IMG/VR virus record: IMGVR_UViG_3300020204_002306
Coordinates: 1-32,865 of that record
DNA: 32,865 bases
From: a virus
Strand: one strand, 5' to 3'
The position numbers and the translations under genes were made by a program. Below, piece after piece: positions 1 to 32,865 of this stretch. The notes below the pieces were generated by a model. That model did not search any database, had not been told where the DNA came from, and was given only the letters and a program-made list of their open reading frames with translations. Positions within the stretch are counted from its first letter, which is position 1. Every line of letters starts with the position of its first letter.

Positions 1-1
1 G

Positions 2-175
2 AACGGCGAAACACTGATACACAATAAACCAGTGCAGGCAGGCACCATGTTGAGTGCAGAAAAAGAATTCTATTGGCAAGGACTCAATCCCATAATGTTC
101 GAACTGGAGGAGTATGGCAATGGAGCCAATATGGACAGTAGATTTATTCAAATTGTAAGGTTCTCAGTGCTATGA
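2..175 (+). CDS. C-terminal end of an unidentified protein (partial)
   Basis: An open frame enters from the left edge and runs 57 codons to a TGA. It is read in frame 2 of the window. The residues are mixed and soluble-looking (for example EKEFYWQGLNP and FELEEYGNGANMD), with no membrane segment. The stop overlaps the start of the next gene as ATGA, so the two are probably translationally coupled in one plus-strand operon. I do not recognise the family from this short tail. A surface-glycan or other metabolic enzyme would fit the neighbour, but that is a guess. Confidence 0.6.
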   Translation, partial: NGETLIHNKPVQAGTMLSAEKEFYWQGLNPIMFELEEYGNGANMDSRFIQIVRFSVL

Positions 176-720
176 AAATACTAATGACAGGGCATACATC
201 TCCCATAGGCACAATGTTGTATGAACATTTTAAATATGACATACATGGTTGCAGTCGATCCAACGGTTATGACTTGACCCAATTGCAAGACATAGAAAAA
301 ATTGTAGAACGCAGCCTACAGTATGATCATTTTTTAAATCTAGCTCACGTGGGCACAGCTCAAACGCAGTTGTTGCATTTGATACACAGACATTGGACAG
401 CCAACAATAAGTTTGGTAAAATTGTGTCATTTGGCACACTGGGCACTGAGTTGCCTTTGAAAGTTTTACAAAGTTTAAAGACTCCCATGGAATATTTTAC
501 ACAAAAACAAAGTTTGGAAGCCTTGCACAGGCGTTTGTGTATTGAAAAACCATTTGGTCCCCAACCTCAAAGCATATTAATACGCATCATGAATTATGGT
601 GTAAAAATGGGAGAACGATCCAGTGAACCTACCTGTGACAGCATGGATGTCATACGCACTGTGGAGCATGTATTGGGAGATCCTTGCTATGTGAGCTCAA
701 TTGATTTGAGAAAAATTTAA
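172..720 (+). CDS. Short-chain dehydrogenase/reductase-like protein
   Basis: A 182-residue protein opening with a Rossmann nucleotide-binding strand and glycine loop (MKILMTGHTSPIG, residues 1-13). A central strand IVSFGTLG (84-91) sits where SDRs have their catalytic-serine strand. A Tyr-x3-Lys pair (Y108, K112) matches the SDR catalytic motif. It is shorter than typical SDRs (about 250 residues), lacking most of the C-terminal substrate region, so its substrate cannot be read. It follows the partial gene with an ATGA overlap and meets the amidinotransferase gene tail-to-tail with overlapping stops. It could be an NAD(P)-dependent reductase for a sugar or small molecule, or a degenerate binding protein. 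Confidence 0.6.
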   Translation: MKILMTGHTSPIGTMLYEHFKYDIHGCSRSNGYDLTQLQDIEKIVERSLQYDHFLNLAHVGTAQTQLLHLIHRHWTANNKFGKIVSFGTLGTELPLKVLQSLKTPMEYFTQKQSLEALHRRLCIEKPFGPQPQSILIRIMNYGVKMGERSSEPTCDSMDVIRTVEHVLGDPCYVSSIDLRKI

Positions 721-1787
721 ACAATTTGTCTTTTGCAGCCTTCACGTTTTGTATCCAACGTGAAACAATGTATTCCACCCTCCCAATACACTTGATGTCT
801 TTGATGCACCACGTGACATTCAACGCCCACAGTTTTTAAATACTTGAACAGTGCAGGAATGTGTCTGCCAAACAATACATTTTTTGAATCCAACACCACC
901 ACATTTAAATCAAAACAAACTTCCTGATTGTATCCTCTCCAATTACTAAGATATTTTTCCAGCCACAATTCAGAATATTTGCCATCTGTGCTGACATAAT
1001 CTTTCACATAATTGTCAATGTACACTTCTGAAACGTATTGTGAAATATCTATCAATTTTTTATCAAGTAATATGTTTGGCACCCATTTTAATCCGCAGTG
1101 CACTACTGTGTTGTCATCCAACATAAAGAATCCGTGATCAATGTGTCCATAATTTTTAAACACGTTCACTGGTATGTTAGGAATAAATTTGTACGCTTTA
1201 TACACTTTTTTGATCCATTCATAACCCATCTGCGTGCCAGGACCTGCAGAATTTACAATGATGCTGTCACCCAACTTGTACATGGTAGCTGTGTGCCATA
1301 ATGACTGTGTACTATAAGTGTCTTTATAAACTTTATCCGATATAAACCAACTTTCTTCAGCAGTGATATTTCTTAATTGAGGGGCAGGTTGATAGTGTAT
1401 TTGATAATTTTGTTCAGTGAAATATTTGAATATCTGATTGTAATTCAGCACATCCAAATACCTGTCAGAATAACTGGTATATGTTTGAGAGAATGTATTA
1501 TCCATAACAAAATATTGATCACGTGGCACTATGGGACACATGGGTACAGATATTTTTAAATCTCCTATGGTTACAGGTTTATCGTATCTTAACACAGTGG
1601 GTCTAAGAACTTTTATATTAGAATCTGTAAAAAATTTTGCCAACGTATCAAGATCCTGTTTAGTTTCTTCTAGAATATGATTAAATTTTTTTAAACAAGA
1701 CGTTGGTAAAAAATTATCAAGATCACCTGGTAAGTAACTGTCTCCCACTATGATCTCCTGTAATTTATCGTATTCAGTGAATATCAT
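717..1787 (-). CDS. Amidinotransferase-family protein (glycine amidinotransferase / arginine deiminase superfamily)
   Basis: A 356-residue protein with the layout of PF02274 enzymes: an opening EYDKLQEIIVGD strand (5-16), PRDQYFVMDN (88-97) matching the family's PRD motif, GHIDHGF (214-220) giving His215 and Asp217, and a C-terminal GGIHCFT (337-343) giving candidate nucleophile Cys341. The catalytic Cys/His/Asp set therefore looks intact. Family members move an amidino group from arginine to an amine, or hydrolyse guanidines. This one resembles the amidinotransferase side (N-terminal EWD-like start, C-terminal GG-x-HC). It is last in a minus operon and overlaps the oxygenase upstream as ATGA, which itself overlaps an aminotransferase. 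The neighbours suggest the aminotransferase supplies the amine acceptor. Deiminase activity is the main alternative. Confidence 0.75.
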   Translation of the reverse strand: MIFTEYDKLQEIIVGDSYLPGDLDNFLPTSCLKKFNHILEETKQDLDTLAKFFTDSNIKVLRPTVLRYDKPVTIGDLKISVPMCPIVPRDQYFVMDNTFSQTYTSYSDRYLDVLNYNQIFKYFTEQNYQIHYQPAPQLRNITAEESWFISDKVYKDTYSTQSLWHTATMYKLGDSIIVNSAGPGTQMGYEWIKKVYKAYKFIPNIPVNVFKNYGHIDHGFFMLDDNTVVHCGLKWVPNILLDKKLIDISQYVSEVYIDNYVKDYVSTDGKYSELWLEKYLSNWRGYNQEVCFDLNVVVLDSKNVLFGRHIPALFKYLKTVGVECHVVHQRHQVYWEGGIHCFTLDTKREGCKRQIV

Positions 1788-2383
1788 TGTATGAGATGTG
1801 AGTGGTTTATAAACATCTGAAGAGAGTATCTAATTGCCCCAGTTTTAGAAATTTGAGTGACAGCATGCACTTGATCACTAAGGTTAATTATAATCCTATT
1901 TTTTATTGGTTCAACAAATATTCCTTGAGTGTCATTTGCATTTTCTTTGAACACAAACAATCCGCCATTGTCCGAATCCCAGTCATCCAAAAATATGGTT
2001 ATGCCCACGTAGTCTATACTGGCGTTGGCTGCTAGACTATCCTTGTGCCATGTGGCTCTGTAAGGAGCAGTGTTCACATGATATCTTAACATGCAGTCCT
2101 TGGATTTTAATCCTTCTTCCGTTAAATGTTTTTTATCATATAAATTTTTCAAAACAATATCCACAGCAGTATTTTTTAAAAGATAATATTTGCAATTCTC
2201 TATCCCAAAATGATCTGTTTCTGCCAACAATAAATTTTTATTTTCAAGACCATCACTCTCTGTTGGGGCGTGATGTTGCTCTTTGTAGAACAGTTCACAA
2301 TTTTTCTGTGTGATTTCGTTGTCGATGGATTGTTTCAACTGTTCTAATGTCTGTTCATCAAAAAAATCATCTATTATTTTCAT
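1784..2383 (-). CDS. 2-oxoglutarate/Fe(II)-dependent oxygenase
   Basis: A 199-residue protein with the metal-binding facial triad of this superfamily: H113-K-D115 in WHKDS, distal His173 in DQVHAV, and Arg185 (RYSLQMF), twelve residues after it, to hold the 2-oxoglutarate carboxylate. The core strands VGITIFLDD and RIIINLSD frame the double-stranded beta helix. It probably hydroxylates or otherwise oxidises a small molecule or a protein side chain; the substrate is unknown. It overlaps the aminotransferase before it and the amidinotransferase after it by 4 bases each (ATGA), so all three are likely made together and may act on the same molecule. Confidence 0.8.
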   Translation of the reverse strand: MKIIDDFFDEQTLEQLKQSIDNEITQKNCELFYKEQHHAPTESDGLENKNLLLAETDHFGIENCKYYLLKNTAVDIVLKNLYDKKHLTEEGLKSKDCMLRYHVNTAPYRATWHKDSLAANASIDYVGITIFLDDWDSDNGGLFVFKENANDTQGIFVEPIKNRIIINLSDQVHAVTQISKTGAIRYSLQMFINHSHLIQ

Positions 2384-3486
2384 ATATTGCCCAAATCGTT
2401 TGATAACACTGTAAAATACTCTTTGTCAGCATTCAAAGGCATCTGATATAGATTTTTATAATCACCTTTCTGCACCATGTACATGCTGCCATATCGATTT
2501 AGTATGGTCACTCCATTGTTTTTGAAACATGCAGTTGCCTGTTGTTGTATTTGGTCAAAATTAGTGAGTGTGTGTTCTTTCTGCAGTATATCAATGTATT
2601 TTAAAGCACTGTAGATACCTGCAAGACTGAAATTGTATGTGAAGCCGTGGTCCCAATCAAAATCTTTGGGCAGCATATCATGTATTTTTTCATTGTACAA
2701 CATCATACTGAGTGGAAAATATCCTGCAGTGATGGCCTTGCCCATGGTGAATATGTCAGGTTGAATGGGCACACTTTGATATCCAAAGTATTCACCTGTT
2801 TTGCCACCACCCACAAATATGTCATCAAGTATAATCAACACATCAAACTCCTGTTGTACCTGCTGCAGTTTTTTCCAAAACTCCACAGGATTAGAGTCCA
2901 TATTGCCACCATAAGAGCAGGTCTCTACAACCACAGCTATCACTTCACTCCAGTCAATATCAGCAACATCAAAAGATCTCGGCAGTCTCTGTATGGCTGA
3001 ATATTTGGGTAGATTATAGAATGGATTTTTAAACAACAAATCACCCATGCTGTAATTTAAAAAAGTACTGCCATGATAACTGTCTTCAAAGCTGACTATT
3101 TTTGTTTTCTTTTTGTTTTGTTTGATGTGATGATAGGCAGCTGCCAATTTCACAGCACCTTCATTGGCATCACTGCCACTGAGAGCAAATACGCTCCTAT
3201 AGCCATTGCTCATGGAATACAGAGTGCTGCTCAATTGATAGGTTGCATCATTCAATCTTAATTTTTCATAATCCAGCACTGATTCAGCTATTTCAGGTTT
3301 TTTATTTTTTATTTCACTGCACACATAATCAACTATGTCATCACGCTGGAATCCCAACACAAAACAGCCATAGTGCAGCAAGGGATCCACAATTTTACAA
3401 TTGTTTTCAATCACACCAAATTGCCAGTGAGCCAATTCTTGGTGTGTGGGCTGCTGTCTACCTGGTATCAGTCCTTTGATAGTCAT
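2380..3486 (-). CDS. Class III (fold type I) PLP-dependent aminotransferase
   Basis: A 368-residue protein. GSDANEGAVK (104-113) is a variant of the GSEANE phosphate-binding motif. SYHGS (136-140) follows, as in ornithine and acetylornithine aminotransferases. LIILDDIFVGGGKTG (217-231) carries the cofactor-contacting Asp, and MGKAITAGYFPLS (248-260) places the Schiff-base Lys at 250. Enzymes of this class transaminate omega-amines or amino ketones. At 368 residues it is shorter than the usual 400-460. It begins the three-gene ATGA-coupled set (aminotransferase, oxygenase, amidinotransferase). No Shine-Dalgarno is visible ahead of the ATG. The natural amine donor and acceptor cannot be read from sequence. 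Confidence 0.85.
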   Translation of the reverse strand: MTIKGLIPGRQQPTHQELAHWQFGVIENNCKIVDPLLHYGCFVLGFQRDDIVDYVCSEIKNKKPEIAESVLDYEKLRLNDATYQLSSTLYSMSNGYRSVFALSGSDANEGAVKLAAAYHHIKQNKKKTKIVSFEDSYHGSTFLNYSMGDLLFKNPFYNLPKYSAIQRLPRSFDVADIDWSEVIAVVVETCSYGGNMDSNPVEFWKKLQQVQQEFDVLIILDDIFVGGGKTGEYFGYQSVPIQPDIFTMGKAITAGYFPLSMMLYNEKIHDMLPKDFDWDHGFTYNFSLAGIYSALKYIDILQKEHTLTNFDQIQQQATACFKNNGVTILNRYGSMYMVQKGDYKNLYQMPLNADKEYFTVLSNDLGNI

Positions 3487-3494
3487 ATTTTTAA

Positions 3495-4037
3495 TTATAG
3501 TATTTCAAATTGTAATTGATCGTATGTGATGTCCTTAGTATTATCAAAAACTTTTTTAGTTTGCACCATGAGGCGACAGTAACCACCCGCATCAATGAGA
3601 TCTTTGAAGTTGATCACTTTGCTTGCACCTTCATGATATTCTTTTCCCACATGATACACATGTTGATTAGTGCTCACAGTAATCATGTAATCATCTGATA
3701 CCTTATTGCTGCCTTGCACTGGTTCATATCTGGTGATCTGCACATGACTTTGACTCAAATAGTTGACGGGCTTGATGCTCCATTTAATTTTAGCATATTC
3801 TTCCACACCATTAAAACGTATATAATAGTTAAATTCAAAAATGTTAGGTTGATTATCTACAAAATTTATTTCAGCGTGTTTGATTATAGGTAAATTTTCT
3901 TCTGCATCATTGATATTAGAAAATATCTTTTCCGAGTTGTGATACACATCTATTTTGTTGATATAATTGTGCAGCAGCATTGACATATAACGTTTGTCAG
4001 CATCTTTGGGGCATGTTATACGCACGGTTCTATTCAT
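3495..4037 (-). CDS. Unknown conserved-looking phage protein
   Basis: About 180 residues from an ATG (MNRTVRI) that overlaps the end of the upstream gene by 8 bases. The frame stays open further upstream (to 4091), but that extension would lie deep inside the neighbour and looks non-native. The protein is beta-rich, with alternating strands such as EFNYYIRF, AKIKWSIK, DYMITVS and HVYHVGKEY. There is no signal peptide, transmembrane segment or catalytic motif that I recognise. Its place in an operon of oxygenases and an aminotransferase, 9 bases before the aminotransferase start, suggests a shared pathway or a binding/scaffold role. I cannot name a function. Confidence 0.65.
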   Translation of the reverse strand: MNRTVRITCPKDADKRYMSMLLHNYINKIDVYHNSEKIFSNINDAEENLPIIKHAEINFVDNQPNIFEFNYYIRFNGVEEYAKIKWSIKPVNYLSQSHVQITRYEPVQGSNKVSDDYMITVSTNQHVYHVGKEYHEGASKVINFKDLIDAGGYCRLMVQTKKVFDNTKDITYDQLQFEIL

Positions 4038-4623
4038 GGATGTGATCTTTGAAAATGTCCACAGCATCTTCAAATTGTAAATGAGAGCCATCCAACTTCA
4101 ATAGGGTAAAACACAATGTCCAACGATCTTCAGTCATATTGGGGTTGAATGTGCTGTGCAGTTGACCTATGTTCATTAGACTGGGTTGATTAATCACCTG
4201 TTCATGCACTAAATCACAATCTTCTTCACGTGCTGTATAAGCATCTGTGACCACTATGTCTGGCACCAATCCCACAGCTGATATGTGACGATTGTCCGGT
4301 TTGACAGGTTTAAGATATTGAGATTGTTTCACACGCCACCATCTGGTCACACTGTTGTTAGGACCCCAAGTAAAGTTTATTTTACTGGCATTGCACAGTG
4401 TGGGCGTGTCATTGTGCATGGGTATCTTGCCGCCATTTGTGGGCGTATAAAAACCTTCTATAAGATTAGAAACTTTAACATCATGCAGTTGAATCCAATC
4501 AATAATACGAGTGTCCACATGTTTGATGTCCACCAACACTATTTCGGCATGATCCAAAGGTTTAAAACAGCTGGGCTTTTTTATTGTGAAAGGCAGTTGC
4601 AGATATCTATGAAACAAGTTCAT
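4030..4623 (-). CDS. Putative 2-oxoglutarate/Fe(II) oxygenase-like protein (cupin-type fold)
   Basis: A 197-residue protein with features of the double-stranded beta-helix oxygenases. IPMHNDTP gives H70-N-D72 as a possible HxD metal pair. KINFTWGPNNSVTRWW (81-96) looks like the strand and loop common in aspartyl-hydroxylase-like proteins. GQLHST gives a distal His156, and EDRWTLCFTL gives Arg167 as a possible 2-oxoglutarate contact. The spacing fits, but overall similarity is judged by eye only. The start lies 1 base beyond the stop of the 268-residue oxygenase-like gene. A non-catalytic cupin is the alternative. Confidence 0.55.
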   Translation of the reverse strand: MNLFHRYLQLPFTIKKPSCFKPLDHAEIVLVDIKHVDTRIIDWIQLHDVKVSNLIEGFYTPTNGGKIPMHNDTPTLCNASKINFTWGPNNSVTRWWRVKQSQYLKPVKPDNRHISAVGLVPDIVVTDAYTAREEDCDLVHEQVINQPSLMNIGQLHSTFNPNMTEDRWTLCFTLLKLDGSHLQFEDAVDIFKDHIHE

Positions 4624-4624
4624 G

Positions 4625-5431
4625 TTAGTAATTTTGTAGATGATCTATGTTTAATTTTTTTCTAAATTCATCTGTGAACACACAATCAATTCGTAAACCG
4701 TATTCTTGTTCACGATTGATTTCGCCACCATGCCAGTCTTCATCGTTCCAGAAAGCAGCATTAGCATTGATATACACTTTATTTTTTGTTTTAGGATTCC
4801 AAATGTAAAATCCGCGTTTGGTGTTGTGACGTATGTGTATAAATTCATTACGATGATTACTGTAGCCCTGTTGATCACCCAGTTTACCATCTAGATCTCT
4901 GTGTTCAAATGGCTGCCCATCATGTTCACAATGAAAAAATATCACTCGTCCTATTCTTGTGATAATATTTTGATCCACTAAATTTTTTACCCAAGTGACC
5001 AATCCAGGAAAGTACTTGGATTCTTCTGTGAGATGTCTTTCTGCATTTCTCTGATCCCAATCACCTTCATTCCATAGAAAATAATAGATGTAGGGATCTT
5101 TTGCTCCCATGGCTGCTTTGAGATAGCGAGTGAACTGATTGCGTGTGCGATAATCTTTGATATTGTTCATTAAATCATCTCCGTTTTGTCTAATGGGATG
5201 ATCCACCGGCAGTGCTTTGTATTCTATCAATGCTTGATAGATAGGTTTCCAATTCAGCACGTAGCTCATATCTTTGACATCAAATCCAGGAGACATCCAG
5301 GTGCCTTCTTTGGCATATTCTCTGGCCAAAGCAAATCCTCTACATATTTCTGGATGTAATTTTTGAAAACCTTCTATGTCGAGATGTTGATCCAGAGCAA
5401 TGTATGGTCTTCCGCCAATTCCTCTTATCAT
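4625..5431 (-). CDS. Putative 2-oxoglutarate/Fe(II) oxygenase (beta-hydroxylase-like)
   Basis: A 268-residue protein with an N-terminal helical half and a C-terminal jelly-roll. FEHRDLD gives H177-R-D179. NAAFWNDEDWHGGE places a distal His at 234, and YGLRIDCVFT places Arg247 thirteen residues later; this order and spacing match the 2-oxoglutarate/Fe(II) triad plus 2OG-binding arginine. RVIFFHCEH (162-170) may be the first core strand. It is first in the minus operon reaching to 717. Only 5 bases separate its ATG from a TAAATA late-promoter-like box. Substrate unknown; peptidyl Asp/Asn/His hydroxylation is one known role of similar folds. Confidence 0.65.
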   Translation of the reverse strand: MIRGIGGRPYIALDQHLDIEGFQKLHPEICRGFALAREYAKEGTWMSPGFDVKDMSYVLNWKPIYQALIEYKALPVDHPIRQNGDDLMNNIKDYRTRNQFTRYLKAAMGAKDPYIYYFLWNEGDWDQRNAERHLTEESKYFPGLVTWVKNLVDQNIITRIGRVIFFHCEHDGQPFEHRDLDGKLGDQQGYSNHRNEFIHIRHNTKRGFYIWNPKTKNKVYINANAAFWNDEDWHGGEINREQEYGLRIDCVFTDEFRKKLNIDHLQNY

Positions 5432-5436
5432 GCAAA

Positions 5437-5452
5437 TATTTACCGTTAAATA
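5437..5452. promoter_or_regulatory. Back-to-back divergent late-promoter-like boxes
   Basis: The 16 bases tatttaccgttaaata contain GGTAAATA on the minus strand and GTTAAATA on the plus strand, touching each other to form a near-palindrome. Each resembles the T4 late-promoter box (consensus TATAAATA). They would fire left into the oxygenase gene (ATG at 5431, gap 5 bases) and right into the GNAT-like gene (ATG at 5471, gap 18 bases). The interval 5432-5470 has no other visible signal. Confidence 0.45.
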
Positions 5453-5470
5453 TTATCACAAAAATACATC

Positions 5471-6043
5471 ATGACTTATAGATTGATACCATATTCTGAT
5501 GGCATTGACCTTACTGCATTTTACCAAGAAGCCACAGCCAGAGGATTTCACAACAATGCCAACAAAGCTATTTTGGTTGACAGCATTGCCAAAGAAAGAT
5601 TGTGGAGAGTATGGATACTGTATCACAATGATGAAATTGTGGGCACCACTGCTGCACACAGTTTTGATGAAATGGGAGAAAACAGTTTTAGAATTGCTGT
5701 GCGTACCTGTGCATTCACTGATCGCATGCCGATCAAAAGGCTGAGAACACGCACAGGAGTTGTGGAGCATCAACACGTGAGTCCGCAGTTTTTCATGACA
5801 GCTGGAATTGACTGGGCAGGCAAAGAAAAGAATTTTTATATCACATCTAATGCTAATAATTGGGGCACACAGGAAAAAGTTAATAGAACTTGGGCGCCCA
5901 TATTGGCCAAGACAGGATGTCTTGAAAATGCAGGACAATTGCGTTACCGCGGAGTAGAGCAAACTGTGTGGCGCGTGAATGTGCCAGTTTTTTATGACCA
6001 ATTAGAAAAATATGGCCGTTGGCCTATTGATCGGATTTTATAA
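5471..6043 (+). CDS. GNAT-fold acetyltransferase-like protein
   Basis: A 190-residue protein whose middle (LWRVWILYHNDEIVGTTAAHSFDEMGENSFRIAVRTCAFTD, residues about 44-84, shown here only as a location guide by its ends) has the GNAT pattern of a strand, a turn with EIVGT and a following long strand. The C-terminal half (NFYITSNANN, then an NRTWAP helix start) is compatible with the CoA-binding half, although no clear Q/RxxGxG/A loop is visible, so catalysis is uncertain. It lies alone on the plus strand and overlaps the desaturase tail-to-tail by 20 bases. A late-like GTTAAATA box lies 18 bases before the ATG. No Shine-Dalgarno is seen. Confidence 0.5.
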   Translation: MTYRLIPYSDGIDLTAFYQEATARGFHNNANKAILVDSIAKERLWRVWILYHNDEIVGTTAAHSFDEMGENSFRIAVRTCAFTDRMPIKRLRTRTGVVEHQHVSPQFFMTAGIDWAGKEKNFYITSNANNWGTQEKVNRTWAPILAKTGCLENAGQLRYRGVEQTVWRVNVPVFYDQLEKYGRWPIDRIL

Positions 6044-6731
6044 GTTTAATAAACCACCCAGCAAGATCCGGCGCAGGATTGCGCCAGTCAGTTGAATGTT
6101 GATGATGATATTTGTGCCAACCTTCTCCTGCTACTATCCAAGCAATCAGTTTGTTATCAGATACTTCACCGTTGTAATGATTAAACACATTTACCACCCC
6201 TCCCATTATTACACTGAGCACTGTTGGATACACCCAAAGTGCCAAGAACAACAAAGGACTTATGAACCACAAGCACACAGCATAAGTTGAGATTAATAAA
6301 AAATAATTTTTGTGCACAAATTTGTGCTCAGGATGTTTCAAAAGGCGCACAGCATAGCGTGGCTCCACATCATACACATCAAAGAAATATCCAAAAAACA
6401 CTGTCAAATGACCTTTGAATTTGGGTGAGTGACTGTCTAGTTCTGTGTCAGAATATCTGTGATGTTTGAGATGCACTGCTGTCCAAGCCACAGTGGATCC
6501 CAACGTGACCACGCTGCTGGCCCATAACAGCACATAGTGCCAGAATCTATTTGTTTTGAAACTGCCGTGGGTGAAATATCTGTGCAGTCCTATCACTTGG
6601 CCCAGCACTGCCACTGCATAGCCAGTAATTAACAGTAAAAAAATTTGCTTGATATTGAGCATGTAAAGTGATATGCACAATGCACTCCAAGATATCACGT
6701 GAAGCAGTATCAATTTTTTGCTGTCTGACAT
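6024..6731 (-). CDS. Membrane fatty acid desaturase (acyl-CoA/acyl-lipid delta-9 type)
   Basis: A 235-residue membrane protein with all three histidine boxes of membrane desaturases: HRYFTH (50-55), HLKHH (87-91) and GEGWHKYHHQH (202-212). Four hydrophobic stretches flank them, at residues about 7-23, 28-48, 65-85 and 142-175. Such di-iron enzymes place a double bond in acyl chains in the host membrane. It is shorter than many bacterial homologues (about 270-320), mostly at the ends. Desaturase genes are known in marine cyanophages, where a membrane-fluidity role during infection has been proposed. The nearby radical SAM gene may also act on lipid. A TAAATA box lies 6 bases before the ATG. 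Confidence 0.88.
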   Translation of the reverse strand: MSDSKKLILLHVISWSALCISLYMLNIKQIFLLLITGYAVAVLGQVIGLHRYFTHGSFKTNRFWHYVLLWASSVVTLGSTVAWTAVHLKHHRYSDTELDSHSPKFKGHLTVFFGYFFDVYDVEPRYAVRLLKHPEHKFVHKNYFLLISTYAVCLWFISPLLFLALWVYPTVLSVIMGGVVNVFNHYNGEVSDNKLIAWIVAGEGWHKYHHQHSTDWRNPAPDLAGWFIKLIKSDQ

Positions 6732-6737
6732 ATGAAC

Positions 6738-6745
6738 TATTTAAC
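6738..6745 (-). promoter_or_regulatory. Late-promoter-like box before the desaturase
   Basis: GTTAAATA reads on the minus strand and ends 6 bases before the desaturase ATG at 6731. It resembles the T4 late box TATAAATA. With the usual 6-7 base gap from box to transcription start, the mRNA would begin at or inside the start codon, so the transcript would be leaderless or the box is fortuitous. Confidence 0.35.
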
Positions 6746-6781
6746 TTTAAGTAAGAAAATTTTTAACCATTTTGATGTGGT

Positions 6782-6789
6782 GATAAATA
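6782..6789 (+). promoter_or_regulatory. Late-promoter-like box before the kinase-fold gene
   Basis: GATAAATA on the plus strand matches 7 of 8 positions of the T4 late box and ends 10 bases before the ATG at 6800. No Shine-Dalgarno is visible between. The expected transcript would have a leader of only about 4 bases. Confidence 0.45.
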
Positions 6790-6799
6790 TGATACATCC

Positions 6800-7489
6800 A
6801 TGAATACAAATTTCGAATACTATTATAATCATGTGCCTGGCAAAGATCCCTCCAGAAACAATTTGATTTATACCAGTCTTATCAACAAAGATCGCACAGT
6901 GTTCGTGCAGTGGTTCCATAATGATTCTGCCTATCACAAAGGATATAACGAAGTTTTAGATCAGCATCTTATGCTGGCCAAATGGCAAAGAGAGTGCGAT
7001 ATGTTGAGCAAAATGCAGCACACATTTGCGGACCATGTGCCCAAAATTATTGACATTGATCATGCAGAAAAAAAAATATATTTGGAGATACAGAACGTAG
7101 ATTTTTGGGAACAAAGTCACGGTAAGGAATTCACACAAGTGTTGCCAGACTGGCAATCACAGATGTTGGAAATTATACAAGCACATCAGCAACTTGGACT
7201 TTACAAATACAGTCTACACCCCAGCAGTTATTTTATAGTGAATGGCAAGTTAAAAAGTATCAACTATTTTTTTTGTTATCATGAGGATGAACCTGCAATT
7301 ACAGTGCAAGATCATCTCAGCCACATATCACACAATCGAAGACAACATGTGTATGATCATATGGCACGCATGGGTATCAATGTGAATCAACCCACTGATT
7401 ATAAAAAATTGCAAATATTATGTCTAAAAAGTTTTAGTGATTGTTATCCTAAACAATTTATAGACCAAGCAATCAAGTTGTTTCAATAA
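6800..7489 (+). CDS. Kinase-fold-like protein, function unknown
   Basis: A 229-residue soluble protein. TVFVQWFHND (33-42) could be the N-lobe strand. An EVLDQHLMLAKWQRECDMLSK helix spans about residues 51-71 (position guide only), followed by VPKIIDIDHAEKKIYLEIQNV, the usual hinge-forming strands. Later GLYKYSLHPSSYFIVNGKL resembles the HxD catalytic loop of antibiotic-phosphotransferase/lipopolysaccharide-kinase proteins, but with HPSS in place of HxDxxxxN and no clear DFG. It may therefore be a pseudokinase or a distant phosphotransferase. It is followed after one base by the radical SAM gene on the same strand, so they are likely co-expressed. I cannot assign a substrate. Confidence 0.45.
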   Translation: MNTNFEYYYNHVPGKDPSRNNLIYTSLINKDRTVFVQWFHNDSAYHKGYNEVLDQHLMLAKWQRECDMLSKMQHTFADHVPKIIDIDHAEKKIYLEIQNVDFWEQSHGKEFTQVLPDWQSQMLEIIQAHQQLGLYKYSLHPSSYFIVNGKLKSINYFFCYHEDEPAITVQDHLSHISHNRRQHVYDHMARMGINVNQPTDYKKLQILCLKSFSDCYPKQFIDQAIKLFQ

Positions 7490-7490
7490 T

Positions 7491-8639
7491 ATGCAAGACA
7501 TTAAAACTACAAGCCTGTGTGAAATTTGTTACAGACATGTGCCTGCTGTGAGAGAAACCAGAGACAGTGGTGTGTATTTGTATAAAACATGTCCTGAACA
7601 TGGCAGTCAATGTATTGAGATAGAAAGAGACATAAATTTTTATCAACAATTACACTATGATACCATGGGTTACAGCATACCACAGGGCATCATGGTGGAA
7701 GTCACAGACAAGTGTAATCTCAATTGTCCACATTGTTATCATAAACCTGACAACAAACATTCAGACAAACCTATAGAACAGATACTGCAGCAGATCGAAA
7801 CAAAATTTGATGCTAGTGCTGGTGCAGTGATACTTGCAGGAGCTGAACCCACAGTGAGAAAAGATCTTCCTGAACTCGTTAGGAGTATCAAAAAATTACT
7901 GCATGAATTGCAGAGACCCACGGACGTGTGCATATTAACCAACGGAGTTAAACTGCATGACAGAGCATGGGTAAAAGAAATAGCACAAGCAGGCACCACC
8001 ATGGTAATGATTGGATTGAATCACCACACATATCAAGGAGATGTAGTGCATCAAAAGCAGTTGCAAGGCATAGACAACTGCATAAAAGAAGGAATCTTTG
8101 TGTACTATGTGGGCTACACTGTGGAAAAATTAGAACATCTGCCTGATGTGCTGGAAGAAATTCAAAGATTGGGGCATAGAGCATGGCAGTATCGAGTGAG
8201 AGCAGGCAGTGACATTGGAAGATCTCCAGACGAACCTCGTTTTTATCTCAGCGATCATGTGAAAAAAATAAAACAATATGCAGATCATAAAGGATGGCTG
8301 TGGGAAAAAAATCCAGCCGATGATAACTTGTATCATTATATGGTCAACATAAATGGATTAACACATAGAATAATACAGTGGAGTGATGTGAAAAGTATAG
8401 ATTTGGAGCAATTGCAGTGTGGCCCTTGGTGCGATTTTGTACCGGGTAAACCAGTCACAAATTTTTTACATCAGATTATGTTGCGTGATGCTGCTGTTAA
8501 CAAGAAACAAAAATTATTTGACACTGTGCCTAGCAAATACGAATTCAAACCTTTCCTAAATCAAAGACCAAAAACCAATTGGACCGGACACAGTTGGGCA
8601 GATTATAAAGAATTGCAGAAAAAGTCTATACGAATTTGA
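7491..8639 (+). CDS. Radical SAM enzyme with N-terminal CxxC/CPEHG motif (MJ0619/tetraether-synthase-like)
   Basis: A 382-residue protein. The radical SAM cluster motif is VTDKCNLNCPHC (C75, C79, C82), followed by AGAEP (116-120) replacing the GGEP SAM-binding motif. Ahead of it is a second cysteine group: C10-x2-C13 and TCPEHG with C34. C310 and C314 sit near the C-terminus (CGPWC). This N-terminal CxxC...CPEHG arrangement is the hallmark I associate with the MJ0619 and tetraether lipid synthase (Tes) group, which carry extra metal sites and do methylation or C-C coupling on unactivated carbons. It directly follows the kinase-like gene. Its stop overlaps the tail fibre gene tail-to-tail by 14 bases. 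Product unknown; lipid modification is a hypothesis from family and from the nearby desaturase. Confidence 0.75.
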   Translation: MQDIKTTSLCEICYRHVPAVRETRDSGVYLYKTCPEHGSQCIEIERDINFYQQLHYDTMGYSIPQGIMVEVTDKCNLNCPHCYHKPDNKHSDKPIEQILQQIETKFDASAGAVILAGAEPTVRKDLPELVRSIKKLLHELQRPTDVCILTNGVKLHDRAWVKEIAQAGTTMVMIGLNHHTYQGDVVHQKQLQGIDNCIKEGIFVYYVGYTVEKLEHLPDVLEEIQRLGHRAWQYRVRAGSDIGRSPDEPRFYLSDHVKKIKQYADHKGWLWEKNPADDNLYHYMVNINGLTHRIIQWSDVKSIDLEQLQCGPWCDFVPGKPVTNFLHQIMLRDAAVNKKQKLFDTVPSKYEFKPFLNQRPKTNWTGHSWADYKELQKKSIRI

Positions 8640-9993
8640 CAAACTGATGGGCTAGCACATCGAATGCAAACCCAGTGCCAGCTGCAAATGTGGCAGGTGT
8701 GGTCACTCTCAATCTAACATTGGCTCCACTCACATCTACTGTGACTGTGGACACTGAGTTGGTTCCGTTGAAAGTGGATTGAATGGTTGCTATGGAGGCT
8801 GCTGCTGCAGTATTCACAATTAAAAATTCTCCAATGAAAGTGTCATTGGCGCTGTAATGCACGCGAAGAGTCACTTTGGCTGATCTATAAAGTGCGTGAG
8901 GATATTCAAAGGCTGTGTAGGTTTCAGAAGTAGAGCTGACTGCTTGTGTATATGATCCGTCAAGTATGGAGATTTTTACTCTCTCAATATTGTCCACTTG
9001 CAGAGCTATACTTTCTTCCACTGATAATCTCTGAGTGGGAGTGGCAGTACCTATTCCAAAGTTACCAAATGAATCTAAGATTGCAGTGAATGTTGTGGTG
9101 CCACCATCAGGAGTGGTAAAAAATCCCACTGTGCCTGGCACTGCGCCTGGCGCTACTGGATTGCCGCTGTCTGCTTCCACAGATGCAAATAATCCGCTGC
9201 TTACTCTATAGGCTGTGCCGTCATAGCCCAAAAATGTCATGCCACCTATTGGATCACCTTGTGTGAGAATTGTGGGCACATTCAAAGTGCCTCTGCTGGC
9301 TTCAATTTCTATAGCGTCTGAAGACACACCATCTGTCAGAGCTGACACTCTAATGGATTTGTTTGTGAGCACTGGTGCTTTTATTCTTAGGCCTACACCG
9401 TTGGCAGAATCATTCACCCCAATCTGCACAGTGTCTAAAGCGCCTGTCACAGTGACCACATTGTTTTGAATCACCACACTGCCATTGGAGAAATAATCCG
9501 TTGCAGGATTGGTGCTCAATAAGAGCGTGCCTGCGGTGTCGTAGATGTCTGCTTTGATTCTTTTGGTTATGCCATCCACCATCACTGTGGAGTCATCTCC
9601 AAACACTGACCCTTTAAGATCACCTGATACATCACCACTTACATCGCCTGTTAAATTTCCTGTGACGTTGCCGGTCACATTGCCTGTCAAATTGCCTGTG
9701 ACATTGCCTGTGATTGCTGCAGTCACAGTGCCGCTGGCATTCACATTGGTGAAAAAACCATTGTTCCAACGCAGTGCTGATGTGCCTAAAGTTCTTGTGT
9801 TGTTTGCATCTGGAGTGATGTTGCTGGCTACTCCTGTGAATGACACAGTGCCTGTGTCCACTGCCACGCCGCCCACTGTGGAACCATCACCCACGTACAA
9901 CTCTTTGGTATCCGTGGTGTAGATCAGTTCTCCTTCTGCTGGAGTTATGCCTAATCGCTGTGCATCTGTGCCGCGTCTAAGTTTGAATGCCAT
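8626..9993 (-). CDS. Tail fibre-like virion protein with GNVT repeats
   Basis: A 455-residue protein. The opening FKLRRGTDAQRLGITPAEGE and the nearby LYVGDGSTVGG form a short N-terminal module often seen on tail fibres and other adhesins of T4-like marine phages. Residues 95-130 are four-residue repeats of the TGNV/TGNL type. The rest is Ser/Thr/Gly/Val-rich beta structure (TFTAILDSFGNFGIGTATP) ending in LAHQFVKFV. There is no peptidase S74-type autocleavage domain or catalytic motif visible. It likely forms part of the host-recognition apparatus. Expression is probably late, from the CATAAATA box at 10018-10025. Confidence 0.8.
   Translation of the reverse strand: MAFKLRRGTDAQRLGITPAEGELIYTTDTKELYVGDGSTVGGVAVDTGTVSFTGVASNITPDANNTRTLGTSALRWNNGFFTNVNASGTVTAAITGNVTGNLTGNVTGNVTGNLTGDVSGDVSGDLKGSVFGDDSTVMVDGITKRIKADIYDTAGTLLLSTNPATDYFSNGSVVIQNNVVTVTGALDTVQIGVNDSANGVGLRIKAPVLTNKSIRVSALTDGVSSDAIEIEASRGTLNVPTILTQGDPIGGMTFLGYDGTAYRVSSGLFASVEADSGNPVAPGAVPGTVGFFTTPDGGTTTFTAILDSFGNFGIGTATPTQRLSVEESIALQVDNIERVKISILDGSYTQAVSSTSETYTAFEYPHALYRSAKVTLRVHYSANDTFIGEFLIVNTAAAASIATIQSTFNGTNSVSTVTVDVSGANVRLRVTTPATFAAGTGFAFDVLAHQFVKFV
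9604..9711 (-). repeat. 12-bp tandem coding repeat in the tail fibre gene
   Basis: About nine 12-base units encode TGNV, TGNL, TGDV, SGDV, SGDL and KGSV in a row (protein residues 95-130). Several adjacent units are almost identical in DNA, for example the repeated cctgtgacattg. Such a run can gain or lose units in frame by slippage or recombination. Confidence 0.75.
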
Positions 9994-10017
9994 ATGTTTC
10001 TTGTGTAAATTACAATG

Positions 10018-10025
10018 TATTTATG
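10018..10025 (-). promoter_or_regulatory. Late promoter for the tail fibre gene
   Basis: CATAAATA on the minus strand differs from the T4 late consensus TATAAATA at one base. It lies 24 bases before the fibre ATG at 9993, a normal distance for a late promoter with a short leader. It sits in a 63-base gap between genes that holds nothing else I can identify. Confidence 0.6.
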
Positions 10026-10056
10026 CTGACTACTAGCAATGCAAACCGTTTGATCT

Positions 10057-10371
10057 TTACTTTTTTAGGAACTTTTTGGTGCGTTTTTCAATGTCCTGTT
10101 TAACTTTGTCAGTATCCAATCTAAAATCCACACTTTTAATGCTTTTGCTGTAGTTTTTAAACAGCTCATTCAGTGTGTCTTCCAGGTTTTCTTTCTCCTG
10201 TTTTTTGTGGTTTTTTTTCACTTTGATGTCCCATTTTTTCCCATCATTGAATGTGACTTTGATGCTGAGCAGATACTGTATGGGAATGGCCTTAACAGTA
10301 ACTTCATTGAATACGTCAGGCCATTTGTCCACCACATTCTTCGGCAGTTGTTTTTTGTCAAAAAGCACCAC
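10057..10371 (-). CDS. Small conserved phage protein, GTG start uncertain
   Basis: About 104 residues. The N-terminal half is beta-rich (VKAIPIQYLLSIKVTFND, GKKWDIKVKKN) and the C-terminal half is a charged Lys/Glu-rich helix ending KKFLKK. No catalytic motif is visible. The first in-frame start codons are adjacent GTGs. The frame stays open upstream for at least 15 codons, encoding IYRIGSVVV, which looks like a genuine first beta strand, but without ATG, GTG or TTG. The true start is therefore in doubt. It follows the 195-residue gene closely and probably belongs to the late virion cluster. Confidence 0.65.
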   Translation of the reverse strand: MVLFDKKQLPKNVVDKWPDVFNEVTVKAIPIQYLLSIKVTFNDGKKWDIKVKKNHKKQEKENLEDTLNELFKNYSKSIKSVDFRLDTDKVKQDIEKRTKKFLKK

Positions 10372-10379
10372 AACTGAGC

Positions 10380-10967
10380 CTATTCTGTAGATTCTTTTGA
10401 TTTTGCTTTGAGCTCGTCCGCTTGTTTTCTCAATCTAGCAGCTTCCTTGTACAGTCTGTCAGCATCACTTCTCAATTTGGCTGCCAGCTGATCATCAGTC
10501 ATCACAGTTTCGTTCTTCAATGATTCCAGCACTGGATTCACTATGCGTTTTGCTTGTGAATTGGCTGGAGTTTCTTTGTCAGCAGTGATGGCCAGTTCAG
10601 CAATTTTTAAACCTTTTTGCTGAGCTATGGCAGCATTCAAAGCATCCAAACTGATGTTGGTGACTGGATTGGGAGTCATTTCTATTTCGTTGGCTTTGAC
10701 TTTTTTCATCAATCCTTTCACATGAAATCTAGCCAGCATGATGGAACCATCACCCAGTGAGGTACGGGCCATGGCTTCGGCCAATTCATACGAACTTTGA
10801 CTGGCAGAGCTGTGTATCAGGTCCATCAATCTTGTATGCTCGTCTGTGTCCAATTCACTGGTGGGTACCACCAATGCGTATTCTGGATCACTGGGCAGCA
10901 CTCTATACACCACTCCCACCACTTCTTTGTTGTGTTTGAATCGGCCCAAATGTTTGACTTCAGACAT
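10380..10967 (-). CDS. Conserved phage protein with C-terminal coiled coil
   Basis: About 195 residues from ATG (MSEVKHLGRF). The open frame extends upstream to 11129, but that part is antisense-like in composition and overlaps the 102-residue gene, so this ATG, which overlaps that gene's end by 8 bases, is preferred. The N-terminal half (VVGVVYRVLPSDPEYALVV, then a helical region) is a small alpha/beta domain. Residues about 160-195 form a Lys/Glu/Ala heptad-like helix (DADRLYKEAARLRKQADELK). It sits between other small phage proteins and the tail fibre. A virion or assembly role is likely from context but not shown. Confidence 0.7.
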   Translation of the reverse strand: MSEVKHLGRFKHNKEVVGVVYRVLPSDPEYALVVPTSELDTDEHTRLMDLIHSSASQSSYELAEAMARTSLGDGSIMLARFHVKGLMKKVKANEIEMTPNPVTNISLDALNAAIAQQKGLKIAELAITADKETPANSQAKRIVNPVLESLKNETVMTDDQLAAKLRSDADRLYKEAARLRKQADELKAKSKESTE

Positions 10968-11268
10968 TTTTATTCTCACTTCCTGCAGTGGTTGCTGCGG
11001 GACCAGTGGTTTTGGCTGCTGCTGCCTGCTGTGCTTGAATAGCATTGAGAAATGCTTCCAATTTGTTGTAGGTGGTGCCCACAGCCTGCATTTCGCCTGC
11101 CTTGAAAGCGCCCCTTTGTGATGCCACATCTATGATGGCTTTGATTGTGTTAAGATCCTGCACAGTGAGATCACTGGCTGCACCAGCTGGTGGTGTGGCT
11201 GCTTTTGGCATGACCATACTAGTGGTTGCAGTAGGATTCGCTGCAGGATTTTTATTTTCGATTGTCAT
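10960..11268 (-). CDS. Small Ala-rich conserved phage protein
   Basis: A 102-residue protein. Ala/Pro/Thr-rich low-complexity ends flank a helical core, LTVQDLNTIKAIIDVASQR then FKAGEMQAVGTTYNKLEAFL. I believe this core recurs in T4-like cyanophages, but I give no function. A clear Shine-Dalgarno (AAGGAG) precedes the ATG. A TAAATA box lies 31 bases upstream, so it probably heads a late unit running 102-residue gene, 195-residue gene, 104-residue gene. Confidence 0.75.
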   Translation of the reverse strand: MTIENKNPAANPTATTSMVMPKAATPPAGAASDLTVQDLNTIKAIIDVASQRGAFKAGEMQAVGTTYNKLEAFLNAIQAQQAAAAKTTGPAATTAGSENKNV

Positions 11269-11292
11269 TAGAGTTACTCCTTGTTTGTATAT

Positions 11293-11312
11293 ACGAAATT
11301 ATTTAACTTCGT
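11293..11312 (-). promoter_or_regulatory. Late-type TAAATA box inside a small hairpin
   Basis: GTTAAATA (11300-11307, minus strand) lies in the 10-base loop of a 5-bp stem (acgaa / ttcgt). It is 31 bases before the ATG of the 102-residue protein and overlaps the TAA stop of the gene before it. It is a plausible late promoter; the stem is too short to act as a terminator by itself. Confidence 0.45.
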
Positions 11313-11587
11313 AGTATGTGTGGGCAACTCAAACTGAATATTGTGACTTCTTTTGGATCTTCGAAACCAATTTTTATTGCGTACTCTGCTCGTTTTTCTT
11401 CTGTGTTCACCAGCACTTTGCCAATAAAAAATCTACTCTTGAGATTGTTGTAGATCCATCTGCTGACTTTTTCTTCCACAGAGTAATCAAATTTGATTTC
11501 AATTATTTTGAAATGAGGCAGACACTTTTTGGTTCGTCTAGTACCAAAAAAATTATGTGGATTTGGTTCACCTGTTTTCTGCAGCAT
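11303..11587 (-). CDS. Small conserved phage protein
   Basis: A 94-residue soluble protein with NFFGTRRTKKCLPHFKIIEI near the start, a middle helix (VEEKVSRWIYNNLKSRF) and C-terminal strands (RAEYAIKIGF, VTIFSLSCPH). The gene begins directly after the stop of the VWA gene, so it is co-transcribed with the MoxR/VWA pair. I know of no activity. Being tied to that pair, it could be an accessory factor of it. Confidence 0.65.
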   Translation of the reverse strand: MLQKTGEPNPHNFFGTRRTKKCLPHFKIIEIKFDYSVEEKVSRWIYNNLKSRFFIGKVLVNTEEKRAEYAIKIGFEDPKEVTIFSLSCPHILRS

Positions 11588-12808
11588 CTATTCCTCGTAG
11601 TTGACGCTGACTCCAAACGGTGCTTTGATCTTCTTTTCAAATGGATTATTGATGATAAACAGAGTGTCACAGTAGTCTGGATCACCCCAACTGCCCCAAG
11701 GTAAACCATCAGTGAACACTATGAGTTTTTTTGGCATTATGTTGTTTTCTTTCATGTAGTCCCAATTGGCCATGAATTCAGTGCCCCCACCACCTTCTAA
11801 TTTGTATTTGGATATATCATCATCATATGGAGTAAAATCTTTTTCATTATAGATTTCAGTATCGAAAGTCCAAACTTTAATCTTGTAATCTTTGTATTGA
11901 TCCATGATTCCTTTTACTTCAGTGAGGAAAGTTTTCAGTTGATTGTTGTCTATGCTGCCGCTGGCATCTATTGCCACACAAATATCTATGGTGTTTTCAA
12001 ACTGTGAACCTGGCAGTACCACATTGGTGTGCCAGCCCTTTCTGCTGGGTCGAGTGAAACTGTAATCGCTTTTGATTGAACTTTGTATTTGAGTTTGTAG
12101 TAATTCTCTCCAACTCATTTTAGGGTTAGTTAGATTTTCTACAATTCTTTGTATTTCAGCAGGTAGATTGCCTGCACCAGCTGCTTGTGCAGATTGCAGT
12201 ATGGAATCTTTTATTTCGTCTCGAATCTTTCTCAGCTCTTCTTTAGAGTAAGCTGGTTTCTTGTCACTATCGGGCTTGGAATTCTTTCCATTTTGTTTTT
12301 CCCAGTCCACATGTTCATCCAACAGTTGTCCCAGTTTCTCTAATTGTTTGTCATCATATTTTTTATACAATTCATCATAAACTCTTTCAGAACTCCAGCC
12401 TTCATACTTGAAGTCTTGAAATATAGGAATTTTTTTAGGCTGCTTGCCTATGTTATCACGCACCAATGTGTTGTTTACCACATAATCACAGGCCACATTG
12501 TAGATGTTTCTATCTCTGTCTTCTGCTCTTGTGATATGATCAAACACACAATGCAATATTTCGTGAGCAATTACAAATTCGATCTCTCTCGTATCAAGTT
12601 TATTAAAAAATTTTGTGTTGTAATACAGATTTCTACCATCTGTGGCAGCAGTTGGACACCATTCATCACATTCTTGAATGCCCAATCTTGTTGCCATGTT
12701 GCCGAAAAAAGGATGTCTCAGCAGTAAACCAATTCTTGCTACAACAATTTTATCTAGTACTTCTTCCTGTAGTTTCGAAAGTTTTTCTTTTTTATTCATA
12801 AGTGCCAT
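11588..12808 (-). CDS. VWA domain protein with N-terminal zinc-metallopeptidase-like domain (DUF2201-like)
   Basis: A 406-residue protein. The N-terminal half carries AHEILH (81-86), an HExxH-type zinc-peptidase helix, followed by CDYVVNN. A Lys/Glu-rich linker spans about 150-205. The C-terminal half is a von Willebrand A domain: AIDASGSI gives the MIDAS D281-x-S283-x-S285, GGGTEF gives a likely metal-contact Thr, and KLIVFTDGLPWG gives the distal Asp. Such proteins pair with MoxR ATPases to remodel or insert metals into protein targets. Here the MoxR gene is immediately upstream, separated by a hairpin. The target in the phage is unknown. Confidence 0.82.
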   Translation of the reverse strand: MALMNKKEKLSKLQEEVLDKIVVARIGLLLRHPFFGNMATRLGIQECDEWCPTAATDGRNLYYNTKFFNKLDTREIEFVIAHEILHCVFDHITRAEDRDRNIYNVACDYVVNNTLVRDNIGKQPKKIPIFQDFKYEGWSSERVYDELYKKYDDKQLEKLGQLLDEHVDWEKQNGKNSKPDSDKKPAYSKEELRKIRDEIKDSILQSAQAAGAGNLPAEIQRIVENLTNPKMSWRELLQTQIQSSIKSDYSFTRPSRKGWHTNVVLPGSQFENTIDICVAIDASGSIDNNQLKTFLTEVKGIMDQYKDYKIKVWTFDTEIYNEKDFTPYDDDISKYKLEGGGGTEFMANWDYMKENNIMPKKLIVFTDGLPWGSWGDPDYCDTLFIINNPFEKKIKAPFGVSVNYEE

Positions 12809-12815
12809 CTTTAAA

Positions 12816-12841
12816 TGCGGGGTATGTGTTCACACCCCGCA
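12816..12841 (-). terminator. Strong hairpin between the MoxR and VWA genes
   Basis: tgcggggt and accccgca are perfect 8-bp inverted arms around a 10-base loop, GC-rich in an otherwise AT-rich genome. It fills most of the 40-base gap and ends 8 bases before the VWA start codon. A long T-run is missing after it, so it may be a weak attenuator, an RNA-processing or stability element, or a structure that limits VWA translation, rather than a full terminator. Confidence 0.6.
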
Positions 12842-12848
12842 AGCTGAT

Positions 12849-13952
12849 TTACTCAGTAGTTTTTTGTGCGGCAATGACATACTTGCCGTACTTTTCATGG
12901 AACTCATCGAAGCACTTGATACTGTCTGGATCAATTGGCAATTGATATTGTGTCAATGCCACCTTGATACCCATGACCACAATTTCTGTGTCAAAGTTAT
13001 CCATAGCAAATCTAAGAAATCTATTGACTTTCTCATTAAATTTCTTATCTTTCTTATCACTTGCTTCTTTCAGTTCGTAGCACAATGAGACTGTCAAGGA
13101 ATACATGGCACTGATTTCTCTAGTCTTCATTTTTTCCACCTTACCCAACAGTATGTCCGAAGGATTAGGTAGATCTTTTGCTACTTTCCTGTGAGCCATG
13201 AATTTTACTGCTAATCCTTCGCCCACCGCACCGCTCACTAGGTCCGATGTGACACTCTCATCAATTTCATCTGTAAGTAATTCACTTACAAATGTCCAAC
13301 TGCGTGGAGTTGCAAAGGATCGACCCGAATTTTTAGGGTCGAAATCATATAAATCTTTCTTACTGAATGTGAGAAAACCCACCACATCCTTGTGTATGTT
13401 GTGTGACACAGCCCATTGAAACCAGTCTTCAAAATCCACTTTCATTTCAATGTGTATGAATCTATTGGCTAAAGGAGCTGGCATTCTGTACACAATACCC
13501 CTGTCAACTTCTCTGTTGCCTGCTGCAATGATAACCACATTGTCAGGCAATTTGTATGTGCCCACTCTGCGATTCAATATCAATTGATAGGCAGCTGCCT
13601 GCACAGCAGGTGCTGCTGAATTCATTTCGTCTAAAAATAATATAATTTGTTTGTGTTTCTTTGCCACTGATTCGTTTGGCAATTCACTTGGAGGCGCCCA
13701 AACCATTTGTTTGTCATTGGAATCAAAATATGGAATGCCTTTGATATCTGTGGGTTCCCACAGACTCAATCTTATATCAATTACATGAGCTTCGATTGCT
13801 TCTGCTATTTGATGCACAATATCAGACTTGCCTATGCCTGGTGCTCCCCATAAAAATATAGGTCTTCTCTTTGTGATTGCGTGTCGTATGCTGTTTTTTG
13901 CCTGATTAGGTCCTAACTGCCTAACCGCTAAACTGTCTTTATCTTTTGCCAT
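12849..13952 (-). CDS. MoxR-type AAA+ ATPase
   Basis: A 367-residue protein. Walker A is GAPGIGKS (36-43). Walker B is IILFLDEM (103-110), followed by NSAAPAVQAAAYQLI, the sensor-proximal helix typical of MoxR proteins. IIAAGNRE is sensor 1, and LANRFIHIEM contains the Arg finger region. MoxR ATPases form hexamers that act with a VWA partner as chaperones. The partner is the next gene downstream. A good Shine-Dalgarno (AAGGAG, 13957-13962) and two nested sigma70-like promoters precede the ATG, so it is probably expressed early by host RNA polymerase. Confidence 0.88.
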   Translation of the reverse strand: MAKDKDSLAVRQLGPNQAKNSIRHAITKRRPIFLWGAPGIGKSDIVHQIAEAIEAHVIDIRLSLWEPTDIKGIPYFDSNDKQMVWAPPSELPNESVAKKHKQIILFLDEMNSAAPAVQAAAYQLILNRRVGTYKLPDNVVIIAAGNREVDRGIVYRMPAPLANRFIHIEMKVDFEDWFQWAVSHNIHKDVVGFLTFSKKDLYDFDPKNSGRSFATPRSWTFVSELLTDEIDESVTSDLVSGAVGEGLAVKFMAHRKVAKDLPNPSDILLGKVEKMKTREISAMYSLTVSLCYELKEASDKKDKKFNEKVNRFLRFAMDNFDTEIVVMGIKVALTQYQLPIDPDSIKCFDEFHEKYGKYVIAAQKTTE

Positions 13953-13969
13953 GTTGCTCCTTGTTAAAT

Positions 13970-14005
13970 TATATACAGTATAGCATCACCCTATGTCAAA
14001 GTCAA
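13970..14005 (-). promoter_or_regulatory. Two nested sigma70-type promoters for the MoxR/VWA unit
   Basis: On the minus strand TTGACT (14005-14000) is followed after exactly 17 bases by TATACT (13982-13977). TTGACA (13999-13994) is followed after 18 bases by TATATA (13975-13970). The two -35 elements touch each other. Transcripts would start 10-20 bases before the MoxR Shine-Dalgarno. The remainder of the gap 13953-14086 shows no gene. Confidence 0.75.
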
Positions 14006-14086
14006 ACTATATTGTGTCGAAATATGAATTTTGTGGATAAAAAAAGTCAACAAAATCAATGATGTATTATTCAACAAAATAGCGGG

Positions 14087-14476
14087 TCACTCCTGTGTGA
14101 AAGGTCTTTGCATGGCTTTCACCAGTCCATACTTTCTTATATCACCTGAAAACAAGTGCAATTCTATGGCTTTTTTTTCATTGGTAACTATGATTCCATC
14201 TGCTGCCACATAATAAGGGCAATCAATGAATTTATCTAGAAACAATATGACCTGAGTGGTGATAGTGAAATCTTGTGGAAAAGGCACATCATAGGTTTGC
14301 ATGTCCAGTTTGTCTGTGATAAATTTAAGGCCTTCTTCAGACAACCTCAATCCACCATGCTGTTTGGATTTGGCACTACGCCACCATTTTGGCATATATT
14401 CCGCCAATGAATTGTCAGTGACAGATATGTTAGCTTGTGTGAGAAATATTTTAGTGTAGGTGCTTTTCCAGTCCAT
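14087..14476 (-). CDS. Conserved phage protein, function unknown
   Basis: A 129-residue soluble alpha/beta protein (YMPKWWRSAK, HGGLRLSEEGLKFITDKL, then IDCPYYVAADGIIV and KAIELHLFSGD). The pattern of a small winged-helix-like first half and a beta strand pair is suggestive, but I cannot name the fold. Its start overlaps the stop of the preceding gene (TAATG). It ends the minus unit fed by the late box at 14798-14805. Residue order recalls proteins common in T4-like marine phages. Confidence 0.65.
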   Translation of the reverse strand: MDWKSTYTKIFLTQANISVTDNSLAEYMPKWWRSAKSKQHGGLRLSEEGLKFITDKLDMQTYDVPFPQDFTITTQVILFLDKFIDCPYYVAADGIIVTNEKKAIELHLFSGDIRKYGLVKAMQRPFTQE

Positions 14477-14766
14477 TATTTTTCAGTCACAGTCTCGCCC
14501 TTGTTCAGCTTGACCACCGAAAAATCCTGCACATTGAATAGAGTGTTCAATTTCTTAGCAAGGTTAAATGCATGACCTGGATTGCTGAAGGATACTTTTT
14601 TGTACTTGGGCCCTGGATAGTTGGTGGTCACGTTGGACGATTTCAAATTGAAAGGCTTGTCCTTGTAAAACACTGCCCAGATGGCTTCTGCTTCCAAAAT
14701 CTGTTCTGCTTTGTAGTCTTTCTTGTTTACATTTTCCAAAAGAACTACTGGTTTGGGTCTACTCAT
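14476..14766 (-). CDS. Small conserved phage protein
   Basis: About 96 residues from ATG (MSRPKPVVLLENV), with a Shine-Dalgarno (AAGGA) just upstream. The frame runs on to 14796, but the extra residues (CITHTCKEN) come from the leader and are not preferred. KAEQILEAEAIWAVFYKDKPF and HAFNLAKKLNTLF are helices, and YKKVSFSNPG is a strand. No known motif is seen. It lies 32 bases below a GATAAATA box and is coupled to the next gene by TAATG. Confidence 0.65.
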   Translation of the reverse strand: MSRPKPVVLLENVNKKDYKAEQILEAEAIWAVFYKDKPFNLKSSNVTTNYPGPKYKKVSFSNPGHAFNLAKKLNTLFNVQDFSVVKLNKGETVTEK

Positions 14767-14797
14767 ATTTTCCTTGCATGTGTGAGTTATACACATA

Positions 14798-14805
14798 TAT
14801 TTATC
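14798..14805 (-). promoter_or_regulatory. Late promoter box
   Basis: GATAAATA on the minus strand, one mismatch from the T4 late consensus, lies 31 bases before the ATG at 14766, followed by a Shine-Dalgarno. The surrounding gap 14767-14839 contains an A8 run but no hairpin that would make a terminator. Confidence 0.55.
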
Positions 14806-14839
14806 TGTCTTGTACCAAAAAAAATAGTGTTTAAATCAA

Positions 14840-15037
14840 TTATAAAGCCAATACAAGGGCAATAATAGTGGCTGCTAAGGCCCACATACACACAGGATAA
14901 AAAAGTGCAACTTTGATGTCTATTTGATATTGTTGTAGATTTTCACCAAAAATGTCTGGTGCTGCAGCATATGGATTGAAGTTATTGTCGGGCAGATTTG
15001 TTGATGCCAACTGTTCAATTTCTTTGTCAGTAATCAC
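14840..15037 (-). CDS. Small single-pass membrane protein
   Basis: 65 residues, GTG start overlapping the upstream TGA (GTGA). The N-terminal 40 residues are polar (MITDKEIEQLASTNLPDNN), and residues about 44-64 are one hydrophobic helix (ALFYPVCMWALAATIIALVL) at the very C-terminus, so it is probably tail-anchored in the host membrane. It is too short to assign. Position inside a T4-like gene run suggests a phage accessory membrane protein. Confidence 0.6.
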   Translation of the reverse strand: MITDKEIEQLASTNLPDNNFNPYAAAPDIFGENLQQYQIDIKVALFYPVCMWALAATIIALVLAL

Positions 15038-15261
15038 AGTTTGCCACCATCCATTTGTATTTGTATGGTGTCTTCTTTGTCTTTTTTAGCCAGCAATTGT
15101 TCATAATCACCTGCTAATCTGCTCATCACAATGCCTAAGGTGTAGGCCACGCTTTTTGCAGATTGAATATCCAATCTGATCTCTTTTTGTTGACTTTGAT
15201 CTGCTGCTTTGATCTGCTGTATCAGCTGCTGCAGCGGCGCTGTGTTAATTGGTTGTGTCAT
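15034..15261 (-). CDS. Small helical conserved phage protein
   Basis: About 75 residues from ATG (MTQPINTAPL). The open frame extends to 15288 through a non-ATG start, but that would overlap the preceding gene by 44 bases. It is strongly helical and Gln-rich (LQQLIQQIKAADQSQQKEIRLDI), then KSVAYTLGIVMSRLAGDYEQLL. It overlaps the membrane protein (GTGA) and the 169-residue gene. A coiled-coil interaction role is plausible; I do not know its function. Confidence 0.65.
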   Translation of the reverse strand: MTQPINTAPLQQLIQQIKAADQSQQKEIRLDIQSAKSVAYTLGIVMSRLAGDYEQLLAKKDKEDTIQIQMDGGKL

Positions 15262-15754
15262 TGTTGTAAGTCTCCTGTTTGTTGGCACTGCTCAATTCCT
15301 GTCGCATTTCCAACACAGTTTTGAACGGGCCTTTGTTGGGATATCTTTCTATGGTGACCAATTTGGGGCAGTAGCTCTTGACCCAACCTTTTTCAAACTT
15401 GATTATGTAGTAGCCAGCACAGTATAAAGATCTTGATTTTTTACTCTTGGTGAACAATGGCAATTGTTTTTTGACATCGAATATAGGATTGCATGGTTCA
15501 AATCTTGTGGGATATCCATACACCACATTCTTGTCCACTATTTCTGCTGTGGCCAAGTGTCCAGTGGTGCCCCACAGCCAATCATTCTTGAATTCCTGCT
15601 TGAGTTGTTGCTCATTATCAAACATTCTGGTGCCTGTGGCACAACTGAACATGTATCTATGATCGTCCTGTCTGCACAAAGTGCCTAATTTTTCGCCATT
15701 GGATTCCACTATCCAGAATTTACCTTCCAATATGGGTTTTGCTACCACTGTCAT
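15245..15754 (-). CDS. Conserved phage protein, function unknown
   Basis: A 169-residue soluble beta-rich protein: KPILEGKFWIVESNGEKLG opens a small barrel-like domain, followed by MFSCATGTRMF and a WLWGTTGHLATAEIV stretch. Cysteines are scattered and do not form a zinc motif. It overlaps RNase H (stop/start ATGA at 15751-15754) and the small helical protein. Its constant link to the nuclease gene would suggest a replication or repair accessory role, an inference from neighbours only. Confidence 0.65.
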   Translation of the reverse strand: MTVVAKPILEGKFWIVESNGEKLGTLCRQDDHRYMFSCATGTRMFDNEQQLKQEFKNDWLWGTTGHLATAEIVDKNVVYGYPTRFEPCNPIFDVKKQLPLFTKSKKSRSLYCAGYYIIKFEKGWVKSYCPKLVTIERYPNKGPFKTVLEMRQELSSANKQETYNNDTTN

Positions 15755-16752
15755 GCTACCACTCCCTGTGTTTGTTGATATCTTGCATTCAATGGTTCAG
15801 CATACTGTTGAGCATTTTCTGCTATCTTAACCATGTCCCATTTGGCACAAAATCTCATTAACTTGATACCTACTTGGTCCACGGACTTTGTTTTTGCATT
15901 TTCTATCACTGTGTTTGCCATAATATTTTTAATCTCCTCTGGTTGTGATTTGAGATCACATAATACAACGTTTCTGTTGTAATCATCCAACACTCTGTGC
16001 TCAATGCCTTCATGATCCAACCATCTCTGCAACATCATGTTGTTCCAACTGAACCCTTTGGTTTTTCTATCCGCAAATGCTTCTGCCAGTCCCACTCTAT
16101 TTTTTGTGCCTTTGGTCCTTACACCAGGAAAAGCACTAAAGATATTGTCAGTGGAGTCACCTCTCATGCATTTTTCAAACAATAACCATTCAGGATCTGG
16201 TGCTGCTTTATTTTCACCAGTTTTTTTGTCAATCACGTGTTTACCCTTGTGATCAAAATATCCTTCTTTACTAATGGTGATTTCTTGCACTCCATTGTAT
16301 TGTTTTACATTGTCACAGATCAATTGAGCGAAATCGCTGTCAGTGCTCACAATCACATGTTGATCTCTAGGATGGGCCTGTATCCAAGCACTGATGCAGT
16401 CATCTGCTTCCAATCTAGTGTTGTGCAACACTGTGCAGTTGGTTTTAGATTGTATGTATTCTTTGAATGAATCAAATGTTTCCCAAAATAATTTTTCTTC
16501 TTCCTGTTCACGCGGAGTCAGTGCTGCTCTAGCATCGGACCTGTTTCTTTTGTAAGGAGGATAAAAATCCTTACGCCAACTGCGACCTTCCATGCAAAAA
16601 ACCACATGACTGCCATTGAAATCTTTCCAAGCCTTTTTGATACTGTTCAAAGTAATGTGTATAGCCATTCCAATTTTGCTGTTGATATCACCTTCTACCA
16701 CATGGCGTGCTCTAAAAAAAACGTTGGCTAAATCCACCAGTATGTAACTCAT
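15751..16752 (-). CDS. rnh: FEN-family 5'-3' nuclease / T4 RNase H-like
   Basis: A 333-residue protein. VDLANVFFRARH (6-17) supplies the first metal-binding Asp. FYPPYKRNRSDARA (68-81) is the helical-arch Lys/Arg region that contacts the flap. RLEADDCISAW carries an acidic cluster, and STDSDFAQL another, the classical FEN/5'-nuclease pattern. GDSTDNIFSAFPGV is the helix-hairpin-helix DNA-binding element. T4 RNase H (305 residues) removes RNA primers from lagging-strand fragments. It is coupled to the 121-residue protein upstream (TAATG) and to the 169-residue protein downstream. Confidence 0.85.
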   Translation of the reverse strand: MSYILVDLANVFFRARHVVEGDINSKIGMAIHITLNSIKKAWKDFNGSHVVFCMEGRSWRKDFYPPYKRNRSDARAALTPREQEEEKLFWETFDSFKEYIQSKTNCTVLHNTRLEADDCISAWIQAHPRDQHVIVSTDSDFAQLICDNVKQYNGVQEITISKEGYFDHKGKHVIDKKTGENKAAPDPEWLLFEKCMRGDSTDNIFSAFPGVRTKGTKNRVGLAEAFADRKTKGFSWNNMMLQRWLDHEGIEHRVLDDYNRNVVLCDLKSQPEEIKNIMANTVIENAKTKSVDQVGIKLMRFCAKWDMVKIAENAQQYAEPLNARYQQTQGVVA

Positions 16753-17117
16753 TAACTAACTTCTGATCTATCCTTGCCAAGTTTATTGACATTGATATAA
16801 CCAGCTCCTCTTGTGGTGTCTTGACCTTGTTCATTCAGCACATTTCTTGTGACATCTTTGAACCAGCCTTCCACTATCTCTTCGTTGGTTTCACCTTTGT
16901 ATCCAGCATCCAACAAGTCTTCTATGAAGGCGTTGTTCCAATCCAGTTCAAAAAAACCATTGCGTATGTTTTCTTTGTTCAAGTGTGTCTCCAGCACTGC
17001 TACCCAAGGTTTGCCTGCTTTGGTTGCTGCTTCTTTTTCAGCCATCAAAAGTTTGTGTCTATCAGTTTGTGGCACAGTTTTGTTTCTTTGAAAAATTTTC
17101 TTTATTTTATCTAGCAT
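16752..17117 (-). CDS. Conserved phage protein
   Basis: A 121-residue protein, Lys-rich at the start (MLDKIKKIFQRNK). KLLMAEKEAATKAGKPWVAVLE is helical and is followed by GFFELDWNNAFIEDLLDAGY and a polar tail. A very strong Shine-Dalgarno (AGGAGG) precedes the ATG. The motif order recalls a small protein often found with T4-like cyanophage genes, but I know no activity. It lies between QueE and RNase H. Confidence 0.7.
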   Translation of the reverse strand: MLDKIKKIFQRNKTVPQTDRHKLLMAEKEAATKAGKPWVAVLETHLNKENIRNGFFELDWNNAFIEDLLDAGYKGETNEEIVEGWFKDVTRNVLNEQGQDTTRGAGYINVNKLGKDRSEVS

Positions 17118-17126
17118 ATTGTCCTC

Positions 17127-17981
17127 CTATGTTCCCCATGCATTTTTAAACAATGGCACCTGCAATCTGTCACTGTATCTGTAACCCATCTTCATTGCCA
17201 TCTGAGCCACTGCGCGATTGTTCATGTAGTACACATTTTCTACTCCGCCCACTGGCATTAGATACACTGAGCCATTGAATCCTTTTTTTCTATACATATC
17301 TGTGACCTCAACAGCTTCATGCACATCATCAATATTGGCCACCACATATTTCAAATATGCGTGTCCCACTGATTGGTATTCAGCAATCACATCAGGTTTG
17401 ATTGCGTCTTCTCTCTTTTCACCACTCACACTCAATTTAGCACTGACAGAAAATGTAATAGACTCTCTAGTTCTTCCATTTTTGTTACTCCATTTTATGA
17501 GATAATCTTTGAAATCTTTGTGTAGAGATTGAGTGCCATTAGTTTCAAATGTGATTTCTTTCAGCGGCTGCATGTGTTCATGTTCCAAAAGATCTGGATA
17601 GCTCTTCTGCCATCCCAGCAATGGTTCACCACCTGTGAATATGAAATGTTCATCCTGCCAACGATTGTTGGGCAATAAAGCCATTGTTCTTTCAGCTATG
17701 ACATCTGATTGCAGCAGTGGTGACAAATGTTTGAATCTTGGATCCCAAGAAGCATAGCTGTCACAACCTGTGTCCACCAAAGGCAGTTCATTGTAAGTTT
17801 TAAATTTGTCTATGTCTCTGTGCACCAAATCATTCTGTGTGCTGCGTTCACCTTTGGGCATGCCGAATCCAGCACAGGTGAAATTACAGCCGAAAGTTCT
17901 CAAGAACACACTGGGCACACCCATGTATCGGCCTTCACCCTGTATGCTGTAAAACAATTCTGCCACTTTGATCTTGCTCAT
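17127..17981 (-). CDS. queE: 7-carboxy-7-deazaguanine synthase (QueE), split cysteine motif
   Basis: A 284-residue radical SAM enzyme. ELFYSIQGEG (8-17) and FLRTFGCNF are typical of QueE. C32 and C36 start the cluster motif (C-x3-C). The third cysteine is C73 in TGCDSYASWD, which matches the WCDTxYAW signature, so about 36 residues are inserted before it (KGERSTQNDLVHRD and so on). FTGGEPLLGWQ (115-125) is the SAM-binding motif, and ITFETNGT follows. QueE turns 6-carboxytetrahydropterin into 7-carboxy-7-deazaguanine, the third step of the preQ0 pathway. FolE is two small genes upstream and the QueD-like gene 5 kb upstream on the same strand. Confidence 0.85.
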   Translation of the reverse strand: MSKIKVAELFYSIQGEGRYMGVPSVFLRTFGCNFTCAGFGMPKGERSTQNDLVHRDIDKFKTYNELPLVDTGCDSYASWDPRFKHLSPLLQSDVIAERTMALLPNNRWQDEHFIFTGGEPLLGWQKSYPDLLEHEHMQPLKEITFETNGTQSLHKDFKDYLIKWSNKNGRTRESITFSVSAKLSVSGEKREDAIKPDVIAEYQSVGHAYLKYVVANIDDVHEAVEVTDMYRKKGFNGSVYLMPVGGVENVYYMNNRAVAQMAMKMGYRYSDRLQVPLFKNAWGT

Positions 17982-18148
17982 TATACCAGTTCTTCTAACA
18001 CTCCCAACAGTTCAGCTGTGATAAACAGAGCACCGGCCCACACAAACATGCCAAACACTAGACTGATACCTGCTATAATTCTTATTCCACTTTTTACCAA
18101 TGAAATATAAAAATGTCCGTTGCTGATAGATTTAGGTTGTGCTTTCAT
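17981..18148 (-). CDS. Small single-pass membrane protein
   Basis: A 55-residue open frame, too short for a 60-residue cut-off. It reads MKAQPKSISNGHFYISLVKS, then a hydrophobic helix from about residue 22 to 47 (RIIAGISLVFGMF, FITAELLG). It begins inside the next upstream gene, and its stop overlaps the QueE start (TAATG), the coupled arrangement seen for other genes here. Single-pass host membrane protein, function unknown. Confidence 0.65.
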   Translation of the reverse strand: MKAQPKSISNGHFYISLVKSGIRIIAGISLVFGMFVWAGALFITAELLGVLEELV

Positions 18149-18335
18149 TTTTTATTTCTCTCAATGGTATTATTGTGGACGAATCAGTGTAATCATTACC
18201 TGAATCTTGATAATCTCTATTCACTATTTCTTTAATCAACATACCATTTTTTACCTTGTATGTGATCAGTTCCTGTTTGATTACTCCGGTTGTATCACCT
18301 TCAAATGCTGCGTAGAATGGTCCATCTTTATTCAT
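18132..18335 (-). CDS. Small conserved phage protein
   Basis: 67 residues. KDGPFYAAFEGDTTGVIKQE starts a small beta domain, followed by ITYKVKNGMLIKEIVNRDY, alternating strands, and a polar C-terminus. A Shine-Dalgarno (AGGAG) precedes the ATG. I recall similar short proteins in T4-like marine phages but know no role. It lies between FolE and the small membrane protein, so it is carried in the deazaguanine-linked operon. Confidence 0.65.
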   Translation of the reverse strand: MNKDGPFYAAFEGDTTGVIKQELITYKVKNGMLIKEIVNRDYQDSGNDYTDSSTIIPLREIKNESTT

Positions 18336-18344
18336 ATGTGTCTC

Positions 18345-19031
18345 CTATCTTGGTGCAAATTGTTGTTGCAAATTAATATTGTCCATGAATTCTTTTTTAG
18401 TACCAACATCATCTTTGAAAGCTCCTTTTAACACAGTGGTTTGTGTGAGTGAACTGTGTGCCATTATGCCTCTATTTTCGCAACAGCCATGTGTGGCCTG
18501 TATGTACACTCCTAAATCTTTAGCCCCAGTGGCTTTTTGTATTTCGTCAGCGATGCTGTTGCACAGTGCCTCCTGCAGTGTGCCTCTCCTAGCACACCAT
18601 TGTGCTATTCTTGTGTATTTGCTCAATCCTATCACTTGACCGTTGGGTATGATGCCAATGTATGCCACACCATTTACTGGTTGATGGTGATGACTGCACA
18701 CAGATTTTAATTCAGAACGTATCACCAGCATTCCTGTGTAGGCGTGTTCACCCACATTGGGGAACGCAGTGGCATCTGGTCTCGATTCATATCTACCACT
18801 CATTAACTCTGTGAGATACATTTTGGCCAATCGCTTGGCAGTGTTTTTGCTGTTGGGATCATTATCTGTGTCAATCACAAGACTGTTCAACACTGATGCG
18901 AAAGACTGAGCCAATTCTTGTTCTAACAATGGCAGTTCTCCCTGCTCTATGTGTGCTGCAATGTTGTCATTGGCATGAAATTTAGCTCCAGCCGCAGTCA
19001 ATCTTTGTTTGATCTTTTCAGATACTTTCAT
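18345..19031 (-). CDS. folE: GTP cyclohydrolase I (FolE)
   Basis: A 228-residue protein. NTAKRLAKMYLTELMSG (63-79) is the conserved N-terminal helix. C112-S-H-H115 (VCSHHHQPV) and C183 (THGCCENRG) are the three zinc ligands. GVAYIGIIPNGQVIGLSKYTRI (121-142, given by its ends) is the GTP-binding core. The enzyme makes dihydroneopterin triphosphate from GTP, the first step of both folate and deazaguanine pathways. With QueD-like and QueE proteins in the same array, the deazaguanine route is the better reading. It is normal length for type IA. Confidence 0.92.
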   Translation of the reverse strand: MKVSEKIKQRLTAAGAKFHANDNIAAHIEQGELPLLEQELAQSFASVLNSLVIDTDNDPNSKNTAKRLAKMYLTELMSGRYESRPDATAFPNVGEHAYTGMLVIRSELKSVCSHHHQPVNGVAYIGIIPNGQVIGLSKYTRIAQWCARRGTLQEALCNSIADEIQKATGAKDLGVYIQATHGCCENRGIMAHSSLTQTTVLKGAFKDDVGTKKEFMDNINLQQQFAPR

Positions 19032-19054
19032 AGTAATGTTTATACCCTGTTATT

Positions 19055-19648
19055 TTAACAGATATGCTCCAGTTTGTCAATTATTTCCAACAGTAGTTTT
19101 TGGTTACCCTCCTCTGTGTAATGATTCACATCACCTCTGTATTTAGGCCACAGTGCAAAACATTCCATCTTGTGTTTCTCTATAGACCAAAATGCAGCAT
19201 CAACAAAATGATCCACAGCCAAATAAGGCACAGTGATCAAACGATTGATCTCCTGTCTCAACAGGCTGTAGATGTGTTTTTGATACTGGTCATCATAGTG
19301 ATGCTTGAACCAATTTTTGGCAGCTTTCAGTGCGGGATTGAACCAATCACTTTTGGCTGCAATGTCTGTGTAGATGAGATCACAGTCTTTGTGCAGTCCT
19401 GTGGTGTGTATGGGATGATGTCTGGTGTGTACTCTGCTGACACTGGTGTGACACACAATTACGGCATTGTACAATGACATATCCTGCTGTCTAATCTGTT
19501 GCAATATTTTATATTCTCCCACGCCTGCTTGTGCCACGTTGGTCACTTCAAATTTTTCTTTCAACAGAGTGGGCCAACCAACATTGCTGTTGGGCCAATC
19601 GCAGGCAAAACTATCGCCTGCTATGAGGATTTTTGATTTTTTAGCCAT
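19055..19648 (-). CDS. SGNH/GDSL-type hydrolase-like protein
   Basis: A 197-residue protein. KILIAGDSFACDWP gives the block I GDS with Ser13. NVAQAGVGEY gives the block II Gly. The C-terminal DVNHYTEEG carries the block V Asp-x2-His. A clear block III Asn is not evident. Such enzymes hydrolyse esters on glycans, lipids or peptidoglycan, or act as O-acetyl transferases. It is followed upstream by a second SGNH-like gene with a 28-base overlap. A 15-base inverted repeat (ctgtta/taacag) covers its stop codon. Confidence 0.65.
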   Translation of the reverse strand: MAKKSKILIAGDSFACDWPNSNVGWPTLLKEKFEVTNVAQAGVGEYKILQQIRQQDMSLYNAVIVCHTSVSRVHTRHHPIHTTGLHKDCDLIYTDIAAKSDWFNPALKAAKNWFKHHYDDQYQKHIYSLLRQEINRLITVPYLAVDHFVDAAFWSIEKHKMECFALWPKYRGDVNHYTEEGNQKLLLEIIDKLEHIC

Positions 19649-20478
19649 GGTATAAATTTAGTTGCAATCAACTGGTGATATTCTTTGTTGTAATGTTCTT
19701 GATCACTAATAAAATACTTGTTGTGATCAATATTTTCTGATTTGAAATACTCTTCTATGGACATAGAAGATATAACAGTGTGGTTCAGTTCACCATAGTA
19801 GTTGTAATTGTTAGGTAATTTTTGCCTTTCTCTCATGTTGAAAAGATAGCATTTGATATTTCTTTTTTCACACAGACTGTTCCAAATGTATATGTTTTTG
19901 TAAAATTCTCTCTGTTCCAAATGTGTGTTCATTTCAAAAAACATTTTTACCTGCATATATGTGTGTTTGCGCAGGTCCGGAATCATCAATCCTTTTTCAT
20001 CTGTGTAGCTGATGCCTACAAAATTTTTATAGTCATCCTGTGTGGGCTTGTTGAACAATTGAAATTTATCACCTTTAGTGGTGAGATCCACGTAGATATC
20101 TACATTGTGTTTGCCAGCGTGTCTCCATGTGCCAGAAGATGTAAAAAATAATTGCTTGGTGAAATAATCTACTGGTATGGAATCCGTAGACAAACTGCCA
20201 TCAAAAGCCAACATGAATCTATTGAAAGCACTCATCAACACAAAAATTTCATCTATATCATTGTATTTTTTCAACATGGCATAGATCCAATCTGTGTAGG
20301 CACTGTTGGTGGTGCCTGGCATTGCATACACCACTGTAGGACGATTGTTGTTTTCTATGCTGTATAATTCAGCATAGTTGTTGTCCTGCCATAAATCATA
20401 ACTGCCCGGGCCCACTTGATTGGGTTTGGTCACATACCCACACACATGACTGTCGCCTATGAACAAACTTCTACTCAT
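19621..20478 (-). CDS. Second SGNH hydrolase-like protein
   Basis: A 285-residue protein. SLFIGDSHVCGY has block I Ser10 within GDSH. YAMPGTTNSAYTDW is the block II-like Gly/Asn loop, and FVLMSAFNRF occupies the block III strand. ISDQEHYNKEYHQLIATKF near the end carries the Asp-x2-His of block V. It is larger than the adjacent 197-residue homologue, with a 100-residue insert of unknown role (IPVDYFTKQLFF and after). The two may act on the same glycan, perhaps the phage's or host's surface sugar. Tail or glycan modification is a hypothesis. Confidence 0.55.
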   Translation of the reverse strand: MSRSLFIGDSHVCGYVTKPNQVGPGSYDLWQDNNYAELYSIENNNRPTVVYAMPGTTNSAYTDWIYAMLKKYNDIDEIFVLMSAFNRFMLAFDGSLSTDSIPVDYFTKQLFFTSSGTWRHAGKHNVDIYVDLTTKGDKFQLFNKPTQDDYKNFVGISYTDEKGLMIPDLRKHTYMQVKMFFEMNTHLEQREFYKNIYIWNSLCEKRNIKCYLFNMRERQKLPNNYNYYGELNHTVISSMSIEEYFKSENIDHNKYFISDQEHYNKEYHQLIATKFIPWLKNQKSS

Positions 20479-20857
20479 GTGCAGTGTAATCTCCTTTGCC
20501 GGGTATCACATGTCTCACTCCGCCTTTGGGATTTTCACAATCTCCTTTGCGTCGTGGAATCAGATGCACATGCGGATACATGCATGTCTGCCCTGCTGCT
20601 GTGCCCATGTTTATGCCAATATTATAGCCATCGCAGGTGCCTTTCTGTATGTTTTCATTGGCCACCTTCAGTGCCAAATCAAAACATTTCATTAGATTTT
20701 TTTGATTTACCACTCTGGGCACTATCAATGAATGCCCCGGGGTCACCGGATAACCATCTTCAAACCACACACAGTCTTTCAATTCAAACAGTATTTTGGA
20801 CCATGGTGCTCTGCCCTCCTGCTGAGCTTTTTGCAAAGTGTCTTCTTTCATCACCAT
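20471..20857 (-). CDS. HIT-domain hydrolase
   Basis: About 128 residues from ATG at 20857 (MVMKEDTLQK). An in-frame ATG at 20851 is equally possible because it overlaps the PRTase stop as ATGA. VTPGHSLIVPRVV and NIGINMGTAAGQT are the HIT strands; YPHVHLIPRRKGD is the triad region. The first His of HxHxH is Tyr here and the last two remain. HIT proteins cleave nucleotide phosphoramidates or Ap4A, releasing nucleoside monophosphates. It sits between a phosphoribosyltransferase and an SGNH gene, so nucleotide salvage or signalling is likely. Confidence 0.75.
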   Translation of the reverse strand: MVMKEDTLQKAQQEGRAPWSKILFELKDCVWFEDGYPVTPGHSLIVPRVVNQKNLMKCFDLALKVANENIQKGTCDGYNIGINMGTAAGQTCMYPHVHLIPRRKGDCENPKGGVRHVIPGKGDYTAHE

Positions 20858-21324
20858 TGCTCCCAAGGAAACACTATCCAGCGCGGATCTTTGACCTTGT
20901 CTATGTCGTAACCTTTGTAATCCAATTGTTGACATTCACTGTGTATATTATGCAGCAAAACACCAAACTTCAGACGGTCAGGTTTGCCAAAATTTTCTAA
21001 AATGTAGTTAAAAGTCGATCCTGTGTCATTGATATCATCAACAACTAATATTTTTTTCTGCCAAGCATATGCTTTTTCCAGCGCTGAAAGATCAGGTTTA
21101 ATGTTGTGATCCCTAAGAGCTACATTCAATGTCACGTGTGGCACATTAAGTCTGTGTGAAAGGTAAATGCCTGGTATGCAGCCACCTCGATTGATGCCCA
21201 AAACTATTTGTGGCATTTGATCACTTTGAGAAATCTGTTGCATAATGTTCTCCAGTGCTTGGCGCATCTGTATGTGAGTGAAGTAGTTCTTATTGATTAT
21301 TTTTGTTTCTGGATTCATAGTCAT
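20851..21324 (-). CDS. Xanthine/guanine phosphoribosyltransferase-like (Gpt-like)
   Basis: A 157-residue PRTase. VLGINRGGCIPGIYLS (41-56) is the pyrophosphate loop. KILVVDDINDTGSTF (91-105) is the PRPP-binding motif with its two acidic residues. The end WIVFPWEQW (149-157) resembles the C-terminal W-PWE base-binding segment of Gpt. The enzyme would convert guanine, xanthine or hypoxanthine plus PRPP to the nucleotide. It overlaps the HIT gene (ATGA) and the 115-residue protein. A salvage role with GMP reductase at 32110 is attractive. Base preference cannot be read with certainty. Confidence 0.8.
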   Translation of the reverse strand: MTMNPETKIINKNYFTHIQMRQALENIMQQISQSDQMPQIVLGINRGGCIPGIYLSHRLNVPHVTLNVALRDHNIKPDLSALEKAYAWQKKILVVDDINDTGSTFNYILENFGKPDRLKFGVLLHNIHSECQQLDYKGYDIDKVKDPRWIVFPWEQW

Positions 21325-21637
21325 CTACACATATTTCATAAAGTGTTTTAAACTTTTCAAAAACTTTTTCAAAGCTCGGATACAGTTCGCACATTTCTTT
21401 GATCTTGTGTACACTAGGCAGTATGTCCACCCACAATTGAGGCAATTGATAATCTGCAAAATGCACGCCCTTCATAGCGTCTGCTTCGAAATCAATTGTG
21501 CCGCCGGACAGGTTCACTTGATTGGTGTAGGGCACTGTGATGCTGCTTGTGCCTAATCCAGACACATTTGCACTCCAAGTGGTAGTGCCTACGTTTATAT
21601 CCAGTGGTGCAGTAAAAGTTTGGGACTCATCAGACAT
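21290..21637 (-). CDS. Conserved phage protein, function unknown
   Basis: 115 residues. The first half is beta- and Thr/Ser/Gly-rich (ETLF-free, polar, with GTTTWSANVSGLGTSSITVP); the second half is helical (LWVDILPSVHKIKEMCELYP, FEKVFEKFKTLYEICVDD). It could be a small virion or assembly protein, unlike the enzymes around it. A Shine-Dalgarno (AAGGTG) precedes the ATG. It overlaps both neighbours by short stretches, as coupled genes do. Confidence 0.65.
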   Translation of the reverse strand: MSDESQTFTAPLDINVGTTTWSANVSGLGTSSITVPYTNQVNLSGGTIDFEADAMKGVHFADYQLPQLWVDILPSVHKIKEMCELYPSFEKVFEKFKTLYEICVDDYESRNKNNQ

Positions 21638-22679
21638 TTTGAATCACCTTGTACAACAGTGTGCCACTGAAAAATTTATGTTCTAATTCTAATTTCTGCT
21701 TCCATATCATGGGCGCATGTTTTTTGTAATTTTCAATATAGTCCACTATGACTGATTTGATCAATTCTTTGTGTTTGAAATAACCTTCTTTGGTCAATGT
21801 CCATTCGCTGGGATATTTGAAGTTGCTCAAAGCCATTTCTTTGTAGCTCAATCTATTTGGTATCATAGGAATCACTCCCAACACACAACCTTCATACCAA
21901 CTGATGCCTAACGTTTCTTGGAGATTAGCACTGAATATTATTTTTGCTTTTGCCAGTAAATTATGATAATCATTTTTGTTTTGACACACATCAAGACATG
22001 TGATAAAACTGTATTTGGGTAACTCTTTGCTAAGATCCATAAAAATGTCATGCTGTTTTTCTGGAGCCAGTCTGTGTGGAAACAATATGATGTTTTCTTT
22101 GGTAATATTCTTGTATGTGGTAAGATCATCATCTAGATATTCCATAGGCCAGCCCACTCTGTACATTTTATTTTTTTCTGCCTGAGGAAAACTCTGTAAA
22201 AAGAGCTCTATGTGAAACTCAGTAGCAAAAAAATTATGATCAAACGCATTGAACATGGCTATCTCAGACTGTCTTACCCAAGGCTTGTCGCCTATCAATC
22301 TACCTAAGAAATCTTGAGGATCATAAGAACCTGCATGCCACATGCCCCCTATTTTGATCTTGATATTCAGCAGCTCTGCCATGTATTTCAATTGCAGTAC
22401 TGTGGGATTCCATGCATCAGTGTATAGGAAATAGTCACCAGACTTGATTTCATTACGGCTAAACAGTTCAGCTATCTTTTGTATCTGTTTGGCTTTGTAC
22501 ACGTTGGTGTATCCAAAATTCAAAAAAGCACCTGGTGAAGCTGATTTCACACTGTCACCTCCACTGATCACCTGCACAGTCTTACCACAATGTTTCTTCA
22601 ACTGCAGAGGCAGATGCTTTTTCCACTGTTTAGTGTATCTTGTTTCTACTTCTTCCAGATCAACCACATATATGGTCAT
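21630..22679 (-). CDS. GT-B-type glycosyltransferase
   Basis: A 349-residue protein. An N-terminal alpha/beta domain (TIYVVDLEEVETRY, GKTVQVISGG) is followed by a linker and a second Rossmann-like domain: ENIILFPHRLAPEKQHDIFMD is the typical C-terminal donor-domain strand and helix, and SANLQETLGISWYEGCVLGVIP is the ETLG...E nucleotide-sugar contact. Such enzymes transfer glycosyl groups from UDP- or ADP-sugars. The acceptor is unknown: it could be a phage glycan, a protein or modified DNA. It sits directly downstream of the QueD-like gene, with 8 bases between, and shares that promoter. Confidence 0.75.
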   Translation of the reverse strand: MTIYVVDLEEVETRYTKQWKKHLPLQLKKHCGKTVQVISGGDSVKSASPGAFLNFGYTNVYKAKQIQKIAELFSRNEIKSGDYFLYTDAWNPTVLQLKYMAELLNIKIKIGGMWHAGSYDPQDFLGRLIGDKPWVRQSEIAMFNAFDHNFFATEFHIELFLQSFPQAEKNKMYRVGWPMEYLDDDLTTYKNITKENIILFPHRLAPEKQHDIFMDLSKELPKYSFITCLDVCQNKNDYHNLLAKAKIIFSANLQETLGISWYEGCVLGVIPMIPNRLSYKEMALSNFKYPSEWTLTKEGYFKHKELIKSVIVDYIENYKKHAPMIWKQKLELEHKFFSGTLLYKVIQNV

Positions 22680-22687
22680 ATTTGCTC

Positions 22688-23089
22688 CTAATTCAATGTG
22701 ACTGCATCAGCTTCAAATGTAATGCAGGCTCCATTTTCACCATCTTCACTCACGTCAATGATGATTTCTCTATTGGGATATCGTTCACTGATTTTAGCGT
22801 GCAGTTCAGTGGCCATCATTTCACAACTTTTATAATCTAAATTTAATATTTTTTCCTGATAATGTTTTAGCAGCCAACGTTTGAATTGTATGAATTCTAT
22901 TTCTCTGTCATCGTGAAACACTTCAATTGCCACACGAAAATGAAACATGTGTCTGTGAGGATATCCTAAAAAACTCACATCATATTCATCACCCGTGGCC
23001 AATTTGGGGTCAGTCAGTGCAGCAGGATATTTGTGTATGCCTTCTTTTTGGAAAGTCACCCATATTTTAGATTTCACATTCTTGTTCAT
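22688..23089 (-). CDS. QueD/6-pyruvoyl-tetrahydropterin-synthase-fold protein lacking the usual catalytic Cys
   Basis: A 133-residue protein with the T-fold pattern. TFQKEGIHKY has one potential zinc His. PHRHMFHFRVAIEV aligns with the HGHxF/Y strand of QueD and contributes two more. REIEFIQFKRWL aligns with the DFxxLK segment; ILNLDYKSCEMMATELHAKI with the LDHxxLN-pTsE segment; and DVSEDGENGACI with the ET-x4-A segment. The nucleophilic Cys normally just before HGH is absent and the LDH His is Tyr, so activity may differ. QueD turns dihydroneopterin triphosphate into 6-carboxytetrahydropterin. It sits in the same array as FolE and QueE. Confidence 0.65.
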   Translation of the reverse strand: MNKNVKSKIWVTFQKEGIHKYPAALTDPKLATGDEYDVSFLGYPHRHMFHFRVAIEVFHDDREIEFIQFKRWLLKHYQEKILNLDYKSCEMMATELHAKISERYPNREIIIDVSEDGENGACITFEADAVTLN

Positions 23090-23104
23090 AAATTAAAGGC
23101 TTTT

Positions 23105-23133
23105 ATTATAGCAATATTTTCATTCATTGTCAA
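23105..23133 (-). promoter_or_regulatory. Perfect-consensus sigma70 promoter for the QueD-like operon
   Basis: TTGACA (23133-23128) and TATAAT (23110-23105) are both perfect and exactly 17 bases apart on the minus strand. The -35 element lies inside the last codons and stop of the preceding gene. Transcription would start near 23098, leaving a leader of about 9 bases before the ATG at 23089, with no Shine-Dalgarno visible. It would drive the QueD-like protein, glycosyltransferase and following genes, probably early by host RNA polymerase. Confidence 0.8.
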
Positions 23134-23641
23134 CTTTGACTTCAAAATCACCTTTGTAATCACTCCAGTCTGTGTACTGTTCTTTTTGCATCAGTTCAGC
23201 CAAATTATGTGTCCAAACTCCAGTGTTGGTGGCTCCCCAAGTGATATCATCCAGTTTGATAGTTGAATTTTTCAAAAGTTCAATGTTGGGCAATTTTACC
23301 GAAATCATACTGATAAAATTATTCTGCTTGATCCAAGATTTTTTGCTGATTTCATGTGCATATTTTACATCATAATCTAATGTCACTGTGAGTCCGCTGT
23401 GCAGTAGATTGTGTATGAGATTGTTCCAATCTTGCCAGTCCGATTCATTTTCTGGATTGAAACTTTGACTGGTTCCCAAATAGATGTGTTCCACATGTGT
23501 TCTATTGGCATATCTAATGATGTCAGATAAGGATTGCAGTCCCACCACAAACAGTGTCATCTTGCCTTTCATTTGTGTATTTTCAATCTCTTTACCCACA
23601 AAAAATTTAATTTTTTTTCTTTTGTCTGTGTTTAAAATCAT
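23120..23641 (-). CDS. Conserved phage protein next to the QueD-like gene
   Basis: About 173 residues from ATG (MILNTDKRKKIKFFVGKEIE), chosen because it overlaps the dehydrogenase stop as ATGA. It is alpha/beta: TLFVVGLQSLSDIIRYANR, HIYLGTSQSFNPEN and VTLDYDVKYAHEISKKS look like beta-alpha units, followed by MISVKLPNIELLKNSTIKLD. No catalytic motif is obvious. A TIM-like or phosphatase-like partial fold is conceivable. Its gene lies between an MDR dehydrogenase and the QueD-like protein, and its 3' end contains the QueD promoter. It could be part of the base-modification path, but that is by position only. Confidence 0.6.
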   Translation of the reverse strand: MILNTDKRKKIKFFVGKEIENTQMKGKMTLFVVGLQSLSDIIRYANRTHVEHIYLGTSQSFNPENESDWQDWNNLIHNLLHSGLTVTLDYDVKYAHEISKKSWIKQNNFISMISVKLPNIELLKNSTIKLDDITWGATNTGVWTHNLAELMQKEQYTDWSDYKGDFEVKVDNE

Positions 23642-24549
23642 TGTTGTCTCCAATCTATATAAGCTCTGTTGAATCCTGGACGTCTCTGTACACTGTCAGC
23701 AAACGCCTTCTGCCATTCTTTGTGCCTGTTATAGCCTTTACTCCAAAACTGTGCCACATCAATTACTCCTGTTTCAATCAACATTACTGCTTCACGCATG
23801 CACTCTATAAATTTTTTATTTCTTGGACTAGGAAAACCCACAGTGACAGCATGCCACAAAAGATTGCCTAATTTGCTGTTGATTGCATGTTCTTTTTCAG
23901 CAGCCACAACATAGAACGCTTCTGCATTGAAATGATCTCCCTCAAACATTTCATTGCGTGTGTTGAGATCAAACACTAGATCAAAACGACCTTCTAATTT
24001 TTGTGTGAGTTTTTCTCCCCAGAATTCTTGATTACTGTTGCCCAACACAGTGATGTCTGACTGTAAATTTTTATGTTTCATATACTTGTACAGCACAGAT
24101 GCCAGAAACCCACTGCCTATGATCAAACATTTCACCTTGTTGTGCAGTTTGTGTCTTATCTGAGTTTCAAATTGTTTCACACAATTGATTGCACATGCCA
24201 CAGGTTCCACAATATATTTAGGATCAGCTGCAGGCACTTTCACGTATGTGTTGTGTTTGCAATTGTAAACATCAGCATATGCAGGTTCACCTCTAGTTGC
24301 CACAACGTCTCCCACAGATATGTCTGTGACTTTGTCACCTATTGCTGTGACTTGTGCCAATCCTTCATGACCTTGCATGTGCAATGGCAACAGTTTAAAA
24401 TTGCCCAACATCATATCAATATCACTTCTACAGATACCAGTCATAATGTTTTGTACTTGTATTTCTGTACTTTCTATGGGTGGTATTTCTATCATGGTTT
24501 CATGAAATTTTCCATCACCATATGTGCATAAAATTTTAGTTTTCATCAT
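23638..24549 (-). CDS. Medium-chain dehydrogenase/reductase (zinc alcohol dehydrogenase family)
   Basis: A 303-residue protein. TGICRSDIDMMLG (37-49) provides the catalytic-zinc Cys40, and HMQGHEGLAQV provides His61 and Glu62, the classic MDR signature. VKCLIIGSGFLASVLYKYMK is the Rossmann strand with GxG. The usual structural-zinc cysteine loop appears absent or reduced (EPAYADVYNCKHNTY). At 303 residues it is shorter than the usual 340-360. The gene overlaps a Gfo/Idh/MocA oxidoreductase by 4 bases, so both probably act on one sugar or polyol. Substrate unknown. Confidence 0.8.
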   Translation of the reverse strand: MMKTKILCTYGDGKFHETMIEIPPIESTEIQVQNIMTGICRSDIDMMLGNFKLLPLHMQGHEGLAQVTAIGDKVTDISVGDVVATRGEPAYADVYNCKHNTYVKVPAADPKYIVEPVACAINCVKQFETQIRHKLHNKVKCLIIGSGFLASVLYKYMKHKNLQSDITVLGNSNQEFWGEKLTQKLEGRFDLVFDLNTRNEMFEGDHFNAEAFYVVAAEKEHAINSKLGNLLWHAVTVGFPSPRNKKFIECMREAVMLIETGVIDVAQFWSKGYNRHKEWQKAFADSVQRRPGFNRAYIDWRQQ

Positions 24550-25430
24550 GCAGTCCTTTCATGTATCCACACATCATAATTAAACTGTTTTTGCCAAAAG
24601 TCTTCATTGTCCACCTGTGTGAACACATCTTTAATCATTTGTTCATATGCTGCTTCTGGACAAAGTCCGAGATCAAAACTTTTCACTCGCTCTCCTCTTT
24701 GATAACAATGTATGCCAATGTCTGTGATTTGTTTGCTGCGCCAATCTGCTGTGAGTTCATAAGTTTTGTTGCCATCAGTCAAAGTAATTTCAGCAAAATC
24801 ATCCACATCATACACACCCTCTTGATTCACAGTGCCATATTGCGTGTTTAAAACATCTTGCAATTGCCACCTTTGTGTTTTTGTATTTTTGGTCACAGTA
24901 AAATCTTCATATGTGTTTGGATTCAAACCAATGAATATGCTCAAGAGATGCGGCATCAAGTCCTTGCTGACTCCACCAAAAGCTAATTTCTTATTTGTGA
25001 ACCATCCACCAGGAGAAGGCACTCTGTTTTCATTGATCCAATTGATCTTGATCAAATCAGCTGCCTGTGTGCGCAATCTAAATTCTTCATTGTAGCTCCT
25101 CCACATGTTATTTTTACACATCATAAATCTCACATTAGGATAACCAGCTTTCAAACCTTTCCAGCGCTGGCTGTTCATCACCCCTGGTTTTTCCACAAAC
25201 ACAATCCTGCTGTGTTTTGCCATCAGTTGTGCTATGCTGTCGTGTGTGCTGTTTGGAGTGCAGATAAAAACAGCATCCAATTTAGGATGTGCATACACCG
25301 CAGTGGAAAGACTGGTGAACGTGGCCTGTTTGCTCTGATCTGGATCCATTGTGAACACTTTGTGACCCAGTTTGGTCAGTGCCTTTTCATACAACCTTCC
25401 TATGCCTAAACCAATTACTAATGTTTTCAT
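24546..25430 (-). CDS. Gfo/Idh/MocA-family oxidoreductase
   Basis: A 294-residue protein. MKTLVIGLGIGRLYEKALTK is the Rossmann GxGxxG region. LDAVFICTPNSTHDSIAQLM is the strand and substrate-facing loop, and RIVFVEKPG is the EKP motif with the catalytic Lys. These hallmarks define the Gfo/Idh/MocA family (NAD(P)-dependent oxidation or reduction of sugars and inositols). It is ATGA-coupled to the MDR gene after it and overlaps the small coiled-coil gene before it by 4 bases. The pair may make or interconvert a keto sugar for the nearby glycosyltransferase. Confidence 0.85.
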   Translation of the reverse strand: MKTLVIGLGIGRLYEKALTKLGHKVFTMDPDQSKQATFTSLSTAVYAHPKLDAVFICTPNSTHDSIAQLMAKHSRIVFVEKPGVMNSQRWKGLKAGYPNVRFMMCKNNMWRSYNEEFRLRTQAADLIKINWINENRVPSPGGWFTNKKLAFGGVSKDLMPHLLSIFIGLNPNTYEDFTVTKNTKTQRWQLQDVLNTQYGTVNQEGVYDVDDFAEITLTDGNKTYELTADWRSKQITDIGIHCYQRGERVKSFDLGLCPEAAYEQMIKDVFTQVDNEDFWQKQFNYDVWIHERTA

Positions 25431-25621
25431 ATATCCAATTGTTTTTTATATTCTTCTATCTGTGTTTTAAGCGCCAGTTTAATCTTTTTGTAATTTTTCA
25501 ACAATACCTTGCTTTCCCAACTTCTATCATAGTCACGTTCCTGTTCCATCTCCGCTGTCTTTCTATGATAATAATCAAATTCTCTTTCTAATTTTTTTAG
25601 ACTTTTATTTTTTTTACTCAT
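25427..25621 (-). CDS. Small charged helical protein
   Basis: 64 residues, almost wholly helical and charged (KSLKKLEREFDYYHRKTAEM, then LKTQIEEYKKQLD), so probably a coiled coil. Start ATG overlaps the DpdA-like stop by 4 bases, and its own stop overlaps the oxidoreductase start. It resembles short DUF465-like proteins in style, but I cannot assign a function. Between DpdA and the metabolic genes it may be a DpdA-linked accessory, or unrelated filler. Confidence 0.6.
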   Translation of the reverse strand: MSKKNKSLKKLEREFDYYHRKTAEMEQERDYDRSWESKVLLKNYKKIKLALKTQIEEYKKQLDI

Positions 25622-27084
25622 TGTACCTCCTCAAACAAGTTAGAAAATTGTGTGCTGGCATTCACCGTTTTTTTCCCAGTGGCTCCTCTAGTGCCAATTA
25701 TGCTCATCCAGAATCTACTGTATTCTTCAATCACTGCTTCAGCAGTGTCTCTACTGTCAGTGGAAAATACTGCTTCAACAATGTGTTTGAATTCAGTTTT
25801 GTCAAACTTTTCTTCTACCAACATAGCAGGCTTCAGTCCTTGATCATATTTTCTATTTGCCTCCTGCACAGCAAAAATGTGTGTCCAAACATTGTGAGCC
25901 ATCTGCAAAGCATAACTGAAACTATCCCAAGATGTTCTGCCTTCCTTGCCCATTTTGTTCTTATCACCTGGCGCATAACAAGTGATGTCCTTCAGGGTTA
26001 ATCTTTCACTGATTGGACTGTCTTCAAAATTATCAAATATTTTTTCCTGCAGCACAGCGTCTCTAAATTTGCGTGTGTCTGTGGCATATTTTTTATCATC
26101 AATGCTGGGAGCCATTCTATAACTCCATTTGTCTCTATCTTTGATGTCTGTTTCTATGTACAGTTGCCCATTTGCTGTGGCTAGAAAAGGTGAAGCACAA
26201 TCAAAAGATATGGTAAAATTTTCATTGTGATATTTTCTCACAGCTCTTTGTATGTCTGTCAACAACACTGCCCACTCCAGTTTGCTGGTGCCTAAAAAAT
26301 GCATCCAATCATGCACTCCTTTTTCCAACAGTCCATCAAATCTCAAAGCCACCAGTCTTTTCAGCACAAGATGCACATCACACATATTTTGTCCTCCCAT
26401 TGCCCATCCATTAAAATGTGTTGTAGGATATTTTTTTGGATCGCAGTAGTCTTTCATTTGATCATACCAATCATCTGCCTGCTGGAAGTTTTCACCCTGT
26501 AATACGTTTAGAAATTTACAACTGCCTGTTCTATGTTTCATAAAATAATCATTGTTAATTCTTGTGCCATCCACAGCTTCCTGATAAGAATTGATATTGC
26601 TGGCTTTGGCTCCTTCTGGAGAACGCGATACCCAAGCAGGAATATCCAATATCATTCCGTAGTCCATGTTAGCATCCATCCATGCAAGCACTTGCTCTCG
26701 TTTTTTCTTCGCTTTGACACAGTTAACATCTTTCCAATTACCTTCCCATACACCTTTGCCTATCTGAAATCCGCCAGAGTCGCCCAATACAAAATTGTGA
26801 GAGCGATTTCTATTTCTGATTATTTCATCACGCACAGATGGCTTATTCATATTTAGGTCAGCATGTCCTGCTGAATACAAATGCCACTTGTAATAGAAAT
26901 AAGTGTTGTTGGGACTAAGATAATTCATACCTGCTACCCCGTGATTGAATTGTTGTGGCATACGTTTGGCAGCAATATAATCTTTTACCATCAGTGCTTT
27001 GCCTAATTCACTGGCATAAAAACTGCTCAGAGCAGGCAAAAATACTGCGTAGTCTTTCTGTTGTGCTGTCAAATCAGTGTGCAT
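25618..27084 (-). CDS. dpdA: DpdA-like transglycosylase (TGT-superfamily, DNA 7-deazaguanine insertion)
   Basis: About 488 residues from ATG; a TTG one codon earlier is also open. LGDSGGFQIGKG (about 100-111) is the TGT active-site motif with general Asp102. LNVLQGENF (192-200) and GWAMGGQNM (226-234) are the substrate loops. LGTSKLEWA and FTISFDCASPFL include the nucleophile Asp295. The tRNA TGT zinc motif CxCxxC is not present, as expected for proteins that modify DNA instead. DpdA proteins swap guanine in DNA for a preQ0-type base. Adjacent genes are the sliding clamp upstream and small helical and oxidoreductase genes downstream. tRNA modification is the alternative. Confidence 0.82.
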   Translation of the reverse strand: MHTDLTAQQKDYAVFLPALSSFYASELGKALMVKDYIAAKRMPQQFNHGVAGMNYLSPNNTYFYYKWHLYSAGHADLNMNKPSVRDEIIRNRNRSHNFVLGDSGGFQIGKGVWEGNWKDVNCVKAKKKREQVLAWMDANMDYGMILDIPAWVSRSPEGAKASNINSYQEAVDGTRINNDYFMKHRTGSCKFLNVLQGENFQQADDWYDQMKDYCDPKKYPTTHFNGWAMGGQNMCDVHLVLKRLVALRFDGLLEKGVHDWMHFLGTSKLEWAVLLTDIQRAVRKYHNENFTISFDCASPFLATANGQLYIETDIKDRDKWSYRMAPSIDDKKYATDTRKFRDAVLQEKIFDNFEDSPISERLTLKDITCYAPGDKNKMGKEGRTSWDSFSYALQMAHNVWTHIFAVQEANRKYDQGLKPAMLVEEKFDKTEFKHIVEAVFSTDSRDTAEAVIEEYSRFWMSIIGTRGATGKKTVNASTQFSNLFEEVQ

Positions 27085-27099
27085 CAAGTGTATTTTACG

Positions 27100-27828
27100 C
27101 TATTTGGTTTGTGCCGGCAGTATATAATTGTATTCAGCAATACCACTGTCCACAGAAATCTGCATCGCGCCTTGATCACTTATTTTCATTTTAATTTTGC
27201 CATCAAGATTTAATATACTGATCACTTGTTGTATAGGCCAACTCCAACCTTGGGTGAGTGTGCCCGCCACGTTGTTCTGAAATATAAAACTACCTGCGTG
27301 AGAGTTCACATCACCAAAGTAAAACATTAAATTTTTATTTTCAGTTTTCACTGTAAACACAGTTTCCTCCACGTGTGCTGCTGCCTGTAGTTTTAATCTC
27401 TGAATACTGGCCAGTGTGGGTTCAAACTCTATGTTCCAAGTTGTGCCTTTAAACTTAACTGATTTTAATTTTTCATTTATAATTTCAGTGTTCATAAATC
27501 TATAATCATTCTGAAAATCACCAGATGCGTTTTCAAAATGTATATGAGTAGGAATTTCAACCCCATTGCGTGTGGATTTGACCACATTCAATTTGGCGTC
27601 CTTTTGATACTCAGGGCATTTCAGATGCAGTGCTAATTTGTCTAAATTAGGCATGCCAAATGTGCCAGTAAATTCAGACACTTTGCTGTTGGTTATGGCT
27701 GACAGTATCACTGATCTATCTTCTGCCATACTTTCTATTTTGGTCTGATTGTCGTTGGTGACCTTGACTAGACTCAAGAAGCCCAGTTGATGAGTGTGCG
27801 CCACCATGTCTTGTAAGATGTCTTTCAT
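27100..27828 (-). CDS. 45: Sliding clamp (T4 gp45-like)
   Basis: A 242-residue protein. Beta-rich repeats of the clamp type are seen: KIESMAEDRSVILSAITNS, a middle GTFGMPNLDKLALHL, and a C-terminal NYILPAQTK, which resembles the terminal ILP-type strand of gp45 clamps. A Shine-Dalgarno (TAGGAG) precedes the ATG. A CCTAAATA box lies 24 bases upstream. T4 gp45 (228 residues) is a trimeric ring that tethers the polymerase and activates late transcription. It follows an epimerase gene and precedes DpdA, and shares an array with polymerase and exonuclease. Confidence 0.75.
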   Translation of the reverse strand: MKDILQDMVAHTHQLGFLSLVKVTNDNQTKIESMAEDRSVILSAITNSKVSEFTGTFGMPNLDKLALHLKCPEYQKDAKLNVVKSTRNGVEIPTHIHFENASGDFQNDYRFMNTEIINEKLKSVKFKGTTWNIEFEPTLASIQRLKLQAAAHVEETVFTVKTENKNLMFYFGDVNSHAGSFIFQNNVAGTLTQGWSWPIQQVISILNLDGKIKMKISDQGAMQISVDSGIAEYNYILPAQTK

Positions 27829-27837
27829 TGCGTTCTC

Positions 27838-28629
27838 CTATTTGTTTATTATATTTAGGTCAACCCTATAAGTCAAGTTGTATTTGTTTTTGATATACTC
27901 TACCAAATTGACTTTGGGCTGCCAACCTAAATTCCGTAATTTTGTTATGTCTGCCAAATTATCCTGTCTTTCAAAAATTTCTCCCTTGCGCTGTTCAATT
28001 TCTTTTATATTCATCAAATCAGTGAGCGATTTGAGACTGTTGCTGATGCCTGTGCCCACATCCAATACTCCAGATATGTCAGTATGTAACAGCATTTGAA
28101 TCACATCCACCACATCTTGCACATGTATGAAATCTCTGGAATGATCAGTGATGTATTTCAATTGACCATTAAACAGTTTCGTCATAAACATGTCTGGTCT
28201 ACCATCTTCCTCCCACACAGTGGTAAATCTCAAACCTAATGCTGATTTAGGGGCAATCAACTCCATAGCATATTTGCTGAATCCATAAGGATTTAACGCA
28301 GGCTCAGCTGCTGAACTGCTGCTGGCATATATGATTCTTTTGCTGGCAAATTTTTTAAAAATTCTTTCACTGGCCATCACATTGTTCTGCCAATATTTTA
28401 TAGGGTCAAGTAGACTGTCTCTCACTGCTGCTACTCCTGCTAGATGTATCACCACATCCACATCATAATTTAGATCACAAGTTAAGAGATCATCCCCGTT
28501 TTGAATATCCAGTCCAGTCACTGAATAAGTATTACACAATATCCCATTGCGCATTTTTTTATGTAATTTAAGATAGCTGATCAATCTGCTGCCTATGAAT
28601 CCTCTATGGCCAGTTATTAAAATTTTCAT
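27838..28629 (-). CDS. NAD-dependent epimerase/dehydratase (extended SDR)
   Basis: A 263-residue protein. MKILITGHRGFIG (1-13) is the NAD-binding GxxGxxG. VVIHLAGVAAVRDS is the typical second strand and helix. RIIYASSSSA and YGFSKYAMELI give the Ser and Tyr-x3-Lys catalytic residues. RDFIHVQDVVDVI is the C-terminal signature of UDP-sugar epimerases. Shorter than GalE (about 340). It may supply a nucleotide sugar for the glycosyltransferase at 21630. It is ATGA-coupled to the exonuclease, and a Shine-Dalgarno (AGGAG) lies before its ATG. Confidence 0.85.
   Translation of the reverse strand: MKILITGHRGFIGSRLISYLKLHKKMRNGILCNTYSVTGLDIQNGDDLLTCDLNYDVDVVIHLAGVAAVRDSLLDPIKYWQNNVMASERIFKKFASKRIIYASSSSAAEPALNPYGFSKYAMELIAPKSALGLRFTTVWEEDGRPDMFMTKLFNGQLKYITDHSRDFIHVQDVVDVIQMLLHTDISGVLDVGTGISNSLKSLTDLMNIKEIEQRKGEIFERQDNLADITKLRNLGWQPKVNLVEYIKNKYNLTYRVDLNIINK
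27852..27859 (-). promoter_or_regulatory. Late/middle-type box before the clamp gene
   Basis: CCTAAATA on the minus strand lies 23 bases before the clamp ATG, within the last codons of the epimerase gene, followed by a Shine-Dalgarno. It resembles the TAAATA core of T4-like late boxes. Confidence 0.35.
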
Positions 28630-29165
28630 TTTGTTTTAACTCCTAATTGTTTGAAAGTTTGTTGCACACATTTGGCTTGATAGTAGCAATCAGCCAACGC
28701 ATTGTGTAGACTTGTCTGCATTTTTTTTCTAGGATCTTCTGGCAACAGGTCAAACAGTGTTCTGCTGTCCCTAATTTGCCAATAGTTCCAAGGCACTGGT
28801 GTCTGCATCTGAGCATATAAATTTTGCAGTATTTGATAGTCAAACAAAGGTCCTTGACACCACAGTAGATCTAATCCCACAGCCCATTTGTTTAGCTCTT
28901 TGAGAAAAATTAAAACATTTGTGCGATCGTGATCACTCAGTGCTTCATCTTTGATTGCTGCTGGTTGCTGATTCCACCAAGTGAGTGTGCCTTCATCCAC
29001 GTGACGGCCCAATGCTGTTTGTTCGTCCACATTCAACCTCCAATATCTACCTGAGTGCGGTTCAACATCTGCGTGTGGATTGAACTTTATTGCTCCTACA
29101 GTCAAAATAGCAGCATCTGGTCTGGTGCTCAGTGTTTCCAAATCTATCATGCCATATGTTGCCAT
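28626..29165 (-). CDS. dexA: DEDD 3'-5' exonuclease (T4 DexA-like)
   Basis: About 179 residues from ATG (MATYGMIDLETLST), 1 base after the polymerase stop. The extended frame into the polymerase gene is not needed. Asp8 and Glu10 (IDLET) are Exo I; Asp109 in PLFDYQIL is Exo II; HNALADC (His154, Asp159) is Exo III, the DEDDh layout. T4 DexA (227 residues) is a 3'-5' DNA exonuclease. It is shorter here by about 50 residues, mostly C-terminal. It belongs to the replication array with gp43 and gp45. Confidence 0.85.
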   Translation of the reverse strand: MATYGMIDLETLSTRPDAAILTVGAIKFNPHADVEPHSGRYWRLNVDEQTALGRHVDEGTLTWWNQQPAAIKDEALSDHDRTNVLIFLKELNKWAVGLDLLWCQGPLFDYQILQNLYAQMQTPVPWNYWQIRDSRTLFDLLPEDPRKKMQTSLHNALADCYYQAKCVQQTFKQLGVKTK

Positions 29166-29166
29166 T

Positions 29167-31833
29167 TCAAACTCCAAAATCAAATAATGAATTGAATGTG
29201 TTGTTTTGTTCTGTGGATTTGATATCCCAATTCAACACACTCAACAAGTTTTCTAATTTGCTGTCAATCACTGTGCCTTCCATAGCACTGTGATCAAAAG
29301 GTAATTCTTTGAACCACTGTGGCAATCTCAATTCATCTGTGGGATATGCCACAGAAGTGTAATTTAAAGGATTATGTTTGAGCTTGCACACAATCACTTT
29401 CATTCCGTCCACTATTTCTAAACTGTATCTATCATTGTTCATTTTTTTCAACATATTCCAATTGAGACTGGCCCTCACATGACCAGGCATGTTGGCCTTG
29501 CCTTTGTTTTTTTCTTCTTTGAAATAGTCGCCTATGTTGTTGGCACGTTTGGGAGATCCTTTTTCCCAACCCGGACGCAGTTTAAATTCATTTCGGAATT
29601 CAGTAATCCTATTCAGCACAGATTTTTCATCAGATTTTGTAAGAACCATCAGCAGTATTTCGCTGAGGAAATCTTGCACATAAACCGGCGTATCCGAACG
29701 TTTGAGATCCAACCCCATGGCTTTCACTTTGCCAGGTTGATCTTGATCCATGCGTTTGTTTTCTAACTCATATATTAGTACAGCGTATCTCTTTTTGGTT
29801 ATGAACAGTCCTGTTTCACTGACTGTTTCTCTGCCCGCTTGTATCACTTCTGATCTATTTTTACCACAGTGAAATGCTTCCTGCATGAAGTTTTTGAAAC
29901 TGTGATTGACTTCCTGTGCCACTTGATCATACAGTTTGATTATGCTTTCTTTGTTCCAAGGAATCAGTCCTTTGCTGATGTCATCTTTAAGCACTTTGTA
30001 AGCACTGAAATATGCACTGTCTGTGTCGCCATATATTATGGCATCACCTAGATGATCATATTTGCCTGTGATTACTTCATTAATTTTCGCTGCCATGTGT
30101 TTGCTGATAGCTCTACCTGTCAATGTGGTACTTTGTCCTATGCGTTTGTCAAAGAAACGACAGCCTGGATTCAGTATGGCGCCATACAATGAGTTAAGAT
30201 TAATTTTTTTGACCAACTGTCTTTTATCCCAAAATTCTATTTCTGTTTGATTGGCAGCTTCTGTGGCTTTCTTTTTCATGGTTTGCATTTCTTTTCTCTC
30301 TTGATACCATGTTTTTAATAATCCTGGAATCACTCCTTCAAACTCAGTAGTAAACATGGTGCCATTGGCACTCAACATGATGGGATTATTGCTGTCAAAG
30401 ATCATTTTATAAATTTCAGCAGCGCTTTTCTCTTCTGTGCGACCATTTTCCCAATCTATAGTGATGTTGATGTCTCTGCGTTGATTCATCACAAATTCAT
30501 ACTCAAGACTGCCAAATTTATTCTCCCAAGCGCCTGCAAAAGATTTGCCTTGCAGATTGATTTGATCACTTATGTATTGATCAGTGTAGGTGCTTCTCAG
30601 TTGTCCAACCACACATTCAGGAGCCATGTTGAGTGCACGTATGACCGACGGATACAGTGAATTCAAGTCCATTGATCCGATCCAATCATGCAGTCCTTTT
30701 TTGGGGAATGCCACATAAGCACCAGCAGCAGTGGTATTGTCATCACTCTGTCGAGGTCTATTGGGCACTGCCATTCCACGTTTGTGAGCTTCGTTAATAA
30801 TAGCCTGTTCTGTCACTGCCACCGCACCCATGGTGGTTTGCATCAACACAGTGTTGGCGTGTGCGAGTTCATTGCTTAATTCTAGAAATTTTAATTTTTG
30901 ATCCAATTTGTTCAATAAAGCAACATCTTGTCTATTGTAATCTATGAATGTTCTAAAGTCGTTGTTGTACAATTGATCCAACGTGCCTTCATACACAGTT
31001 TTAGTTTCCCCCAGTTCCATTTCACCTATGGCATCCAGTCTATAGCTGTGTCTTTCTTCATAATTGTATTTGCGATACAACTCTAAACTGTCCATGTGTA
31101 CCCTTCCCACAAGGTCATATGTTTCTTGCTCTCTGCCATATTTTTCATATGTTCTCTTCTTAGGCATTTGCTGCCACAAGCAAAAACGTCTTGTGTCATC
31201 CTTACTCAACACAGTGCTGACTCTATTGATAAGATAGGGCAAATCATATCCTTCACTGTTCCAACCGCTCAGCACATCCACGTCTTCTAGTATATCTAAA
31301 AAAGCCTTCAACATGTCAGCTTCTTTTTCATACAAATACACATTGTCTATGCCTTTCACTGCGACTTCTGCCTGTGCTCTTGTAGTTTTTTTAGGAATCA
31401 AAGCGAAAGTTATCAGCGATTGCAGCCATTGCAAATACACTGTGATGGCAGTGACCGGCATGAATGGTTCTTTGGGATCTGCGAATCCTTTTTCAGGATC
31501 AAAGTCAGCTTCTATGTCAAAAAATGCCACGTGCAATTTAGGCGCATCATGATTGAGATAGTTTTCACTGAGGCATTGAAATATAGGATTGATGTCGGAT
31601 TCAAACAGTTTCTTATTTCTATTGATTGCAAGTTCTTTGTGAAAATCCTTTGTGTTTTTGCACAGTATTCTGCTGAGATTTTGACCATAGATGCTGCGAT
31701 GTTTGCCATTGGAATCTTCATAATAAAAAGTGTATCTTATGGGATATTCTTTGAACACACGCAAACCATCTTTGCGTTCCACTATTCTGATCACGTCTTG
31801 ATTACGATCAAAAAATGCGTCTATGTAACTCAT
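29167..31833 (-). CDS. 43: Family B DNA polymerase (T4 gp43-like)
   Basis: 888 residues from ATG (MSYIDAFFDR); a TTG three codons earlier is also open. FFDIEAD (Asp106, Glu108) is Exo I, WNSEGYDLPY (191-200) Exo II, YNRQDVALL (299-307) Exo III. DLNSLYPSV (389-397) is palm motif A, KKINLNSLYG (542-551) motif B, and YGDTDSAYF (601-609) motif C. All catalytic residues look intact. T4 gp43 has 898 residues. It replicates the phage genome with the clamp. Because the phage may contain 7-deazaguanine-type bases, it presumably copies modified templates. Exonuclease gene follows immediately. Confidence 0.97.
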   Translation of the reverse strand: MSYIDAFFDRNQDVIRIVERKDGLRVFKEYPIRYTFYYEDSNGKHRSIYGQNLSRILCKNTKDFHKELAINRNKKLFESDINPIFQCLSENYLNHDAPKLHVAFFDIEADFDPEKGFADPKEPFMPVTAITVYLQWLQSLITFALIPKKTTRAQAEVAVKGIDNVYLYEKEADMLKAFLDILEDVDVLSGWNSEGYDLPYLINRVSTVLSKDDTRRFCLWQQMPKKRTYEKYGREQETYDLVGRVHMDSLELYRKYNYEERHSYRLDAIGEMELGETKTVYEGTLDQLYNNDFRTFIDYNRQDVALLNKLDQKLKFLELSNELAHANTVLMQTTMGAVAVTEQAIINEAHKRGMAVPNRPRQSDDNTTAAGAYVAFPKKGLHDWIGSMDLNSLYPSVIRALNMAPECVVGQLRSTYTDQYISDQINLQGKSFAGAWENKFGSLEYEFVMNQRRDINITIDWENGRTEEKSAAEIYKMIFDSNNPIMLSANGTMFTTEFEGVIPGLLKTWYQERKEMQTMKKKATEAANQTEIEFWDKRQLVKKINLNSLYGAILNPGCRFFDKRIGQSTTLTGRAISKHMAAKINEVITGKYDHLGDAIIYGDTDSAYFSAYKVLKDDISKGLIPWNKESIIKLYDQVAQEVNHSFKNFMQEAFHCGKNRSEVIQAGRETVSETGLFITKKRYAVLIYELENKRMDQDQPGKVKAMGLDLKRSDTPVYVQDFLSEILLMVLTKSDEKSVLNRITEFRNEFKLRPGWEKGSPKRANNIGDYFKEEKNKGKANMPGHVRASLNWNMLKKMNNDRYSLEIVDGMKVIVCKLKHNPLNYTSVAYPTDELRLPQWFKELPFDHSAMEGTVIDSKLENLLSVLNWDIKSTEQNNTFNSLFDFGV

Positions 31834-31898
31834 ATGTCTCAATCTGTGTCATTTAAGGCTGACACATACCATATGGTTGCTTGTGGCCAACCAAACCT

Positions 31899-32126
31899 TT
31901 ATTTGAACAACAGTCCTATTATATATATCAGTGTAAGGCCTGTGTTTAAAATAATCAAGGACTTTTCTCTCCAAAGTACACCTACCAAAACCCAAATGCC
32001 ATTGGCCACACAGAAAAGATACACATATATAGGATACACATTGAAAGCTGCCAAACTGGCTGCTACCAACAACACCACAGTGCCTGACCAAGCCAATGTC
32101 TGATATGGTTTAGGCTTTAACTTCAT
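31899..32126 (-). CDS. Small three-helix membrane protein
   Basis: About 75 residues from ATG ([10 protein letters not shown]), overlapping the GMP reductase end by 17 bases. The frame is read differently from that gene. The protein is hydrophobic with helices at about 10-27 ([18 protein letters not shown]), 31-49 ([19 protein letters not shown]) and 55-73 ([17 protein letters not shown]). It is probably a small integral membrane protein; no function known. The gap 31834-31898 has no promoter or terminator that I can identify. Confidence 0.7.
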
Positions 32127-32865
32127 TGCTATCAAACACTCTGTTGATCACATTGTTTACTCGCACAAAATGTGCACATTTGGGCATGTCTTTGATACGT
32201 CTGGCACCTATGTATGTGCATGTACTCCTAACGCCACCCAATATCTGTTCCACTGTGTTTTTAACTGCGCCTTTGTATTCTAATCTCACTGTTTTGCCTT
32301 CAGTGCCTCTGTATCCATCCTTGCGAGCCCCATGACGTTCAAAAGCAGATTCTGAACTCATGCCATAAAATTCTATATATTTTTTAACTTCAATCTGTGG
32401 TGATTGATTCTGTAATTTATTTAATTGTACTTTTTCTTCAATAATTTTTCCACCGCCTTCATCATGACCAGCCAACAATCCGCCCAACATCACTGTGTGA
32501 GCTCCTGCTGCCAATGCTTTGGCCACATCGCCTGGCGCTGTGCATCCACCGTCTGCCATAATGTGTCCACCGACTCCATTGGCAGCATCAGCACATTCTA
32601 TCACTGCAGAAAATTGAGGCACACCCACGCCAGTTTGTGTTCTGGTGGTGCACACAGAACCTGGTCCTATGCCCACTTTTACCATGTCTGCTCCATTGAT
32701 TATTAGTTCTTCAACCATTTCTGGAGTCACCACGTTGCCTGCTATAATGGTTTTATCTGGATATTCAGATCTTATTCTTTTAACGAAATCCACAAATTGT
32801 TCATGATATGCATTGGCCACGTCTATGGTAATAAAATTCACATCTGGATATTTTTGCAACACCTG
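32110..32865 (-). CDS. guaC: GMP reductase (partial, N-terminus beyond the window)
   Basis: 250 residues visible (from 32862, frame open to the edge). [36 protein letters not shown] and [15 protein letters not shown] (with the catalytic Cys) match the IMPDH/GMPR barrel. [20 protein letters not shown] and [17 protein letters not shown] follow, then [13 protein letters not shown] and [11 protein letters not shown]. The GMSSESA...[14 protein letters not shown] segment and the absent CBS domains favour GMP reductase over IMP dehydrogenase. It deaminates GMP to IMP with NADPH. In the phage array it may feed purine salvage and nucleotide balance. Confidence 0.92.

Follow-up and report, generated by a model that had tools for sequence, protein, structure and literature searches.

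Among uncultured viruses that are relatives of marine phages, many carry a run of genes that we read, with a probability of about one half, as a biosynthetic operon peculiar to viruses whose enzymes attach a guanidine group to a small acceptor. We analyzed the operon in a 32.9-kb virus record (IMG/VR IMGVR_UViG_3300020204_002306), the whole of which is referred to as the window. In the open reading frame calls, six minus-strand genes form an unbroken run from 5431 to 717, in the order Oxy6, Oxy5, Unk4, AT3, Oxy1 and AmdT, and the 3' end of a plus-strand gene, SDR, overlaps that of AmdT by 4 nt. The features are as follows.

Oxy6, 4625..5431, minus strand: 2OG-oxygenase-like protein, 268 aa, opening the run, from motif reading only.
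Oxy5, 4030..4623, minus strand: 2OG-oxygenase-like protein, 197 aa, from its residue pattern.
Unk4, 3495..4091, minus strand: predicted tandem beta-sandwich protein, with a conserved start at 4037.
AT3, 2380..3486, minus strand: class III PLP aminotransferase, 368 aa, from Pfam and the invariant Lys250.
Oxy1, 1784..2383, minus strand: 2OG-Fe(II) oxygenase, 199 aa, from Pfam and invariant residues.
AmdT, 717..1787, minus strand: pentein-family L-arginine amidinotransferase-like protein, 356 aa, from homology and residues.
SDR, 172..720, plus strand: short-chain dehydrogenase-like protein, 182 aa, carrying the motifs TGHxxxxG and YxxxK, convergent with AmdT.

AT3, Oxy1 and AmdT had been predicted to be joined by two 4-nt overlaps, and both (AT3/Oxy1 and Oxy1/AmdT) are real. 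The accompanying claim that the three proteins are made in a fixed ratio goes too far, since such overlaps permit coupling but do not prove stoichiometry. The two additional oxygenase-like genes and the beta-rich protein expected upstream correspond to Oxy5, Oxy6 and Unk4. Conservation among relatives puts the start of Unk4 at Met19 (4037 rather than 4091), so that the gene overlaps Oxy5 by 8 nt, which is also the most frequent spacing in those relatives. A scan for promoters and terminators performed no better than shuffles.

AT3 matched Pfam Aminotran_3 (E = 2.7e-39) and its PLP lysine, Lys250, is invariant in all 71 AT3 sequences, as expected for a class III aminotransferase with an intact active site. 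It does not belong to a named equivalog such as BioA or ArgD, the listed NCBIfam scores falling far below their cut-offs (136 versus 405 bits for bioA). The predicted 2OG oxygenase identity of Oxy1 likewise held, with a match to 2OG-FeII_Oxy_3 (E = 1.8e-7) and with H113-x-D115, H173 and R185 invariant in 20 relatives. Oxy5 had no family match, and hhalign against an Asp_Arg_Hydrox-type set gave no significant match; its H70-x-D72, H156 and R167 are invariant in 23 sequences. Both Oxy1 and Oxy5 therefore carry the HxD...H facial triad and a distal arginine. An H-x-D ... H ... R pattern was also read by eye in the unaligned sequence of Oxy6. SDR retains TGHxxxxG and YxxxK in 11 distinct members, while its match to Pfam Epimerase was below cut-off. 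Unk4 was predicted as a tandem (double) beta-sandwich with a pLDDT of 89, and the model gave no informative structure match. Because no enzyme fold was recognized and the gene is missing from many loci, we rejected Unk4 as an enzyme or an essential part of the system.

AmdT alone had no match in Pfam or NCBIfam. It did match HsvA at 8.5e-14, and the AmdT family profile matched HsvA (7e-48), SxtG (2e-36), AGAT (5e-36) and StrB1 (8e-35) over nearly the whole length. The amidinotransferase identity assigned in the original prediction is thereby supported: AmdT shows full-length homology to the pentein amidinotransferases (AGAT/StrB1/HsvA), with HsvA as its closest solved relative. The catalytic triad of AGAT is formed by Asp254, His303 and Cys407 (PMC3684758, PMC2844391), of which Asp254 primes the catalytic histidine (PMC2844391). 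In our alignment, His215 and Cys341 of AmdT correspond to AGAT His303 and Cys407 and are kept in 68/69 and 68/68 sequences, respectively. These two residues and Lys250 of AT3 are the ones whose loss in close relatives had been named beforehand as counting against the prediction, and all three are retained. Asp90 and Asp217, which likely bind arginine, are retained as well. The position of Asp254 is occupied by His165 in every one of the 65 core AmdT members, which lack the triad carboxylate, so the canonical amidinotransferase chemistry that had been predicted is not supported, a replacement at this position having gone unmentioned in the prediction. Elsewhere this position holds Asp (HsvA, SxtG, AGAT, StrB1 and the CP220 protein) or, in distant bacterial relatives, Glu. 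Judged from the alignment, the replacement by His165 may mean altered catalysis and could even lead to non-transferase chemistry.

To place the operon among viruses, we scanned viral contigs and obtained 127 AmdT relatives and 115 AT3 relatives, the best 80 of each being kept; linkage was counted for distinct protein sequences with enough flank only. AT3 was found within 2.5 kb of 50 of the 53 distinct AmdTs and AmdT near 50 of the 61 distinct AT3s, fractions that should not be read as population frequencies, since the search was seeded on both proteins and drew on fragments. Co-occurrence across viral contigs had been proposed as the check on the three-gene set, with homologues that never co-occur as the adverse outcome, and AT3 and AmdT proved to be linked. 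AmdT occurs without AT3 nearby in L079, L080 and L103, and about a fifth of the AT3s have no AmdT on their contigs, which are often short. Pairwise distances of AT3 and AmdT are correlated (Mantel r = 0.84, p = 2e-4) across 22 divergent representatives spanning 31–95% (AT3) and 44–85% (AmdT) identity; thus, AT3 and AmdT have for the most part travelled as a unit. Divergent viral contigs repeat the gene set in the same order, usually with 4-nt overlaps between genes, indicating that the cluster is more than chance. An operon special to this contig was accordingly rejected.

The AT3-AmdT pair is found in settings of several kinds: in the window clade, in a radical-SAM-flanked group, on a 236-kb contig, in a T4-like group next to genes for a helicase and a primase (named from reading translations, not from family searches), and in a group that also has c8, a SpeD-like gene and a flavin halogenase. 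AmdT was not found on the AT3-only T4-like contigs, which are fragments. The idea that those loci swap AmdT for another enzyme was provisionally rejected, as c27, the gene that follows, looks to be a recombination endonuclease. While the pair stays constant, the neighboring oxygenases are swapped or duplicated: Oxy5 reaches four tandem copies (L032), and in L047/L058/L073/L122-type loci Oxy5 and Unk4 are replaced by c49 and c43, both oxygenase-like by motif. Three or more oxygenase-family genes lie near AmdT in most loci. An oxygenase-like gene is nearly always present whereas Unk4 is not, which speaks for a working core of oxidation, transamination and amidination. Three arrangements link SDR to AT3 or AmdT: it is convergent with AmdT in the window clade, the order is SDR-c8-AmdT in L099 and L101 (L102 has an extra gene in between), and SDR overlaps the end of AT3 in L159 and L160.

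Other viruses add two genes to this core. The first, c8, encodes a protein of ~145 aa and in many loci lies next to AmdT or to the AmdT cluster. SpeD-like genes, found in 10 of 30 carrier contigs searched, also adjoin AmdT in some loci, and in L105, L082 and L142 the two are fused. The window and the long contigs most closely related to it showed neither c8 nor SpeD. The three-gene route originally proposed is supported as to its enzymes and not as to its extent, since the upstream oxygenases and SDR, which lies beyond the coordinates first given, belong to it and a DUF6875 protein and a SpeD-like decarboxylase join it in other viruses. The SpeD-like part is ~51% identical to SpeD of pelagiphage HTVC201P. 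The HTVC201P enzyme decarboxylates arginine, not ornithine, whereas other phage relatives decarboxylate ornithine (PMC9992855). DUF6875 was matched by 6 of 17 c8 members (best 7e-5), and Cys27-Pro28 is invariant. The c8 model had no significant PDB match, AglA having the highest TMq among the listed matches (0.43, E = 1.2). Oxidase activity with bound heme is reported for DUF6875 proteins (PMC13307353); AglA, whose heme has a thiolate ligand, hydroxylates guanidines and uses Cys44 (PMC12866846). Together, the profile matches and the model are suggestive of a mini heme-thiolate hydroxylase-like protein.

With SDR linked to AT3 or AmdT, the enzymes make up a plausible complete route from C-H to guanidine. 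What is observed is the linkage and co-inheritance of the genes, the families of their enzymes and most of the catalytic residues; the sequence of steps given next is inferred, as are the part played by SDR, the acceptor, the product and its purpose. One or more 2OG-Fe(II) oxygenases would hydroxylate a carbon, and SDR, or a second oxidation, would turn the alcohol into a carbonyl; as an alcohol dehydrogenase, SDR would supply the carbonyl needed by AT3. The PLP enzyme AT3 would then convert the carbonyl to a primary amine. Finally, AmdT would move the amidino group from L-arginine to the amine by way of a covalent intermediate at Cys341, releasing ornithine, so that the overall route would run from C-H through alcohol, carbonyl and amine to guanidine. 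Placing amidino transfer after amine formation is chemically sound. In viruses that have it, the SpeD-type pyruvoyl decarboxylase would use arginine or ornithine as substrate, and removal of the by-product ornithine would pull amidino transfer forward, while the DUF6875-like partner could serve as a heme-thiolate hydroxylase on the same arginine/ornithine pool. The acceptor would most likely be a small diffusible arginine/polyamine-like or specialized-metabolite intermediate made during infection. The glycan, DNA and polyamine acceptors of the original prediction stay putative. No ligase or transporter for the product was identified. A more far-reaching version, which we regard as doubtful, is a modular C-H-to-guanidine pathway, so far known from viral sequences alone, in which His-His-Cys amidinotransferases, a mini heme-thiolate hydroxylase and a SpeD-derived decarboxylase of arginine or ornithine yield an arginine-mimicking compound, either a diffusible metabolite of infection or the side chain of a new DNA base with positive charge.

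The guanidine group could instead be destined for a macromolecule. Unk4, with no recognized enzyme fold, sits within the operon in 72 loci, some of them overlapping, and could itself be modified, as could a glycan or lipid of the viral or host surface; the window also has a glycosyltransferase, an epimerase and an Mtd_N fiber-like protein nearby, and an amidinotransferase of S-SCSM2R lies beside kdsA/kdsB and 2OG oxygenase genes. However, many AT3-AmdT loci do without Unk4 (for example L087-L098 and the L047 type), nearby genes vary among lineages with no conserved glycosyltransferase partner seen, and the S-SCSM2R protein is a distant homologue without the PRD Asp and triad region, making a surface target unlikely. 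Distinctly unlikely, in our assessment, is hypermodification of phage DNA, in which the enzymes would equip a base with an amino or guanidino side chain and so evade restriction. The window does encode FolE and QueE, a set that also accompanies the cassette in G029 and G032 and, with QueD, in the 236-kb relative G038, and a TGT-like DSGGFQ motif is present at 25618-27087. Moreover, T4-like cassettes adjoin helicase/primase genes and a carbamoyltransferase, and phages ligate small amines to modified bases, as in 5cxmC-glycine (PMC12783734). Yet FolE/QueE homologues were absent from three 84-92-kb T4-like cassette fragments, QueC was found in 0 of 18, the DSGGFQ protein gave no match to the TGT model, and Pfam assigns neither Oxy1 nor Oxy5 to a nucleic-acid-oxygenase family. 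Thymidylate synthase (PF00303) was found in 0 of 22 contigs, incomplete contigs that include the 236-kb one, while control genomes were positive, and hmC/hmU-type modification was rejected on this ground. The 25618-27087 protein is the candidate for DpdA, the DNA transglycosylase that 7-deazaguanine DNA modification would require alongside FolE, QueD and QueE; having the motif only and no support from TGT, PADLOC or PDB searches, it was provisionally rejected.

Two other explanations concern AmdT itself. As a standalone auxiliary metabolic gene, it would make guanidinoacetate (the creatine route) or a guanidino polyamine independently of its neighbors. A glycine amidinotransferase annotation in a virus survey (PMC8226683), the reported enrichment of the creatine-pathway GAMT in ocean viruses (PMC11360552) and the relationship to HsvA are consistent with such a role, but the near-obligate linkage and co-divergence with AT3 and the usual presence of at least three oxygenase-family genes around AmdT make it improbable. 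Alternatively, AmdT may no longer be an amidinotransferase, with His165 marking a changed reaction such as arginine hydrolysis or use of a different donor. The uniform histidine, at a position that is Asp or Glu in the relatives named above and whose Asp primes the catalytic His in AGAT, points this way; retention of the nucleophile Cys341, of His215 and of the likely arginine-binding Asp90 and Asp217 renders a full change of reaction very improbable. We favor an operon that transfers an amidino group to a small acceptor.

No isolate phage with the whole gene set was found in phage records, where AmdT relatives were at most 37% identical over short stretches only, AT3 matches were generic, and Oxy5 and Unk4 had no match. 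Among 84,980 species genomes, a short-pattern profile scan, which could miss divergent relatives, found no close cellular relative of AmdT. It returned only 21-24% identical proteins, mostly from candidate-phyla bacteria and with a triad Glu, and within the reach of this pattern-limited scan a cellular source was rejected. No paper describing this gene set was found in the open-access literature. The kind of pathway is known from its streptidine-like logic; what is new, as far as these searches reach, is its viral form, its combination with oxygenases and the triad with His. If the guanidine-installing reading holds, environmental viruses would run a multistep pathway resembling specialized metabolism, whose guanidino product is required by no known phage process and which would form a new arginine sink in infected cells. 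AmdT would then represent a new amidinotransferase active-site type, with His for the triad Asp, and the compact oxygenase, transaminase and amidinotransferase set could be taken up for testing. The reading also offers a function hypothesis for protein families whose present annotation is hypothetical or glycine amidinotransferase.

Several known systems share parts of this design. With the DUF6875 and YqcI/YcgG heme-thiolate hydroxylases (ZigI, AglA, GntA), c8 shares a weak DUF6875 match and an invariant Cys, AglA being the best by TM-score among the listed matches; it differs in being only ~145 aa, in its absence from the window and in that its heme role is predicted. The SpeD-like gene beside AmdT in some loci, a putative enzyme, resembles HTVC201P SpeD (~51% identity) but is AmdT-linked and, in some contigs, fused to the DUF6875-like domain. 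The amidinotransferase of Campylobacter phage CP220/F379 is a phage-encoded pentein homologue of AmdT (23.8%); unlike AmdT, it lies among radical SAM genes, with neither AT3 nor a 2OG oxygenase annotated as a neighbor, and keeps the triad Asp. HsvA, AGAT and SxtG share near full-length homology and the Cys-His pair with AmdT, although they are remote relatives and the triad carboxylate is His165 in every core AmdT member. In the streptidine/streptomycin pathway, the substrate is oxidized to a carbonyl, transaminated and amidinated with arginine by StrB1. The viral locus differs in its 2OG oxygenases, its class III AT3, and the His in place of the triad Asp; no cyclitol phosphatase was identified, and no cyclitol kinase was noticed next to the operon. 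Nevertheless, the logic is the same, AmdT is homologous to StrB1, and a dehydrogenase, an aminotransferase and an amidinotransferase lie in one cluster both in the window (172-3486) and in its relatives.

A perfect 8-bp inverted repeat, AATATTTA-ACGG-TAAATATT, lies at window 5435-5454, shortly ahead of the start codon of Oxy6, the 2OG-oxygenase-like gene that begins the operon run, and is possibly an operator. Additionally, a 229-aa protein (window 6800-7489) that is kinase-like by eye and has no family match is a recurrent neighbour of the cassette, both among members of the window clade and in the related viral loci L099 and L102.

Related loci carry fusions, duplications or additional enzymes around AT3 (the class III aminotransferase) and AmdT (the amidinotransferase-like protein):

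L105 6855-7652, L082 5544-6359 and L142 8177-8974: adjoining AmdT, a fusion protein that combines a SpeD-like decarboxylase with a DUF6875-like domain
L032 1345-3771: four tandem, diverged copies of the 2OG-oxygenase-like Oxy5, upstream of AT3
L003 7208-7471: between AT3 and the oxygenase gene Oxy1, a second, incomplete copy of the C-terminal part of AT3 (37.7% identical to window AT3)
L087 2248-3807 and L099 8911-10515: a gene for a flavin-dependent halogenase (Trp_halogenase), in the cassette neighbourhood
L018 12082-13080: NodU/CmcH-type carbamoyltransferase flanked by helicase-like and primase-like genes, as part of the T4-like carriers

On the fragmentary L146-L180 contigs, where AmdT was not found, AT3 and a 2OG-oxygenase-like gene, c18, are set among T4-like core genes.

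Within the window, QueE and FolE homologues together with a DSGGFQ-motif protein (17127-17981, 18345-19031 and 25618-27087) point to a possible 7-deazaguanine pathway. The DSGGFQ-motif protein has relatives among Pseudomonas jumbo phage proteins.
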